A stretch of DNA of 64,000 nt, taken from Narthecium ossifragum. Its lineage: Eukaryota > Streptophyta > Magnoliopsida > Dioscoreales > Nartheciaceae. Positions 1 through 64,000 of this stretch are shown here, one piece after another. The notes beneath the pieces are model-generated. The model searched no databases and was not told the DNA's origin. It saw nothing but the letters and a program-made list of their open reading frames with translations. How positions within the stretch are numbered: position 1 is the first letter of the stretch; every line of letters starts with the position of its first letter. The stretch is from the NCBI GenBank assembly GCA_963920575.1, contig OY986972.1, positions 1,257,501 to 1,321,500 on the forward strand, read 5' to 3'. A program made the translations under genes and the position numbers.

Positions 1-1990
1 CTTCTCCTCCACCAGGGGCCTCCGCCAAGGAGACCTCATCTCACAATATCTATTCTTATTGGTGCAGGAAGTACTTTCGAGACTACTCAAATCGAAGCTC
101 AAAGGGGTCAAGTTCCATGGCGACCGCACCATCTACTCACACCTCCTCTACGCCGACGACTGCATATTGGTGACCAAAGCCTCAGCGGACGAAGCACACA
201 AGATCATGGCAGTCCTTGAAGATTTCTTCCTCCTATCCGGCCTGAAGATCAATCAGTCCAAGTCCCACGTGCGCTTCTCTCCAAGCGTCAACACCACTAG
301 GTGTCTGAGCATATGCCGTGCGTTGCGCATCACCGAAGCCCAGTACGTTTTAGATTACCTCAGTTTCATTTGCCAGACTTTTCTGTGGAACGAGAAGAAA
401 GCTGGACGGGTAGCTTGGGAGGTCGTTTGCTCCCTTGTTGAAGCTGGAGGACTTGGATTGCGCCGCCTCGATATTTGGTAGGATGCACTCCGCCTCAGAC
501 GCGCATCCAGTCTCTTCCTCACCCCGGACTCCCTGTGGGCCAACATCACAAGATCCAAGTCCCGATGGACTGGCAACCTCCCTACCAGAAACACCCCGAG
601 TTGCTGCTCCGGTCATTGGCGTCGCACCTACAAGGCTGCGAGGAAGCTCTGAGATGGCTTGACATGGATACCCGCTGTACATGGACAGGTCAGTGCTCTC
701 TATGATCGATGGATCTCTGATCTCCCATTATCCATCTCTCCCTCCCTGTTCTCATGCGACATCCCCACCGACCTCCGAGTAGCAGATTTGCTCAACGATT
801 CCGGGGCATGGCATGAGGATCTTCTGCGCACATACTTCCACCCGGAGCTGGTTGTTGTCATCCGAAACAGCTAGACTCATGGAGGGACCGTTGACAAACC
901 AGTTTGGCCTTTCGCAGCAAATGGCTTGATCTCCACGACCTCCATCCACCTTTGGCTCGTCAACGACCGCAGACCTACGTGGAATGGCGAGGACCAAACT
1001 GCAAGATGGTTGAACCTCTGGAAAGCACCAGTCGGCCCACGCATCAAATTCTTCCTCTGGCGCTTTTTCCACAAGAAGATCCCCACCTCCGAATTCATGT
1101 TCTCCATCGACTGCACAACAACCCCCCTTTGTGTTCGATGCAAAGCTGACGTTGAATCTATGGATCACCTGTTCTTCACCTGCCAACACTCCAAGGATGT
1201 CTCAACCATCATCTTCCGCGACCACCAATGACCTTCCACTTTCGATGAGTGCTGGAACACCATCTCCTCCTCCTCAAGAACTGTTTTCGCGGGGATGAAA
1301 ACTTGGCTTGGGTATACCCTTTGGTGGCTTTGGAAGAACAGAAATGAAGCCATGTTTGCTGACCAAGCCCTCCCTGCAGACAAGCTTGCCAGACTCATAT
1401 CCAGGCAAGTCAAGGAGTATTCCATAACTTTCATCCCGGCCAGGATCCCGCCTATTTCCGGCACCTCAGACCCCTCCCCCGTTCTCCGCACGGACGCCGC
1501 CGTCCGCGGAGGAGCCGCCGGACTCACGGCAATCCTCTTCCCTGACGGGTGCCAGCCTACGTGGTGTTGGTCAGCCAGAGCCACCACCACCTCTGTTGTC
1601 GAAGCAGAGTTACTGGCAATGCAGGGTGGGCTATCCGAAGCTAAGCGTAGAGGGTTACACAACGTGATTCTCGAATCCGACTCCCTACTTGGCATTGGTT
1701 TTGCATCGGGGCGACTGCCCTGGCCGCGGGAACTAATTAACACCTTGTCTCCTCTTTGGAGATTAGCTTCCCAGTTTAGCAAACTTCTTTTTGTCCATGT
1801 TCCACACGAGTTTAACTCACAGGCGGACGCCCTCGCTAGAGCTGTTTGGGCGAACCCTTGGGTACCTCAATTCTGAGTGACCCGCCCAGCTCCTCGGCTT
1901 CCTCTCTACCTTTGATTTTGCATCTTTTCTTTTTTTCACTTTGGTTCACCAGCCCCCGGGCTCAACTAATCAAAAAAAAAAAAAAACTTA
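1..1990 (+). mobile_element. L1-type LINE remnant (RT, zf-RVT, RNase H, poly-A)
   Basis: The 3' part of a plant non-LTR retrotransposon cut by the left window edge. In order: the end of a reverse transcriptase with the catalytic LLYADD motif (about 148-168), a zinc-binding zf-RVT block (about 980-1230; FFLWRFFHKKIPT, then a CxxC and HLFFTC pattern), a plant-type RNase H domain (about 1480-1875; acidic residues in RTDAAV, VVEAEL, ESDS and SQADALAR), a short 3' UTR and an A-tract at about 1971-1986. The frame is broken several times. Around 350-365 the RT jumps from the fingers/palm region to the FLWNEKK thumb segment, so there is also an internal deletion. The copy is inactive. Family assignment is firm; the 5' boundary and target-site duplication are outside the window. 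Confidence 0.93.
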
Positions 1991-2514
1991 ATCTTAATGA
2001 CAATGGCAGGATCCTGTCCTATTCATAGTTAGGAATTAACTTTTGCCTACATACCCTTCAAAACAATGCGATTATTTTAATGCAACGGTATTAGAATTAA
2101 AGCACCAGAAGACATTGAGTTTTTTAATAGGGGTTTTTACATATCTATCCTTCAAAAGTTTGCAAATATCATAAATACCCCTATATTTTTTCAGCTTACT
2201 AAATTACCCTTGAAATTTTGAAAAATCCGTTAACCTACCCCTCAGGTTACTTGTCAGGGAATCTTCATGGAATATTCCTAACGCCGTTAACGGCGTTGGA
2301 TAAAAAGACCTTATTGCCCTCAACTTCCAGCTCCTACGTCGTCGTCTTCCTCCACTTCTTTCCTCCTCATGCCTCGACGGAAGAACAGAGCTTCTTCCTC
2401 ACCTCCTTGGCCAACCGAGCCTTCCTCCTTCGCCTCTCGCCTGTCAGCCGCCGACGCAGCCTCCCGTCCGCCACGGCCACTCTTCATCGTCGAGCTCCGC
2501 CACAAGCCACCCCA

Positions 2515-2590
2515 ACCTCTTTGTTCTTGGCCTCTCGGACACCAAGATCTCCGGGGCCATCCCTCCTTCGTTGGGCTCACTCCCCTTTGA
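2515..2590 (+). pseudogene. captured leucine-rich-repeat fragment
   Basis: Translation in the frame that continues into the WRKY-like segment reads [20 protein letters not shown], one typical plant extracellular LRR (LxxLxLSxxxISGxIPxSLG) as found in receptor-like proteins and kinases. Only about one repeat is recognisable, so the donor gene cannot be named. It lies inside the Pack-MULE just upstream of the WRKY fragment and points to capture from at least two genes. Confidence 0.6.
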
Positions 2591-2739
2591 GTGGCCGGTG
2601 GCCGGCATGCTCCCATCGCTGCTAACCAAAGTCCACCGCATCTACGACACCAAACTCACCATCCAAGCTCCCTACCGAATTGCTCATCTTCAGCACCTCG
2701 ACCCCGTTCAGCAGAGCATCAAAAACAGAGCACATGGCT

Positions 2740-3238
2740 CATGCATGGGGCACGCCCGGTTCCGCCGGGGCCCGCCGGCTCCGTCGCCGTCGACGGCGGC
2801 GCCGCAGAGCCTCACACTTGCTCCGGCGCCTGCGTTGCCCCAGCCGCAGATCCATTCTCTTCCGCCACCAGCGCCGATGCCGGCGCCGCAGAGCCTGACT
2901 CTGGACTTCACCAAGCCCGGCCCCGCACCGTGCTCTATGGATATGGCGACGAGCCAGTATAACAAGGACGGCGCGAGCTTTAGTATCTCCACGCCGATGT
3001 CGTCGGCGAACTCTTCGTTCCTCTCGTTGATCACCGGCGACGGGAGCGTTTCCAACGGGAAGCAGGCGTCGTCCCTCCTCCTAGGCCCCGTTCCCTCAGC
3101 CGGTGCCGCCTCTGGAGTCGTCTCCACCGGGAAGCCTCCTCTATCTTCCTCATACCGTAAAAAGTACCATTCGCACGCCCACTCCGAGGACCTAAACGGC
3201 AAGTACACCGTCTCCGGCGGCCGATGCCATTGTTCCCG
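2740..3238 (+). pseudogene. captured group IId WRKY transcription factor fragment
   Basis: This frame has the ordered signature blocks of group IId WRKY proteins upstream of the WRKY domain: GHARFRRGP (the HARF/calmodulin-binding region), a TLDFTKP motif, the Ser-rich block ending in [16 protein letters not shown], a [12 protein letters not shown] block, and the start of the plant zinc-cluster, GGRCHCS. The sequence then leaves the family: the basic cluster and the WRKYGQK domain itself are missing. It lies inside the Pack-MULE, so it is a transduplicated piece of a host gene and not a functional WRKY gene. Whether it is expressed, for example as an antisense or siRNA source against the parent gene, cannot be seen here. 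Confidence 0.88.
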
Positions 3239-3782
3239 TCTCTCTCTCTCTTCCTACGTCAGCAAACCAAGGAACAGTCAAAATACCAAAAGCCAGTCAA
3301 AATTAGTCTCTCTCTCTCCCTCCTACGTAAGCAAATGAAGGAAACCGGTCAAAATATGAAATCCGGTCAAAATTGATGGAAACAAAAAGAATGGGGGGCA
3401 ATTAAGTAATTCTACTTGCCCGGGTAACGTTTAAACTATGGTTAGGTTAGATATGTGGACGGTGGTTGACGGAGGGGTAGGTTTACGGATTGTTCAAAAT
3501 TTGAAGGGTATTTTAGTAAGCCGGAAAAATATAGGGGTAATTGTGATATTTCGAAACTTTTGAAGGATAGATATGTAAAAAGCCCTTTTTAATATTGCTC
3601 TTTAGACAAGCATATAATTAAACTGTAGACTTACTTAAATCTGTGAGAATTTATCCTATAAGCCAATTTTAAGAGACATATATATATATAGCATAGCAAT
3701 CTCAGCAGCTGGCCAAAAATTAATCTTTTCCTCTTTTTATAGATAACCTAAAGGCAGCAGAGTCAACTAAAACAGGTCAGGA

Positions 3783-4775
3783 TCATACATATGAAGCTGC
3801 ATCAATGTGAGCAGCAACTGGAACATATGCAAACTCAGCACCTATATTGGTCTCTTCTTCTCCATGGCTCTTCTTACACTCATAGTAGAACACTACGTTG
3901 GCTGCCAAGATGAACAAGCTAAACAGCACGCTGATCACAACGTCAACGACCCCCAACGCCACGACAGCCACCGGAAAGGGTTGAGAGCGAGCGTAGACGA
4001 CACCATAGGCCACGGAGAGCGCCATGGGGACGGTCATCGTAAGAAGAGTGATCGAAAGCCCCTGCCAGTTTCTCCCTCTGATCAGCTCCGTGGCCTTTGC
4101 GATCGCGAGCAGGCCATAGCAAGCCGCGTCGGCCTCCACGACCGCGACCACCGTGCTCAGCAGAAAGACCGTGAACAAGTAGAGAAGGATGAGAATTTCC
4201 AGGAAGAAGAGGAGAGCCAGCAGAGCGAGCAGAGCCAGGGCGCGGCCGAAGAAGAAGATGAACAAGAAGAGCACGAAAGAGAAAGCTAAGAGGAACGTGG
4301 AAACCACGATGAAGATGAAGAAGTAGAACAAAGTGATGAAAGGCCCCTTGGACGAGGTTTTGATCCTAGAGATGAGATCGTTCAGGGAGAGGTGCTTGCC
4401 GGAGTAGGTCATGGCGGCGAAGTAGACTGTGGCGGTGGTCAAGAGCGAGGAGACGACGAAGGTGACTTCGAGAAGGATTGTTTCGATGCCGATGAGCTGA
4501 CGAAGGACGGTTCTTATGCCGGAGACGAGGTCGTCGTGCACGGGGCTAAACGGCGCGGCGGACGTGATCAGGGCTAGGGAATTGGAGAAGAGGGTGGCGA
4601 TAAGAGAGGAGGTGGAGAGGTAGGAGGTGAGGTAGATGATGGAGGAGGAGAGGAGGGAGAGGCAGAAGAGGGGGCGGAGGACGCCCTGGTTCTTCGTTAG
4701 TGTCTTGAGGGCTTCTTTGAGGATTTCTCAGGTGCTGAGAGGCTTGCCGCCAGCTGAGTTGGCCATGGCCGCCAT
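3783..4775 (-). pseudogene. multi-pass membrane protein gene with premature stop
   Basis: One uninterrupted exon of 331 codons reads from an ATG at 4775 to the stop at 3783, except that codon 16 (4730-4728) is TGA. Both sides are in the same frame: MAAMANSAGGKPLST, then EILKEALKTL and onward. The protein is very hydrophobic, with about six membrane segments (residues about 35-60, 98-120, 145-170, 173-195, 225-250, 272-298) and ends in FYYECKKSHGEE plus a short tail. The C-terminal motif, a KATELIRGRNWQG loop and the general layout match the gene at 12375-13184, so they are relatives. I think it belongs to a plant family of uncharacterised polytopic membrane proteins; function is unknown. A one-base change (TGA from a sense codon) or an assembly error would explain the stop; the rest shows no decay. 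The next Met in frame (MTYSGK) would remove the first two membrane segments. Confidence 0.75.
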
Positions 4776-5957
4776 TGAAGGCTTTCTGATTGTGCTGTGT
4801 ATATGTTTGTGTTTCTTGGTGCCTATGCTTCTTCTCGCTTACACTTATTATGTATTATATTTATATTGTATATGTCGCCAACAAGAAAGGGGGAGATGGA
4901 TACTTTGTTTCTGGGCATGTACGCATGAGAGGGCTGTGGACTTGGTAACCTCTCTTCCATTTGATAGTTTCCGCAAAGTCGAATGGGTTTTTGTATTTTG
5001 ATAATACGTAATTTAATATATATAACGACAGTTTATTATCCTATAATTTTAAAAATATAATTTACTATCTTATATTTTATATGACGATGTGATTTAAACA
5101 TGATCCTATACGGTGTTATCTTTCTTGACAGAAAATCACTCACTTGCAAAATATTTTACATTCAGTTGGAAATTACCCTATAATATTTGTAAGCCTATGT
5201 ATCAATTAGGTGGAAAAATAAAATAAAATAAGATTACTGAAACCAGCAGACTAAAACCGTCTATATCATGACGAATCTTCTCAAAAACTTAGACTGATTA
5301 AAAAATCTAGAGAATTTATAGAATCGTTTTCAGTCGATTAATTAACTTAGAACCTCTCGACAACAAACATGAGAAATTAATTGTGGTCACCAAGTTTGAG
5401 ATCTATTGACCTGGAAGTGCTCTTAATTTCCAAGTCAACTATATTGGGAGCTATTTATGTGGCATTTATGAAGCATTTGGATAAAACGTACGTACGAGGC
5501 TTTGATGAATTCTAGCGTGATATTGGGTTCAAGTCTTTGTGGAAGTTTTCTTGGTGTATATAATTAAGAACACAAGCTCAATGTGTTCCTATATTTTACT
5601 CGGCAGAAAATATTTTTTTGAGTAGGTCTCACCTTATCTGATGTGACCTGAGGTGATTTATTAGTCTTAAATCTATTTACTGTTTTCTTTTCAAATTAAA
5701 AAAGAAAACTAGCTAGTGGCATGCATCCCATGAGAACAGGTCCTCGGAATTTTGGTAAATAAAAGAATTTGTTGCCTTGAAATTAGAAAATTAAAAATCT
5801 CGGTCCTCCGGTGGCCATGACCAAGCCCAACCAGATCCAATCCTTTGATCCAATGGGCCATTGGTAGGTATGGGCTAATAGGTGGTGAGCCTGGTACCAC
5901 AGCTCTCCTCTCACCTGCCCAGGGGTGCATACGGACTTGTCTTGAAAATATGATCCA
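4776..5957. other. AT-rich intergenic DNA
   Basis: This is the upstream flank of the minus-strand membrane-protein gene. It holds alternating A/T tracts and no reading frame with protein-like composition. I see no element boundary and no confident core promoter; several TATA-like strings occur near 4845-4875 but none is distinctive. Confidence 0.4.
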
Positions 5958-6720
5958 TCTGTTATATAAGATTAGTTTTTATGAATCATGATCTGACTCA
6001 TGTAATTTCTCATATATGACAGCTGAGTCATAAAGAGGGACACTGGCGCAGGGTAAACGTGAAAGCCTTTCATCGAGAGAGACAACCGTTCTCTCTATGA
6101 GAGAGACTATCAGAATTCTCAAAGAGGAGAAACTACTCAAAAGATTTATTAAGCAAAACTGCCCTAATTACAAACCCTAAAACTCCTTTTATAAGATAAG
6201 TAGAGACCAACTTACAGAGGACTCAAAACAAGAGTTAAACTTCAACCCAATAACTAATGAACCAATCCGAATTAAGAAGAGAAGAAAACGACTAGAAATA
6301 GGAAAACCTGTTTAAAATAATAATGACCGATAACCTATCTAAAAAAGAAAGTTGTATATAAAAACGGAATTTTAAGCTATAAAGAAAAGGAATCTGGATA
6401 TTTGGAGGTCCAGGTCATGGAGAGATCTTCAATCTCCGATGAATCTTGTCGGGTCATACGCCCCGATCGGATATCGGGGGGTCGAAACCTATGCCCATCC
6501 GACGGTCACGGTCATACGGAGATCTGAGTCGGACTGAGGGAATTCGAACACGATCTGAACGCCTAGGAAGCCTCTCCGGATCGGGCTCAGCCTGATCTGG
6601 ATCTAAACTTGGTCATGCATCAGACACCTGACAGCTAAGTCATAGAGAAGATGAGGAGAGAGGAGACAATGGAGGTGGGTGTTAGCCGTGCCGGGTGGCA
6701 CAACCCCATCTAGTTGCTTA
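5958..6720 (+). repeat. interspersed repeat R, copy 1 (split by a solo LTR)
   Basis: Contains TATAAGATTAG, an inverted pair around ATGAATCATGATCTGACTCATG, then GACAGCTGAGTCATA. The same ordered blocks recur at about 34720-34800 and 57016-57190. In this copy the right half (GACACCTGACAG onward, with GAGGAGAGAGGAGAC) resumes at 6623 after the LTR insertion at 6044-6622. Family unknown. It resembles a degenerate MITE because of the internal ATGA(A/G)TCAT palindromes. Confidence 0.6.
6044..6622 (-). mobile_element. solo LTR with 5-bp target-site duplication
   Basis: A 579-bp block starting TG and ending CA, flanked by the perfect 5-bp direct repeat GACAC (6039-6043 and 6623-6627). Read on the minus strand it has the order expected in an LTR: a TATA box (TATAAAAGG; plus-strand 6187-6193), then an AATAAA polyadenylation signal (6145-6150), then the 3' end. 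There is no internal retrotransposon sequence next to it, so it is a recombination-derived solo LTR. Copia or Gypsy cannot be decided from the LTR alone. Confidence 0.72.
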
Positions 6721-6724
6721 TAGC

Positions 6725-9700
6725 TAGGGATGGCAACGGGGCGGATCGGTGCGGATATTGAAAATACCATACCCGTCCCCGCACTCCTCCGCCCCTACCC
6801 GCACCGCCCCGTCCCCGCGCGGATAATGGGGATCGCGGACCATAACCATCCCCGCGGGTACGCGGATATTACCCGCAACCCACGGTTACCCGCAAAACCT
6901 AAAAAAAACCTATTTAATCAACATTTAGCCTCTAAAATTTAAATCTAAATCTACCAAACCATCATCAACATTTAATCTCTAAAATCTAGATCCACTAAAC
7001 AATCATCAACATTTAGTGCATGCTAAAACAAAATCAAAATCATCCCTATTAGTGCATGCTAAAACAAAATCACATCCGACGTTTACAAGTCCAACACATT
7101 AATAAAAAGGACTAACAAAACCATTCGCTTTAATAGACTCAAAATTCAAGCTTTTCTGCCTCTGAAAATCAGAGAGTGGAAGAGGCAACTCCACACAACT
7201 ATCCCAAGTCCTCAGAATATGTTTAATGTACTCATAAGCAGAACATAGAATCAAAAACCAAATTAGGGAAGACAACAGAACTCTGAAATGTTTAGCCGAG
7301 ACACTAAAACCTAAAGACAACTGATTTACTGTGTGACTCCTAGCCACTTTGTGAAGACATCAAACTCGGTGTAATCGCTGTCTGAAATCATAGTCTTGTA
7401 CCACGCGCTACCGGCAGCCTTGATTGTAGTAAGCTCCTTCTGCACAAAGAACAGTAAAGCGTGACAAAGTGAACTCATAAGTAAAGAAAGAAACAATCTA
7501 TGAAAAGAAGCTAGTGAGTGCAAAAGAAAAGCTAGGCATAAATCAACAGAATGAAAGTAGAAATCTACAAAACAAAGCATAGGAAACAACTTACACCACA
7601 ACAATATAAACCAAGTGAGAAAACTTAATGCACATTGTATATAGATTACTTGAGCTTGAACTATATATAGGGCAAGTTTCCACAACATCAATCTTCCATC
7701 AACAGAGTTCATAAAAAACAAAGGGCACGTAACCATCAACAGACAAACAGTACCATCTGATCAAATTTGTCAAACAAAAGACTGCTTCCTAGGTACAAAA
7801 TACATGGACACAAGATGTAACAGTCATCGACCTTGTTCTGAATAAAACACATGTCACAATGCAAGGAAATTCGTAAAAAACAAAACACCATTAAGATGAG
7901 CGGTGAAGCATGGAATAAAGGCGTGAACACCTAAGAACCTCCCAAAAATCCATCCACATGAAAACCCTTTCTGAATTCATCTCGAACCATCATCAGATAA
8001 TTTATTCAAATGAATGTTATATGAAGAGCATAATGCAGATCATATTAGCAACAATTGCAAGAATCAAACACGGTAAACAACGAAAACATCTGATGAATGT
8101 CTATGCTGGATAATATTTTCCCATCAAAAACTGAAGATATACAACAGAATTCATGTTACAATTATAATAGACATGCATTCCTCCAGGCAGATTAGATCAC
8201 ACAGGGACTAACATAAAGTTAAGTGGTGAGATACCATATCCAACAGAATTCATGTTACAACGATAATAAGACGATGATAAAAGTATTGAATGGACTAACA
8301 GATGTACAATAATATTTCAAAGTGGGTCAAATAGAGCTTTTTCGAGAGAGTCACAAGGAAAATGCAATTAAAAAGAAGCTCCAGGTCTGTAAGTAGCATA
8401 CAACAGACCAATATAAAAATAGAATTCATTTATTGCTTCAATCGGACAATAAACATGAATACCAAATAAAATAGCTATAGACAGAAAAGAGGACACAACT
8501 ATATAATTTTCAGAATAAACACATGTATATACATACAGCAAACATTAATATATGTCCAAATGCCCTTCTAGGAAACATCAACGAGAAGCGGAAACACACA
8601 ATTTTTGCTTACATCTTGGACCCATCATCGCTCATGCATTCCATTTTCTCCATTCATGCGATTAAAACTGTAAAAAAATAGAATAGAATGCTTCAATTAA
8701 TCAATATGAATAATGGAGGTGCTAGGCCTACAAGTAATTTTTTAAGAAAAAAATGCCGATTACCTCACGAGTAATGCATGAATCCTCCGTTCATCATCAC
8801 CGGTAGTTTGGTTGGAAGAGTTCTCAACAGGGAGTTGGGTGTCGAATGATGGTGGATGGCTAGGACTCCCAGATGATAGCTGTTTTAAGCATGAGTTTCC
8901 TTCACCACTGTTGGGTGCCGACATTGTAACTAAAATCCTACCAAAGAAATCTCTCAGTACAACACCAAAGAAAACCAAAGAACAAAACCAAAGAAAACCA
9001 ATCATCCACCACTCTGTCGAAGGCTTCAAATCCAGAACAAAACCAAAGAAAACCAAATCAAAATCAAATCAAAGGGAAGCAATACAACATTCAAAAACCA
9101 ATGATACCCATGATCACTTCAGTCCTTATACAGCAAGGCCAAAAACCAATCAACAACATCGAATCTCCAGCGAGAGAGGGCGCGGTGAGGAGAAGAACTA
9201 AAGCCGGAAGGGAGAGGAGAAAGAGAATAAAGGCGTTGCTAACCTTTGGCCAAAGACGTATCTTCCCGCCGGCAGCCTCGGTCGAAACGGTGATGATCTC
9301 CTCGCGTTTCCTCGCGAGCAGCCCGACCAGACGACCACCAATCTGATGTTTGCCCGTGAGATAGAGAGTTAGATCGACGAAATGGGGGCCTCCGGTGCCG
9401 GACAAGAGAGAGACAGAGTTAGATAGAGAGTTAGAGTCATGAGTGGAGGAGTGGACCGAACAACTGGACAAGAAAGAGGGAAAGAGAGGAGAGGAGCAGA
9501 AGAATGAGAGGGATTGGGGGCTGTAGTGGTGAGAGGGGGTGGTGCCGTGGTGGAGGCGGCGGCGATGGGGATCGGGATAGGACTATAGGAGGAAGGGAGG
9601 AGGGCTTGGGGTAAGCTCGATGCCGATACCGACGCCGCCGTTGGATTTGGAGGTCGGCGATGGCGAAGACGCAAGAGGGGGGCGGGGGCTTGAGGGTCTC

Positions 9701-10140
9701 AGGGTGGAGAGGGAGGGTGGAGCGGCGAGCCTGCGACTGCGAGGGTGGAAGGGGCGGCGCTCGAGGGTGGAGAGGGAGGGTGGAGCTGCGAGGGTGGACG
9801 GGGAGAGGGGATCGGGTGGACTGGGTGAGTGGTAGTGGCGGCGGCAAAGAGAGGTAGGGTTTCAGGATTAGGGTAACTGGGTAAAGTGTCTTGTGTAGTT
9901 GTGTGCATATATATACATAAGGGTATTTTTGTAATAAAATGGCGGGGCGGATATGCGGGGCGGGGCGGGGCGGATAGCGGGGCAGATATTACCCAATACC
10001 ATAATCCGCCCCGTACCCGCACGGATTTAAATTTTGAAAACCATACCCATATCCACGGGTAAAAAATCTATACCATACCCGTCCCAATCGGTGCGGATCG
10101 GCTCGGTTATCCAGCGGTGCGGTCGATTTTGCCATCCCTA
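6725..10140. mobile_element. non-autonomous hAT element (3.4 kb)
   Basis: Both ends carry the 12-bp inverted repeat TAGGGATGGCAA (6725-6736; inverted at 10129-10140). The flanking 8-bp direct repeat is CTTATAGC (6717-6724) versus CTTATAAC (10141-10148), one mismatch. An Ac-like terminal sequence and an 8-bp duplication identify the hAT superfamily. Just inside each end are GC-rich subterminal arrays (GGGGCGGAT and related strings at 6736-6900 and 9940-10125), where hAT transposases typically bind. I found no recognisable hAT transposase. The interior (7100-9880) is AT-rich with GC-rich stretches near 9250-9850 and a few exon-like blocks on the minus strand, for example about 7326-7440 ending TKWLGVTQ, and 8767-8922, which starts MSAPNSGEG and is followed by GT. 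These may be captured host exons, but I cannot identify them. Confidence 0.85.
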
Positions 10141-10569
10141 CTTATAACTTGAACTACAGGCCTGAGAACTAAACACATCATTAATAAATTGTACATTTCT
10201 ATTTATCTCCGCTATAATTCCAAATTCCAAAAATCTCTCAAAGGAGCTCAAAAATTAGTAGATAATTGGAAGTTACACCATTTTTGTGTAACTTGTTGAT
10301 GGGTACACCCATGTCATTAGTTTTAAGGGTTAAGCACCATTTTTCATCAGTTATGGTAGTTATAGGTGGTTATATTTAATTTTCAGGACCTTTCTAACCC
10401 TTGCTATTAATGTGGTCATGAAATCAGCCAAATATTAATGCATTTTGTATGGTGAAATGTGATAGTTCCAATACTTTTAATTTTTTTTTCCTTTGGATCT
10501 GTGCCAAGTTTTAAATGCATTTGTAGTTAATTAATTTTTAAATGTGATAGTTCCAATATTTAATTAATT
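10141..10569. other. AT-rich intergenic DNA, nothing recognised
   Basis: Low-complexity AT-rich sequence between the hAT element and the pyrimidine-rich tandem array. I see no reading frame or element end in it. Confidence 0.4.
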
Positions 10570-11055
10570 TTTTGAGTATTCTCTTTTCTCTTTTCTCTTT
10601 TCTCTTTTGGTGTTCTAGTCCACCATTTTCTCATGGTTGCATTCAAGTGCATTCCAGAATTCTCTTTTCTCTTTTCTCTTTTTGGTGATCTAGTCCACTA
10701 TTTTTTGATGGTTGCATTCCAGAATTCTCTTTTTCTCTTTTCTCTTTTATCTTTTAGTCCAACGTAGCATCGTAGCATCAGTATTCCCTTTTCTCTTTTC
10801 TATTTTCTCTTTTCTCTTTTTGGTGATCTAGTCCACTATTTTTTTACGATTGCATTCCAGAATTCCAAAATTCTCTTTTCTCTTTTCTCTTTTATCTTTT
10901 TGGTGAGCTAGTCTACTATTTTTTGACGGTTGCATTCCAGAATTCTCTTTTATCTTTTAGTCCATCGTAGCATCGCTGCATCAGTATTCCCTTTTCACTT
11001 TTCCCTTTTCCCTTTTCCCTTTTCCCTTTTCCCTTTTCCCTTTTCTCTTTTCTTC
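10570..11055 (+). repeat. CTTTT-rich compound tandem repeat
   Basis: Four to five imperfect units of about 90-160 bp. Each has TCTTTTCTCTTTTCTC runs, then GGTG(A/T)(T/G)CTAGTCCAC(T/C)ATTTT and GGTTGCATTCCAGAATTC. The last unit expands into a pure CCTTTT array at about 10985-11045. This is a minisatellite with an embedded microsatellite and is non-coding. Confidence 0.8.
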
Positions 11056-11214
11056 CATCGTAGCATCGCTACATCCTCCCCATTGCACCATCGGTCCCAC
11101 CGCCATCGTGCTACCGCTGCTGATCAACGCTTGGGAGGGATAGGAGCGGCGGCGGTCGGGAGCCTTGAGGCCTTTGAAGGCCGCCGGATTTGGATCTGGG
11201 AAGGATAGGAGCAG

Positions 11215-12285
11215 CACCGGTGTGGGGGGGGGGGGGGCGGATCGAGGCTGGGGGACGCGATTAATGTTGGATCTGGGGCAGCGACGCCGGAAGGGGGGGA
11301 CGACGGAAGGGGGGTGGAGGCGGTCGGATCCGGCCGGATCCGGCCGGATCACGACGATGGACGCCGTATTGGCCCGGGGGAACGCCGAATCAAGTCGGCT
11401 GGCGTCCGGATCCGAGGCGGAGGTGCCCGGATCGGGGCTGGGGACGTGGGGTACGCCGAGGACGCCGGGGACGCCGAATGAGGGCATCTGGCAGCTGGTT
11501 CCGAGGTGGAGGTGCCCGGATCTGGGCTGGGGACGTGGGGTACGCGGGGGACGCCGGATGAGGGCCGCTGGCGGCTGGTTTCGAGGTGGAGGTGCCCGGA
11601 TTGGCGTGGGAGACGCCGGATCTGGAAGGGGGGGCGGGGGGGCCGGCCAGATCCGAGGTGGAGGCGAGCACATCGGGGCTGGGGGACCGGGGGAAGCGCC
11701 GTTCGGGGCTGGGGGACGCCGGATCGGCGTGGGAGACGCCGGATCGGGAAGGGGGGGCGGGGGCCGGCCAGATCGGAGGCGGAGGCGAGCGGATCGGGGC
11801 TGGGGGACGTGAAGGACGCCGGATCGGGGCTGGGCGACGCCGGAACAGGGTGTGGGGTGACGGATCTATGGCGTGGGACGCCGGATCGGGGTGGGCGACG
11901 CCGGAACGGGGCCGGGGCTGGTGGATCTGTGCGGGGGAAGCCGGAACGGGGTTGTGGCGGCCGGTTTCGAGGCGGGGGCGGGTGGATCGGGGGCCGTGGT
12001 GGCCGGAATGGGGCGTGGGGTGTCAGATCTAGGCGGGGGGGACGCCGGATCGTGGTTGGTGACGCCGGATGGGGGCCGGGCTGGTGGATCTGGGCGGCGG
12101 CGGCCGGTTCCGGGGGTGGGGACGCCGGATCCGAGGTGGAGGACGCCGGGGGTGGGCTGGGGAGCTCGCCGGCCGCCGGAAGGGGGGGGGGGGGATTATA
12201 GGGGGGGGGATTATGGTTTGGGAGGGATTAGGGGGGGATTTATGGGGGGATTTGGATGGGGGTATAGGGGTCTTTTGATGTGGTA
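11215..12285 (+). repeat. G-rich minisatellite (GGACGCCGGATC units)
   Basis: About 1 kb of imperfect tandem units built from GGACGCCGGATC, GGGGCTGG and GAGGTGGAGG strings, with almost all G on the plus strand. It ends in a G-run segment (12180-12270) alternating GGGGGG with ATTTATGG or ATTATGG. Long reading frames here lack protein-like composition and arise because the repeat has few stops. The same vocabulary on the opposite strand occurs at 48660-49395, and the G-run/ATTTATGG motif recurs inverted at 57855-57945, so this is probably part of a dispersed transposon family. Confidence 0.75.
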
Positions 12286-12374
12286 GATGGTGTTAAGCCC
12301 CCAGATCTTATGCTGGGTGTTTTTTTAACGGGATAAGTCCTATATATGATGCTGGAGCCCCCTTCCCCCAAAAA

Positions 12375-13184
12375 TTAGTCACCCTTTGCATTTGCTGAAC
12401 GTTTTCCTTTGCAGTAGTTTTTCTTGCACTCATAATAAAACCAACTACACACAAAATACACAACAAACTTGATTCCCAGATGAACCAGGAGCACCAACAG
12501 AGCTTCCAAACTCCGGTCGCAGCCGCCGCCGCCCTTCTTGTTGCCGATCACCACCGATGGCACTTGCTCTAGTAGCATCAACGCCGCCCCAAGAACGAAG
12601 CCCTGATGATTCTTTCCCTTGGTGAGCTCCCTTGCCCTCTCTAGTGCACCCATCCCTTGCAGTTGCTGGCGATCCTCCGCCACCGCCACCACCAGGCTCA
12701 TCTTGCAAGCCATGTCCGAGTAGGCGAACAACTCCGGCCAAATTCTCAAGAGCACGGCGATCAAGCAGAGAAGCAACAAGACCTCCAGCGGAGACACACT
12801 CGCCGCCTTCGCAGCAAAGGCGCTGGGTATCTGGAGAAGCGAGGAGAAGGCTGTGACAAAGAGTTCGACATGGAGCAGCGTCATCGCCAGCCGTCTAAAT
12901 GTTCGCCGGATTAATACACTCATCCGCTGCTCGTCATGCTTCAGGCACTTACCGGCGTAGACGACGGTCGACAGGTAGGCCATGATCATCGCCGAGAGCC
13001 TCGAGGCGACGAAGCTAACCGGCTTCAAATCCATCCGGCGCCCCAAGAGAGATAATAAGGAGAGGTTGCATGAGATGAGCACGGCGAGCATGGCCGCCGT
13101 CGAGACTGGCGGCTTCTTGGCATGGCTCTGGTAGTGGATGCAGAGTTCCGCCGGCAAGATGCGGTCATCGCCGGCAGCGGACAT
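12375..13184 (-). CDS. multi-pass membrane protein, relative of the 3783-4775 gene
   Basis: A single-exon frame of 269 aa from the ATG at 13184 (MSAAGDDRILPAE). Two codons upstream is only TTG-GCC, so the ATG is the sensible start. It is a hydrophobic polytopic protein with about five to six membrane segments (residues about 30-52, 60-84, 103-128, 134-155, 197-215, 228-250). It ends FYYECKKNYCKGK and carries ERARELTKGKNHQG, matching FYYECKK and KATELIRGRNWQG in the gene at 3783-4775; both lie on the minus strand about 8 kb apart. The N-terminal half is much more diverged, and a Gly-run (NKKGGGG) interrupts the last loop. Probably a diverged tandem paralogue of an uncharacterised plant membrane protein family. 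The flanking transposon-derived DNA leaves open whether it is expressed. Function unknown. Confidence 0.6.
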   Translation of the reverse strand: MSAAGDDRILPAELCIHYQSHAKKPPVSTAAMLAVLISCNLSLLSLLGRRMDLKPVSFVASRLSAMIMAYLSTVVYAGKCLKHDEQRMSVLIRRTFRRLAMTLLHVELFVTAFSSLLQIPSAFAAKAASVSPLEVLLLLCLIAVLLRIWPELFAYSDMACKMSLVVAVAEDRQQLQGMGALERARELTKGKNHQGFVLGAALMLLEQVPSVVIGNKKGGGGCDRSLEALLVLLVHLGIKFVVYFVCSWFYYECKKNYCKGKRSANAKGD

Positions 13185-13399
13185 GGCCAACTATACTAGG
13201 GATGTGCATTGGCCTGGGCTAGAGTCATAGGACTATAGGAGTGATAACGGTGTGGAATGAGTCAAACGATGGGTGCTGTTGGTTGGGTGCAATTAAGGGG
13301 TTGACTTCTAGCCTTGTTAGACCAAGAAAAGTCAATGGTCGCTTGGGACGGCGGGGCGGTCAATGGAATGAATTATGTTTTGGGTACACGGGCAGCTGG

Positions 13400-13640
13400 C
13401 GTGTGCAATGCACATGGCCAGCTGGGCTCCTCCGATTTGCCCCGCTTTGGTCCCACAGCTCCGGGAACCGCTCCCCCACCACCATCTCCACAGGGTCCAT
13501 GTAGCCGATGGTGCCGGAGGGGGCGGTGGTGATGGGGTCACCGGGACGCGGCAGCATTAGGACGAAGCTGAGGTCGGCGAGGCGTGAGTGGTCGTGGGAG
13601 TCGAGGAGGAAGTTGGAGGGCTTAACGTCGCAGAGAGGGA
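13400..13640 (-). pseudogene. receptor-like protein kinase fragment
   Basis: On the minus strand the translation reads CDVKPSNFLLDS (subdomain VIb, normally HxDxKPxNxLLD), then RLADLSF (the DFG region, here DLS), and 25 residues later GTIGYMDP (activation-segment end, subdomain VIII). The order and spacing fit a plant Ser/Thr receptor-like kinase catalytic domain. Only this piece is present, the DFG motif is altered, and it runs into repeat DNA on one side, so it is a gene fragment. It may have been captured by a transposon, but I did not find element ends. Confidence 0.7.
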
Positions 13641-13925
13641 TTTGGGTCGCAGAGAGCAGAGAGGACGCGGCGGTGTCGGAGGAGAGAGGCTCGTCGTCAG
13701 AGAGGAGAGATGTCGCGGCGGTGTCGAGGGAGGGAGGTCGGAGAGGGGAGAGAGGACGGACGAGGGATCGGAGGAGAGAGGTCGCGGATGCGTCGGATGG
13801 GTGACGTCACGGAGAGGGATTTGGGTCGCGGAGAACAGAGAGGACGCGGCGGTGTCGAAGGAGAGAGGCTCGTCGCCGGAGAGGAGAGATGTCGCGGCAA
13901 CGTCGAAGGAGAGAGGTCACGGCGG
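13633..13925 (+). repeat. tandem duplication, about 179-bp period
   Basis: A block starting GAGAGGGATTTGGGTCGC near 13633 and containing GAGAGGACGCGGCGGTGTCG and GGCTCGTCG recurs in the same order near 13812, with a few substitutions. It is purine-rich and G-rich with no credible coding. A second, shorter set of repeats (GAAGGTGGGTGCGATGGAGG and GGCCGGAAGGGGGGCTG units) follows at 13985-14190. Confidence 0.7.
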
Positions 13926-14199
13926 CGTCGAGGGAGGCGGTACAAGATCCTTTCGATGATGAGGTTGGGAAACATGGCGGCTGAAGTGAAGGTGGGTGCG
14001 ATGGAGGTTAAGGTTGGTGCGACGGAGGGGGTATCGGTGGCCGGAAGGGGGGCTGGAGGTTGGATCGCGCGGGCGGAGGTGAAGGTGGGTGCGATGGAGG
14101 TGGGTGGAAGCGACGGAGGGGGTACCGGCGGCCGGAAGGGGGGCTGAAGGTTGGATCGCGGCGGCCGGAGGGGGGCTGGAGGTTGGATCGAGCAAAAAT

Positions 14200-14755
14200 C
14201 ACCACTCTTAACCCGTTATAAAACTAAAGTAACCATCCATCTTAATAGTTACGCTGCCGAAAACCCTGTTTATTAGGATTAATTTTCAAGCCAACAGGAA
14301 GAATATTAAAATTTTATGTTAAAATTGCTAAAAGACATGAGTGCATTTAATGCATTTTTCATCGCATCAATTCATGGTGCGACCAAAAAAAAGAAATTGC
14401 TCGATCAATTTATTTGATTAGATAAAAAAACTTGTAATAATCACTCAAATAGTAGTTTGGTCCTAATTTCTTAAGTGGATTAAATCCATATTATAATATC
14501 ACTGTTTTTACTCAACCTGAATTTGACTATTAAAACTCAATGGACTTATTAAAGATAATTTGGCCATTGTTTTTCGAGTGACTTAAAATAAATATAATTA
14601 ATTACAGTCATTAAAAAAGTTAATTGAATAGGGCTTTTTGCAAAGAAAGTGAATAAGAGAGAGAAAATACAAATAACAATAAACCTGAATTTTTTGGTCA
14701 ATGGAATTATTGTTTTAGTATTTAAATGAAAAAATCGAAAAAAAAATTCAGGTTT
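14200..14755. other. AT-rich intergenic DNA, nothing recognised
   Basis: AT-rich sequence without a protein-like reading frame or a clear element boundary. Confidence 0.35.
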
Positions 14756-14761
14756 GATCCA

Positions 14762-14966
14762 CCCTTGTTTGGCAATGGGGTTAAGGGATTACCCCTATTT
14801 TATTTTCATTTTTTCCATCAAACATCAAAACAATAATTACGAAATTATTACTATTACACCAGTCACATTCCTCTCTACTTTTTCTTATACCCATTTCTTA
14901 CCCTCATTTTTTTTAACCCCATATTCCCTTTAACCTTATTCTCGACCCCAAACCAAACGGGAGCAA
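14762..14966 (+). mobile_element. Tourist-like MITE, family M copy 1
   Basis: A roughly 205-bp element whose left end (CCCTTGTTTGGCAATGGGGT) and inverted right end (TGCTCCCGTTTGGTTTGGGG) form an imperfect terminal inverted repeat. The interior carries CAAACATCAAAACAAT and CTACTTTTTCTTA blocks shared with copies at 29480-29682, 35202-35400 and 39736-39918. It is non-coding. The copy at 39736 has a TAA duplication, which points to the PIF/Harbinger (Tourist) group. Confidence 0.65.
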
Positions 14967-16048
14967 TCATGGTTTTGGTCCTGCGCTGTCATATCCGTTT
15001 TCGCGCTGAATCGGGTCTGATTTTGGAAGTCCGATAAATAGTATGTCGGGCGATGACTCCACCTACGGTCCTGGTCCGGTTTTCGCCTTATCGGATCAGA
15101 TAGAGGGATCCGGTTAGAAATCGGGTTATTGGATTTGACGCAGTTTCAACCCGGAACCAGAACAGTAATAAAAGGTGAAGGGTGAGGGGGGCGCGCGAGT
15201 CCTGCCGTCCGGCGTCTCTCTCCGACTCCGACAGGTGGCGAGCTTCGGTGGTGGTGAGCACGGGCAACCGCCGCCGGAGATAGCCTTGCATCCTTCTCTC
15301 TCTGTCAGTTGGCACGTTTGACGCTACTTCACCTCTGGAAGTCCAGCCTCCGTTGGACTAACAAGATCTCATACTCCTCTCTTCGAAACCTAGGTCTTGG
15401 GACGCTTGGCCCTCCTTCTATTCCACTCTTTTGCTTCTCGATCTCTGTTGCAACTTTAGTTTGACGGCTATTCGTTCTCATCTTTGCTGGAATTCTTGGC
15501 TCAAGGTGAGCGATCTAGTTCTGGATTCTTGGTAATGCTTTAGTTTTTCTGGGGTTAAAAGAATTTCGTCATGGTCGCAATTTTGTATATTGAATTATAC
15601 CTCCAGTCTGTTGGTTCTTTATGATCATCTGTGTTTTTTGAGTAAAGTTTACGATCTATTTGCTTTGGAGTAAAGTCTTAATTCTTTAATTCCATGTCGT
15701 GTCTAAGTTGCCTTTGTTCCCAGGGTTCTCAATTTTCTGGAGAACCTTTGGTCTCGAATCAGCAGGATTATTGAAGCGCATTTGTGTTCTCTTCTGATCT
15801 AATTGTATGTAGCGGTTTGTTGGAATTGGTGTGAGATTTTGTGACTGGGTAGTGTAATTGCAAAGATTGCCTCTTCCCCATGGGTCTTGTCGATTTTTAA
15901 GAGCAATGGCTGAGCTTAAAATAGTTCAATTCCTTAAGCCCAATTATACTCCAATTATACTCCAATTATACTCCAGACTAATGCAAAATAATTTATTTTT
16001 TTGTAGGCCGTTAATAAATAATTACTTAAAGGGTGTTGTGTGAGAAGG

Positions 16049-19000
16049 ATGAGGAGAAGGCCGGGAATTTCTGGTTTGCAGACGGCGGCCGCTGCTCGGG
16101 TATCCATCTATGTAGTTTTGAAAGATTTGAAGCAAAATTAACATTCTTTATCTTTTTATTGATTTAATGATGATTTATCTGAATGCTCTTTTTAGGATCA
16201 ATATCGACTGGTCGGAGAAAATGTCGCAAGGATTAGGAAAGATCTCATGAAGGAACAGCTTACAACTTTCCGAAATCAGTTGGAAGAATTCGCTCGCAAA
16301 CACAAGGTGGGTGTTTCCATTGGAATGACGTTTTTAATTATATTTGCTTTGGCCTTTGGTGGTTTTAGTGCGTAGGGACAGACGCTGTTACGATGTTTAA
16401 AGCATATTCTAAATTCTTGAAGATAGAACTATGTTCTTGCATTTGTTGTGTCTTGAACATGGAGCCATGTGTTTTCAGGTCGCAAAGGTGTATTTGTTAG
16501 GTGATGTTAGCATCTTAGGGTAAAGGGTAATCATTTTGACCTATTTGGTATGTGATGTTAGTATTATATATGGTTACTTTATGTTTAAGCTGCTGAATGA
16601 AAATGCGCTTTAATAAAAGTAACGTAAATAGGAGTCGATACATGCTTATTAAGGTAATGCTAGATTGTTTTCATATATGCTGTTATTCGGTATATGATTA
16701 AATGGTTTTTGCTCCTCACCTTAAAGAAAAAATATTTATGGAGTTGAAATAGTCTTAAGCAGAAGGCATGTAGCAATTCTTCGTTTTGTAATCTGCATTT
16801 ATTTTGTCACATTCCCATGGTTGTTTTGCATTTGTCCAAACTAATCAAATGATGGAATTGCTAGATGATGGACAAACTTAACAAAAACATTTTGGCCAGT
16901 GCAGAATGACATCCGGAAAAATCCAACATTCAGATCCCAGTTTCATGAAATGTGTGCTAAAGTTGGAGTGGATCCTCTAGCATCTAACAAGGGATTTTGG
17001 GCAGAGTTGTTGGGAATTGGTGACTTCTACTATGAACTTGGTTCGTACATACCATTGTACTATTATGATAGATCTTAAGCACTTGATGTTGGCCTGAAGG
17101 AACTATTTGCTCTATGTTCTTCTCATCCTGGATGATTATTGCTAATATACTGCATGTAGAATGGTAAAATGATTGAAATCTTTAGATCACATTGAGGACT
17201 GGAGTTTTCCTCTGGATAAAATTCTGAGTTTTAGATTGTTATTGATGCAATCTCTACGTTGTGGTGTAGCTTTTTCATCTTACTGCATTGTTTTCTATGC
17301 CATTTTGGAATGGCATTGTTTTCCAATCGATCAGCTTGCTTGCAACATAATTGAAAATTTTAGATCACCTTAAGGGACTGCATTTTTTTCTTGCACATTA
17401 TCGCAACTCTGGTGTATCTTTGTCATTTTACTGCTCAGATTATGCCTTTTTTGAATGTTATTGTCTGCAATTGTTGTCATATTTACTTGCAAAAAAACTA
17501 AAATTAGCTAATTGCCTGCAAATTTTTGGCTCTGCCTTCTTGTTCCTGAATTTGCTTTTACTTATACCTCTGAATAGTTTGCAATTATATTTTCTATACT
17601 TCCCATAAAACAGATCTACAGGGTATGTCTCTACACAAATAAGTAATAACTCAAATTAGATGTTATCTTGGTTGAACATGTGTGTTCACTGAAAGAATAA
17701 ATCTTGTTGGGTTATCCTTCACGTGCTTTTGGAACATTTTTGTGTCTCATTTCTTGATCAAAATTTGTTGGGTCAACATGAAAGATAATGGTTATTATGT
17801 TTTTATGCATGTGGTATACCTTAATGGCTATGCCCAACACTCCTACAATCAAGAAAATTGTTTTTCGCAAGCTTTTGAAAAGTTCATTAAGATACGTACA
17901 TTGGTTTATGTATCTTGATTTGCTGAACTTTATACCCCTTTAAGGCAATCTGACAATGCATGGCGATTTATTTATCTCCTTTAATGTGTGGATCATATTA
18001 TTTATCTCCAGAAGTACATCCTTTTTGTCATCTGATATTTCAGCTAAATAGGTTTTAAGCTAGTTGATGGAATTTGTTTTCGAATTTCTTCTTCAGTTAT
18101 CCCCGATCTTCAATCCCATTAACCTCTTTTTATCCTTCTTCCTTCATCTATGCACGGAACTTAGAGTGTCATCTGTGAATTGCAAGTGGAGTACAATAGA
18201 AAACTTTTTTTTTGACAAGAGATAAAAGTACTGCTCTCTTCCTTTCCTTGGGGTAAATTTTACATGGTGATTTATTTGATAAGTCAGGTGTTCAGATAGT
18301 AGACATTTGCTTGGCAACTAGATTACACAATGGAGGTTTGATCGACTTGCAGGAGCTTCGCAATCTACTTTGTCAAGGGAGAAAAGCTGCTCGTGAATCA
18401 GTATCTGAAGATGATTGTTTGCGTGCTATAAGTAAACTGAAGGTATTCAGCTGAAGGCTGCTCTGTGTTTTATCCAATTATATCTTAATTTGTATGCTCT
18501 GGGCATTCTCTTAGGAAGTCAAATCTATTTGATTTGTAATCTCTCCAGCATTTTAACTTAGTCAACAATGGATCATTGTCTTGGCTTTAGCAAACTCCTG
18601 GGGACTTGTTCCATGTTATTCAAGTAGTCGGTTTTCTAATGCTTGGTTTATTAACTTCTAGGCCCTTGGTGGTGGATATGAAGTGATTTCAATAGGAAAA
18701 AAGAAGCTTGTCCGTTCAGTCCCTACTGAGTTGAACAAAGACCATAATGAAATTCTTGAATTGGCCCAGGTTTGTGACTACTGTTTAACTACTTGCTTGC
18801 ATTTGCGATATTTCCATGTTGAACAGAATATAATTAATTTGAACAGCTTCCGTTCTTAGCACTCTTTCTTTCCAGATTTACTTAAAGTTGACTATTGTGT
18901 CGTTTTTTCTTTTTCTTTTTGGGTTATTTTTCCTGTGTTGGTTAGTTTGGTATTATTTCTGCAGATAGAAAAGCTGGTGTAATCTTCTTTAGACCCAAAA

Positions 19001-19406
19001 TTGCTACTGCTGCTTTTCATGAAATATTGTTGTTCGAGTATGAATGACTATGAGGCCTTGTTTAGAAGCACAATTTTCTTGGTATGTTATTGGTTGTTGT
19101 CATGAAGCCTACTTTCTGATGCAGGGCCAGGGCTATGTCACCATTGAGGAGGTTGAGAAGAGGCTCTCATGGACATCAGGCCGCGCCATTGATACCCTTG
19201 ACACCCTATTGAAAGTAAGTGTGATTCCTCTAGTCCTACTGCTTCCTCTTCATAACAAAATTTGAAAGATGTGAACCCTGTATTGGATAAAATAGGAAGG
19301 TCTTGCCATGATTGATGATGGCCATAAAGATCGGAAGCGCCGTTACTGGTTTCCTTGCGTTGCCACCATTTCAATTGCCAGTGGAACTGATGAGTTGAAA
19401 GCTTGA
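16049..19406 (+). CDS. SNF8: ESCRT-II subunit SNF8/VPS22
   Basis: Seven exons with GT-AG borders: 16049-16099, 16196-16306, 16905-17040, 18288-18442, 18662-18769, 19125-19214 and 19296-19406, giving 253 aa. It starts [11 protein letters not shown] and contains family blocks [89 protein letters not shown] and [16 protein letters not shown]. These are the helical N-terminus and tandem winged-helix domains of EAP30/SNF8. It works with VPS25 and VPS36 on endosomes, recruiting ESCRT-III to sort ubiquitinated cargo into multivesicular bodies. Length matches plant orthologues and all exons keep frame. The TCAAG/GTGAGC at 15505/15506 suggests an additional intron in the 5' UTR (perhaps ending near 16006), which I cannot prove. 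The third coding intron is the longest (1247 bp). Confidence 0.96.
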
Positions 19407-21170
19407 TGCTTATCAATACAGAATTCCTTCAAATTGGCCCCTGTATCTATCTCTGAAAAAAGAGAATAATTTATGCAACAACGGAAGTGTTGTCAGTGGC
19501 ATCCTTTTATCAGGAGACACAATTTTAGCTTTCAGGGAAACATAAGATTGTGTGGGACTTAGCAACTGTGCAGTCTTTAATGTAGGTAAATACAACTTTT
19601 GCTTCTCCATTGACTACTGGCATGATTGAATTGTATCCATTCTGAGAACTAAGGTCGTCTTTCTGGCAATGCAAGTTATAACGGTTCTTTTGAACTTCTT
19701 TCATAAGTTATTTTTATTACCGGCTTCATGGCAATCTTTTAAAAACAGTGGTACGTTGCGATTAAAGCCTTAAACTTCAATTTGAAAGACACTAGTAGAA
19801 GGACTAGAGATTTATCATGTAAAGCAAAACTAGCAAAACCTACATGTTATGGATCCTAGAAGAAACTAGGATTTAACAATGAACCAAATATACCAAGCAA
19901 ATTAGATTACCATCATTTACATTAATTGTGTAGCAATTATGCTTTTAAGATCTGGCTTCAATACTGGGCGTAATCAAGACATAGGCAAACAAGGGGTAGG
20001 AACATGAGCAAACAGACTTTTCAAATATACTCCAAATGTTCCATCTCCCTTAAAAACTGCTTCTCTGAGATCCTCCAGCAACTGGAGGCTGTATAATTTG
20101 CGACAATTCTCTTGGTAGGGACGACGATTAGTTCATCAGTCTCCTCTCCAAGATCATATATTGTTCGAATTATTCACTGATCACCGATACTCTTATTTGG
20201 TACAAGAACAAACTGATCATAGCTAAATACATAGGAGCTTCACCGGCCGAGGGAGTGGGCGACACAATATTAGTTCAGAAATCGTAGACTTCCAGAGGTC
20301 AGTCATCCTGAAAAGTAATACATAGTTTAAGATCACTATTTCTGCAGTAAACAAAGAGCATAAATGCAAATAAATTATGAGAACATAAAGAACATGGCCA
20401 CAATTATCAGAAGAAAGCATCTTCATGGAGTTGATCCTCTTTCAGCATATCATTGTTGAGTCTCATCTATAGGGCTCTTACACACAACAAAATGAGGCTA
20501 AGTTCTCAAGTTTAAAATACTTTGCATGAAGGGTCTCCATCAAGGATGTTGACGAGCTGCAATTTGGCAAGAGTCGTGGGATTATGATTACTACAAGTAA
20601 TAGATTGCAAGCCCAACTTTGAAAGCACAGGATCAGTAAGGTCCTAAAGAGAGACTATTTGTCCTTTCGTAGCTGAGATCATATGTAAAAGAAAGCATAT
20701 ACTACCATTTAATGGGAAGATACTTATAGGTGTTGTATACTTTCACGGTGATAAAACTCTTTTTCGTACAAGCATGATCCTAAAAAATTTCAGATCCAAT
20801 TTGGTATGTTTAGTTAACACTGCTCTTAGATATCAACGCTAGGATACTAGTTTCATCTGTATGCTATATCCTGCTTCCTACATTCACAGAAAACTGGCAA
20901 AAAAGTTTTATGGCTTCATTCATATGCTAGTGTTCCCCTACTTTCTGCTGTCAAGAGATGGTCAGATATGTGATCCAATTTTTCCCAAATGAAGAGAATA
21001 ATTCTTTTTTTGATTAGATAAAATGAAGAAGATAATTCACATGAATGACAAGTAACAGAAAAGTTGAGAGTAGCCATGAGTGGAAGAACTTACAGTAAAC
21101 TCACAACATGATCAAATAAATTGCTACCTTGGCCATTACATTTCTAGAAAAAGAAAGGTTGCTTGAAGAG
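19407..21170. other. SNF8 3' flank and intergenic DNA
   Basis: The sequence just after the SNF8 stop probably includes its 3' UTR. The rest also holds the downstream flank of the minus-strand trihelix gene. I found no further coding exon, RNA gene or transposon end. Confidence 0.4.
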
Positions 21171-22154
21171 CTAAGTACCATCAAGGAAAGAGCATAATAC
21201 ATCACTGACCATTCTCTCCCTCTGTGGAAGCATGTCGAGTTCATCCCTCGAAGGTGAACTATCATTCCTCTTGATTCTTGCATGTGACCTCTTAAGAAAA
21301 AGCTTTGCTATCTGCAATTGGGTCTTTGCTATAATCTCTGTCTTCTTAAGTTCCATCTCCCCCCGCTTGATCTCTGCTTCGGCTCTCATCCTCTCCGATT
21401 CCTTGTACATCTCCATCCTCGCTTGCTCGATCTTCAAGATCGAATGAGCCAGCAATCTAATGCTCTCCGCTACCTCACTTCCCGACCCCTTCCTCCTCTT
21501 ACAAGGATTATCTGTTGTCCTTACCCCGTTACCAACATTGGCCACTTTGCTTCTCGGCGCACTAACATCACTATCTGCATCTCTGCTCTCCTTCTTCTCC
21601 TTGTTATTGTCATTGTTCACATTGGCATTGGCATTGGCATTGACATTGACATTGACATCAATGGGCAATGTGTTTGATCCATCGTCTGGATTGCTATCTT
21701 GCAATCGTCCATCCATTTCCACTTCGACCTCCACCTTTGGCTGTGATTGGAGATTGATATTGTTATCGGACTTCAGATGTGCACTGGCATTCGTGGTTCC
21801 TTTCAACAAGTTATCCATACAGGCATAGAATTGCCACGAGGAGCACGAGGCAGGGTGCTGGGTGATTGCCGACTCTGCCCGGTACCGCTTCTTCATCGAT
21901 TCGATCTTGTTCTTGCATTGGCTTGGCGTCTTGAGGTTCTTGGTACCGGAAAACCGTATGGACACTTGGCGCGCGATATCCTCCCAATCACTCCCCTTAA
22001 GCTTGGCACGGTTCCGGAGTACCCACTTGGCCTCATACACCTCTAAAAGGCTCAAAACACCACCTTCACTCCACTCATCCCTCCGGCTTTTATCCGGCGG
22101 CTTCACAGCCGGCAAAGGGGGGTCCGGGACTCCACCACCTTGGGCACCGTCCAT
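21171..22154 (-). CDS. trihelix (SIP1-type) transcription factor
   Basis: An intronless 327-aa protein. Residues about 24-112 are a trihelix Myb/SANT-like DNA-binding domain: DEWSEGGVLSLLEVYEAKW (helix 1 with the first conserved Trp), GSDWEDIARQVSIRF (helix 2, second Trp), and CKNKIESMKKRYRAE (helix 3), followed by SSWQFYACMDNLL. A disordered acidic middle contains an Asn-Val-Asn-Ala repeat (about 166-185) encoded by a hexanucleotide array, then a basic CKRRKG patch. Residues about 222-285 form a charged coiled coil (RMEMYKESERMRAEAEIKRGEME). This layout matches the SIP1/ASIL clade, nuclear proteins that bind GT-type promoter elements; ASIL1 represses embryo genes in Arabidopsis. The exact orthologue is not determined. 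The start has good context and the upstream region is AT-rich. Confidence 0.92.
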   Translation of the reverse strand: MDGAQGGGVPDPPLPAVKPPDKSRRDEWSEGGVLSLLEVYEAKWVLRNRAKLKGSDWEDIARQVSIRFSGTKNLKTPSQCKNKIESMKKRYRAESAITQHPASCSSWQFYACMDNLLKGTTNASAHLKSDNNINLQSQPKVEVEVEMDGRLQDSNPDDGSNTLPIDVNVNVNANANANVNNDNNKEKKESRDADSDVSAPRSKVANVGNGVRTTDNPCKRRKGSGSEVAESIRLLAHSILKIEQARMEMYKESERMRAEAEIKRGEMELKKTEIIAKTQLQIAKLFLKRSHARIKRNDSSPSRDELDMLPQRERMVSDVLCSFLDGT

Positions 22155-24238
22155 TGTGACTAAACTTGCTCACGAGCTAACCAATTCCAACCAAGATCCA
22201 GGTATCATGCTATAAATGGTCTCATTTTTCAACATGGACAATAGCGAACATGGTGTTTTGAGTAGAAAAAATCCATCTTGGAATATTGGTTTCACTCTTG
22301 GGGCCTTATATAACACGAATCAAAGCTTATCAAGCATTGGAGACCAAATGAGACATTGGTATTAACCAACACATGGTTTCTTTGTTGCAAAATTTCACCA
22401 TTGGAAATGGGTTCAAACATCACCAAACGAAATCAAGTACGACTGATCATCAAACTGGTAAAAGAAAATTCACAAGCTCGAAACATAAAAGCATAGATTT
22501 AGCTCAAAAGATTGGGACTTTAACTTACTAAGAGTTGGAATTCGATTACCCATCTGAGAGAAGTTTGCAAATCTTACTCTCTCCTTCTACAATTGTCTGA
22601 TCTTTGGAGAGGAGAGGAGAGTGGAGAAGGAGGGGAAAGGGGCGCATCGGCGAATCAATGACGGAGGAGGGGTTTACCTAACAAAGAAACGCCACGTGGA
22701 AAGATCGCCACCGTCGGGTTCGGTTGTCAGAGCGCAATAGCGCGGGAGTGGGTTCTCGCGTCAGAGTGGGGGGATCGTTGGCCCCCACCACCGAATCCTT
22801 CGGATGGCGGGCCCCAAGATACCCCGGAATCCAAATGGTATAATGATTCGTGTACACCTGTCCATGTACACCGATAAGCACTCATAATCCTCAGCACTAA
22901 ATGTAGCACAAGGTGGGCTTAGAGAAGGTCAATAAAAGCCCAACAAAAGCCTGACAAAGCCCATTGGATGACAGCCCAGAAGCCCAACAGATGGCTAGCA
23001 GCCAGAGCGCCAGTAGGTGAGATAAGATTAGGGGAGTGGCTGGAATATCAAACGTCCACACATTTTCAAAGAAATATGAGACAGGGCCGATGTGAAACAA
23101 GCATCAAAGATGAGGCTCTTTAAGGCCTCCTTGAGGTGACAATTCTTGTATTAACAATTGCAAAGAACAAAAGGGTTCAAGATAGATCGGTTGAGGACAA
23201 TCCATGGAGATAAGAACATGAGAGATTGTAGGGTTAGGTTTAAAGAGATACCTACTACTCTCTCCCACATGATACCAAAAGCACTACCCATGGAACAAGG
23301 GCACCACCCTCATCCACTACTGAGTCATGGAAAACTCCAAGGCTGATCACTGTGACATAGAAATAAAGAAAGGGTTCAGCATTAAATCCTGCAGCCTGGA
23401 GCTGTGCTCCTTGGATTGGAACTCTCTGCCACCCTGGCAAGGATCCATGATGTTGATAGAGAAACAAACCTCACATGCATGATGCAATTGAAAGCAACTG
23501 GATTTGAAAGCACTTTTTTCTGAGTTCTTCAGCATCATATGTCCACTTTAGCAATTTTAATTACTGTGGATGATGAAAATTTCAAGGATGGGTGTAGGAG
23601 TATGAATATATGAACTCATCCTTCAAGTTTTTGAGATAATCTATAGAATCAATATGGTATCAAAACAGAAGTCTCGAGTTCGAATCATAAGCGAGCGAGA
23701 GGGAGCGTGTTAGACTATAATTTAAGTCCATAAACTAACCTGACCTTCTTTAATCATTATTTATACTGTATTCTTATTGCTGAACAACCTAATAGTATGT
23801 GGCATACAAGCAAGAGATCAGAAGTAACTCAAAGCTAGGCAATATGATTTGTTTTCCTTTTTGGGTTTAAATCCTTTAAGATATCTGTGAAACAAATCAT
23901 GAACTTCAGACTAAAAAATCTTCAAAAGTCCTCTTGAAGCAAATCAGCAATCGTAATTGTATCGACGACTAAATCAACAACTTATAAACTCTTCAACAAC
24001 TAATACATTGTAGATGATGAATCAGAGAGAGAAGAAAAACTTATCTGACTTAATCTGCAACCATTGCCTATGGAAGTTCAGTTTCAAAATCTGCAGAAGA
24101 AATATCAGCAAAAAACATATATTTGCATCAAATCCAAGATTTTCCTTCTTCTTCTATCAAATTGAGCAATATTCTCAACCACAGATTAATAATCTAAAAA
24201 CAATCCAATTAGTCATTCATTACTATCTAAAGTTTAGC
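22155..24238. other. intergenic, upstream of the trihelix gene
   Basis: 22155-22700 is the trihelix 5' flank, with pyrimidine- and purine-rich runs at 22560-22650 and a CACGTG G-box at about 22691-22698. 22700-23150 is moderately GC-rich without a convincing exon. 23650-23700 contains GGTATCAAAACAGAAG then GAGTTCGAATC, reminiscent of a tRNA-derived SINE B box but without a clear A box. The rest is AT-rich. Confidence 0.35.
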
Positions 24239-25531
24239 TTAAGCAGTTTCTCTGCTTCCCACTATCCAATTCAGTGTCCTTGTTGCAAATGAAGGTGTTT
24301 TTTCTGCTTGAGATCCTATACTAGTATCACAACTCCCCGCCTCCAAATCCGAAACCAATACACTACTACTTCCACTCTTCTGCAACCCTTCTATGGCGAA
24401 CTCCGATCCATCATCCGATCCTCGACGCAATGGCAATCGAAAGGAGGAGGCCCTCCTCGGACAATCTCCGATAGCCGCCGACTTCTCCTTCTTCGACCGA
24501 AGCCAAATCTTCGAAACAGAGTAGCTATCTCTCTTCTGCAAATGCCGACCAATGCCATCACTTCCATGACCACAATCCGCTCTGGGTTCTGAGCTCATCC
24601 ATGGATACATCCCCTTGAAATCATCTCTCCTCGAATGGCAATCGCATTCGGACATCGCAAGCCGGTACCCAGGTCTCACAATTCCATTCTTCTTCTTTGG
24701 AGTTCTAATGGCTACTTGAAGAGCAGAAGCTTCATCCATTACGTACTCAAATGATCCCATGGAGAAGCACCTCCTCTCACTCGAATTGCCATGTTGATCA
24801 CCACTAGAGTTCTCCACACTTTTAAACTTTCCAAGCTTGATAGGAACCACCTTCGCCGCCGGATCCTCCATTGCCGGCGAGCCCATGTCCTCATCATCAG
24901 CGAGAAAACCCGAACGAGGGCTGATAACAGAGCCACCATTGTCGACCCCAATCTCCATAGATCTCTCATTCCTAGACTCCAGAACAAGAGCCAGAGGATT
25001 CCAGGCGGTTCCCGGAGAGAAGCCATGGATTAAGCTCCGCCGGCAAAGAGGGCAGTTGGAGTGGGACAAGAGCCAGGTATCTATGCATGAAACATGGAAG
25101 GCATGGCTGCAGGTGGGCAGCAACCTCAGCTTGTCATCAGCCTCAAACTCACAGAGACAAACAGCGCAATCAAATGGATCCTTGAGGCCTATGATGGCTC
25201 TGTAGAGGAAGATCGGAAGGGTGTCGATGAAGGACTGGTCGACTCCGGCGTCGTCGAGTTGGAACAGCTCCTGGAGCCGGCTTTGCATGGCGGTGGCGCT
25301 GTCGGAGTCCTCTGTGCTACTTCTCCTGGATCTCATGACGTGTCTAATGAGCAAATGGAGAAGTCCGGCGACGAAGAAGATGACTGCTAGGATGACTATT
25401 ATGAGGAGAATGCTTGGGCTAATCTTGCTATTCAGATATTCTGGAAGAGCTGGTGGTGGCGGCGGCGGTGGAAGGGAGTAGGCCTTGCTTGTAGTGATGT
25501 TTAGGAGTACCCAAGCCATGTTTGGATCCAA
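24239..25531 (-). CDS. RING-H2 E3 ubiquitin ligase, ATL13-like
   Basis: An intronless 430-aa protein typical of the ATL family. It has a proline-rich N-terminus (21-30), one membrane helix at about 40-64, the GLD-type motif GVDQSFIDTLPIFLY (96-110), and a RING-H2 domain at 122-163 (CAVC, then CSHAFHVSC, then CPLC), which keeps the family's Pro before the third Cys pair and the DTWLLSHSNCP segment. The long C-terminal tail has conserved short blocks (GKFKSVENS, RRCFSMGSFEYV, SVSKIWLRSKKEKS) as in the ATL13/ATL43 subgroup. ATLs are membrane-anchored E3 ligases that recruit an E2 through the RING; substrates are unknown here. The Met start directly precedes the hydrophobic/proline leader. The stop lies 1.3 kb downstream with no frame break. 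Confidence 0.94.
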   Translation of the reverse strand: MDPNMAWVLLNITTSKAYSLPPPPPPPALPEYLNSKISPSILLIIVILAVIFFVAGLLHLLIRHVMRSRRSSTEDSDSATAMQSRLQELFQLDDAGVDQSFIDTLPIFLYRAIIGLKDPFDCAVCLCEFEADDKLRLLPTCSHAFHVSCIDTWLLSHSNCPLCRRSLIHGFSPGTAWNPLALVLESRNERSMEIGVDNGGSVISPRSGFLADDEDMGSPAMEDPAAKVVPIKLGKFKSVENSSGDQHGNSSERRCFSMGSFEYVMDEASALQVAIRTPKKKNGIVRPGYRLAMSECDCHSRRDDFKGMYPWMSSEPRADCGHGSDGIGRHLQKRDSYSVSKIWLRSKKEKSAAIGDCPRRASSFRLPLRRGSDDGSEFAIEGLQKSGSSSVLVSDLEAGSCDTSIGSQAEKTPSFATRTLNWIVGSRETA

Positions 25532-26599
25532 AGCACCACCAGATCTAAAGGGACGTTAATGGCATGCAGGGGTTGTTGGGTGAAATCTTAGGAAAGCCCA
25601 AGATCTCAAATCTAAAGAAGTGTTCTTTAAATTTTCAGAGAGGTCCAAAGGGCTTAAGATTCAATGTAAATGGAGTAAATGGTTTTGGAGTCAAGGCTAT
25701 TTTTGCAAAGCTATTGTGTGGATCTCTAGGAAATAATAGCAGCAGATCCGATATGGAACCAATGGAAGCATTGATTTGGTGTTGAGTCATTGTTTCTTTC
25801 TATCTCATTACTTTTTTTTACTCCAACAGTCAAATTTGTTACATTAGATGAGGTCATGTGAAATTTCTGAGTTGGAATACTTTGGGATTGGAACTTCTTG
25901 ATGACATGCATATATAAAAATGGTGTCCTCAGTGGTAGAACTTTGTGAATGACAAGAAAATTGATGTAGATCAGAGATGTAGTGATTCTAAAATCTCACA
26001 CCTTGTGTCATTAAACACTTCACCATGTGAAAACAGTATGAAAAACTAATAACAACATAGATCATGAGCAGTATTGATGGTACTCTTCATTATGCCTTAA
26101 TACATGTCAGCATTCAATGTTGAGAGAGAGAGAGAGAGAGAGTCTTCAGTCTTCACAGAATTTGAACCTGACCCAACCACATCAATCGGCTGAGTGGTTC
26201 GATTCTGAAATCAAACTTGATCGTTTAGTTCCTATTGACTTTTCTTATCAGGAAAGTTACACGTTTCCCACCTTAGGTACGCGAGCTGGAACTAAAGTTT
26301 TCCTTGAAAGATCATGCATGGAAATGGTGTTCATGGCTGACAACAAAAGGCTATATAAATCTATCAGTCAAAACAGTCAACTATTCGTAGGTGGTCATCA
26401 CAGTACCATCCACTCCCCCCTTCTCTCTTCTCTCTCAGCTTAAGAAAGCCATTGAAACATTTGTAAGCACATAAACAGAATTGAAAGAAAACAATTGATC
26501 CATAAGAAAAACGCTGTTCTCTAAAGTATTTTCTTAATGATGCAATAGCAGCTTACAGGGAGAGATAGAAGAAAAATAAAAAGTCATACATATGTTACA
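25532..26599. other. ATL13-like promoter side and TAS3 3' side
   Basis: 5' flank of the ATL13-like gene and 3' flank of the TAS3 transcript. It contains a (GA)n tract at 26121-26142. No coding exon is recognised; the TAS3 transcript may extend into its right part. Confidence 0.35.
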
Positions 26600-27095
26600 A
26601 TCTCGTCATCTACAATCACAAAATTTAAATCGGTCTACTTGTGCAAACAATGCACTTCTATTAATGGACTTTCAACCAAGCTCCGGAGGGATAGATCGGG
26701 AGAAGAAAGATGGGAGGATTGACATGAGTGAAGAAGAGAATTTGAGATAAGAACGGAATAGAGGGCGGCCATGCAAGTAATTTTTGGATTCAAAAGTCTT
26801 GCAAGGTCAAGAAAAAGATTAAGAATGAAAAGAGAGACATAGAAGAGAAAGAAGAGCAGAAGGTAAGCTCAGCAAGGATAGCACCAACTACAGCTCAGCT
26901 CGGTAGAGGGAAGTCCCTGGACCTTCCATCTCCTCTTCTTGTAGCTTCCCCCCAAAATGACAGCGTCAAAGGCTCCCGGCATCTCAAGCAGCACTCAGAA
27001 GATGGATCAAAGAGCATGCTCGCCTGAACCTCTACACTATGGATCTCTCCAAACAAAGATACCCTCATAAATGGCAACGAGAGGTCCAAGCTGAA
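26600..27095 (-). ncRNA. TAS3: TAS3 trans-acting siRNA precursor (tasiARF)
   Basis: Minus-strand transcript with all TAS3 hallmarks. The 5' miR390 site is at 26865-26885: the complement matches miR390 at 18 of 21 positions, with a mismatch at nt 9 and a G:U at nt 11, so poor for cleavage. The 3' miR390 site is at 26678-26698, with miR390 nt 8-17 perfectly paired, so cleavable. Between them at 26793-26813 lies a tasiARF beginning TTCTTGACCTTGCAAG. Cutting the 3' site between miR390 nt 10 and 11 (26688/26687) and counting 21-nt steps upstream gives a sixth window of 26793-26813, exactly the tasiARF. Established role: AGO7-miR390 triggers RDR6/DCL4 processing, and tasiARF silences ARF2/3/4 in leaf polarity and phase change. 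A TATA box is at 27118-27128. Transcript ends are estimates. Confidence 0.93.
26895..27068 (-). CDS. TAS3 upstream ORF (57 codons)
   Basis: The first ATG after the inferred TAS3 transcription start (27068; MRVSLFGEIHSVEV) opens a 57-aa frame that stops at 26895. Only 9 nt separate the stop from the 5' edge of the 5' miR390 site (26885). Arabidopsis TAS3a likewise has a short ORF ending a few nucleotides before its 5' miR390 site, and ribosomes stall there against AGO7-miR390. The peptide itself resembles nothing I know, and its sequence is probably unimportant. The placement supports the TAS3 call and suggests the same translation-coupled siRNA control. Confidence 0.7.
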   Translation of the reverse strand: MRVSLFGEIHSVEVQASMLFDPSSECCLRCREPLTLSFWGEATRRGDGRSRDFPLPS

Positions 27096-27117
27096 GGGTT
27101 AGAGAGGAAGAGGGTCC

Positions 27118-27128
27118 TCCTTATATAG
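27118..27128 (-). promoter_or_regulatory. TATA box of TAS3
   Basis: The minus strand reads CTATATAAGGAGG here. A start about 25-30 bp downstream (about 27095) would give a roughly 27-nt leader before the first ATG at 27068. Confidence 0.6.
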
Positions 27129-29479
27129 GGAAAGAAGAGCAGTGAGAGTAGTGAGAGAAATAAATTTGATGAGACAGAATGGAAAAAGCCTGACATTCCC
27201 ATATGTGTGTTTCTGCCCCTGCAACTTGGAAAAAGCCAAGTCCAACACCCTCCCCACATGCCATGGAAACAAAGTTCAAGCCATGGGGTTGAGAAATAAC
27301 TCCATGGGAAACAAACAGCACTGAGATGGTGACTGTGGGATTGGAGGCTTGGATGCCCTGTGTCCTCTCTGCAGCTGTTCACAGTGACTTCACTTCTACA
27401 CATCAACAGATATCACATCTCTTGTCTCCCTATTCACGCCAGCTTGAGAGATAACTAAACGAGGATGGTGATAAATAAGAGATGGGGGGCTCTTTATGCA
27501 TGGCCTATACTTGTTTGGAAAAGTGCAGAGGCTCATAAATGTGTGTTATGATGACATGGGCTTTTAAGAATCAGAAAAGAACTCACCTTGGCATGGAGGT
27601 GCTTATCTTTTCACAAACTCTCTTGGTGGGAGCTGAGAAGTGACAGGACTCTCCTGTAGAAAGCAGTGACAAAGTGCTGGTATTCTTGTTGTGTTGTCTC
27701 AGCTGCTACATATTCACAATGGTTTTCTTCTGCAGGGCATGCATTTAAGTTCAAGAGGAACAGTAATGAAAGCTACATGAAGTGCATGAATGCATGCATG
27801 TACCATATCACACATCTCAACAGAAGAGTTTGAATGGCATGAAGAGGGACCCATGTACCTATGCCAAGACTGTCCAAAATCCAAGGATATCTTTTGTTCA
27901 GTTTGAGACTGCGATCACCCTGTAAGAGTATCTCTATGGTTTATTTTCTCTTGTTAAGTAATCAGCATTACCCTGGGCATGGCCTTGTGGCTTCATCCTC
28001 ACCATCATCTTCTTGGATGGGACAACACAACAGGACATTGGATACCGGAACTATGCATACGTAAGAAGGATGCATTCCTATTAAGTGTTACTGTATGCAT
28101 TCCAACTTTGTCAATTTAAGTCCAATATGGATCTGGCCACCAACCCAACTATTCCTATTTGCTATCTTTAAGCTGTGTAGTAGTAATGGTATCTTGACCC
28201 ACCTATGAAGCTTTCTTTCCTTGGAGGAGTACTTTGCCTGCAACTTTTGCTTGTGGGTCTCTCTTTTATTCAATTCACACAGATGGCATGTTTGAAAGTT
28301 CTTTCTGGCCTTTCCCTGCGGAAAAAGAAAGTTGTTCTTGTTCAAGCATATATTCCATGGCTGATTGATGGAATGTAAAGATTTGAAGTGATGGGATCGC
28401 AGTTAGTCTGTTAATCGATCTCTGTTGAGAGTGAAAAATCCAAAGAACATTCCACCAACTTTTGAATCTGATCACCATAATTGTAATGGTGTAATGTAGA
28501 TGAACAACACAAAGCCAGCTCCAACAATTAAGTAACATATCTTCTTCTTAAAAAGAACAATTAAGTAGCATAAAAGCAAGAAACAGAATGATAGTAGCAG
28601 TATAATTAGAGAGTCATACAACAAAACGCGAATTTCACAACCTGACAATGAACTAGTATGCATTTGCCAGTATCTATAATTAGAGATTTCGTATTCACTT
28701 CAACAGCAGATGAACAACAGGGCACACCTTCCCCTGTGAAAGTAAGAGCTAATTTGAGAAAGTCCTTTTTCTAAAAGATCATTAAGGTTACTAATAAATG
28801 TTTGTCACGTTGCGACCTTACCAAAGTCCAGCATGGACAGAATTTACGTGTAGCAATCATGTTATGCTTAAACAACTAAAATTTTAACCTTAGCTCGAGT
28901 AGTGAATTAAGGCTTACCACATATCAAAAGAAGATGGAGATAAGACAAGTTGCATCTGATTCAGCTTCTTTCAGAGGGCCTTGGGAGAAGGTTCTGCATC
29001 TTAAGGCTATGAATCAACTAACAAATCTTACGACTCTAAGAAGAGGATGCTATGAGAACAAGGCTTACAGTTCAAGCTGCAATCCAGGGAAGAGAATCAA
29101 AAGGTATGGGAGGTCAAGCAATAGTCTCATAAGTTCCTTCCACTTGGATTTCGGAAAGCTTTTTTTTTTTTTTTTTAAGTTAAGCCCGGAGGCTACAAAG
29201 GAGATTTACCCCGTAAAATGTTCACAATTTCGTAAATTTCCCAAAAATACCTAAAAATAAAACTTTGAAATATCTATTATATAAAATTCAATATATCCTA
29301 TCATATAAATAGAAATGTCCGATCCAAATTAAGACCGAATAATTAGAAAAGAGATGATGATTAGTGAGGGGTGGTTTTACCCGTACTAGATCCGCTAGTA
29401 TATGATATTATACGAACTTAACAACGAGCTGTCTGACATTTTACAAAATACAGGAAAAATTGTGATATTTAGGAACTTC
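27129..29479. other. intergenic DNA upstream of TAS3
   Basis: Proximal TAS3 promoter, then AT-rich sequence. It includes GCATGC-type repeats at 27775-27805. A T-run followed by AAGTTAAGCCCGGAGGCTAC at 29160-29205 looks like the inverted 3' tail of a very short LINE insertion (compare CCCGGGCTCAACTAATCAAAA at the end of the LINE at 1-1990). No coding exon is recognised. A 75-codon frame at about 28934-29160 is not family-like. Confidence 0.35.
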
Positions 29480-29682
29480 CTTGTTTGGTATGGGGTTATC
29501 CCCGTTTTTTATGGGGTTATCCCCATTCCTATTCCAAACATTAAAAGTAATCATTACGGGTTTATCCCCATTCCACCTACCACCACCACTCTACTTTTTC
29601 CTATCCCTATTTCTTATCCTCACTTTTTCTAATTCTATTCCTCCTTAACCTCACTTTTTCTAACCCAAACCAAACGGGGGCA
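29480..29682 (+). mobile_element. Tourist-like MITE, family M copy 2
   Basis: Begins CCTTGTTTGGTATGGGGTTATC and ends AACCCAAACCAAACGGGGGCAA, the same inverted ends as at 14762-14966. Internally TATGGGGTTATCCCC is tandemly duplicated at the left end. Confidence 0.6.
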
Positions 29683-31140
29683 AGGGTAGGCTTGGGATCA
29701 AAACCTTTTCCTTCAGATTTCCATGTCGAAATCATAGTTTAACACAAAGCGTTCTGATCTAAATCCAGGGACAACTCTCAAACAACACATAAAACGATGA
29801 TATCTATAAAATTAAGCAGAAAGGAAAGAAACCAATAAACACAGACCATCCAATCATGAACCACATTTATTTCTCCGAAACCCCTTTCCGATAACATCTT
29901 CTATCGTTTTTATAATTATTATAACCCAAATGGTGGTCAAATACAAGAAAACACATCCCAAGACGATAAATTTCTAAAGAAGACATGCAAACAAAAGCAA
30001 AAGGAAGCAAACCCAACCTTGGGGGAGGGCTAAAGATCGACAATGGCCGTCGAATTCCGATCGGACAATGGCGAGCGGAGGAGTGGCGCCTACATAGGAG
30101 AGTCAGAGAGGAGGTATTCCGCCACCGCCTGCAAGAAACCCTTGCTCTGCCGCCGCCTCCTTCGCTTCGAGGTCGAGCTCTTCGATCGAAGAAATCTCTC
30201 TCTCTCTTCTCCATCTCCTCTCGGCTCGATCGCTGGAGATCTCTGGAAACCCACTGTTCCGATAAGGATCACGGCCTCCTACGACGAGGGGAAGGTTAGT
30301 CTCTTAAGATTGTCAACGTGGCGTCCGCTTATTGGTTTACTTTCAATGTGCTTCAGCCTTTGGATTTTACAGCTAGCTAATCTTTGCCACGCGTACAGAT
30401 TGAGTTTAACTAATCTTCTCCTTGGAGGAGCGACCCCCGACCGCCGCTTCCTTTTGCGCGGCCCGCGTGGCTGCTCGCCGGGAGAATAGAGACACCCTTG
30501 AGGGGTATTATAGTCTTCTAGAAAATTTTGGCAGTTGAGGAGGTGGCGGGTAATGGAGGTGGACGCGGGTCGGATTGGAATTTGCATCCGATAAAGTTTT
30601 GAGACGGCATCCAACCAGCTAACGTCCACGCCCAGGCCCCAGCCCATAGTTAAAAGTGGCCGAAGCCCGTTTAGTTATGGCGGCTCTGGGCTTTAGTTAC
30701 GCCGCGAATCTTGCCGCCAAGAGCTCGGCCCATTGTGTGAACCATTGGCCCATAAGGTTTTGGGCCAAGCCCGGGTTAGGTTTCAAAATGACTCTGCCAA
30801 GACTCATCTCCTTAGGATGTATTTGGCAGCCTTGGATCTGCTGAGATCTAAGAGATGGGGGGACGCGTGGATCCCGTCCGTGGAATCCGTGCGTTTGGAT
30901 CGCCGTCGAATCCCAGAAAATCCTGAGCGGACGTCGTCTGTGGTATCCGTGAGAGCGGATATAGCAGATACCATCCGTCGGATTCCGCATCCCACGGATT
31001 CCGCATCCCACGGATGTAACAAAATATGAAAAACGGGAAAAAAAAACATGAGTTAGATAAGTTGGTTTACCGAATTGAAGAAGCACTTGACCTAACTTGA
31101 TCAAAGAAAGTCAAAAGTTATATCACTACCATCTAGTCAT
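29683..31140. other. intergenic with GC-rich island
   Basis: 29980-30290 is a GC-rich stretch with an open frame (MAVEFRSDNGERR...) that ends in GGGGAAG/GTTAGT, a possible 5' splice site. I recognise no family and it may be a captured or orphan first exon. 30830-31020 carries short inverted and direct repeats of GGATTCCGCATCCCAC and ATCCGT type, typical of a degenerate MITE. Nothing else is supported. Confidence 0.35.
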
Positions 31141-31239
31141 CAATTTGTCACGTTTCCCGTACATCATTATAAATCCAATGCACTCTTTAAATAGAATTGT
31201 ACTGTATTCATGTAAGCGAATTGATTAGTACCTCAATAA

Positions 31240-31445
31240 TAGAACCATCTTAACATATATCACGGGACCAAATTACCTTGGGTCGCAAGATGCCGGTCGA
31301 ATCAAGGAACTCAACTACATTAACTGTCTAAATAAAAATTACAGTACCCTCCTAACATAAATCAAGTGGTCATATTGCCATCAATTGCAAGATGGCGGCC
31401 GAATTAGGGACTCAACTACATTAATTGTCTAACTACAAATTATGG
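31240..31445. repeat. tandem duplication, about 110-bp units
   Basis: Two diverged units share CGCAAGATGCCGGTCGAATC versus TGCAAGATGGCGGCCGAATT, followed by AACTCAACTACATTAACTGTC versus GACTCAACTACATTAATTGTC. They are non-coding and lie just downstream of the CER3 gene. Confidence 0.65.
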
Positions 31446-31936
31446 ACCACGACACAATTAGAGAAATGTTAGTTGTTTATGTACCTAGAGATTTGAATGT
31501 ACGTACTGACTGATAGGCCAAGCCCTAAGAGTATGTACGGTGCCATATGCTACATGCTTTTGATGCATTATGGATGAGCTTTTAGCCTTCTTCGAGTTCA
31601 ATTAGAGGCGAGCGTGCGATTTTTGGTTCGATCTTTGGTTTTTTTCTTGGTTCAATAAATATAAAACGAAAATCGAACTGAACTGAAGCGATTTATAAAA
31701 CTAAATGAGGTCCTCCACAACCTTGTATATAATCACAAAACCTTGATCAATCCCCTAAGACAAATAATAAAAACATCCATAGATATATTGGAAAAGCTAT
31801 TATTTCCTGTTACATTTGAGCAAAAGATAAAGAAACAAAGAAGATAAGAACGTTGGGAGGTGACGTAGCTAAAGGTTTGCAAGCATTAATTGGTTTTGCA
31901 TCAATCTCTTCTCCTTATTCTTATTCTTCTTCATCT

Positions 31937-34900
31937 TCACACAGGTGTTAGCCCCTGCGTCATCGCCGCCTTCCACACGACATCGATGCGGTCCACGTCG
32001 ATGGCGCCGACCTCATGGTGCGTCCAACCCTCCAAGCAATGGACCACCCCTCCGGCATGGCAGGCATGAACCACTCCTCTCTCCATTGTGTACTGTTCCA
32101 TTGCCCCATCAAGAGGGCCAAATTAATATATATATAGTTAATTATGACGTTCCTGATGACACGGGACAGCAGCTAGATAGAACATGGGCTTCTGACACAG
32201 CTAGCTAGCACAACATTTAAATGAACAGAACTAGCTTACCTCACACGTTCCTAATCCTTGCACATCCTTAGGCAGCTTCATGGCAGCCAGCTTCCCATAG
32301 GTGCAGTCCCTCCTAAATTCAAAGATAGGGGGGACTACAAACTGGTGGAAGTGAGTGCCCTTTGGCGCCCACCGCTGCTCACTCGGCGACAGCCATTTCC
32401 CGACGATCCATGTCTGTGGTACACCATGCACACTTGCTAGGTTCAGCCGAATGCAATGCGGGGGCTGTATTAATTCTTATTGAAGAGCAATTCATGTATA
32501 TATGTAGATGCATGCATGCATGCATGTATACGTACCTTGCAATTTTGCGCGGCTTGGTACTTTGTAACTTGAACAAGGAAACTCTGGTATTCCTGCGGCG
32601 CCTCTTTCTGAATTTTCTGAAATCTCTCAGCTGATAGAGTGAGCATCTGCGAACGCAAACTCTCTCTCCAATGAGCATTTCGATCATTAATTCTTATGTT
32701 ACAAGAGATTTCTGGAGTTAAAGTTTTAGTTGATCACCAAGACGCGAATTCTCTTCTGGCATAGGTACAATGCTATGGCCCTGCCGAGCTTGGAGGTGGC
32801 GCCGGTCAGGAACACCTCCTTCACATCCTTGGGGATCTCGTTGAGGATGACCGCCGCCGTCAAGGTGTTACCATGAACAACCCTGACTTCCAGATCAGGA
32901 TGCTTGTTCACAAATAGTGTTCCTCCACCATTGAGTGCTTCATTCTGAAAAAAAGTTCATCGATCGGACATGCTACTTTAATTTCAATTCTGAGTGATGC
33001 ATTAACAGCAGTAAATCCTAAAGCACCAGAAAGTCAAAATTATTGAACCTATATATGCTGAAGATGTCATCATTCATAGAGCTTCTGTAGGACTTAAAGA
33101 TGGCCTATACAAGCACCATTAATGGCTTCGAGTTCAAAACTCATAAGTAGCAGTCATGGCTGGTGGGTCCTTCCTACCTACTCAGTGGGACCAAAGTGGC
33201 CCTATTACTCAAGGTTGTCTTCATATCAACCTCAGGCAATCTCATTAGCTATACATCACCCAGCAAAGGACTCCATTGCTCAGAAAAAGAGCATCTATAC
33301 AATAACCACGTACATACATGGCTCTCTCATGTGGCATTTAACCATGCCCACGCCGAGGTGTTGCCAAAAGAATGAACCTTTGTCGGCATTTTTGAGCACT
33401 CTGTGATCCACAACTATGGAAAAGAGATTGAGAGATGAGCCAAACCTTATTTAATGCTGCAAGGCTGATGACCTTCACACCCATCTTGTTTGCTCTCAAG
33501 ATGGCTAGCTCAATTTGATCATTGATGCCTTTGGTAGCGAATGGAAGGAAGTACTGCAATAGGAAATGATGCAAAATTCGGAAAATTTAGCTTACAACAA
33601 GTAAATGCAGTAAAGTGATTGCTACATTAACTCAAAGTTAATTAATTACCTGAAAGCCATATCTTGGAACAACCCATGATTGCTGTAATCGACCTCTAAT
33701 GTTGTAGAAAGAGATCAAGAAGACTTTAGAGAAACCCCACAACACAAACATAAAACAGAAGGCAGGCGTCCAAAGTAGCAGGAGGACGGGAAGAAGGAGG
33801 AGATTGGTGTGGAAAGGCATCGAGCTCATGGATCGAAAGATGAATGGCACGTGTATGGAGGAGACCACATCCACGACATGCGCAAGGAAGACGAAGTCCG
33901 GAACTTGATCATTTTTCCCTGCATTTTTAATTGATTCAGATTAATGCAGCCAAAATAGCCATGACTCATTGATGATTCTTTCTATATATGTTATGAGACC
34001 ATGTTAAATCACCAGATGTCCCAAAAACAAAACAAAAAAAACTTATGTTTGAATAATTTCTTCCAGATATACTTATAGCAGTAGGCAAGAGGTCTCATTT
34101 ATGTTCTGGTGCTCAGAGTACCTACACTCTTAAGTGAACGGAATACTTCTTTTTCAGCGAAGGAGAAGAAGAAGATTGAATGATTGATAGAGAGGACCGA
34201 CAGCCTTAACTCAAAAGGACTCGTTTGCAACCTTAGTTAAGGAAGAACACGCCGTGACAGAATATATAGTAAAGGAAGAAAGTAAACTCCATCCTTAGTC
34301 ACTAGATACATGCTCCCTGAACCTGAAGACATGATCGAAGCATGGACCCATGAAGTAATTCCATCTTCTAATGTGTTGGGCTGCCATTAATAGGACAGTT
34401 CCAACTGTTTCGCTATTATGTCCTTCATCTCCCAACCATCTTGAGAAATATCTATTCTTTAGAGTATAAAACATCAACCATAGGGGTAATCTACAAGAGA
34501 AACTCTTCCTTCTAAGGTTCTTCTTCACAAAAAATTGAAAGTTTTTCATGGATATTTTTTGTAAAAAAAAAAAACCATTCATTCTATCACTAGGTCACTT
34601 CTTTTCCAGATATTGATTTCACTCTCCATTTAAACATGAAAATTGAGCTAAGATGCATAACTTTGTGGGCTTAATTATTATATTTTAAAAAAAAAAACAT
34701 GAATAGATCAGCGGTGTTTATCTATCATATAAGATCATATTTTATAAGTCAAAATATGATTCATGTAATTTCTCACATGTGGCAGCTGAATCATGGAGAT
34801 AGGTGGTGATTAAATAGATTAATAGCACGGGCCGCCTAGTCCTAGTCAAATATATAGAGGACTAACAACTAAAGTTTGATTGCATCATGTGATATATCTG

Positions 34901-36969
34901 ACGTGGCAACTGACAGTTAAGGATGTGTGGGTGACCGACCATCCTTTGGTGCACTATGTGTATCCACACATGAAGTACACCAAAATATCTAATGACGATT
35001 GATACACACCTTCGCAGATCTCCTTTTGAAGCTCCCATGACTTGCCATTAAGTGTGCCTCCTAACACATCAAAGAGAGGCATAAAGAGGCAGAAGTTTGA
35101 GCCCATCTCCATGTGGTGAAGACCATGGTACCTGCAGCAACAAGCCACCCCTTATTTAATGGTTCAAGAATTAAATAACAACTATCCACCAATCAATTTA
35201 AGCCCATGTTTGGTTCGGGTCCAGGGGAACATGGCTAAGGGAGGTTAGGGGTAAAAAGAAATGGGATTAAAGAATGTGGTTAGAAAAAATAGAAATAAAT
35301 GAGATAGGTGGAATAGTGGTAACCCCTATCCCTATTTTGATGTTTGGATAAAAAGCGAGGATAGGGGATAAAGTTGGGTTATCCACCCCTTATCCCTGGC
35401 TCAACTTCAAGGTTACTTCAAGCTAGACTAGTTCTGGATCATATGCTGGTTCCTTTCTTCATAATTTTATTTGGTTGGTTGTGAATTGATCTTTTTTTTC
35501 TTTAAAGATATATAAGAGGGTGTAGGAAAGAAAAGGCTCCAAGGAAGCTAAGCTAATGGGCAACAAACACACCTAACACCAGGCAAAACTAGTGTGACAC
35601 TGTGGTCCCTTGTAGACTTGCAAACCTTGACAAAAGCATGATATATATCTTATGAGCACAAAAATAGGACACACCAAACACTATTGTTTCTCGTAGATTT
35701 CCCCAAACATGTTTAGGGAAAGATTTCCTCTAAATCTTCTATCATCTAAAGGAAAAATAAATATGACCCATCAAAATTAAAATCCCAAAAGATGATCTTG
35801 GTTTCGACATATGAGACAACACAATAAAATACATATTGTCTGAGTAAAAGATGGAGAAAGAAGTCTAACGTGGGGGTGTAGATGATGTATCTGAGGAATG
35901 GCAGGGCCTGGAAGAGCTTGTAATGGAACACCTCCACATTGCTATGGCCCATGCACCGGAGGAAGTCGAAGGCCAAGATGTAGGCATAGATCAACCCAAT
36001 GGAGGCAGACCCCATCAAGATGGCTCCCGTCAGAGGTGCAGCCATGACCGTACACAGGAAGAGGTGCTCCAGAGGGGTGGCAAGCTCAGCTGCAACCACA
36101 TGGACTTGTTGTAGTTAGAGAGAGAAAATTAAAGGGATCTCTCAGCCAAAAGGACGACAAAGCTCAATAAGGCCAGCAGTATTTAAAACCAGCCTTTGTT
36201 TTGATGCTGGCTAATTAGTGACGCTGGGCATCTCCTGTACCTGTGAAGGAGTGGGGCACTGGAGAGGAGTGGTGGATTGAATGGTAGTGAGAGAAGAGTT
36301 GGCCTTTATGGAGAGTCCTGTGAACGTAGTAGAACAAGGGCTCTGAGACACCCACATGGATCACCAGAGCTATGACGCAGCCCTTCCAGTTCCACACAGG
36401 GAGCTCCCTATGAAGCCATGGCAAGCTAAGACAAGCCATGCTCCCTATGAAGCCTTGTAGGATGAGAAAGTTGTCCCTACAATAAGAAGATCGAGCAAAA
36501 GAAATCAGATTGGAATCCGTTTGTGTACGTTTGTTGTAGCTATGATGTGTTTTTGGAGCTTTTTTTTTTTGTTTACCAGTGCCACTCGGCGTCGATCTGC
36601 TTGAAGTCGACGCCCTGCTTCACGATTCTTCGCCGTCTGGTCCAGAAGAGCATGCTGCTGAAGCTGTGCCATGACTGGTGAACAAGGCCTCTGAGCGCAC
36701 ACAAGACTAGTATGTGGAAGCACCAATCATAGCTTAAGGAGCTCTTTTCCTCATAGAACCATGTGTAGAAAGACTTGGCTAAAAGAGGCCCATATAGGAG
36801 ATACTGCACAGGAACACAAAAGAAAATAAAAGCATTCATCAGCTGGTATCATGAGGATTGCATGCATGGGATCAAAACTTTAGAAAGAGATCGGATGAGA
36901 TAAAGGAGAGTTGCATGCCTTGTAGGAACCCAAGTGCTCCCATGGCCATGAAGACAAGGGGGCTTCCAT
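31937..36969 (-). CDS. CER3: CER3/WAX2 very-long-chain alkane synthesis protein
   Basis: Eleven exons (minus): 36969-36919, 36803-36577, 36476-36241, 36089-35870, 35131-35010, 33918-33650, 33553-33446, 32944-32738, 32646-32536, 32413-32240, 32092-31937, giving 626 aa; Arabidopsis CER3 is of similar length. The N-terminal half is a membrane fatty-acid-hydroxylase-like domain with HRTLH (145-149), HYHSIHH (156-162) and YHGLHH (246-251). The C-terminal WAX2 domain carries [47 protein letters not shown] (459-472), FHQFVVPP and [13 protein letters not shown]3 and CER1 act together in the ER to turn acyl-CoA into cuticular alkanes, with CER3 thought to be the reductive partner. Intron 1 has a GC donor (AAG/GCATGC); all other introns are GT-AG. 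Frame is kept throughout. Called CER3 over CER1 from the TAATPLEH-like and [19 protein letters not shown] segments. Intron 5 (35009-33919) is the longest. Confidence 0.95.
34720..34800 (+). repeat. interspersed repeat R, copy 2 (CER3 intron 5)
   Basis: Shares ATATAAGATCATATTTTATA, ATGATTCATGTAATTTCTCA and GGCAGCTGAATCATGGAGA with copies at 5958-6720 and 57016-57190. It lies in the fifth CER3 intron. Confidence 0.6.
35202..35400 (-). mobile_element. Tourist-like MITE, family M copy 3 (CER3 intron 4)
   Basis: Starts directly after a TAA (35199-35201) with GCCCATGTTTGGTTCGGGTC and runs through the reverse complement of the family interior (ATTTTGATGTTTGGAT). The other terminal repeat is lost or heavily diverged near 35400. 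It lies in the fourth CER3 intron. Confidence 0.6.
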
Positions 36970-36994
36970 GTGTGCTAGCAAAAAGAAGAGATGT

Positions 36995-36997
<3 letters not shown>

Positions 36998-37033
<36 letters not shown>
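36998..37033. repeat. (GA)n microsatellite in the CER3 leader
   Basis: An almost pure GA run; on the CER3 sense strand it is a CT tract ending about 29 nt before the ATG. CT-rich leaders are common in plant genes and can vary between individuals. Confidence 0.85.
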
Positions 37034-37037
<4 letters not shown>

Positions 37038-37130
37038 GATGAGTTGTTTCTCTCTCTCTCACCCTCTCGCTAACTTATGTTGTGAAAGAAGAGAGGAAGT
37101 GGCACTTGCTCTTCTCCTTCTAGAGTGGTG

Positions 37131-37140
37131 TATATATAAT
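37131..37140 (-). promoter_or_regulatory. TATA box of CER3
   Basis: The minus strand reads ATTATATATACACC about 160 bp upstream of the ATG, giving a leader of roughly 130 nt that includes the CT tract. More CT/GA tracts lie further upstream at 37154-37169 and 37284-37320. Confidence 0.5.
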
Positions 37141-38750
37141 GCATATGGGGAGGAGAGAGAGAGAGAGACGATAGAAGGGGAAGCACCAAACACAGTTAAA
37201 TATACAAAAATAAAATATATACAGAGGCTGGAGAAGTGATCTAGCTTCTCAAAGAAGAGAAGGGAAAGAAGGCTTGATGAACCTCTCTCTCTGGTCTTCT
37301 CTCTCTCTCTCTCCCTCCCCTCTCTCACCACCCAGACGGACAGTTAACCTCCCAATCAATGTGTCCCTAAAGCCTTGTGATGTGATGGTGGTGTGTATGA
37401 AGACTATATTGGATTGAGAGGCCCTTCGTACCCATTACAGGCAGAGAGGTCACAGCTGTGCCCTCTATCTACTTGGTGCATTTGGGTGGCATCGCCATTA
37501 AATGAATGGAAGCAAAAGGGAGGCATGTCCCTGGGTGTGACCGAGAGAGAAGGAAGGGCCGAAGGGGGAGTTGCGTTTCTCTATCAGTATATATGTCCGG
37601 TCCCAGCAAAATTAAGATACGTACTTGTTCAGATTTTCTTGCTTGCATGCAGCTCCGCGTTTGAAAATTTCACATATTACTTCTAGAAATCAGCTAAAAG
37701 TGAACATTTTTATAACTTAAGCGTTGTTTTCTTACAGTTGAGCTTTCAATACTAGTTTTCGTGAAACGTCGCGTTGTCAAAAAAAAAAAAAAAAAAAACG
37801 TCAAACCTCGTCGATTTTGTCGGGAATCAATGGAACCTTCAGCTCCCTGATTTGAAGAAGTTCTTGATAACCAAGTTGGAATTGAGAATTAGGTATTCCA
37901 TAGTTCTATATTTTAAAATTATCGATCTAGCTCCGATAACATGCTGTATCTTTCAATCCAAAAGTTAAGAAAAAAAGAGCTTATATATTTATATTTCAGT
38001 CAAACAAAACGAACATCAAAAATAGTGCATGGATATGCAAATATATAGTTGCTATTCATGCTCTTAGGTATTGTTTTGCCATTATTTCGGGTCTACAGAG
38101 GACATGGATTAGTATGTTAGGATAAGTTATTGAATTAAAATTATTTCATTTTAATGTTCAATTGAAAAGTAAGAATAAGAAAATAAAAATTACTTAAAAT
38201 AAAAAAAATAATATTTAAATAAAAAAATAGAATAGAAATAGAAATCGGTGAGGTAGAAAGTAAATTCCACTTGAAGTTGTGAACCAAGTTAAAAATGAGT
38301 GACGGTATCTTATTAGTACTAGATGGGCCGATTTGGGTCAGGTTGGACCATGTCAGACCACGCCTTGATCCAAAAACCCAAAAAAAAAAAAGAAAGAGAG
38401 TGTAGCCTTAACTGCAGCTATGGTCCTCGCACCTGCCCCCATCCAATCTGCCAACGCCCACTTGCATACAGTCCACAAAGACCTTTTTGATTCAACGTGG
38501 AGACTACAAAGACTACAAGCAAGCATATCAGGAGAGTTCTACTGATCAACTAACATCATTTGTGGCACTTGATTGCTGATTACTTATTACACGATGATGT
38601 CATGCATGCAATTTTCTTTTTCTTATTTTTTTTTTGAAAATTAGAAGGGCTTTCATTGTTTCATGATGAGTTTGTCAAAAAATAAATAAATAAATAAGTT
38701 GAGCCCAAGCCAAGGGTTAAAAAATGACGTCGAGGACTTCAACGTCAAAA
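37141..38750. other. CER3 promoter and AT-rich intergenic DNA
   Basis: CER3 5' flank, then AT-rich sequence with a 20-nt A-tract at about 37779-37798. At 38668-38700 TAAATAAATAAATAAGTTGAGCCCAAGCC resembles an inverted LINE 3' tail. No exon is recognised. Confidence 0.35.
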
Positions 38751-38754
38751 TATA

Positions 38755-39170
38755 TGGTGTGTTTGGTTGCGCGATAGTCTATTCTGGGATTAGAGGGGAT
38801 GTGAATTGATATCCTAGGATATGTATGGTATTTTGTTGAAAAGTAGTGATAAATTAATAATATTTAGTTGAAAAAGTAGGGATAACATTGATGTGATTGG
38901 TTGAAAAGTAGGAATAATAAAGTAATGATCGGTTGAAAAATGAAAAAGTATGAATAAAGCTGATATGATTGGTTAAAAAGAAGAGAAAATATAATAACCA
39001 TTGGCTGAAAAGTACGAGATAAAGTGGGGATAGGAATGGGGATAAAAATGATCGTCATTTCAAAATGCCCTTTCGATCTAATTAATCAACTTAATCATGA
39101 TTAAAATCCCACCCAAAACTTAAGAAATCTCAGGCCATTTAAGTTATTATATTATATTAGATGGGGTTTT
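38755..39170. mobile_element. MITE-like element with internal tandem repeat
   Basis: The left end TGTGTTTGGTTGCGCGATAG resembles the inverted ends of the elements at 50169-51345 (AATCCCACAACCAAACGCCA). The interior (38835-39020) is a run of four to five imperfect 40-45-bp units based on GATTGGTTGAAAAGTAGGGATAA. It is AT-rich and non-coding. The right boundary is not certain. Confidence 0.5.
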
Positions 39171-39735
39171 AATAATGATTAAGTTGGTTAATTGGATGGA
39201 ATGGGGGTTCTTAAGATGATTTCTATGTTTGTACTATGAGGATCGTACATGGAAATGTGATATTTAACATAATTGAGGGTGCTTACCAGTGTGGTTTTGT
39301 AGTGATTAAGACTTTTGGAACCTCCTACGTGGGTCTTGATGATGTAATATGATGTAAATATAGTCATTAATTCGGTTCTATTTAATATTTTTTTTTTTAA
39401 AAAAAAACACATTTTGATGTTGAAATATGATACACGTATAGTCATTAATTCGTACCAACACACGATGGAACATATGAGGATACAATCTAAATAAGATTAA
39501 CTTTATCCCTCTGCCTATCAATTTAAATTTTTGGGACAATTAGATTTAAACTTTTGGGACAAACAAGAGAGAAGCGATGCAAGTGCTCTCATTATCTTGT
39601 ACCGATGATTCCCTTTTTTCTTCTTTTTTTGACATGTCATTGTCACATTCACTTGATTTCAATGAGTCATGCATGTTAGGTACCGTAGAAAATGGTAGGC
39701 ATCCACTGCTATTTATATATAGACCAGCAACCTAA

Positions 39736-39918
39736 GCCCTTGTTTGACAACGGGGTTAAGGGGATTATTCCTATTTTATTCTTATTTTTTTACCAAACAT
39801 CAAAACAATGATTATAGGGTTACTATTATTCCACCTATCACAATCCTCTTTATTTTTTCTTACCCTCATTTTTTCTAACCTTATACCCCTTAACCCTAAC
39901 CCTGAACCAAACGGAGGC
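39736..39918 (+). mobile_element. Tourist-like MITE, family M copy 4 with TAA duplication
   Basis: A 183-bp element starting GCCCTTGTTTGACAACGGGG and ending CTGAACCAAACGGAGGC, flanked by TAA on both sides (39733-39735 and 39919-39921). A 3-bp TAA duplication is the signature of PIF/Harbinger-derived Tourist MITEs, which classifies the whole family M. Confidence 0.75.
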
Positions 39919-39921
39919 TAA

Positions 39922-40636
39922 AAGTACTTTGAAAAATTTCAGTAATTTCATAGTTTTATCGACTTGAAGTTAATCATCGATTGATTTCCTAGTTTTATCG
40001 ATGATTAACTTCCTAGTTTTATCGAATTGAAAAATTCCATTACTTTTTTTTTCTTTCTTGGGAAGAAGACTCATGGGATCATCAATACCATCTTATAACT
40101 AAAATTGAAAAAAAAGTAAAGCTAGTTGTGAAGACGAGAAAACCATGCATGCATGGTTGAAAACAACTTGTTCTACTCGGAAACTAATTAATTTACCGGA
40201 ATATTGGTTTATATTTGGGATCACTGTCTCTATCCATCCTTATGATCAGCTTTCCGTTTTTATAGCTTCACTTCTACTCTCTTAAATGGCTTCATCTACA
40301 AACTCATGTCTTCAATTAATATAATATAAACAAGTACAACATTACTGATCTAGATATTTATGAGATCAAGTCATAGGTCGACCATGTGAATATATATAGC
40401 TTTCACACGGATCTAACAATGGCACCATAGAATTCAAAGAAAGGGTCACAATTGAGTGCACAAATGTCAATCTATTTGGTGAGTTCATACAATCATCCTT
40501 GAAGAGTACTATCCAACAAAATCGGTTTCCCAATAATTAAAAATTCAACAATAAAGGGTTATAATAAGAGGGGGCAAAAATATGCTTAAAAGTATAATTG
40601 CCATTTTACATGTTGCTATAAGAAGATTATATTCTT
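39922..40636. other. AT-rich intergenic DNA
   Basis: Contains a short repeated phrase, TTTCCTAGTTTTATCGATGATTAACTT-like, at 39950-40030. No gene or element end is otherwise recognised. Confidence 0.35.
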
Positions 40637-40639
40637 TAA

Positions 40640-40908
40640 AGGGTTAATACATCATTATTAGTTTTCAAAAATCACTTAATTTCACATAGCTATTAGATTT
40701 ATGACAATATCATATTAATCCCTCAAAACACCTAAGAGGACCTCACAAATAGTCATAGATCCTCCATCCCTTTAGGCATTTTAGTCACATCGGATGAAGG
40801 ACTATTTATGATGTGCTTGTGTGTTTTGAAGGACTAATATGATATTGTTAGAAATCTAGAAACCAATGTGAAATTTAATCAATTTTTAAGGGACTAATAT
40901 GATATTAA
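40640..40908. repeat. fold-back (long inverted repeat) element
   Basis: The arm at about 40640-40770 and the arm at about 40790-40908 are inverted copies of each other. Both contain AATTTCACAT, TAGATTTATGACAATATCAT versus TAGATTTCTAACAATATCAT, and CCCTCAAAACACC versus CCTTCAAAACACA when read outwards-in. Arms of nearly 120 bp with a short loop make this a fold-back MITE. No exact target-site duplication was found. Confidence 0.7.
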
Positions 40909-41067
40909 TCTTTCATTAAATTGGTTCTAGGTAAATGATATTATTGGACAGTAATCATATCAACATTTGTGACTTACAATACCGGTTCTTATCATAATAT
41001 TATAGTTAAATGTTCTATTTCCTACTCGTGGAAATTCATGATAATGTGATGTTCTCTTGAAATGTTT

Positions 41068-43725
41068 TTTTTTAATGAGTTGCGCTTGTAGGCTAGAATT
41101 ACAAAAACTTATCGAGCGCCGGTTGGCCGTCCTCCGGTTCCCAAACAATAGAAACCCCGGAGGATCGACATGACTGGGTTATACCATCAGCTATTACATT
41201 TTCACCTCGTGGGATAAGAGTAAACAAAAAAGATCCCAAAATGGATGTCTGAAGCCAAATCTCGCGCACAGTTTCTTCTATACCTTGCGTCCAAACTCAT
41301 CTTCCGTTAAGGACATCAATAGCATGCCGTGAGTCTGACTCGACGACAAAGCTACGCATACCATCCACCTTTGTGTATTGTAAGGCAAGCAAAATGGCCT
41401 TCAATTCTGCATGAAGGACCGAATTGCCACAAGTTGGCTCTCCTATAGCCCACTTTATTTTCTCTCTGACAAAAGCCACCACTCCGATCGTTGCGCGTCC
41501 AGCAAACCATGAAGCATCTGACCGTATAACAGTGATTCATTCCTTACTCTTCCGTAAGATAGTCTCGGCAGCGGGGCTGCCATCATAAATAGCCATGTTC
41601 CTATCTTTCCAAGCCCACCAAAAAGCATAACCATTAACCAATATACGCTTTCCTCCTTCGAGCCTCATCACAACTTCCAGAATTGAGCATGATCTCAACT
41701 AGCCCCTCTAGCGAGTACCCAACAGCACTGGTAGTGGACTCGTCCCCTGTAAGAATCAATTGCAACATTCGCTGCACCACCCCATACTCAGCCAACACAT
41801 GTGCCATAGTCTCCCTCTCAGCGCCACATCTAGGACATTCCCTTTCCGAAGCCCCACAAAACATCCAAAGGACATCCCGAACATGCAATTTTTCATACAA
41901 AACCTTCCACATGAAAAACTGCACTCTACGCCCCACCGGCAACCTCCAAACATTGCTCCACTCCGTCTCATCATCATCAACTGGCCTCTCAGGCATTGTT
42001 AGTCTATGCCAGGTAGAATAGGAAGTACACTAATAGTTTCAGCAAGAAGAGGATGGCAAGCACTTCTCAGCTTGGTTGAAACCCATCCTCTATCATCCAT
42101 TAACTCGCCCACCAACAGAGCATCCATATCCTCATCAATATTAACCATAGTAGGATAATTCGAGAACATGTCCTATGTAGCCCAGATATCATGCATAAAT
42201 TTTAATTTACTACCATAGCCCGGCTGACACGAGAAACCCTTACGTAGCTCGTCGGTAGCTATGCATAGTCCCTTCCAATGCAAGGAAGGTGCCTTGAAGT
42301 CTCTTTCAGTCGGCAGTAGACTCTGCCATTTATACTTCGCTCTAGCAAGCAAAGTCCATACATTATTCTTCTCTTCTACAAATGCAGCCATGTGCTTCAT
42401 CTTCAACGTTTGCTGCCAAGACCTCCCGCTTCCTTCGGCCGGCAAGCCTTGCCCCAAGCCACAATAGTAATCCCGGATCTCCTTCTATTCCATAAGAATT
42501 CACAACATATTCGTTCAAGCTTGCTCACCACTCCTAGTGGTATCTCAGTGGTCATCATCGCAAAGGCAGGGATTGCCTGGAGTACTGACTTAACGAGGAC
42601 AAGGCGACCCGGCTCAGCTATATGCTTCCCCCGCCAAGATAGAACCTTTGTTGTCATTGCATCAACCAAGTATACAAAGTCTTTCTTCCTTAACCTCTTT
42701 GAACCAAGTGAAGCCCCTAGATAAGACAAGTGAAATTAAATAGACCCCACAGATTATCCGAAATATGTGAAAGCAGATATAAGAAATAAATCAAGCATAC
42801 ACAAGAAGGAAGACACACGATTTTTAACGTGGAAAAACCCTCACGGGAAAAAACCACGGGTCCACTGCAGGACCAGGCGAAACCAATCCACTAAAAATCA
42901 AGAGTACCGTTTACACAAGTAAAGACGAACTCACTGTACTGACTCCTCACGTACACACCGTCGTCCTCGCACTTGCTCGACTCCTCGAGGCACGGTCCGC
43001 AACTCTTATTTTCTTGATTAATCGCCTCCACAACTCTCTACTTTCTCTCTCTTCCTTTTTCTCTTCCACGACTCTCTCTCTCTCTCCTCCCTGTTCTTTC
43101 CTTCTTCCACCAACCGGTCAACTCCCCTCTCTATTTTTTCCTCCCCGGTCAACTCTTCTCTCCTCTCATCTCTCCTCTCTCTCGCTGACCGCTCTCTTCT
43201 CTGTTCGCTGACCGCTCTCCCTTTCTCTTCACTGTGGCAGCCCAGCGAGCACCCCCTCCTCTAGCGGATCATCCAAGCATATCTTTCTTTTCTTCCGCTC
43301 ACTGCCGCTCTAATCTTTTTCTCCCTTCATTCTTCATTTTAGCCGGGAGCCCCTTTTTCGCCGAGAGAGCCACCTATGCAAACACCAAGTGGTATTTTAT
43401 AGAGAGCAGTTAGGGTTTCCAGGCCAATGATGATATCCACCGTTTGATTATCTTCAAAGTCTAATCCAATGGCAGTGATTAATCCTGGTTAACTTGATCA
43501 AACTTGATGTGACTTGAGCCAATTTGATCCCACTTGATCCAATTTGTCTTCAATTAGTCTTGTATGAACCATAATACAAATCTAATTAATTCCAAGATTA
43601 AATCAATAAAATTGCCAATAAATATGGAATCTAGACATGATTCCTTACAACAAGGTTCCCACCGCTTCTGACAAACCTAGGATCTGTCATATAACCAACT
43701 TGCGGGAAGCAACAACGACCGGGGA
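41068..43725 (-). mobile_element. 5'-truncated LINE with 14-bp target-site duplication
   Basis: Minus-strand L1-type LINE. From its 5' side: the RT region (LGLSEAVGTLSYLGASLG, continuing SKRLRKKDFVYLVDAMTTK and FLWNRRRSG), a linker, a zf-RVT domain (about 41996-41700; FFMWKVLYEKLHVRDVLW, CPRCGAE), then RNase H (about 41540-41297; ELKAILLALQYTKVDG, VVESDSRHA). The short A-tail reads as T's at 41068-41073. It is flanked by the 14-bp direct repeat CTCTTGAAATGTTT at 41054-41067 and 43726-43739, which fixes both ends. A solo LTR (42731-43649) sits inside the RT. Frameshifts and stops show it is dead. Confidence 0.88.
42731..43649 (-). mobile_element. solo LTR nested in the LINE, 5-bp duplication
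   Basis: A 919-bp block, TG at one end and CA at the other (TGAAATTA...CCTTACA on plus), between perfect 5-bp repeats ACAAG (42726-42730 and 43650-43654). Removing it and one ACAAG rejoins the LINE reverse transcriptase in frame across the junction (AVGT/LSYLGASLG), which proves it is an insertion. It carries the phrase TTTTTAACGTGGAAAAACCC typical of Copia LTRs. A pyrimidine-rich segment lies at 43040-43230. No internal domain remains. Confidence 0.85.
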
Positions 43726-44048
43726 CTCTTGAAATGTTTGAATGCATAGTTTTTAGAAATGTTTCAAAATTTATTAGTGAATACCTACCGTTCAAAACAG
43801 GAAAAATAGGTATATGTCTTTTTTTTTTAATAATTTTTTTAGGTATACGTCAAGGGAACATCTAATAGCTACTTGTGCAATCATAATCATCATTAAAAAT
43901 GAGCTTATCGCCCAACTGGTCTAGTCTAGGCAGGTGAGTTGCTAACTAAAATCTACCACTCAAAATCAAATCACTAATCATGATTTTGAGACTCTTTATA
44001 AAATAATTAGAGGGGAAAGAGAAAAACACTTCAAGCACAACATATGAT

Positions 44049-45355
44049 TTTTTTTTATGAGTTGAGCCGTTAGATTAGATTAGGGGAAAAACTCCACTTA
44101 CATCAATCCCATAATGCATGGCCATGAGCACTCTCATGGGAACATACAAAAACTGAACTAGACTCCCTAGACCACCGGGCAACCATGACGGCTTTCCGAT
44201 TACTAGGCCTCGGAACATATAGAAACAAAACTGATCTCAACTTCAAGACCTCAGCCTAGACCTCCCTAACCCGGGCACCCACGTCCGACAACCACAACAT
44301 ACATCCGTTGAGGATCTTCACCACCCACCGAGAGTCTGATTCGACAACAGAGCTCTTCGCACCTCGTTGTCGAGCTTGACTCAAAGCTTCAAAAACATCA
44401 ATCATCTCTGCTTCAAGTACTGAATTAGCATCAACCGGCTTTCTCATTGCCCATGCAACCTCCGATCGAGTCCCCCCCCCCTCCCAAAACGCCGACAGCA
44501 GCTGAGCCAACAACCCATGATGCATCAGCCTACACCACGACACCTTCACCTCCTCTACAACCTAGTTTCCCTGAAACACCACCCTTTTCCTTCCTTTCAA
44601 ATTCATCAACAAACCTAAAAGTCCTTTGTGCAACCACCCATGCCAATTGATACTCCTCTTCAAACACCATAAGATTCCTAAGCTTTCAAATAAGCCAGAA
44701 GGCATAGGCCACCATGGATTTGAATTTTCTCATCTCCAATTATGAGAAAGCTTTAGTCAGGGCCAAGACAAAGTTCTCTACACCCCAATCCTCAACCTCC
44801 GGCCATTGTTGTAGAAGGAGCTGGCTAAGAACCTCACGAGCAAAGGAGCAACCCATAAGAATGTGTTCAATTGTCTCCTATTCCACTCTTCCCTCACATA
44901 GGAGGTCACCAACCTACAGCTTCTCTACTTCCTCATCCACCTGACACAGCATAGGAAGCCTCACAACGGCTCCTCAAAAATCCACGAGTCAAACATAACA
45001 CTAATTTTGTTGTTAATACCTAGTTTACACCGCAACCCATCCCTCACCTCTTCCGTGGCAATACATAGGGACTTTTAATGGTCCGACACCTTCATTGACT
45101 TCATAGTAGTCGGTAACACACCTCATCAAGGATACTTGGATGCAGCCAAAGAGGACCAGATAGTTGGCTATGGACTCAAGAGAGCAGACATTCTCTTCAT
45201 CTTGAGGGACTGTTGCCAAATGCGAAGATTAATCCTAACACCAAGCCATCATAATTCCTTTGGTTTGAAGACTTTGACCCGAGCAACAACGTTGAAACCT
45301 CCCTTTTTACCTCCCCATAAGAAGGGACGACACACACTATCCGACAATGGCCAAG
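44049..45355 (-). mobile_element. second LINE remnant (zf-RVT and RNase H)
   Basis: A decayed minus-strand LINE. The 3' end reads GGCTCAACTCATAAAAAAAA (plus 44047-44066), like the tail of the LINE at 1-1990. Going upstream: RNase H (44549-44256; SVLEAEMIDVFEALSQARQRG, VVESDSRWVVKILNG), then zf-RVT-like sequence at about 44650-44930 (LLCEGRVEQETIEHILMGCS), then unplaced LINE sequence to about 45355. There are multiple stops and frameshifts. The 5' end and target-site duplication are not identified. Confidence 0.8.
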
Positions 45356-45512
45356 AATAAAAACAATGAGCTAGTAAGATACAATTTGGCATTCCTAATT
45401 AATTTCCTCCCTATGAATTCAATTTAGCTCTATAATCTTTTTGGTCCACGAAACCAAAATATTTCTTTTTCATGCAAGATTAATCCGACAATGTTCGGCC
45501 AATATATTCAAC

Positions 45513-47046
45513 GGAAAATTGGTGTTTAGTCTCTTTTGGAGACTTTATTTGCTGTATAGTCTCCTTGAAAGATTTTAAGTCATTTAGTCCCTTTTTGGAC
45601 AGCTGTATTTTTTTTATCTCTAAAATGCCCTTTGTGTATTTTTTTAAATGAGAGATGGATGAATAGTTTTGAATTAGGTGGTTGGCATTAAATGGAGTGG
45701 TTGGGAATATATACACCTATTCCCAATACATGGAAGGCATGCATGCATCCACTTTATGGCTGGATGCATGCATTAATGGGGGCATTAATAGTAAAGCTGG
45801 GGGAGTAACTACCAATTTATATAGGAAGTAACTACCAGTTAACTGTGAAGTATCTACCAGTTTAATTGGCAAGTAAATACCAGTTTGAATGGGAAGTAAC
45901 TACCAGTTGAAGTGTGAAGTAATAATAGTTTTTTTTGTAAAGTAATTACCGCTTAAACTGGGAAGTAACTACCAGTTAAATGGGGGAAGTAACTAACAGG
46001 TAAATGGGGGGAAGTAACTACCAGTTTGGATGGGAAGTAACTACCAGTTTTGGGGGGAGTAACTACCAATTTATATAGGAAGTAACTACCAGTTTTGGGG
46101 GGAGTAACTACCAATTTATATGGGAAGTAGCTACCAGTTAACTGTGAAGTAACTACCCGTTTAATTAGCAAGTAAATACCAGTTTGAATGGTAGTTACTT
46201 CCCACTTTAAGTGATAGTTACTTACCGAAATAAATGGTAGTTACTTCCCAAATGATAATTGGTAGCTACTTCCCTTATCTATAGAAGATAGTAGGTGGTT
46301 AGATGGTAGTTACTTCCCAATAAAATTGGTAGTAACTTCCTAGTTAAATTGTAGTTACTTCCCTTATAATCGGTAGTTACTTGTTAATTGGTAGTTACTT
46401 CTCAAAATATTGGTCATTACTTTATAATTTTTTGAGAAGTAACTACAAATAGTTATATTAAAAAAAAATTCTGATAAGTAACTACAAAAATTACTACAAA
46501 ATTTTTGAAAAGTAATTACAATTTATGAAAATTATCTACAATTTGTGGGAAGTTATTGGTAGTTACTTCCCAATGTTACTACCCTATTTTTGGGAATAGT
46601 AACTACAATTTTTTGAGAAAATATCTACAATTTATGCGAAGTAACTACCAATTTTGATAGTTACTTCCCAGTTTTGGAAACGGGGAATGTGGCGGGGGGA
46701 CGCCGGTGGCGGAGCTGGAGCGAACCCGGGGACGCCGGTGGCGGCTGGAGGCGAAGTAACTACCAACTTGTATGGGAAAGTAACTACCAATTACTTCCTA
46801 TGAATTATAAAGTATCTACCAATTTTTTACTACAAAAAAAAGTAATTGGAAAAAAAACAAAATTGTGTTGAGCGTCGGAGACTGGTCGCAGAGAGGGTGG
46901 GCCGTCGACTGAGGATCGGCGAGGGATTGCGACGGGGGACATCGGCAAGATCGACGGCAGCTAGAGCGACGGATCTGGAGCTTTGGTCCGGCGATAGCTT
47001 TCAAGCTTTGACCGGCGAGGGGGGGCCCGGATCCGCGGCGGGGGAG
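45513..47046 (-). mobile_element. GTAACTACC-array element, copy A
   Basis: A terminal block of about 250 bp at 45513-45770 (starting GGAAAATTGGTGTTTAGTCTC, with ATGAGAGATGGATGAATAG and CACCTATTCCCAATACATG) is nearly identical, in inverted orientation, to the end of the element at 57775-59400. Next to it is about 1 kb (45800-46835) of short units around GGAAGTAACTACCAGTT that switch strand several times (plus-sense 45810-46190, inverted 46190-46430, then plus again), interrupted by a GC-rich GACGCCGGTGGCGG block at 46690-46755. GC-rich unique sequence follows up to the N gap, so the second end is missing. The small frame across the terminal block is non-coding terminal repeat. Probably a Mutator-like non-autonomous element. 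Confidence 0.7.
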
Positions 47047-47246
47047 NNNNNNNNNNNNNNNNNNNNNNNNNNNNNNNNNNNNNNNNNNNNNNNNNNNNNN
47101 NNNNNNNNNNNNNNNNNNNNNNNNNNNNNNNNNNNNNNNNNNNNNNNNNNNNNNNNNNNNNNNNNNNNNNNNNNNNNNNNNNNNNNNNNNNNNNNNNNNN
47201 NNNNNNNNNNNNNNNNNNNNNNNNNNNNNNNNNNNNNNNNNNNNNN
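47047..47246. other. assembly gap (200 N)
   Basis: Exactly 200 N bases, likely a fixed-size scaffold gap. It hides the second end of the element at 45513 and the first bases of the hAT element at 47247. Confidence 0.99.
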
Positions 47247-48360
47247 CCCAAATGGCCCGGTCCGGTACGGATCCAGCCCGGGCCCGTCAGGGCCGTAGCC
47301 CGGTCCGGCCCGGGTGTTGGCCATGTTAGACGGGGCTGATCCGGGTTCAGGGCCGGACCAGGGCCCCTTGGTCAAAAACCCGCCCCGGCCCAGCCCGGTC
47401 CGGTCACCTATGGATTTTTTTTAAAAAAAGCAAATATTTAACCACCCCCTTCTTCACCTACTCTCCTCTCCTCTCCGGTGCAGTGTCGATCCGGAGTCTT
47501 CTAAACCTCTGCCGCCGATGTCATCCTCCTCCGGGCACCTCCCCCGCTGCCACGCCTCGCAGACGCTTCTACCTCCCCCTGCCCCCATCTGGGCATGGGG
47601 AAGTGGACTCCGATGGAGGCGGCGTCGGATCCGAAAAAGGGGAGGAACTCGGGCGAGTCTTCCGGCGAGGAGGGCGATCGGACGGCGTCGGGCATCGTCG
47701 GGGAAGGTGGAGACGGCGAGAGGTGGTGTTGGTTCCGGAGGAGATGGAGGGCCGAGCAGCGGTGGTCGAGCTCGGGCTGGACGTCGGAGGCGACGGGAAG
47801 GTCGTCGGCGTCGGGGACCTAGGGAGAGGTCGCGGCGACGGCGGAGTGGAGAGGGGGGTGCCGCAAGGGGCCGTGGCTTCGAGGGAGCAGGTGGCGGCGG
47901 AGGGAGCTTCGCCGGAATTGATGGCGGATGGGGCTCGCCGGGGTTACGGAGGGTTGTGGAAGCTGTGAGGTTTTGAGGAAGTAGGAGATGAGGAGGGGTG
48001 ATGGGATCAATGGAGGAATAGAGGAGGAGGTGGAGTTGGGGATGGCCAGAGTTGTGGAGTGTGGTGGCTGGGTGCTCGCGACTGGCAGGGTCGTCGGAGA
48101 AGATGGATTTCGCCGGAATGGGAAGTGCAGGTGGTCTGAAGTGACTGTTGGAACTGTGGTGGTTGGTGACGGGAGAGGACGGAGAGAGAGAGAGAGAGAG
48201 AAAGAGAGAGGGTTGTCCAACCGGGCCGCCCCGGTCCGGCCTAGTCCAGTCTGATCCTCAAGCCGGGCAGGGCCATATCTGGGCCGGACCGGGTGAAAGG
48301 CCCGTTTGGCCCGGCCCGGTCCGGATGATTAGCAGGGCCGGCCCATTTGGACACCCCTAG
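47247..48360. mobile_element. second non-autonomous hAT element
   Basis: The right end reads GGCCCATTTGGACACCCCTAG, the inverted form of the widespread plant hAT end CTAGGGGTGTCCAAATGGGCC. The left side begins CCCAAATGGCCCGGTCC right at the gap, so its first bases are lost in the Ns. Subterminal GGCCCGG/CCGGGCC strings are dense on both sides (47247-47410 and 48215-48350). The interior is GC-rich with open frames of low complexity and a (GA)n tract at 48183-48203. There is no transposase. The 8-bp duplication cannot be checked because of the gap. Confidence 0.72.
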
Positions 48361-48569
48361 TTGGGTGGCAACTGGCAGGTGCACCGAGTGGGATGGATTT
48401 GTACCACCACTGGCCATCTCACTGTTAATGTGTCAAGAATTGCAAAAGATTCAATGATACACAAATAGCCTCCACCTGAATGATCGCATCCACTCGGGAT
48501 AACAGTCTCATTCATTTGGTATCAGTACATGCAGTCACAGGACTCTAGAAGTTGATATTGTTAACCTAT

Positions 48570-50152
48570 TATTTTTTAGGGAGAAGGGTCAATAGGGGTT
48601 AAAAAAAATATGGTTTGTCATTAGGGACAGGTTATTTTTTCATATGATAATAGGGGAAGGTGGGACAAAAATGCCCCCCTCCCATCCGGCGCGGCCCCAC
48701 CTCCGATCCGGCCCCCCACCCGCCGGCGGCCCCCCCCCAGCGCCCCAGGCCCCGGATCCGGCCTCCTTCCAGCACCACCTCCTTCCCCCGCTCCAGATCG
48801 GCGTCCACCACCCCCCTTCCGGTGTCCCCGCCTCCGGATCCGGCGTCCCCGCCCCCCTTCCGGCCGCCCCGCCCCAGATCTGGCGTCCACCGCCCCGTAT
48901 CCAGCGTCCACCACCCCCCTTCCGCCGTCCCCGCCTCGGATCCGGCTCCCCCGTCTCAGATCCGGCCTCCCCGCCTCCGATCCGGCCTCCCCCTCACAGA
49001 TCACACCTCCCCCGTCGCCGATCCGTCCTCCCCATCGCCGATCCGCCTTCCGGCGTCCACCGCCCCCCTTCTCGCGTCCCCGCCTCGGATGCGACGGCCC
49101 CCGCCTCCGATCCGGCTTCCCCCTCGCAGATCACACCTCCCCCATCGCCGATCCGCCCTCCCAGTCATGGATCCGCCCTCCGGCGTCCACCACCCCAGAT
49201 CCGGCGTCCACCGCCCCCCTTCCGGCGTCATCGCCCCGGATCCGGCGTCCCCCACCTCCGACCTGGCCCCTCGCAGATCACACCTCCCCCGTCGCCGATC
49301 CAGCCTCCCCGTCGCGGATCCGGCCTCCGGCGTCGCAGATCCAGCCTCTCTGTCGTCGATCCGATCTCCTGGTCGCGGATCCGGCCCCTGATCAAGCTTC
49401 ACGATGATGGATTTTTTTTTTTTTTGTAAAGTGAAAGAACCAACTCCATTCCTTTTTTTTTCTTTGTTTTTGATTTATGAAAAAAAAATAATATTTAGAT
49501 CATGGAAATATTATATGTTTTCATTGGTTTTATCTAAAAAACTGGTTATATATGGAAAGTAACTTGCTTTCCATATTTTTTTTATGGAAAGTAACTAATA
49601 AAAAATCGGAAGATAACCAGTAAAATTGAGGAAATAAAGGGATGGAAAGTAACTTACTTTTCATATTTTTTATGGAAAGTAACTAATAAAAAATCGGAAG
49701 GTAACCAGTAAAATTGAGGAAATAAAGGGATGGAAAGTAAGTAACTTGTATGAGAAATCATGGAAAGTAACTAAGCTAAAATACATGGAAAGTAACTCCC
49801 TTTCCATTGTTGATCTTACTTTCTATGAATCACATTACATGGAATTAAATATACGAGTTACTTTCTATAAATTACATGAAAAGTAACTCATGAAAAGTAA
49901 TTTGAAATCGCGGAAAGTAACTATAAGTGATGGACAGTAACTTACTTTCCGGAATCATGGAAAGTAATTTACTCTCCCCCAGGAATATGAACAGTCACAG
50001 GCATATGATCAGCCTCTGGGATATGTTAGGAATATTAAAAGGGCATTTTAGTAATAAAAAAATTATACACTAAATGACTTAAGAAAATTGTATCTAACCT
50101 TATGGGTGAATATTTCCTTATCAGACCCCTAAACACCAATTATCCCTACTTT
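48570..50152. mobile_element. candidate TIR element with C-rich minisatellite and GGAAAGTAACTT array
   Basis: The left border region has AGGGAGAAGGGTCAATAGGGGTT. The right border read inverted gives AGGGATAATTGGTGTTTAGGGG, similar to the ends of the GTAACTACC elements. Inside are a C-rich minisatellite (48660-49395; GGCGTCC, GATCCGGC, CCGCCCCCCTTCC units) and an AT-rich array (49550-49970) of TGGAAAGTAACTT units on both strands. The long frames of 240-260 codons in the minisatellite are low-complexity Pro/Ser/Arg artefacts. Boundaries are inferred from similarity; no target-site duplication was seen. Confidence 0.5.
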
Positions 50153-50168
50153 TTAATTGTTACACTAA

Positions 50169-51350
50169 GGTCTAGTTTGGTTGATGAGAAGGGCCCTAAT
50201 TCCGAAATTGGTCCCACACAGTATACTAATATCAGAAATCTTTAAATCTGAAATAGCCTATTCCGCAACCAAAGGCCATCCTAGAGAATTGGAATAAACT
50301 GAAATTGGGCAATTCCATATTCCCAAACCTACTGATAACCCCACGTGATATGTAGTGGGTAGTGGGGTGTGAATCCTTTATGCCAAGGAATAGGGAGTTG
50401 ACGGGGGTCATCACCGTTCATCATATCACACACACATATATCTATGTAATAGGGAGCCAACACGTCTCACCTCTTCATATCTCTCTCATTTTATCTCATA
50501 TATAACATTTTATTTTTAACTTCAAGGTAGTGTATGTGAAATTAAGAAAGTATTTTATTTTTATTTTAGGCTAATATCATATTGTATTCTCAATTTTGTT
50601 TTAAAATACTCATTGTGTGGTTCTCAATGTACTAGTAAAAAAGACATCAATAGTATTCAATTCTTCATATATATAGAACACAATAGTAGTTTTGACATTT
50701 TACTTTCAAAAACTACAATTTATGTCCTTATTTCACCTTTTTACATCCAAACACTATTTTTTTATTCCAAACAATCATTATAAATTTATTTTAAAATATC
50801 AAACCCAAAATTGGTTGTGGGAGTGATGCAACCAATCTTGTAATTGATTGCACAAAACCCGAAATCGCAACCAAACAGTTTTATTTCAGGAGTTGGAATT
50901 GATTGCACCAAACCCGAAATCGCAGCCAAACACTTTTATTTCAGGGGTTAGAATAAAACCCGGAATAAGTCAAGCTGAATATATGTATTATAATATTAGT
51001 AGTAAGAAATTGAAATATTATTAATTATATACATTATAATATTATTAAGTATGAAAGTTAAGACAAATATTATATGCATTATAATATTATTAATTAATCC
51101 CCAATATATCCAATATAAAGGCTTATTTGGATTTTACTTTCCAAATCTCACCAATCCTTATTACTATTTCACTTTTTTTATCCAAATATAATTTCCTTAT
51201 TTCAAACAATCATTACTAATTTATCCATACTTTTCAACCAAATATCACAAATAGAATAACTTTATCCCACCATTTATCCAAGATACTAATCCAAGAAATC
51301 TCTAAACCCATAATAGCTTAATCCCACAACCAAACGCCACTTAAATGCTT
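50169..51350. repeat. cluster of TTTGGTTG-ended MITEs
   Basis: 50169-50276 starts GGTCTAGTTTGGTTGATG and ends GCAACCAAAGGCCATC. 51113-51350 starts GGCTTATTTGGATTTTAC and ends CCCACAACCAAACGCCACTT. Between them a roughly 54-bp segment (ATTGATTGCAC-AAACCCGAA and onward) is tandemly duplicated at about 50843-50897 and 50898-50950. It is AT-rich and non-coding. Confidence 0.55.
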
Positions 51351-52225
51351 TAAGGGTAAATATTAGACTTTTCAAACATAACTACGTAAGAAGACACTTG
51401 CTCGGTCAGATTCAAAAGTTCAACTAATAAACGAAGAAAAAAAATAAAGAAGAAATATTCTACAGGGCATCAATGACATAACGAGCTTGTTTGCATTTTG
51501 CACATATTCTACAGGGCAGCAAGAAATATTCTAAAGGGAATGAAATGACAAGAAGAACTAAAATAACAAAAAAGTGCAATAAGAATCCAGAAATATTATC
51601 TGCACAGGCAACACATCCAGCAGCTCAGGGCCAACAGTCTTTATCCCCTCTTATTTTCATTTCAATTGGCTCCATCACTTTCATAGTACCTTTCATCAAT
51701 GGCAATCATCTTGGACATGAAAAAGATGAACCTCAGTGCTCTTAAAAGGGTTAAGGCATATTCCTCAATCATCGCTGCTTTGCATCTTGATGACAAAAGC
51801 TGCGATGCAAATTCCCTGCCAAAAGAACCTAAGATGGTATGTCTCACCAACCATTCCAAAGATGAGGTAACTTCACATGTTTCATAATTTTCTATCATCT
51901 CTGAGCACAACCAAATGTTTAGTTCTCTTGAAAAAGATTTTATACTTCTTTTCACACTAGTCAACAATCAAAGGCAATTCATCCAATAAAAAAAAATAAA
52001 GAAGAAAAAAATCAAAGAGCGTAGAATACGAATTTAAGCCAGATGAGAAAATAACTAGATGGATGTACATTAAAAACAAGCACGGTAATTAATGAATACT
52101 GGACAATATAAGTAGAACAGCAGGCTCTCTACAAATGCATATGTCTCTCCCAAGCTAAACAACTATGTCAAGGAAGTAGTGAGCCCAACTCATATGTCCT
52201 AAGTGAAGTCCAACGTTTAAGGGTG
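51351..52225. other. 3' flank of the tetraspanin gene
   Basis: Includes the 3' UTR of the minus-strand tetraspanin gene (probably the part close to 52225) and AT-rich DNA beyond. No other gene is recognised. Confidence 0.4.
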
Positions 52226-55200
52226 TCACTTCCATCCGGTGTAGGCATTGTCCCGCCTGTTGTTCCTGAAAGCGCAGCAACCAACAGAGTAGACGATGAC
52301 GAGGAAGACGAGGAAGATGATGTTGACGATCGCAACCTTCTTCCAGTCGTCCTTGATGTTGGCAAGGACACCTGCCTTGCAAGACTGGCAATCATAGCAT
52401 AAGATGCTCTGATCATTCTGCCAGGTGTTGCAGTCGGAGATGTTGGAAGTATAGCCCGGAGGTTTGTCCCAGACAGTTTCATTCATGTAGGTCAAGCTGC
52501 ATGCTGTTGGCGGCTTGCAGCATCCAGACTTCAAGAAAGCAGCAGACGGACAAGAAGAGCAATGGTGAGTAAAAATCCGAGCAGTCCAGACTAAAAACAG
52601 CTTAAATGACCATGTAAATTTTATGAGATTTAGTAAGACAAACCAGCAGCCCTGCATAAAAAACTTGAAAATTTTGATTATGCAATGCAGCCACAAAAAC
52701 AGGAACAAAGAAAGTTTCCATAGACAATATGGCACAATTAACAATGAAGAATAATTGAAGCACCAACAATGTAAGGTCAACTGGAGGCAGATCGACAGAA
52801 CAAGCTATAGTCAGATAGTCAGTGTGAAGTTTAATATCCACCTTGTAAGCTGTCATGACAGCTGTGGAGCCAAACACTGCAGAAATTAAGAAGAAACAAG
52901 TAGCTAGTGGTCCCTAATTGGCCCATTTTCTTGCTTATAAGAAGTCGCCAGGGAAAGAGTTCACGAGAAAAGTATAAATACAGTACAAAAAAGGGAACAA
53001 ATACCAAAAGCATTTGCAAAAGTTCCAAGTTCCAACTAAATGAGTTTAAAAATGCAAAAAATGGAAATGACCTCTATGCAATTTTTCTAAAGGATCTACC
53101 AGAGCACATTTTTCTTGAATTACGACAAAGAAGGGTGGCTCTCAAAGAAAGCAGAAGAAGGCATGGACCGTGTACGTTGCAATCAAATTCACAAGCAAGG
53201 ATTGACGGTATAGAGTATATTATGCCCAACATTAAGAAATTGCCGACAACTAAAGGTTCTTTTAATTATATCCTAAGGCTTAAAGTATGCGACTAAACTA
53301 CAAAAATCTCTAGTCAAATATATAACATCAAAATCCAAAACCAGGTTTCAGAAAAATTATCTCGGTGCTACTAAAGAAAAGAGCTCATACTGATACAAAA
53401 TAATATTTAGAGAGCAGGCCCTGCATATCTACAAAGAAGTTAAAGTATATAGCCTATTCAATAGCTACTAATCTCCAACGCCAATCAGGCATCTAAATAC
53501 ACCATGCCAAAACTTTCAACTTGGACCGCTGCTAAACAACTCATAACCGAATTTGAAGTCACTGAAAAATGGTTCCACGACCTTTTCTCCTTATCTATCT
53601 AACATCAATGAATAGAAGCTGCGGCTATAAAGAATGATTCACAATCTTCAAATGCAGAATAGAATCCATTAGCCTAAAACAGAATTGGATGATGCAAAGT
53701 TGGAACAAAATGATAGAGCCAAAACACATCAACATTCAAACATTAAAGTATCTTCCAACATCAGTGAATATATGGGGGAAAAAACACAGAATATGAGCAT
53801 TCCTTCAAATTAGCGCAACTTATCAAGAAAATTCTACTCACACATAGGCAACATCAATAACAAAAAAAAAACTAAACCAACCCTGAAATTCCAATGTACG
53901 TAGATATAGTTAAAATTGAAGATCAACCAATGCAGAGAAAAAGGTCGAAGTACAAATACTATGAGAATAACTCCAACCAATGTAGAAAACTACAAGAATA
54001 CTGAAATCTCCAAGGAAGAAAAGTAAGAGCTCTTGAGGGAAAAAAATCAATCAATCCCTAAAAAACTTATCTGCCACCAGATTATAAATAAATCTACGAC
54101 CAATGAAGCGAGTATCTTCCTAAGACAAGAAGAAATCGACACAACTATAAATAAAAACCCAGTGTGAACAAAAGAGAAAAACTAGATCTCATCAAGAATA
54201 TTTATCCTAACAAATTTTCTAGAATACTAGAGAAATACGGCCAAACTAAGATTTTCTCTTCTTCGAATACTAGATTTTGCCAGACGAAGAACTAACACAG
54301 ACAAAAACAACATAATCCAACCAAGAAAACCAGCAGAGTTAGGGGATAGATCGATCCTTTCAACAAGAAAACCGACAGAATTCCTAGTGGAACTCGAATA
54401 GTCTTAAACCAAGATCCCATAACCAAGAAAACCAACAGAGTTAGGGGAAATCCAAACCCAAACATGAAAAGATTACAAGAACTCCGCCCTCAAACTCAAC
54501 AGTTCTTGTCCAAAAAAGCGAAATCGCTAATAAAACAGATCTCAATCATGGGGAAAGATCATATTTCTCTTAACCACAAAGAAACTCGAAATACTTCAAC
54601 AAGAAACAGATCCCACTCTGAGAAACCCATCAATGTGCACACAAGAACCAAACCATCAAAAACCTAGATCTCAAAAAAGACTTAGATTTCAAACAGAAAA
54701 CTCAAACCCACTTCCAAGAAAGTCATCATCGATTCCGACCCCAAACCACAAAAAATCACCAAAAGATTAGATTTTCAAGAACGACCAATACCTGGATAGG
54801 CGAGAGGTTATTATTGATGAACTGGGCCTCCGACTGGTTGCCCTCCTGCAAACTCTGGCACACCTTGGAATCCAGCAAACAACTCCTAATCTTCCCCCAA
54901 TTCTTCTGATCATTAACCCTCTTCTGGAGCCAATTCGAGTAGTCTCCCAATCTATACTCCTTATACCCTCTCCCAGAGACCACCTCTCCGGCCCCCTTAT
55001 TAGTGATGACGAACGCAAACACGGTGAAGCAAAAGAGGAGCACGATGAGCAGGAACATGACGAGGAGGTAGACCCACAGGAGCCACGTCACGCGGCAGCA
55101 AGCGCCGACGAGCCCGGCGAGGGAGACCACCATCAAGAACACCCCGAGGGCGATGACGGGCCCCTCCAGGAACTTCTCGCAGTCGGTGTGCGCCCGGTGC

Positions 55201-55298
55201 GCGAGCCATATCCCGCCCCCCAGTATCGGGATCGACAGGAGGAAGGTCACGAAGTTGAGCACCCCTACCAGGTTGTTGCTTAGACGGAACATCGCCAT
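52226..55298 (-). CDS. tetraspanin (TET8/TET9-like)
   Basis: Two exons, 55298-54792 and 52528-52226, separated by a 2.26-kb intron (GTATTG...TGAAG), giving 269 aa. It has a classic plant tetraspanin layout: membrane helices at about 8-32, 46-68, 73-98 and 233-254, a short loop with HTDCEKFLEGP, and a large extracellular loop (about 100-232). The loop contains the plant-specific GCCKPP motif at 171-176, right at the exon junction, and further cysteines in SDCNTWQNDQSILCYDCQSC. The tail is CCAFRNNRRDNAY. Tetraspanins organise membrane microdomains; Arabidopsis TET8 marks exosomes and both TET8 and TET9 act in defence. A TATA box lies at 55378-55386. The first exon is strongly GC-rich, the intron AT-rich. 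The start is the first ATG after the TATA box. Confidence 0.95.
52529..54791 (-). other. tetraspanin intron (2.26 kb)
   Basis: AT-rich and A-rich on the plus strand. I see no exon, RNA gene or transposon end inside it. The splice sites fit the plant consensus and are placed by the conserved position before the SGCC motif. Confidence 0.6.
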
Positions 55299-55377
55299 CG
55301 ATTCCCCTCTCCGGCGATCCCAACGACGCCAAGAAGAGAGAGAAAGAAGAGATAGAGGAGAAGAGGGAGTGGGTGGT

Positions 55378-55386
55378 TATATATAG
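55378..55386 (-). promoter_or_regulatory. TATA box of the tetraspanin gene
   Basis: The minus strand reads CCTCTATATATAACC, about 80 bp before the ATG at 55298, giving a leader of roughly 50 nt. Confidence 0.6.
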
Positions 55387-55389
55387 AGG

Positions 55390-57015
55390 AAGGTTCCTCT
55401 GTACTTTATACTGGTTTTAATAGGAAGGAGTTTTCTGTAATTTTATGGGCTTTAATGGGCTTTTTTGCAAGGAAAGTGGCATCTTTAATAAATTAGTGTC
55501 ACTGTCTTCGTATATTTATGTCACATGTTTGATGTTCACCACTTTTTTGTTTCACTTTTGAGAATTTTAATTCCCCCCCCACTCATGCCAAAAAGTAGGA
55601 ATTGTAAAGGTTAAATACTTTTTACTATTTTCCAAGAAAGTAAATAGTTTAATCGAGCAATCATAGCTGATTCTAAGATTTTGGATTGGTGTGACAAAAA
55701 GTCTAATAAAAAACTAAAAACACAAAAAAGCTTTATTTTCTAAAAATGTAGATTATTTCTGAAATTAGTTATTTAGAAAGTACAGGCAATATTTTTTCTA
55801 AAAATTTCTACTTTCTTAACTTGCTATTGAATATAAAAAATGAGAATATTTTCTAGAAAATCTCCCTTTCTTTTCTATGCTTTGTGAGACTGAATATTTA
55901 TTGAAAAAGTTTTAATCTATAATACTAATCATTGGACCATCTTTTGTAATTGGGCCTTAAAGAACTCTTAGATTGGGCCTTTTTAACACCTAACAATGTT
56001 AAACATTTTTTTTAATTATTTGCCATGTCATCTTTTTCTCAAACGGTTATATGGGGCCCGCATCCCCACGCGCCTTTGCGGTTTCTTAAAACGATTTCAA
56101 AATAAAAAGGAAGGTAACTTTAAGCACACCTTTCTCTCACCGCGTGCCGTTACGTGGTCAACTTTAGCTTAACCTAAACTGCAGTCAACGCCCGGAGTGG
56201 AACACCCAGCAAGGCAGCAAGGATTAGCATCATTCTGATACGTATGATCTCAATCACACGGTCAGAAACGGATGGGTACAATGATTGGTTGGTGGCTTGC
56301 GTTATATATAAGTGAGAGACACACGTCTTCCATTAAAATGGACCTGCTTTAAATTGCTTTATGGTTACCTAATATTATAGAAAACTATATTATCACGTAA
56401 GGTATGGATGGGTGACACATGACATGGATTATGGGTCTGAGTTTGATGAGAGAAGATTGGTTGGATAGAGAGATTAGAGATCATGGTATTATTCCTATGA
56501 TTGGTTGGCCAAAGTTTGAACATTTTGAAAAGAAAGAAAGAAAAAATTGTATTATTTTAGTCATGGAATCATGGATAAGTTTTGTTTAATAGCTGAGCCC
56601 CGGCCGGCTTATGACTCTGTTTTCTCTAGGGGCTGTATTCTAGAAAGAAAGTGAAGAGAAGTGATTCACAGGGAACTCCCGCTGTTCTATGAGTTCTCCC
56701 GTCACCTTTTGGAAGTGAATATTAATCTATGGTGTTTGGTTGTGATAGAAAATTGTCTGTGTGAAGTATATAATTAAGGGAGAGGGAACTCACATTTTTG
56801 AACATTTTCATAGAAAGTTAAATATGAAAAAATAGTGATAAATGAGAAGTGAGGTATACAACTTTCCTCCCTGCTCCCTATCATCCAAGCTCCAAAATCT
56901 ATTTCAGAAACTTGATAGTTTTTCTCTCCAATATATATTCTGCAACCACATAACCCTTTAAGATGGACATAACCTGTTTGTCACCAGACCAAGTAGTTGT
57001 TAGAATTATATTCTA
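55390..57015. other. AT-rich intergenic DNA with a possible MITE
   Basis: 56725-56960 begins ATCTATGGTGTTTGGTTGTGAT and ends ATTCTGCAACCACATAACCC, which could be a MITE with diverged TTTGGTTG/CAACCA ends. The remainder shows no gene. Confidence 0.35.
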
Positions 57016-57190
57016 TTATATAAGATCAGATTTTATGAGTCATAATCTGATTCATATATTTTCTCATTCGTGACAGCTGAGTCATAGAGAGATGAGAAAA
57101 AAAAAGACACACGGCACCTGAGTCATGGAGAGAGAAGAGGAGAGAGGGGCCATGGGGGTGGGTTGTTAAATGGGTTAATAAAGGTGAGTG
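57016..57190 (+). repeat. interspersed repeat R, copy 3
   Basis: Contains ATATAAGATCAGATTTTATG, CATAATCTGATTCATA, GTGACAGCTGAGTCATAGAG and then AGACACACGGCACCTGAGTC and GAGGAGAGAGG. It is uninterrupted here, so it shows the pre-insertion form of the copy at 5958-6720. Confidence 0.65.
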
Positions 57191-57774
57191 GTTACCATGT
57201 CAGATGACAGATTCATCTAATTTCATTATGTATGAAAAATGGTAACGTGAAAACGAACAAATTAAATGGATGTATACAATTTTTTCATGACAATTATGCC
57301 AAACTATTTTGCAACTTTCCCCTTTAATGTGTTGGTCTTGGTTAAATTTCCAAGCCCCTAGACTTAATGAAAATATAAGGCTTTTGCCCCCTTAAATCAG
57401 GATAACCTTGACTTTGCTAATTCCAAAAAAAGGAAAACCTTTCTCTTTAGATTGAATCATCACGGCTTACAAACAAATCTGATCACCACTGTGGTCCAAC
57501 ACGACCAGCAATATGACCCATAAAAAGAAAACCTTTCTCTTTGATTTGTCTAAAAGGCAATTATATCATTTCCCTAAATACGATCACATACAATCCAAAT
57601 TCCAAAACATGGTGATGTCACATCTCAAGTGATATCCCATCTCTGATACCCCAAATCCTATACAGACCACATGATGAGATATATAGAAAGCGGAATTGTG
57701 ACAGAGACCTATCTCAAAGTGCTCCGCTGTCTTTCGTTTTCTTAGTCACTGTGTTGTCATGTGATTTATATCCA

Positions 57775-59400
57775 GGGAGATTTGTTGTTTAGTCTCTTAA
57801 GTGACTTCTACTTGTCATTTAGTCTCTTCTAACACTCTTTAAGTGTTTTATTACCCTAAAATAAGGAGGGGACCAAAATACCCCCCTAAACCCCCCCTAA
57901 TCACCACCCATAAATCACCCCCCCTAAACCCCCCCTTCCCCCCCCCCCCACCCCGCAGCACCCCGCAGGCCGCAGCTATCGGCGATCATGAGAGCCCTCC
58001 TGAGGGTTCTTGGAGCTCGGAGGGGTTTACAGCATGCGGGAGGCCGCTTGGATGCCTATTTGGGTTATTCTCGTGGTCTGGGAACGAGTGGATGGAGGGA
58101 TATCCAAGAAGATCGAGATCCGAGTGGGTTGAACGGGTTGAGGAGCTGGAATCCGTCCGAAGGATTCCGGTTGTATGATTGCAGTAGGATGGATTTGGGA
58201 GGAGTTAATGGTGTTCTTAGACAGTTGCGTGGATTTCGATCGGTTTCAGAGTCTTTTATGTTGATGGGGAGCATAAATGTTAAAGAATCGGTACTTTCGT
58301 TTGCATAAGTCTTTACCAGCTCTATTAATCTGTCACCATGCTACGATCTTCTTCATAAGCTCTGCAAGCTAGTAAAAATTTGTGATCTTTTACTTCTTTT
58401 TTTGATCGGCAAATGGTCATTCTCTTTACATACTAAAATTGGTAGTTACTTCGCATACAAGTTGTAGTTACTTTGCCTCCAGCCGCCACCGGCGTCCCCG
58501 GGTCCGCTCCAGCTCCGCCACCGGCGTCCCCTGCCACATTCCCCGTTTCCAAAACTGGGAAGTAACTACCAATTTTGGTAGTTACTTCGCATAAATTGTA
58601 GACACTTTTTCAAAAAATTGTAGTTACTATTCCCAAAAATAGGGTAGTAACACTGGGAAGTAACTACCAATATTTGTAGTTACTTTCCCACAAATTGTAG
58701 ATAATTTTCATAAATTGTAATTACTTTCCAAAAAATTTTGTAGTAATTTTTGTAGTTACTTATCAGAATTTTTTTTTATATTAACTATTTGTAGTTACTT
58801 CCCAGAAAATTATAAAGTAATGACCAATATTTTGAAAAGTAACTACCAATTAACAAGTAACTACCGATTATAAGGGAAGTAACTACCATTTAACTAGGAA
58901 GTTACTACCAATTTTATTGGGAAGTAACTACCATCTAACCACCTACTATCTTCCATAGATAAGGGAAGTAGCTACCAATTATCATTTGGGAAGTAACTAC
59001 CATTTATTTCGGTAAGTAACTATCACTTAAAGTGGGAAGTAACTACCATTCAAACTGGTATTTACTTGCCAATTAAACTGGTAGATACTTCACAGTTAAA
59101 TGGTAGTTACTTCCCATATAAATTGGTAGTTACTCCCCCAATTTTACTATTAATGCCCCCATTAATGCATGCATGCCTTACATGTATTGGGAATAGGTGT
59201 ATATATTCCCAACCACTCCATTTAATGCCAACCACCTAATTCAAAACTATTCATCCATCTCTCATTTAAAAAAATACATAAAGGGTATTTTAGAGATAAA
59301 AAAAGTACAGCTGTCCAAAAAGGGACTAAATGGCTTAAATTCTTTCAAGGAGACTATACAGCAAGTAAAGTCTCCAAAAGAGACTAAACACCAATTTCCC
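57775..59400 (+). mobile_element. GTAACTACC-array element, copy B
   Basis: Ends are GGGAGATTTGTTGTTTAGTC on the left and, inverted on the right, GGGAAATTGGTGTTTAGTC: related terminal inverted repeats rich in TTTAGTCTCTT. The order is terminal repeat, C-run segment (57855-57955), a unique GC-balanced open frame (57988-58308), then the GTAGTTACTT/AAGTAACTAC array (58436-59130) and the 250-bp terminal block shared with copy A. The flanks show no clear 9-bp duplication. Structure suggests a Mutator-like element carrying host-derived DNA. Confidence 0.7.
57988..58308 (+). CDS. 106-codon frame inside element B, possibly captured
   Basis: Starts MRALLRVLGARRGLQHAGG and ends KESVLSFA. Composition is protein-like and differs from the surrounding repeats. 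The N-terminus is rich in Arg, Leu and Ala without acidic residues for 20 positions, as in mitochondrial presequences. I do not recognise the family. The simplest reading is the first exon of a host gene captured by the transposon. It may be non-functional, and the sequence after it returns to repeat DNA. Confidence 0.4.
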   Translation: MRALLRVLGARRGLQHAGGRLDAYLGYSRGLGTSGWRDIQEDRDPSGLNGLRSWNPSEGFRLYDCSRMDLGGVNGVLRQLRGFRSVSESFMLMGSINVKESVLSFA

Positions 59401-59639
59401 ATTAAGGTTTAGAAGGTGTATTTATACTAATCCTTATTAGAATACTCAGCTCCGCTTCATGCACTGAGCTATCCCTGGTACTCTGAAGCGTATCTTCTTA
59501 TAATTAGAAGAATATGAGTTATGTGGAACAAGCCGAGTCTTTCATCATTTTCTTCATTTCAATACAAGGAACAAGTCTATCTAAAAATTACAAAAATGTG
59601 AACCATGACAACTATAAGACACAGAAACTGATATTTGGT

Positions 59640-59876
59640 CACTGATCTTTCGATTCGAGTTCGTCTTGTTTCTGCATGTCCCTCGGAGCTGTGTGGCACG
59701 GGCTGATTCAATGGCTCTTTGGTGTCGTGTCCATGGCACCTCCTTTGACTGGGTTAGGGAGGAGGGGTCCGGCCGAGTTGGCCGGTATCCTCTAGTTTGG
59801 TTCTTGTTGGCTGTTATTAAATGTAGTTGTAGCAGTGATAGCCATCTGGCTCAACTCATCAAAAACCAAGCCCTCC
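59640..59876 (+). mobile_element. short LINE 3' fragment
   Basis: Translation gives FLHVPRSCVARADSMA, the last block of plant LINE RNase H (HVPxxxNxxADxLA), then an UTR and CTGGCTCAACTCATCAAAAA, the same 3' end as in the LINEs at 1-1990 and 44049-45355. It is a severely 5'-truncated copy. Confidence 0.75.
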
Positions 59877-61761
59877 ACCACCACCATCGCCGGCCATCTA
59901 AATCAATCTCACTCCAGCATATGTGTACGTCTCTACTTTTATCTCAACCATGCATCCATCATCAACTTCCACAAACAATTTAAATGATCAGGGCTATTAT
60001 ATATGTCTAAGATTTACTGCGTACATATGTTTGCCCGGAACCAGAACCCGCGGCCGTGCCGCCAAGAATCGCAGCCCTGCTGCCGGACTAAGAACCCGGC
60101 GGGTGGCGCTGCCAAAAATCGCAGCCCTTGCCGCTTCAGTTATAGCTGTTAGGGAACTCCCTAGGAGTACAACGAGAAGAGCACTGCGGGCGGACATGAT
60201 AGTATGTATTCTTCTCATTCTTCACTAGATCTCCTAAGATGATTCTAAAGGTCTAGTGGATGAGTGCAATGGCTCTCTATCTTATGACTATAGCCTGGGC
60301 CCTGGGAACGCTCTAAGATTGTAATGGGAAATTATATGATATTATAAAAAATGTAGGATATTGAAATATGAAATTTAGTAAGTTTTCAAAGTGAAATAAT
60401 ATGATGTATTGTTAGTAACCTCTAACCACCCGTTGTCCCTAACAAATGGTACCGTCTTTCGGCGAACAAAACAATTGTGATGGTTCAGGGATGTGCGTTC
60501 TCCAACCTTCTCGAAAAATGAGCAAAGGTGCTAAGGTCATGAAAAGAAATGAGACAAAAATGAGTTAATTGCGAATGAACATAAGTAATTTGCTCCGACG
60601 GCACTGAAGTCGGCTCCGTTGAAAAGATAAGCTAATTTATTATTTTTTGAGACATCACCGATGACGGTTCTTACAAACTTACTTACTTGCAAATTGGTGC
60701 GAGTAAATTTTACAGACACGTAGGGCGGACCTGAGATACAAGGGTGCATGGTGGACATGCGAAAGACCTAAATCTAAGATACAAATAACAGTGGCTAAAC
60801 CCACTGACACAAGAGTCTTATTTTGGTTTCTAGATTGCGAGAGATCTTCATTGTTGTATCCTTTGGGCTTTTATATTGTTCTGTTTCTCTAGCGGTTAGC
60901 ATCGATTCCATTGACAATTGTCCCATCGTGCCTTGCAGTTGAATTGCTAATCGGTTACATTAACTGATCCTGTTCTTAGTTGGGAATATTGGGCTTTCCT
61001 TTTCGTGGCTTCATTTTTTACCATTACTTACTTTCGTGTGGCTTCATTATTTGCTTATCTTGTATCTGCACTTCTAAACCATGCATGAATATTAATTCTA
61101 AATCCATAATAGCAGATAAAGAAAAAAAACAAAAGGTAGATTTGACCAATATATATTAAATTTTACCTCCCTGGATTAACATATTTCATTAAATAAAGTA
61201 TTATCTTAATATATATGTACAAAGAGTATTAGCAATATAATATATTTGGTGGGCCGGGGACAACCCGCTTCGCCCATGCCCGACCGGGCTGAGCTTTGTC
61301 ACGATGGTGGGCCGCTCACGACGTGCTCGGGCGGCCCCGTACAATTTGACACCTCTAGCCATGGTTGCATGAGCTACTCATAGGCATGAAACCCTTGTCG
61401 TAACACAACGTGAGCATGTGATAGGATTCCCATAAGCAGTATTGAGTCAAATCCATGTCAAGTTATTCAATTGGTCATCTTAGTCCACCTAATGTATTGG
61501 ACCTATGCATATGTCTTAAGCCATGATAACATTCTATAATTTCTGCGAACCTTTGCCACCTCTCCTTATTGGTAATTCTTATTATAAAAAACAATCCTAT
61601 ATTGCAACTGTTCTATTACGGCGGTTATAGAAATCGTTGCAATTAATGAGATGGGATACCGCAAGGTTCTGTCGAAAGATTGTAATCCAGCTGACCTTTT
61701 CTAACTAGTTCCCCTACTATCTCTCACAATATCTGCTCAAAGATCTCATTCGTTATCAACA

Positions 61762-61763
<2 letters not shown>
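59877..61763. other. intergenic DNA
   Basis: 60035-60200 is GC-rich with two copies of GCC(A/G)(A/C)(A/G)AATCGCAGCCCT and no recognisable protein. 61245-61370 carries GGGCCGGGG and GGGCGGCCCCGTACAATTTGACACCTCTAG, which resembles the inverted end of a hAT element (GACACCTCTAG), with the other end not found. The rest is AT-rich. Confidence 0.4.

Positions 61764-61833
<70 letters not shown>
61764..61833 (+). repeat. (CT)35 microsatellite before a tetraspanin gene
   Basis: An almost pure CT run of about 70 bp ending 70 bp upstream of the ATG at 61904, in or next to the 5' UTR. Confidence 0.95.
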
Positions 61834-61836
<3 letters not shown>

Positions 61837-61903
61837 TTCGTTATACTTCCTAAATACCAACTTCACTCTTGTTAGTACTACAGTTGATCATATACTAAAA
61901 ACT

Positions 61904-63028
61904 ATGGCAGCCATGGCATCCAAGCTGCCAGAGGTTACTAAATATCCTCTCATGGCTCCTCCCAAGCTAAAGAAGCTCATTGGCCCCCTGACCGTCCTCA
62001 CCTATCTCGTCTCCATCCCGGCCCTCGCCGTCGGCGTATGGCTGCTCTACATCCGGGAGGACGACTGCGAGCACCTCCTCCGCATGCCGCGCATGCGCGT
62101 CTGGATCGGTGTCGCCCTCATAGTCCTCTTCGTCGTCAGCAACGCCCTCGCCTTCTATGGCCGGAAGCTCGCCATGCCGGGCATGCTCGCCCTCATGGCG
62201 CCGCTCGTGGCCATGCTCCTCCTGGGGCTCGCCCTTGTCGGCGCGTACAAGATGGAGAGCCGCGCCGTGCCGGCCTCGCCTGTGTGGCTGCAGCGGCGAG
62301 TGAGCCAAAGTGCGATCTGGAACGACATCAAGACGTGTGTGTTTGACTCTAAGGTGTGCTCGGATTTGGCGTTCCGGACGATCGAGCTCACCTCGTATGA
62401 TTTCAGCATGATCAAGTTGTCGCCGATCGAGGTGAGCCATGCTGATCTTACGTGAAATATTTCTCATGCAAATATAAGCATTATATCTTAATTTTTTTGT
62501 TTTTGCATGCATTTGGAGTTTAATTAGGGCAGTAGCTCATCTTCGGGTTTATATTTGGCTCAAGATTGACTCCTTCGTCTATATAAATACTTAACACAAG
62601 CCTAAATTGATGATTCTATTTAGGCTCGGCTCAAATAGTTTAACTTTCTCTTCTGACATGCATATATAAGTAGTCTAAGAGTTTTGTTTTTCTTTTTTTT
62701 GGAAATGTTTCAATCCAAGTCTGGCTGCTGCAAACCTCCTGATCTCTGCGGGATGAGATACGTGAACGCAACCTACTGGATTCCGGCGAGCAAAGGCGGG
62801 GGGAAGAGCGATGATCGGGCTGCAAAGTATGCCTCCTTCAGAGACTGCAAGGATTGGAGCAATGAGTGCAAAGAGCTCTGCTACGACTGCATTGCGTGCA
62901 AATTAGGCTTCGTGGAGGCCGTACACCGCCGCTGGGGTCAGCTCGGCGTCTTCTTGATCTTGATGGCCGTGTTCTTCTCACTGGCTCATGCAGCCCGCCT
63001 CGCCGTCACCTACCAGCACCATGTCTGA
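61904..63028 (+). CDS. tetraspanin, second gene
   Basis: Two exons, 61904-62431 and 62720-63028 (donor GAG/GTGAGC, acceptor CCAAG/TCTGG), giving 278 aa. Membrane helices lie at about 25-47, 66-86, 92-115 and 248-270. The large loop carries GCCKPPDLCGMRYVN (178-192) and the cysteine cluster DCKDWSNECKELCYDCIACK. The intron falls at the same place as in the tetraspanin at 52226-55298: after the LSPI(Q/E) codon, before SGCCKPP, phase 0. The two therefore descend from one ancestor, but they are strongly diverged outside these motifs. The extended N-terminus (MAAMASKLPEVTKYPLMAPP) and a Gly/Lys-rich insertion (SKGGGKSDDRAAK) are specific to this copy. The first exon is very GC-rich. A second ATG at codon 4 is an alternative start. 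The partner proteins are unknown. Confidence 0.93.
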
Positions 63029-63485
63029 GCGAGAGATAGAAAACCTAGGATGGTTCCTCTAATTCTTTAACCTGTTTCCTTTCTTACAAGTGAGAATTTA
63101 GGGTTAGTTTCATGTTTAGCTTTGTTCCTTGGATTTTGGATTGAGCAGGTTTCTCCACCGTTGTCACAATAAGCATCTGAAAGAACAATCATCTCAATCA
63201 GTATTCATTTGTCCTCAGCAAAAGCCCCTAGGTATCTTTCACTTGAATGCATGACATGATAGCATGCATATATATGCAGAAAGATTCATAGAAACAACGG
63301 TACTGAACTTAGATTGATCCAGCCCGATGAGAAATTGAAACAATATTGTTTTCAGAACTTTGAGATCAATCATCAGCAGGACACATTTGTTGTACAGTGA
63401 GAAGAGCAAAAGCTCATTTCAAGAAAATTCTAATACAAATATAAGTTCCTCTATCTTTGAACATATGTCTGGGTAGACTTAGCAA
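63029..63485. other. convergent intergenic region
   Basis: Holds the 3' ends of the tetraspanin gene (+) and the gene at 63486 (-). AT-rich, with no feature other than probable 3' UTRs. Confidence 0.4.
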
Positions 63486-64000
63486 CTATTGAGGCACCGT
63501 CGGATTTACAACCCCGCTGCCACCACCATATGGATTCATCCCCCCCACAGGTAGCGCTGCTCCACCGGTCATCTGAGCTGGAGGCATTCCATGCATATCA
63601 GAGTAGCCAGGGACATCCACGCCGCTGTACGACATAACCTCTCCTGGCGGTGGCGGTCCACCAGTCATATGCACCTGTGGCCTCCCGTACCCGTCTGTAT
63701 AGCCCCCATGGGCAACTTGTTGGGCAAAATTACCGTCAAAGTAGGCAGTGGCATGGCCATGGCTTTGGCTATGAACATAGCTGCCTTCCACATAGCCACC
63801 ACCTTGGCCATAAGCAGGATCAGGATACCCAATGCCCTGGCTGGCAGGTGCATATACAGGACCCGAGCTCGTGTAGTTCGCACCATATGGGTTTGCAGCT
63901 GCCAGAAAGCAAAGGCAATAAGGTACAAAGTGAAGTCATTTGGAAGTTGATAGAGGTACAACAGAAAAGAGGATAAGCTACTTGCGTATATCCAATATGA
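63486..64000 (-). CDS. 3' end of a Gly/Tyr/Pro-rich protein gene (partial)
   Basis: The last exon spans 63898-63486 (acceptor TTCTGGCAG at 63899) and encodes about 137 residues ending NPTVPQ. Composition is dominated by Gly, Tyr, Pro, Ser and Met with repeated motifs (NPYGANY, GYPDPAYGQGGG, GGYTDGYGRP, HMTGGPPPPG, QMTGGAALP), that is, a low-complexity disordered tail of the kind seen in plant RNA-binding and transcription-associated proteins. A likely preceding exon begins near 63980 (sense GGATATACGCAA before GTAGC). The window ends there, so the functional domain and family cannot be determined. Confidence 0.7.

What the first reader, a model, noticed from the sequence alone, without database searches (positions are those of the whole stretch)
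26600..27128. Complete TAS3 locus with an exactly phased tasiARF
Two miR390 complementary sites (26865-26885 and 26678-26698) flank one tasiARF at 26793-26813. Cleavage at the 3' site puts 21-nt window six exactly on 26793-26813. The 5' site has a mismatch and a wobble around the slicing position, while the 3' site has a perfect central block, matching the known 'two-hit, one-cut' design. A protein search alone would miss this gene.
Basis: partly seen in the sequence, partly recalled or inferred. Interest (0 to 1): 0.85.

Follow-up and report, generated by a model that had tools for sequence, protein, structure and literature searches.

The report
Short TAS3 gene with one tasiARF
This is an ordinary but complete copy of a plant gene (TAS3) whose RNA is cut into small RNAs that switch off auxin-response genes; the same genome also holds its partners and targets, so the reading is sound but not new.

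Summary
The minus strand carries two miR390 sites (26885-26865, 26698-26678) around one tasiARF (26813-26793) that fills 21-nt window six of the 3'-site register, far above chance. The host genome supplies the partners: one MIR390 hairpin with the exact 21-mer, at least two more TAS3 loci (a duplicate on C5, a two-tasiARF TAS3L on C4) and three ARF genes with four tasiARF sites scoring 0.5-1.5. Both short copies keep a gap-free 94-nt tasiARF-to-3'-site spacer (56 of 94 identical) while their 5' spacers differ by 45 nt, which favours the 3' cut as phase setter. Corrections: the 3' site has a seed mismatch (position 7), and position 10 of the 5' site is paired, as in the one-tasiARF subfamily, so non-cleavage there is not shown. 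The first ATG after the TATA box opens a 57-aa ORF stopping 9 nt before the 5' site; TAS3L is alike (43 aa, 10 nt), the C5 copy is not. No small-RNA reads were available. New member of a known kind.

The parts
27122..27127 (-). TATA box (TATATA) of the TAS3 transcript; start site expected near 27097 (inferred)
   Evidence: 242 nt before the 5' site. TAS3L on C4 has one 229 nt before its 5' site.
26895..27068 (-). 57-aa leader ORF, first ATG after the TATA box, stop codon ending 9 nt before the 5' miR390 site
   Evidence: Shuffles of the leader: the first-ATG ORF ends 0-15 nt upstream in 521-565 of 20000, depending on run and assumed start site. No candidate protein relative.
26865..26885 (-). 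5' miR390 site; mismatch at position 9, G:U at 11 and 19, position 10 paired
   Evidence: the C5 paralogue has the same with one more G:U.
26688..26874 (-). 187-nt region between the two predicted cut positions, expected source of the 21-nt siRNAs
   Evidence: geometry only; no reads available.
26793..26813 (-). tasiARF, TTCTTGACCTTGCAAGACTTT, window D6 of the 3'-site register
26678..26698 (-). 3' miR390 site; cut predicted between 26688 and 26687; positions 8-17 perfect, mismatch at 7

Best explanation
A one-tasiARF (short) TAS3 gene of a monocot, transcribed on the minus strand. AGO7 loaded with miR390 binds both sites. It cuts at the 3' site, and SGS3/RDR6 copies the 5' fragment. DCL4 dices the duplex from the cut end in 21-nt steps, and the sixth sense product is the tasiARF, which guides cleavage of three ARF mRNAs of the same genome. 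Ribosomes translating the 57-aa leader ORF probably stop against the AGO7-miR390 complex at the 5' site, as described for Arabidopsis TAS3. Shown here: the sites, the register, the conserved 3' spacing, the MIR390 gene, the ARF sites and the ORF geometry. Inferred from established knowledge of the pathway: transcription, cutting, dicing, AGO7 binding and ribosome behaviour.
For: Sites and tasiARF well above chance. Exact miR390 21-mer once in 379 Mb, no other place within two mismatches, in a hairpin with z -7.44; Rfam MIR390 matches at 61-62 bits, E 2e-12 to 3e-12, but below the family's cut-off of 77. Duplicate on C5 with the same kind of site defects and the same D6 placement; spacer 56 of 94 identical with no gap, against 22-34 of 94 at twelve other shifts, and 14 of 60 just beyond the 3' site. 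ATL13-type neighbours in the same orientation downstream of both, about 1.3 kb here and 33 kb on C5. ARF sites: two in the C6 gene (score 0.5 each), one each in C3 and C7 genes (1.5 each); ARF ancillary-domain exons over the cut-off at all three loci. Agreement with the apple short TAS3-2 family: one tasiARF, about 190 nt between sites, no position-10 mismatch, 3' site predicted to set the phase (PMC3446319, passages). Maize degradome: 3' site cut at all nine TAS3 loci (PMC4263373, passages). In most angiosperms TAS3 siRNAs come from the 5' fragment, diced from its 3' end (PMC8860578, passages).
Against: No expression, small-RNA or degradome data. The 3' site scores 5 with a seed mismatch at position 7, weaker than prediction cut-offs of about 4 that I recall; the C5 copy scores 6 with the same position mismatched. 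TAS3L's 3' site also scores 5, but its mismatches are at the ends. The 5' site is the better match of the two, so it could be the one that is cut. The leader-ORF layout is absent in the C5 copy.
Confidence: 0.92

Rival explanations
1. Both miR390 sites are cut and siRNAs arise from both ends; the 5' site contributes to, or sets, the phase.
For: Position 10 of the 5' site is paired and the 5' site is the better match. One-tasiARF genes are suspected of 5' cleavage (PMC3835848), and both sites are cleavable in moss and pine (PMC5902766, passages). The cut-to-cut distance of 187 nt is 9 x 21 minus 2, which would let dicing from both blunt ends meet in one register (inference). The tasiARF lies within 2 nt of the 5'-site register in both short copies.
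Against: The tasiARF is 2 nt off the 5'-site register here and 1 nt off in the C5 copy, but exactly on the 3'-site register in both; the 5' spacers differ by 45 nt while the 3' spacers are equal. The mismatch at 9 and wobble at 11 flank the cut.
Confidence: 0.2
2. A decayed or silent TAS3 copy, left from a duplication, with TAS3L doing the work.
For: A second short copy and a TAS3L exist. Maize tas3f and tas3h make few siRNAs (PMC4263373). Imperfect 3' site.
Against: The stretch beyond the 3' site has diverged (14 of 60 identical) while the tasiARF (20 of 21), 5' site (20 of 21), 3' site (18 of 21) and spacer length are kept, which suggests selection. The tasiARF pairs with both sites of the C6 ARF gene with one G:U only.
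Confidence: 0.06
3. Chance resemblance of unrelated sequence.
For: Six viral contigs contain the 18-mer core, presumably by chance.
Against: None of those six, in the stretches held, has a miR390 site of score 6 or less, whereas here two sites, the tasiARF, a paralogue and the partners all agree.
Confidence: 0.005

Closest known systems
Short one-tasiARF TAS3 family (apple MdTAS3-2; TAS3S in some papers)
   Same: Two miR390 sites, one tasiARF, about 190 nt between sites (187 here), no mismatch at position 10 of the 5' site, 3' site predicted to set the phase (PMC3446319, passages).
   Different: Apple TAS3-2 is described with a constant 5' and a divergent 3' flank. Between the two short copies of this genome the 3' spacer length is the constant one (94 nt) and the 5' one varies (51 against 96 nt between site and tasiARF).
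Maize tas3d-i (TAS3 loci of a monocot with 0-1 tasiR-ARF)
   Same: Two miR390 sites, 3' site cut, phase counted from the 3' site; five of the six have one tasiR-ARF (PMC4263373, passages).
   Different: No reads here; sequences were not compared, as the maize loci were not available.
Arabidopsis TAS3a / two-tasiARF TAS3L
   Same: Same pathway. The TAS3L of this genome has the position-10 mismatch and a leader ORF ending 10 nt before the 5' site.
   Different: The window gene has one tasiARF and a paired position 10 in the 5' site.

Membership tests
TAS3 | Two miR390-complementary sites in the same orientation flanking the siRNA region | tested here: met
   Scores 3.5 and 5, best two of the window.
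TAS3 | At least one tasiARF between the sites | tested here: met
   26813-26793.
TAS3 | tasiARF in the 21-nt register of a cut site | tested here: met
   D6 of the 3' site, remainder 0, here and in the C5 copy. TAS3L has remainder 1 with the same start convention.
TAS3 | miR390 and ARF targets in the same genome | tested here: met
TAS3 | Phased 21-nt siRNAs dependent on AGO7, RDR6 and DCL4 | not testable with these tools
   No small-RNA data held; the protein machinery was not searched for.
One-tasiARF (short) TAS3 | Single tasiARF, about 190 nt between sites | tested here: met
   One tasiARF, 187 nt between cuts. The C5 copy has 232 nt.
One-tasiARF (short) TAS3 | No mismatch at position 10 of the 5' site | tested here: met
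   Position 10 paired here and in the C5 copy; mismatched in TAS3L.
One-tasiARF (short) TAS3 | Constant 5' and divergent 3' flanking region, as described for apple and other plants | tested here: inconclusive
   Only two copies of one genome. The 3' sites are the more degenerate (5 and 6 against 3.5 and 4), but the 3' spacer length is the constant one.
Two-tasiARF TAS3 (Arabidopsis TAS3a type) | Tandem tasiARFs and a position-10 mismatch in the 5' site | tested here: not met
   One tasiARF, position 10 paired.

The most novel reading that the evidence does not exclude
In this genome TAS3S-a (the window) and TAS3L place the stop codon of the first leader ORF at nearly the same distance (9 and 10 nt) before the 5' miR390 site, while the duplicate TAS3S-b lacks that layout. 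If the spacing is selected for parking a terminating ribosome against AGO7-miR390, the pair TAS3S-a/TAS3S-b is a natural experiment on whether the leader ORF matters for TAS3 output, and TAS3S-a may in addition be cut at both sites.
Probability: 0.25. Interest if true: 0.35.

Novelty: new member of a known kind. Interest (0 to 1): 0.18.

Why it matters
[quoted passage not shown] The value here is modest: the gene is placed with its pathway in one genome (one MIR390 found, at least three TAS3, three ARF targets), and two duplicated copies show by comparison that the distance from tasiARF to the 3' site is the one that has been kept. The leader-ORF spacing gives a testable link to the ribosome-stalling model outside Arabidopsis.

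Tried and rejected
Rfam on the whole window and on L008, L012, L013 and L014 gave nothing over the curated cut-offs; with the E-value setting MIR390 appears in L013 at 62 bits. The 57-aa leader ORF has no candidate relative among about 5.8 billion proteins, so the peptide sequence is probably not what matters; short peptides are poorly covered by that word-based search. tasiARF core in viral contigs: six hits, no miR390 site of score 6 or less in the stretches held, taken as chance. The near-match on C3:656400 (L015/L043, score 3.5) is not counted as a target: two ORFs around it have no Pfam match and no ARF ancillary-domain match of the genome lies near it. No ATL13 or trihelix match lies in the 10 kb around the C5 copy; the ATL13 paralogue is 33 kb away. 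Literature searches for the 18-mer core found no paper; the 15-mer core gave 13. Xia 2017, Iwakawa 2021 and Hou 2016 are not held; what I know of them is recalled. Passages of PMC6572396, PMC5907777, PMC6786999 and PMC2694355 were also seen and carry no weight above.

Full report
What was claimed.

Check of the sequence. On the minus strand the 5' site 26885-26865 pairs with miR390 with score 3.5 (mismatch 1, G:U 0.5, doubled at positions 2-13): mismatch at 9, G:U at 11 and 19. The 3' site 26698-26678 scores 5: mismatches at 7, 18, 19 and 21, with positions 8-17 perfect. The tasiARF TTCTTGACCTTGCAAGACTTT lies at 26813-26793, exactly D6 from a cut at 26688|26687. These are the two best miR390 sites on both strands of the window; the third best scores 8. 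In a first-order Markov simulation of 19.96 million positions, none scored 4 or less and 2 scored 5 or less. The tasiARF pattern with up to three mismatches occurs once, against 0.01 in shuffles. As a control, six viral contigs with the 18-mer core have no miR390 site of score 6 or less in the stretches held.

How strong is the phasing? The in-phase tasiARFs of longan start one base later (UCUUGACC; PMC4680215, passages), as does a barley small RNA with ARF3 degradome tags (PMC5586051, passage); N. benthamiana reads include both starts (PMC12274081, passages). In this genome's own TAS3L the exact register also gives UCUUGACC. With two acceptable starts, phasing alone is about a 2-in-21 event. 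The paralogue comparison below is stronger.

The genome (G000, 379 Mb, 150 contigs). The exact miR390 21-mer occurs once, on C3, and no other place lies within two mismatches. Its surroundings fold to -72.5 kcal/mol, z -7.44, 0 of 200 shuffles as good, and match Rfam MIR390 at 62 and 61.3 bits (two strands), below the curated 77. The tasiARF core with up to 2 mismatches gives 65 places, against 35 for the reversed control; 30 of the 65 were cut out as loci. I examined 29 of these (L009 repeats L008) within about 400 nt; the other 35 places, all with two mismatches, were not examined. Three of the 29 had two miR390 sites of score 7 or less, flanking the tasiARF: the window, C5:2638855 and C4:28461066. 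The C4 locus has two tandem tasiARFs and the position-10 mismatch in its 5' site: a classical TAS3L. The C5 locus has one tasiARF, with 5' site score 4.0 and 3' site score 6.0, and the same kind of defects (mismatch at 9 and G:U at 11 in the 5' site; mismatch at 7 in the 3' site). It is the only other DNA match to the window locus at E 0.001 or better. The best match in the genome to the window's ATL13-type RING gene, other than itself, lies 33 kb downstream of it on the same strand, as the window's own ATL13 gene lies about 1.3 kb downstream of its TAS3. This points to a segmental or whole-genome duplicate (inference).

What the duplicate shows. From tasiARF to 3' site both copies have exactly 94 nt, with 56 of 94 bases identical and no gap; twelve other shifts give 22-34. 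Beyond the 3' site only 14 of 60 are identical. The tasiARF is D6 with remainder 0 in both. The distance from 5' site to tasiARF differs by 45 nt and leaves the tasiARF 2 nt and 1 nt off the 5'-site register. So the distance to the 3' site is what has been kept, which fits dicing from the 3' cut. For short TAS3 genes of apple the printed account also predicts that the 3' site sets the phase, although it describes the 5' flank as the constant one (PMC3446319, passages).

Targets. Scored against the window tasiARF, the C6 gene has two sites 234 bp apart (0.5 each, one G:U), and the C3:2807256 and C7:925912 genes one each (1.5). ARF ancillary-domain exons over the Pfam cut-off lie about 0.9 kb (C3), 0.4 kb (C7) and 5 kb (C6) from the sites; on C6 and C3 an AUX/IAA-domain exon lies on the other side. 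That the distant C6 exon belongs to the same gene is inferred. The genome-wide search found 28 ancillary-domain matches, which I group by eye into 16 loci, these three among them. The site on C3:656400 (score 3.5) has no such exon near it and is dropped.

Leader ORF. A TATA box at 27127-27122 is followed by a first ATG at 27068, opening 57 codons; the stop ends 9 nt before the 5' site. In shuffled leaders the first-ATG ORF ends 0-15 nt before the site in 521-565 of 20000, four runs; any ORF at all ends there in 3358-3725 of 20000, so the weight rests on its being the first. In TAS3L the first ATG after the TATA box opens 43 codons ending 10 nt before the site (shuffles 904 of 20000). In TAS3S-b the layout is absent: the first-ATG ORF from an assumed start ends 56 nt away, and another ORF runs into the site. 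So the layout is seen in 2 of 3 loci. In Arabidopsis, the ribosome-covered short ORFs of TAS RNAs end at the miRNA site, and AGO7 stalls ribosomes on TAS3 (PMC5207768, passages). Against a role in siRNA output: deleting the TAS3a ribosome-binding region lowered transcript level but not ta-siRNA level (PMC12127299, passages), so the ORF may serve RNA stability.

Which kind of TAS3. One tasiARF, 187 nt between cuts and a paired position 10 place it in the one-tasiARF subfamily (PMC3835848, section 9 part 1; PMC3446319). In that subfamily the 5' site may be cleavable, so 'one-cut' is open here. In maize the 3' site is cut at all nine TAS3 loci, including those with one tasiR-ARF (PMC4263373, passages).

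Host. Among named proteins the neighbouring ATL13 protein is nearest to palms (56%), with Typha and taro close behind (55%), so the plant is probably a monocot outside the grasses (inference).

Verdict. A genuine, probably working short TAS3 gene; known kind, new member. Missing: any reads.

Noticed in passing
G000, e.g. L055, L057, L058, L062-L064, L066, L069-L071: A dispersed repeat carries a miR390-site-like 21-mer (TGTAGTATCCCTGCTGAGCTT and variants, score 4.5-5.5, mismatch at position 9 as in the TAS3S 5' site). By eye roughly 60 of the places listed (101 in all; reversed control 7) are of this type. Of ten copies compared, the nine others align to L055 over hundreds of bases at 79-89%. 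Could bind AGO7-miR390 if transcribed; not tested.
   Followed up: partly
C5:2638737-2638989 (L014, L044): Second short TAS3 copy with a longer 5' spacer, no leader ORF ending at the 5' site, and an ORF running into the site and stopping inside it.
   Followed up: partly
window 26352-26357, + strand: A TATA-like box on the opposite strand points towards the 3' end of the TAS3 transcript; possible convergent promoter or chance.
   Followed up: no
window 52226-52804 and 54756-55376 (-); 61709-62455 (+): The second ORF matches Pfam Tetraspanin above its cut-off and the first below it; the third looks tetraspanin-like by eye but has no Pfam match.
   Followed up: no
window 3783-4727 and 12375-13190 (-): Two long ORFs of similar membrane-protein character, without Pfam match, sharing a YYECKK motif near the C-terminus (by eye); perhaps paralogues.
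   Followed up: no
window 24239-25531 and 21171-22154 (-): ATL13-type RING-H2 gene directly downstream of TAS3, and a trihelix/Myb-like gene beyond it.
   Followed up: partly
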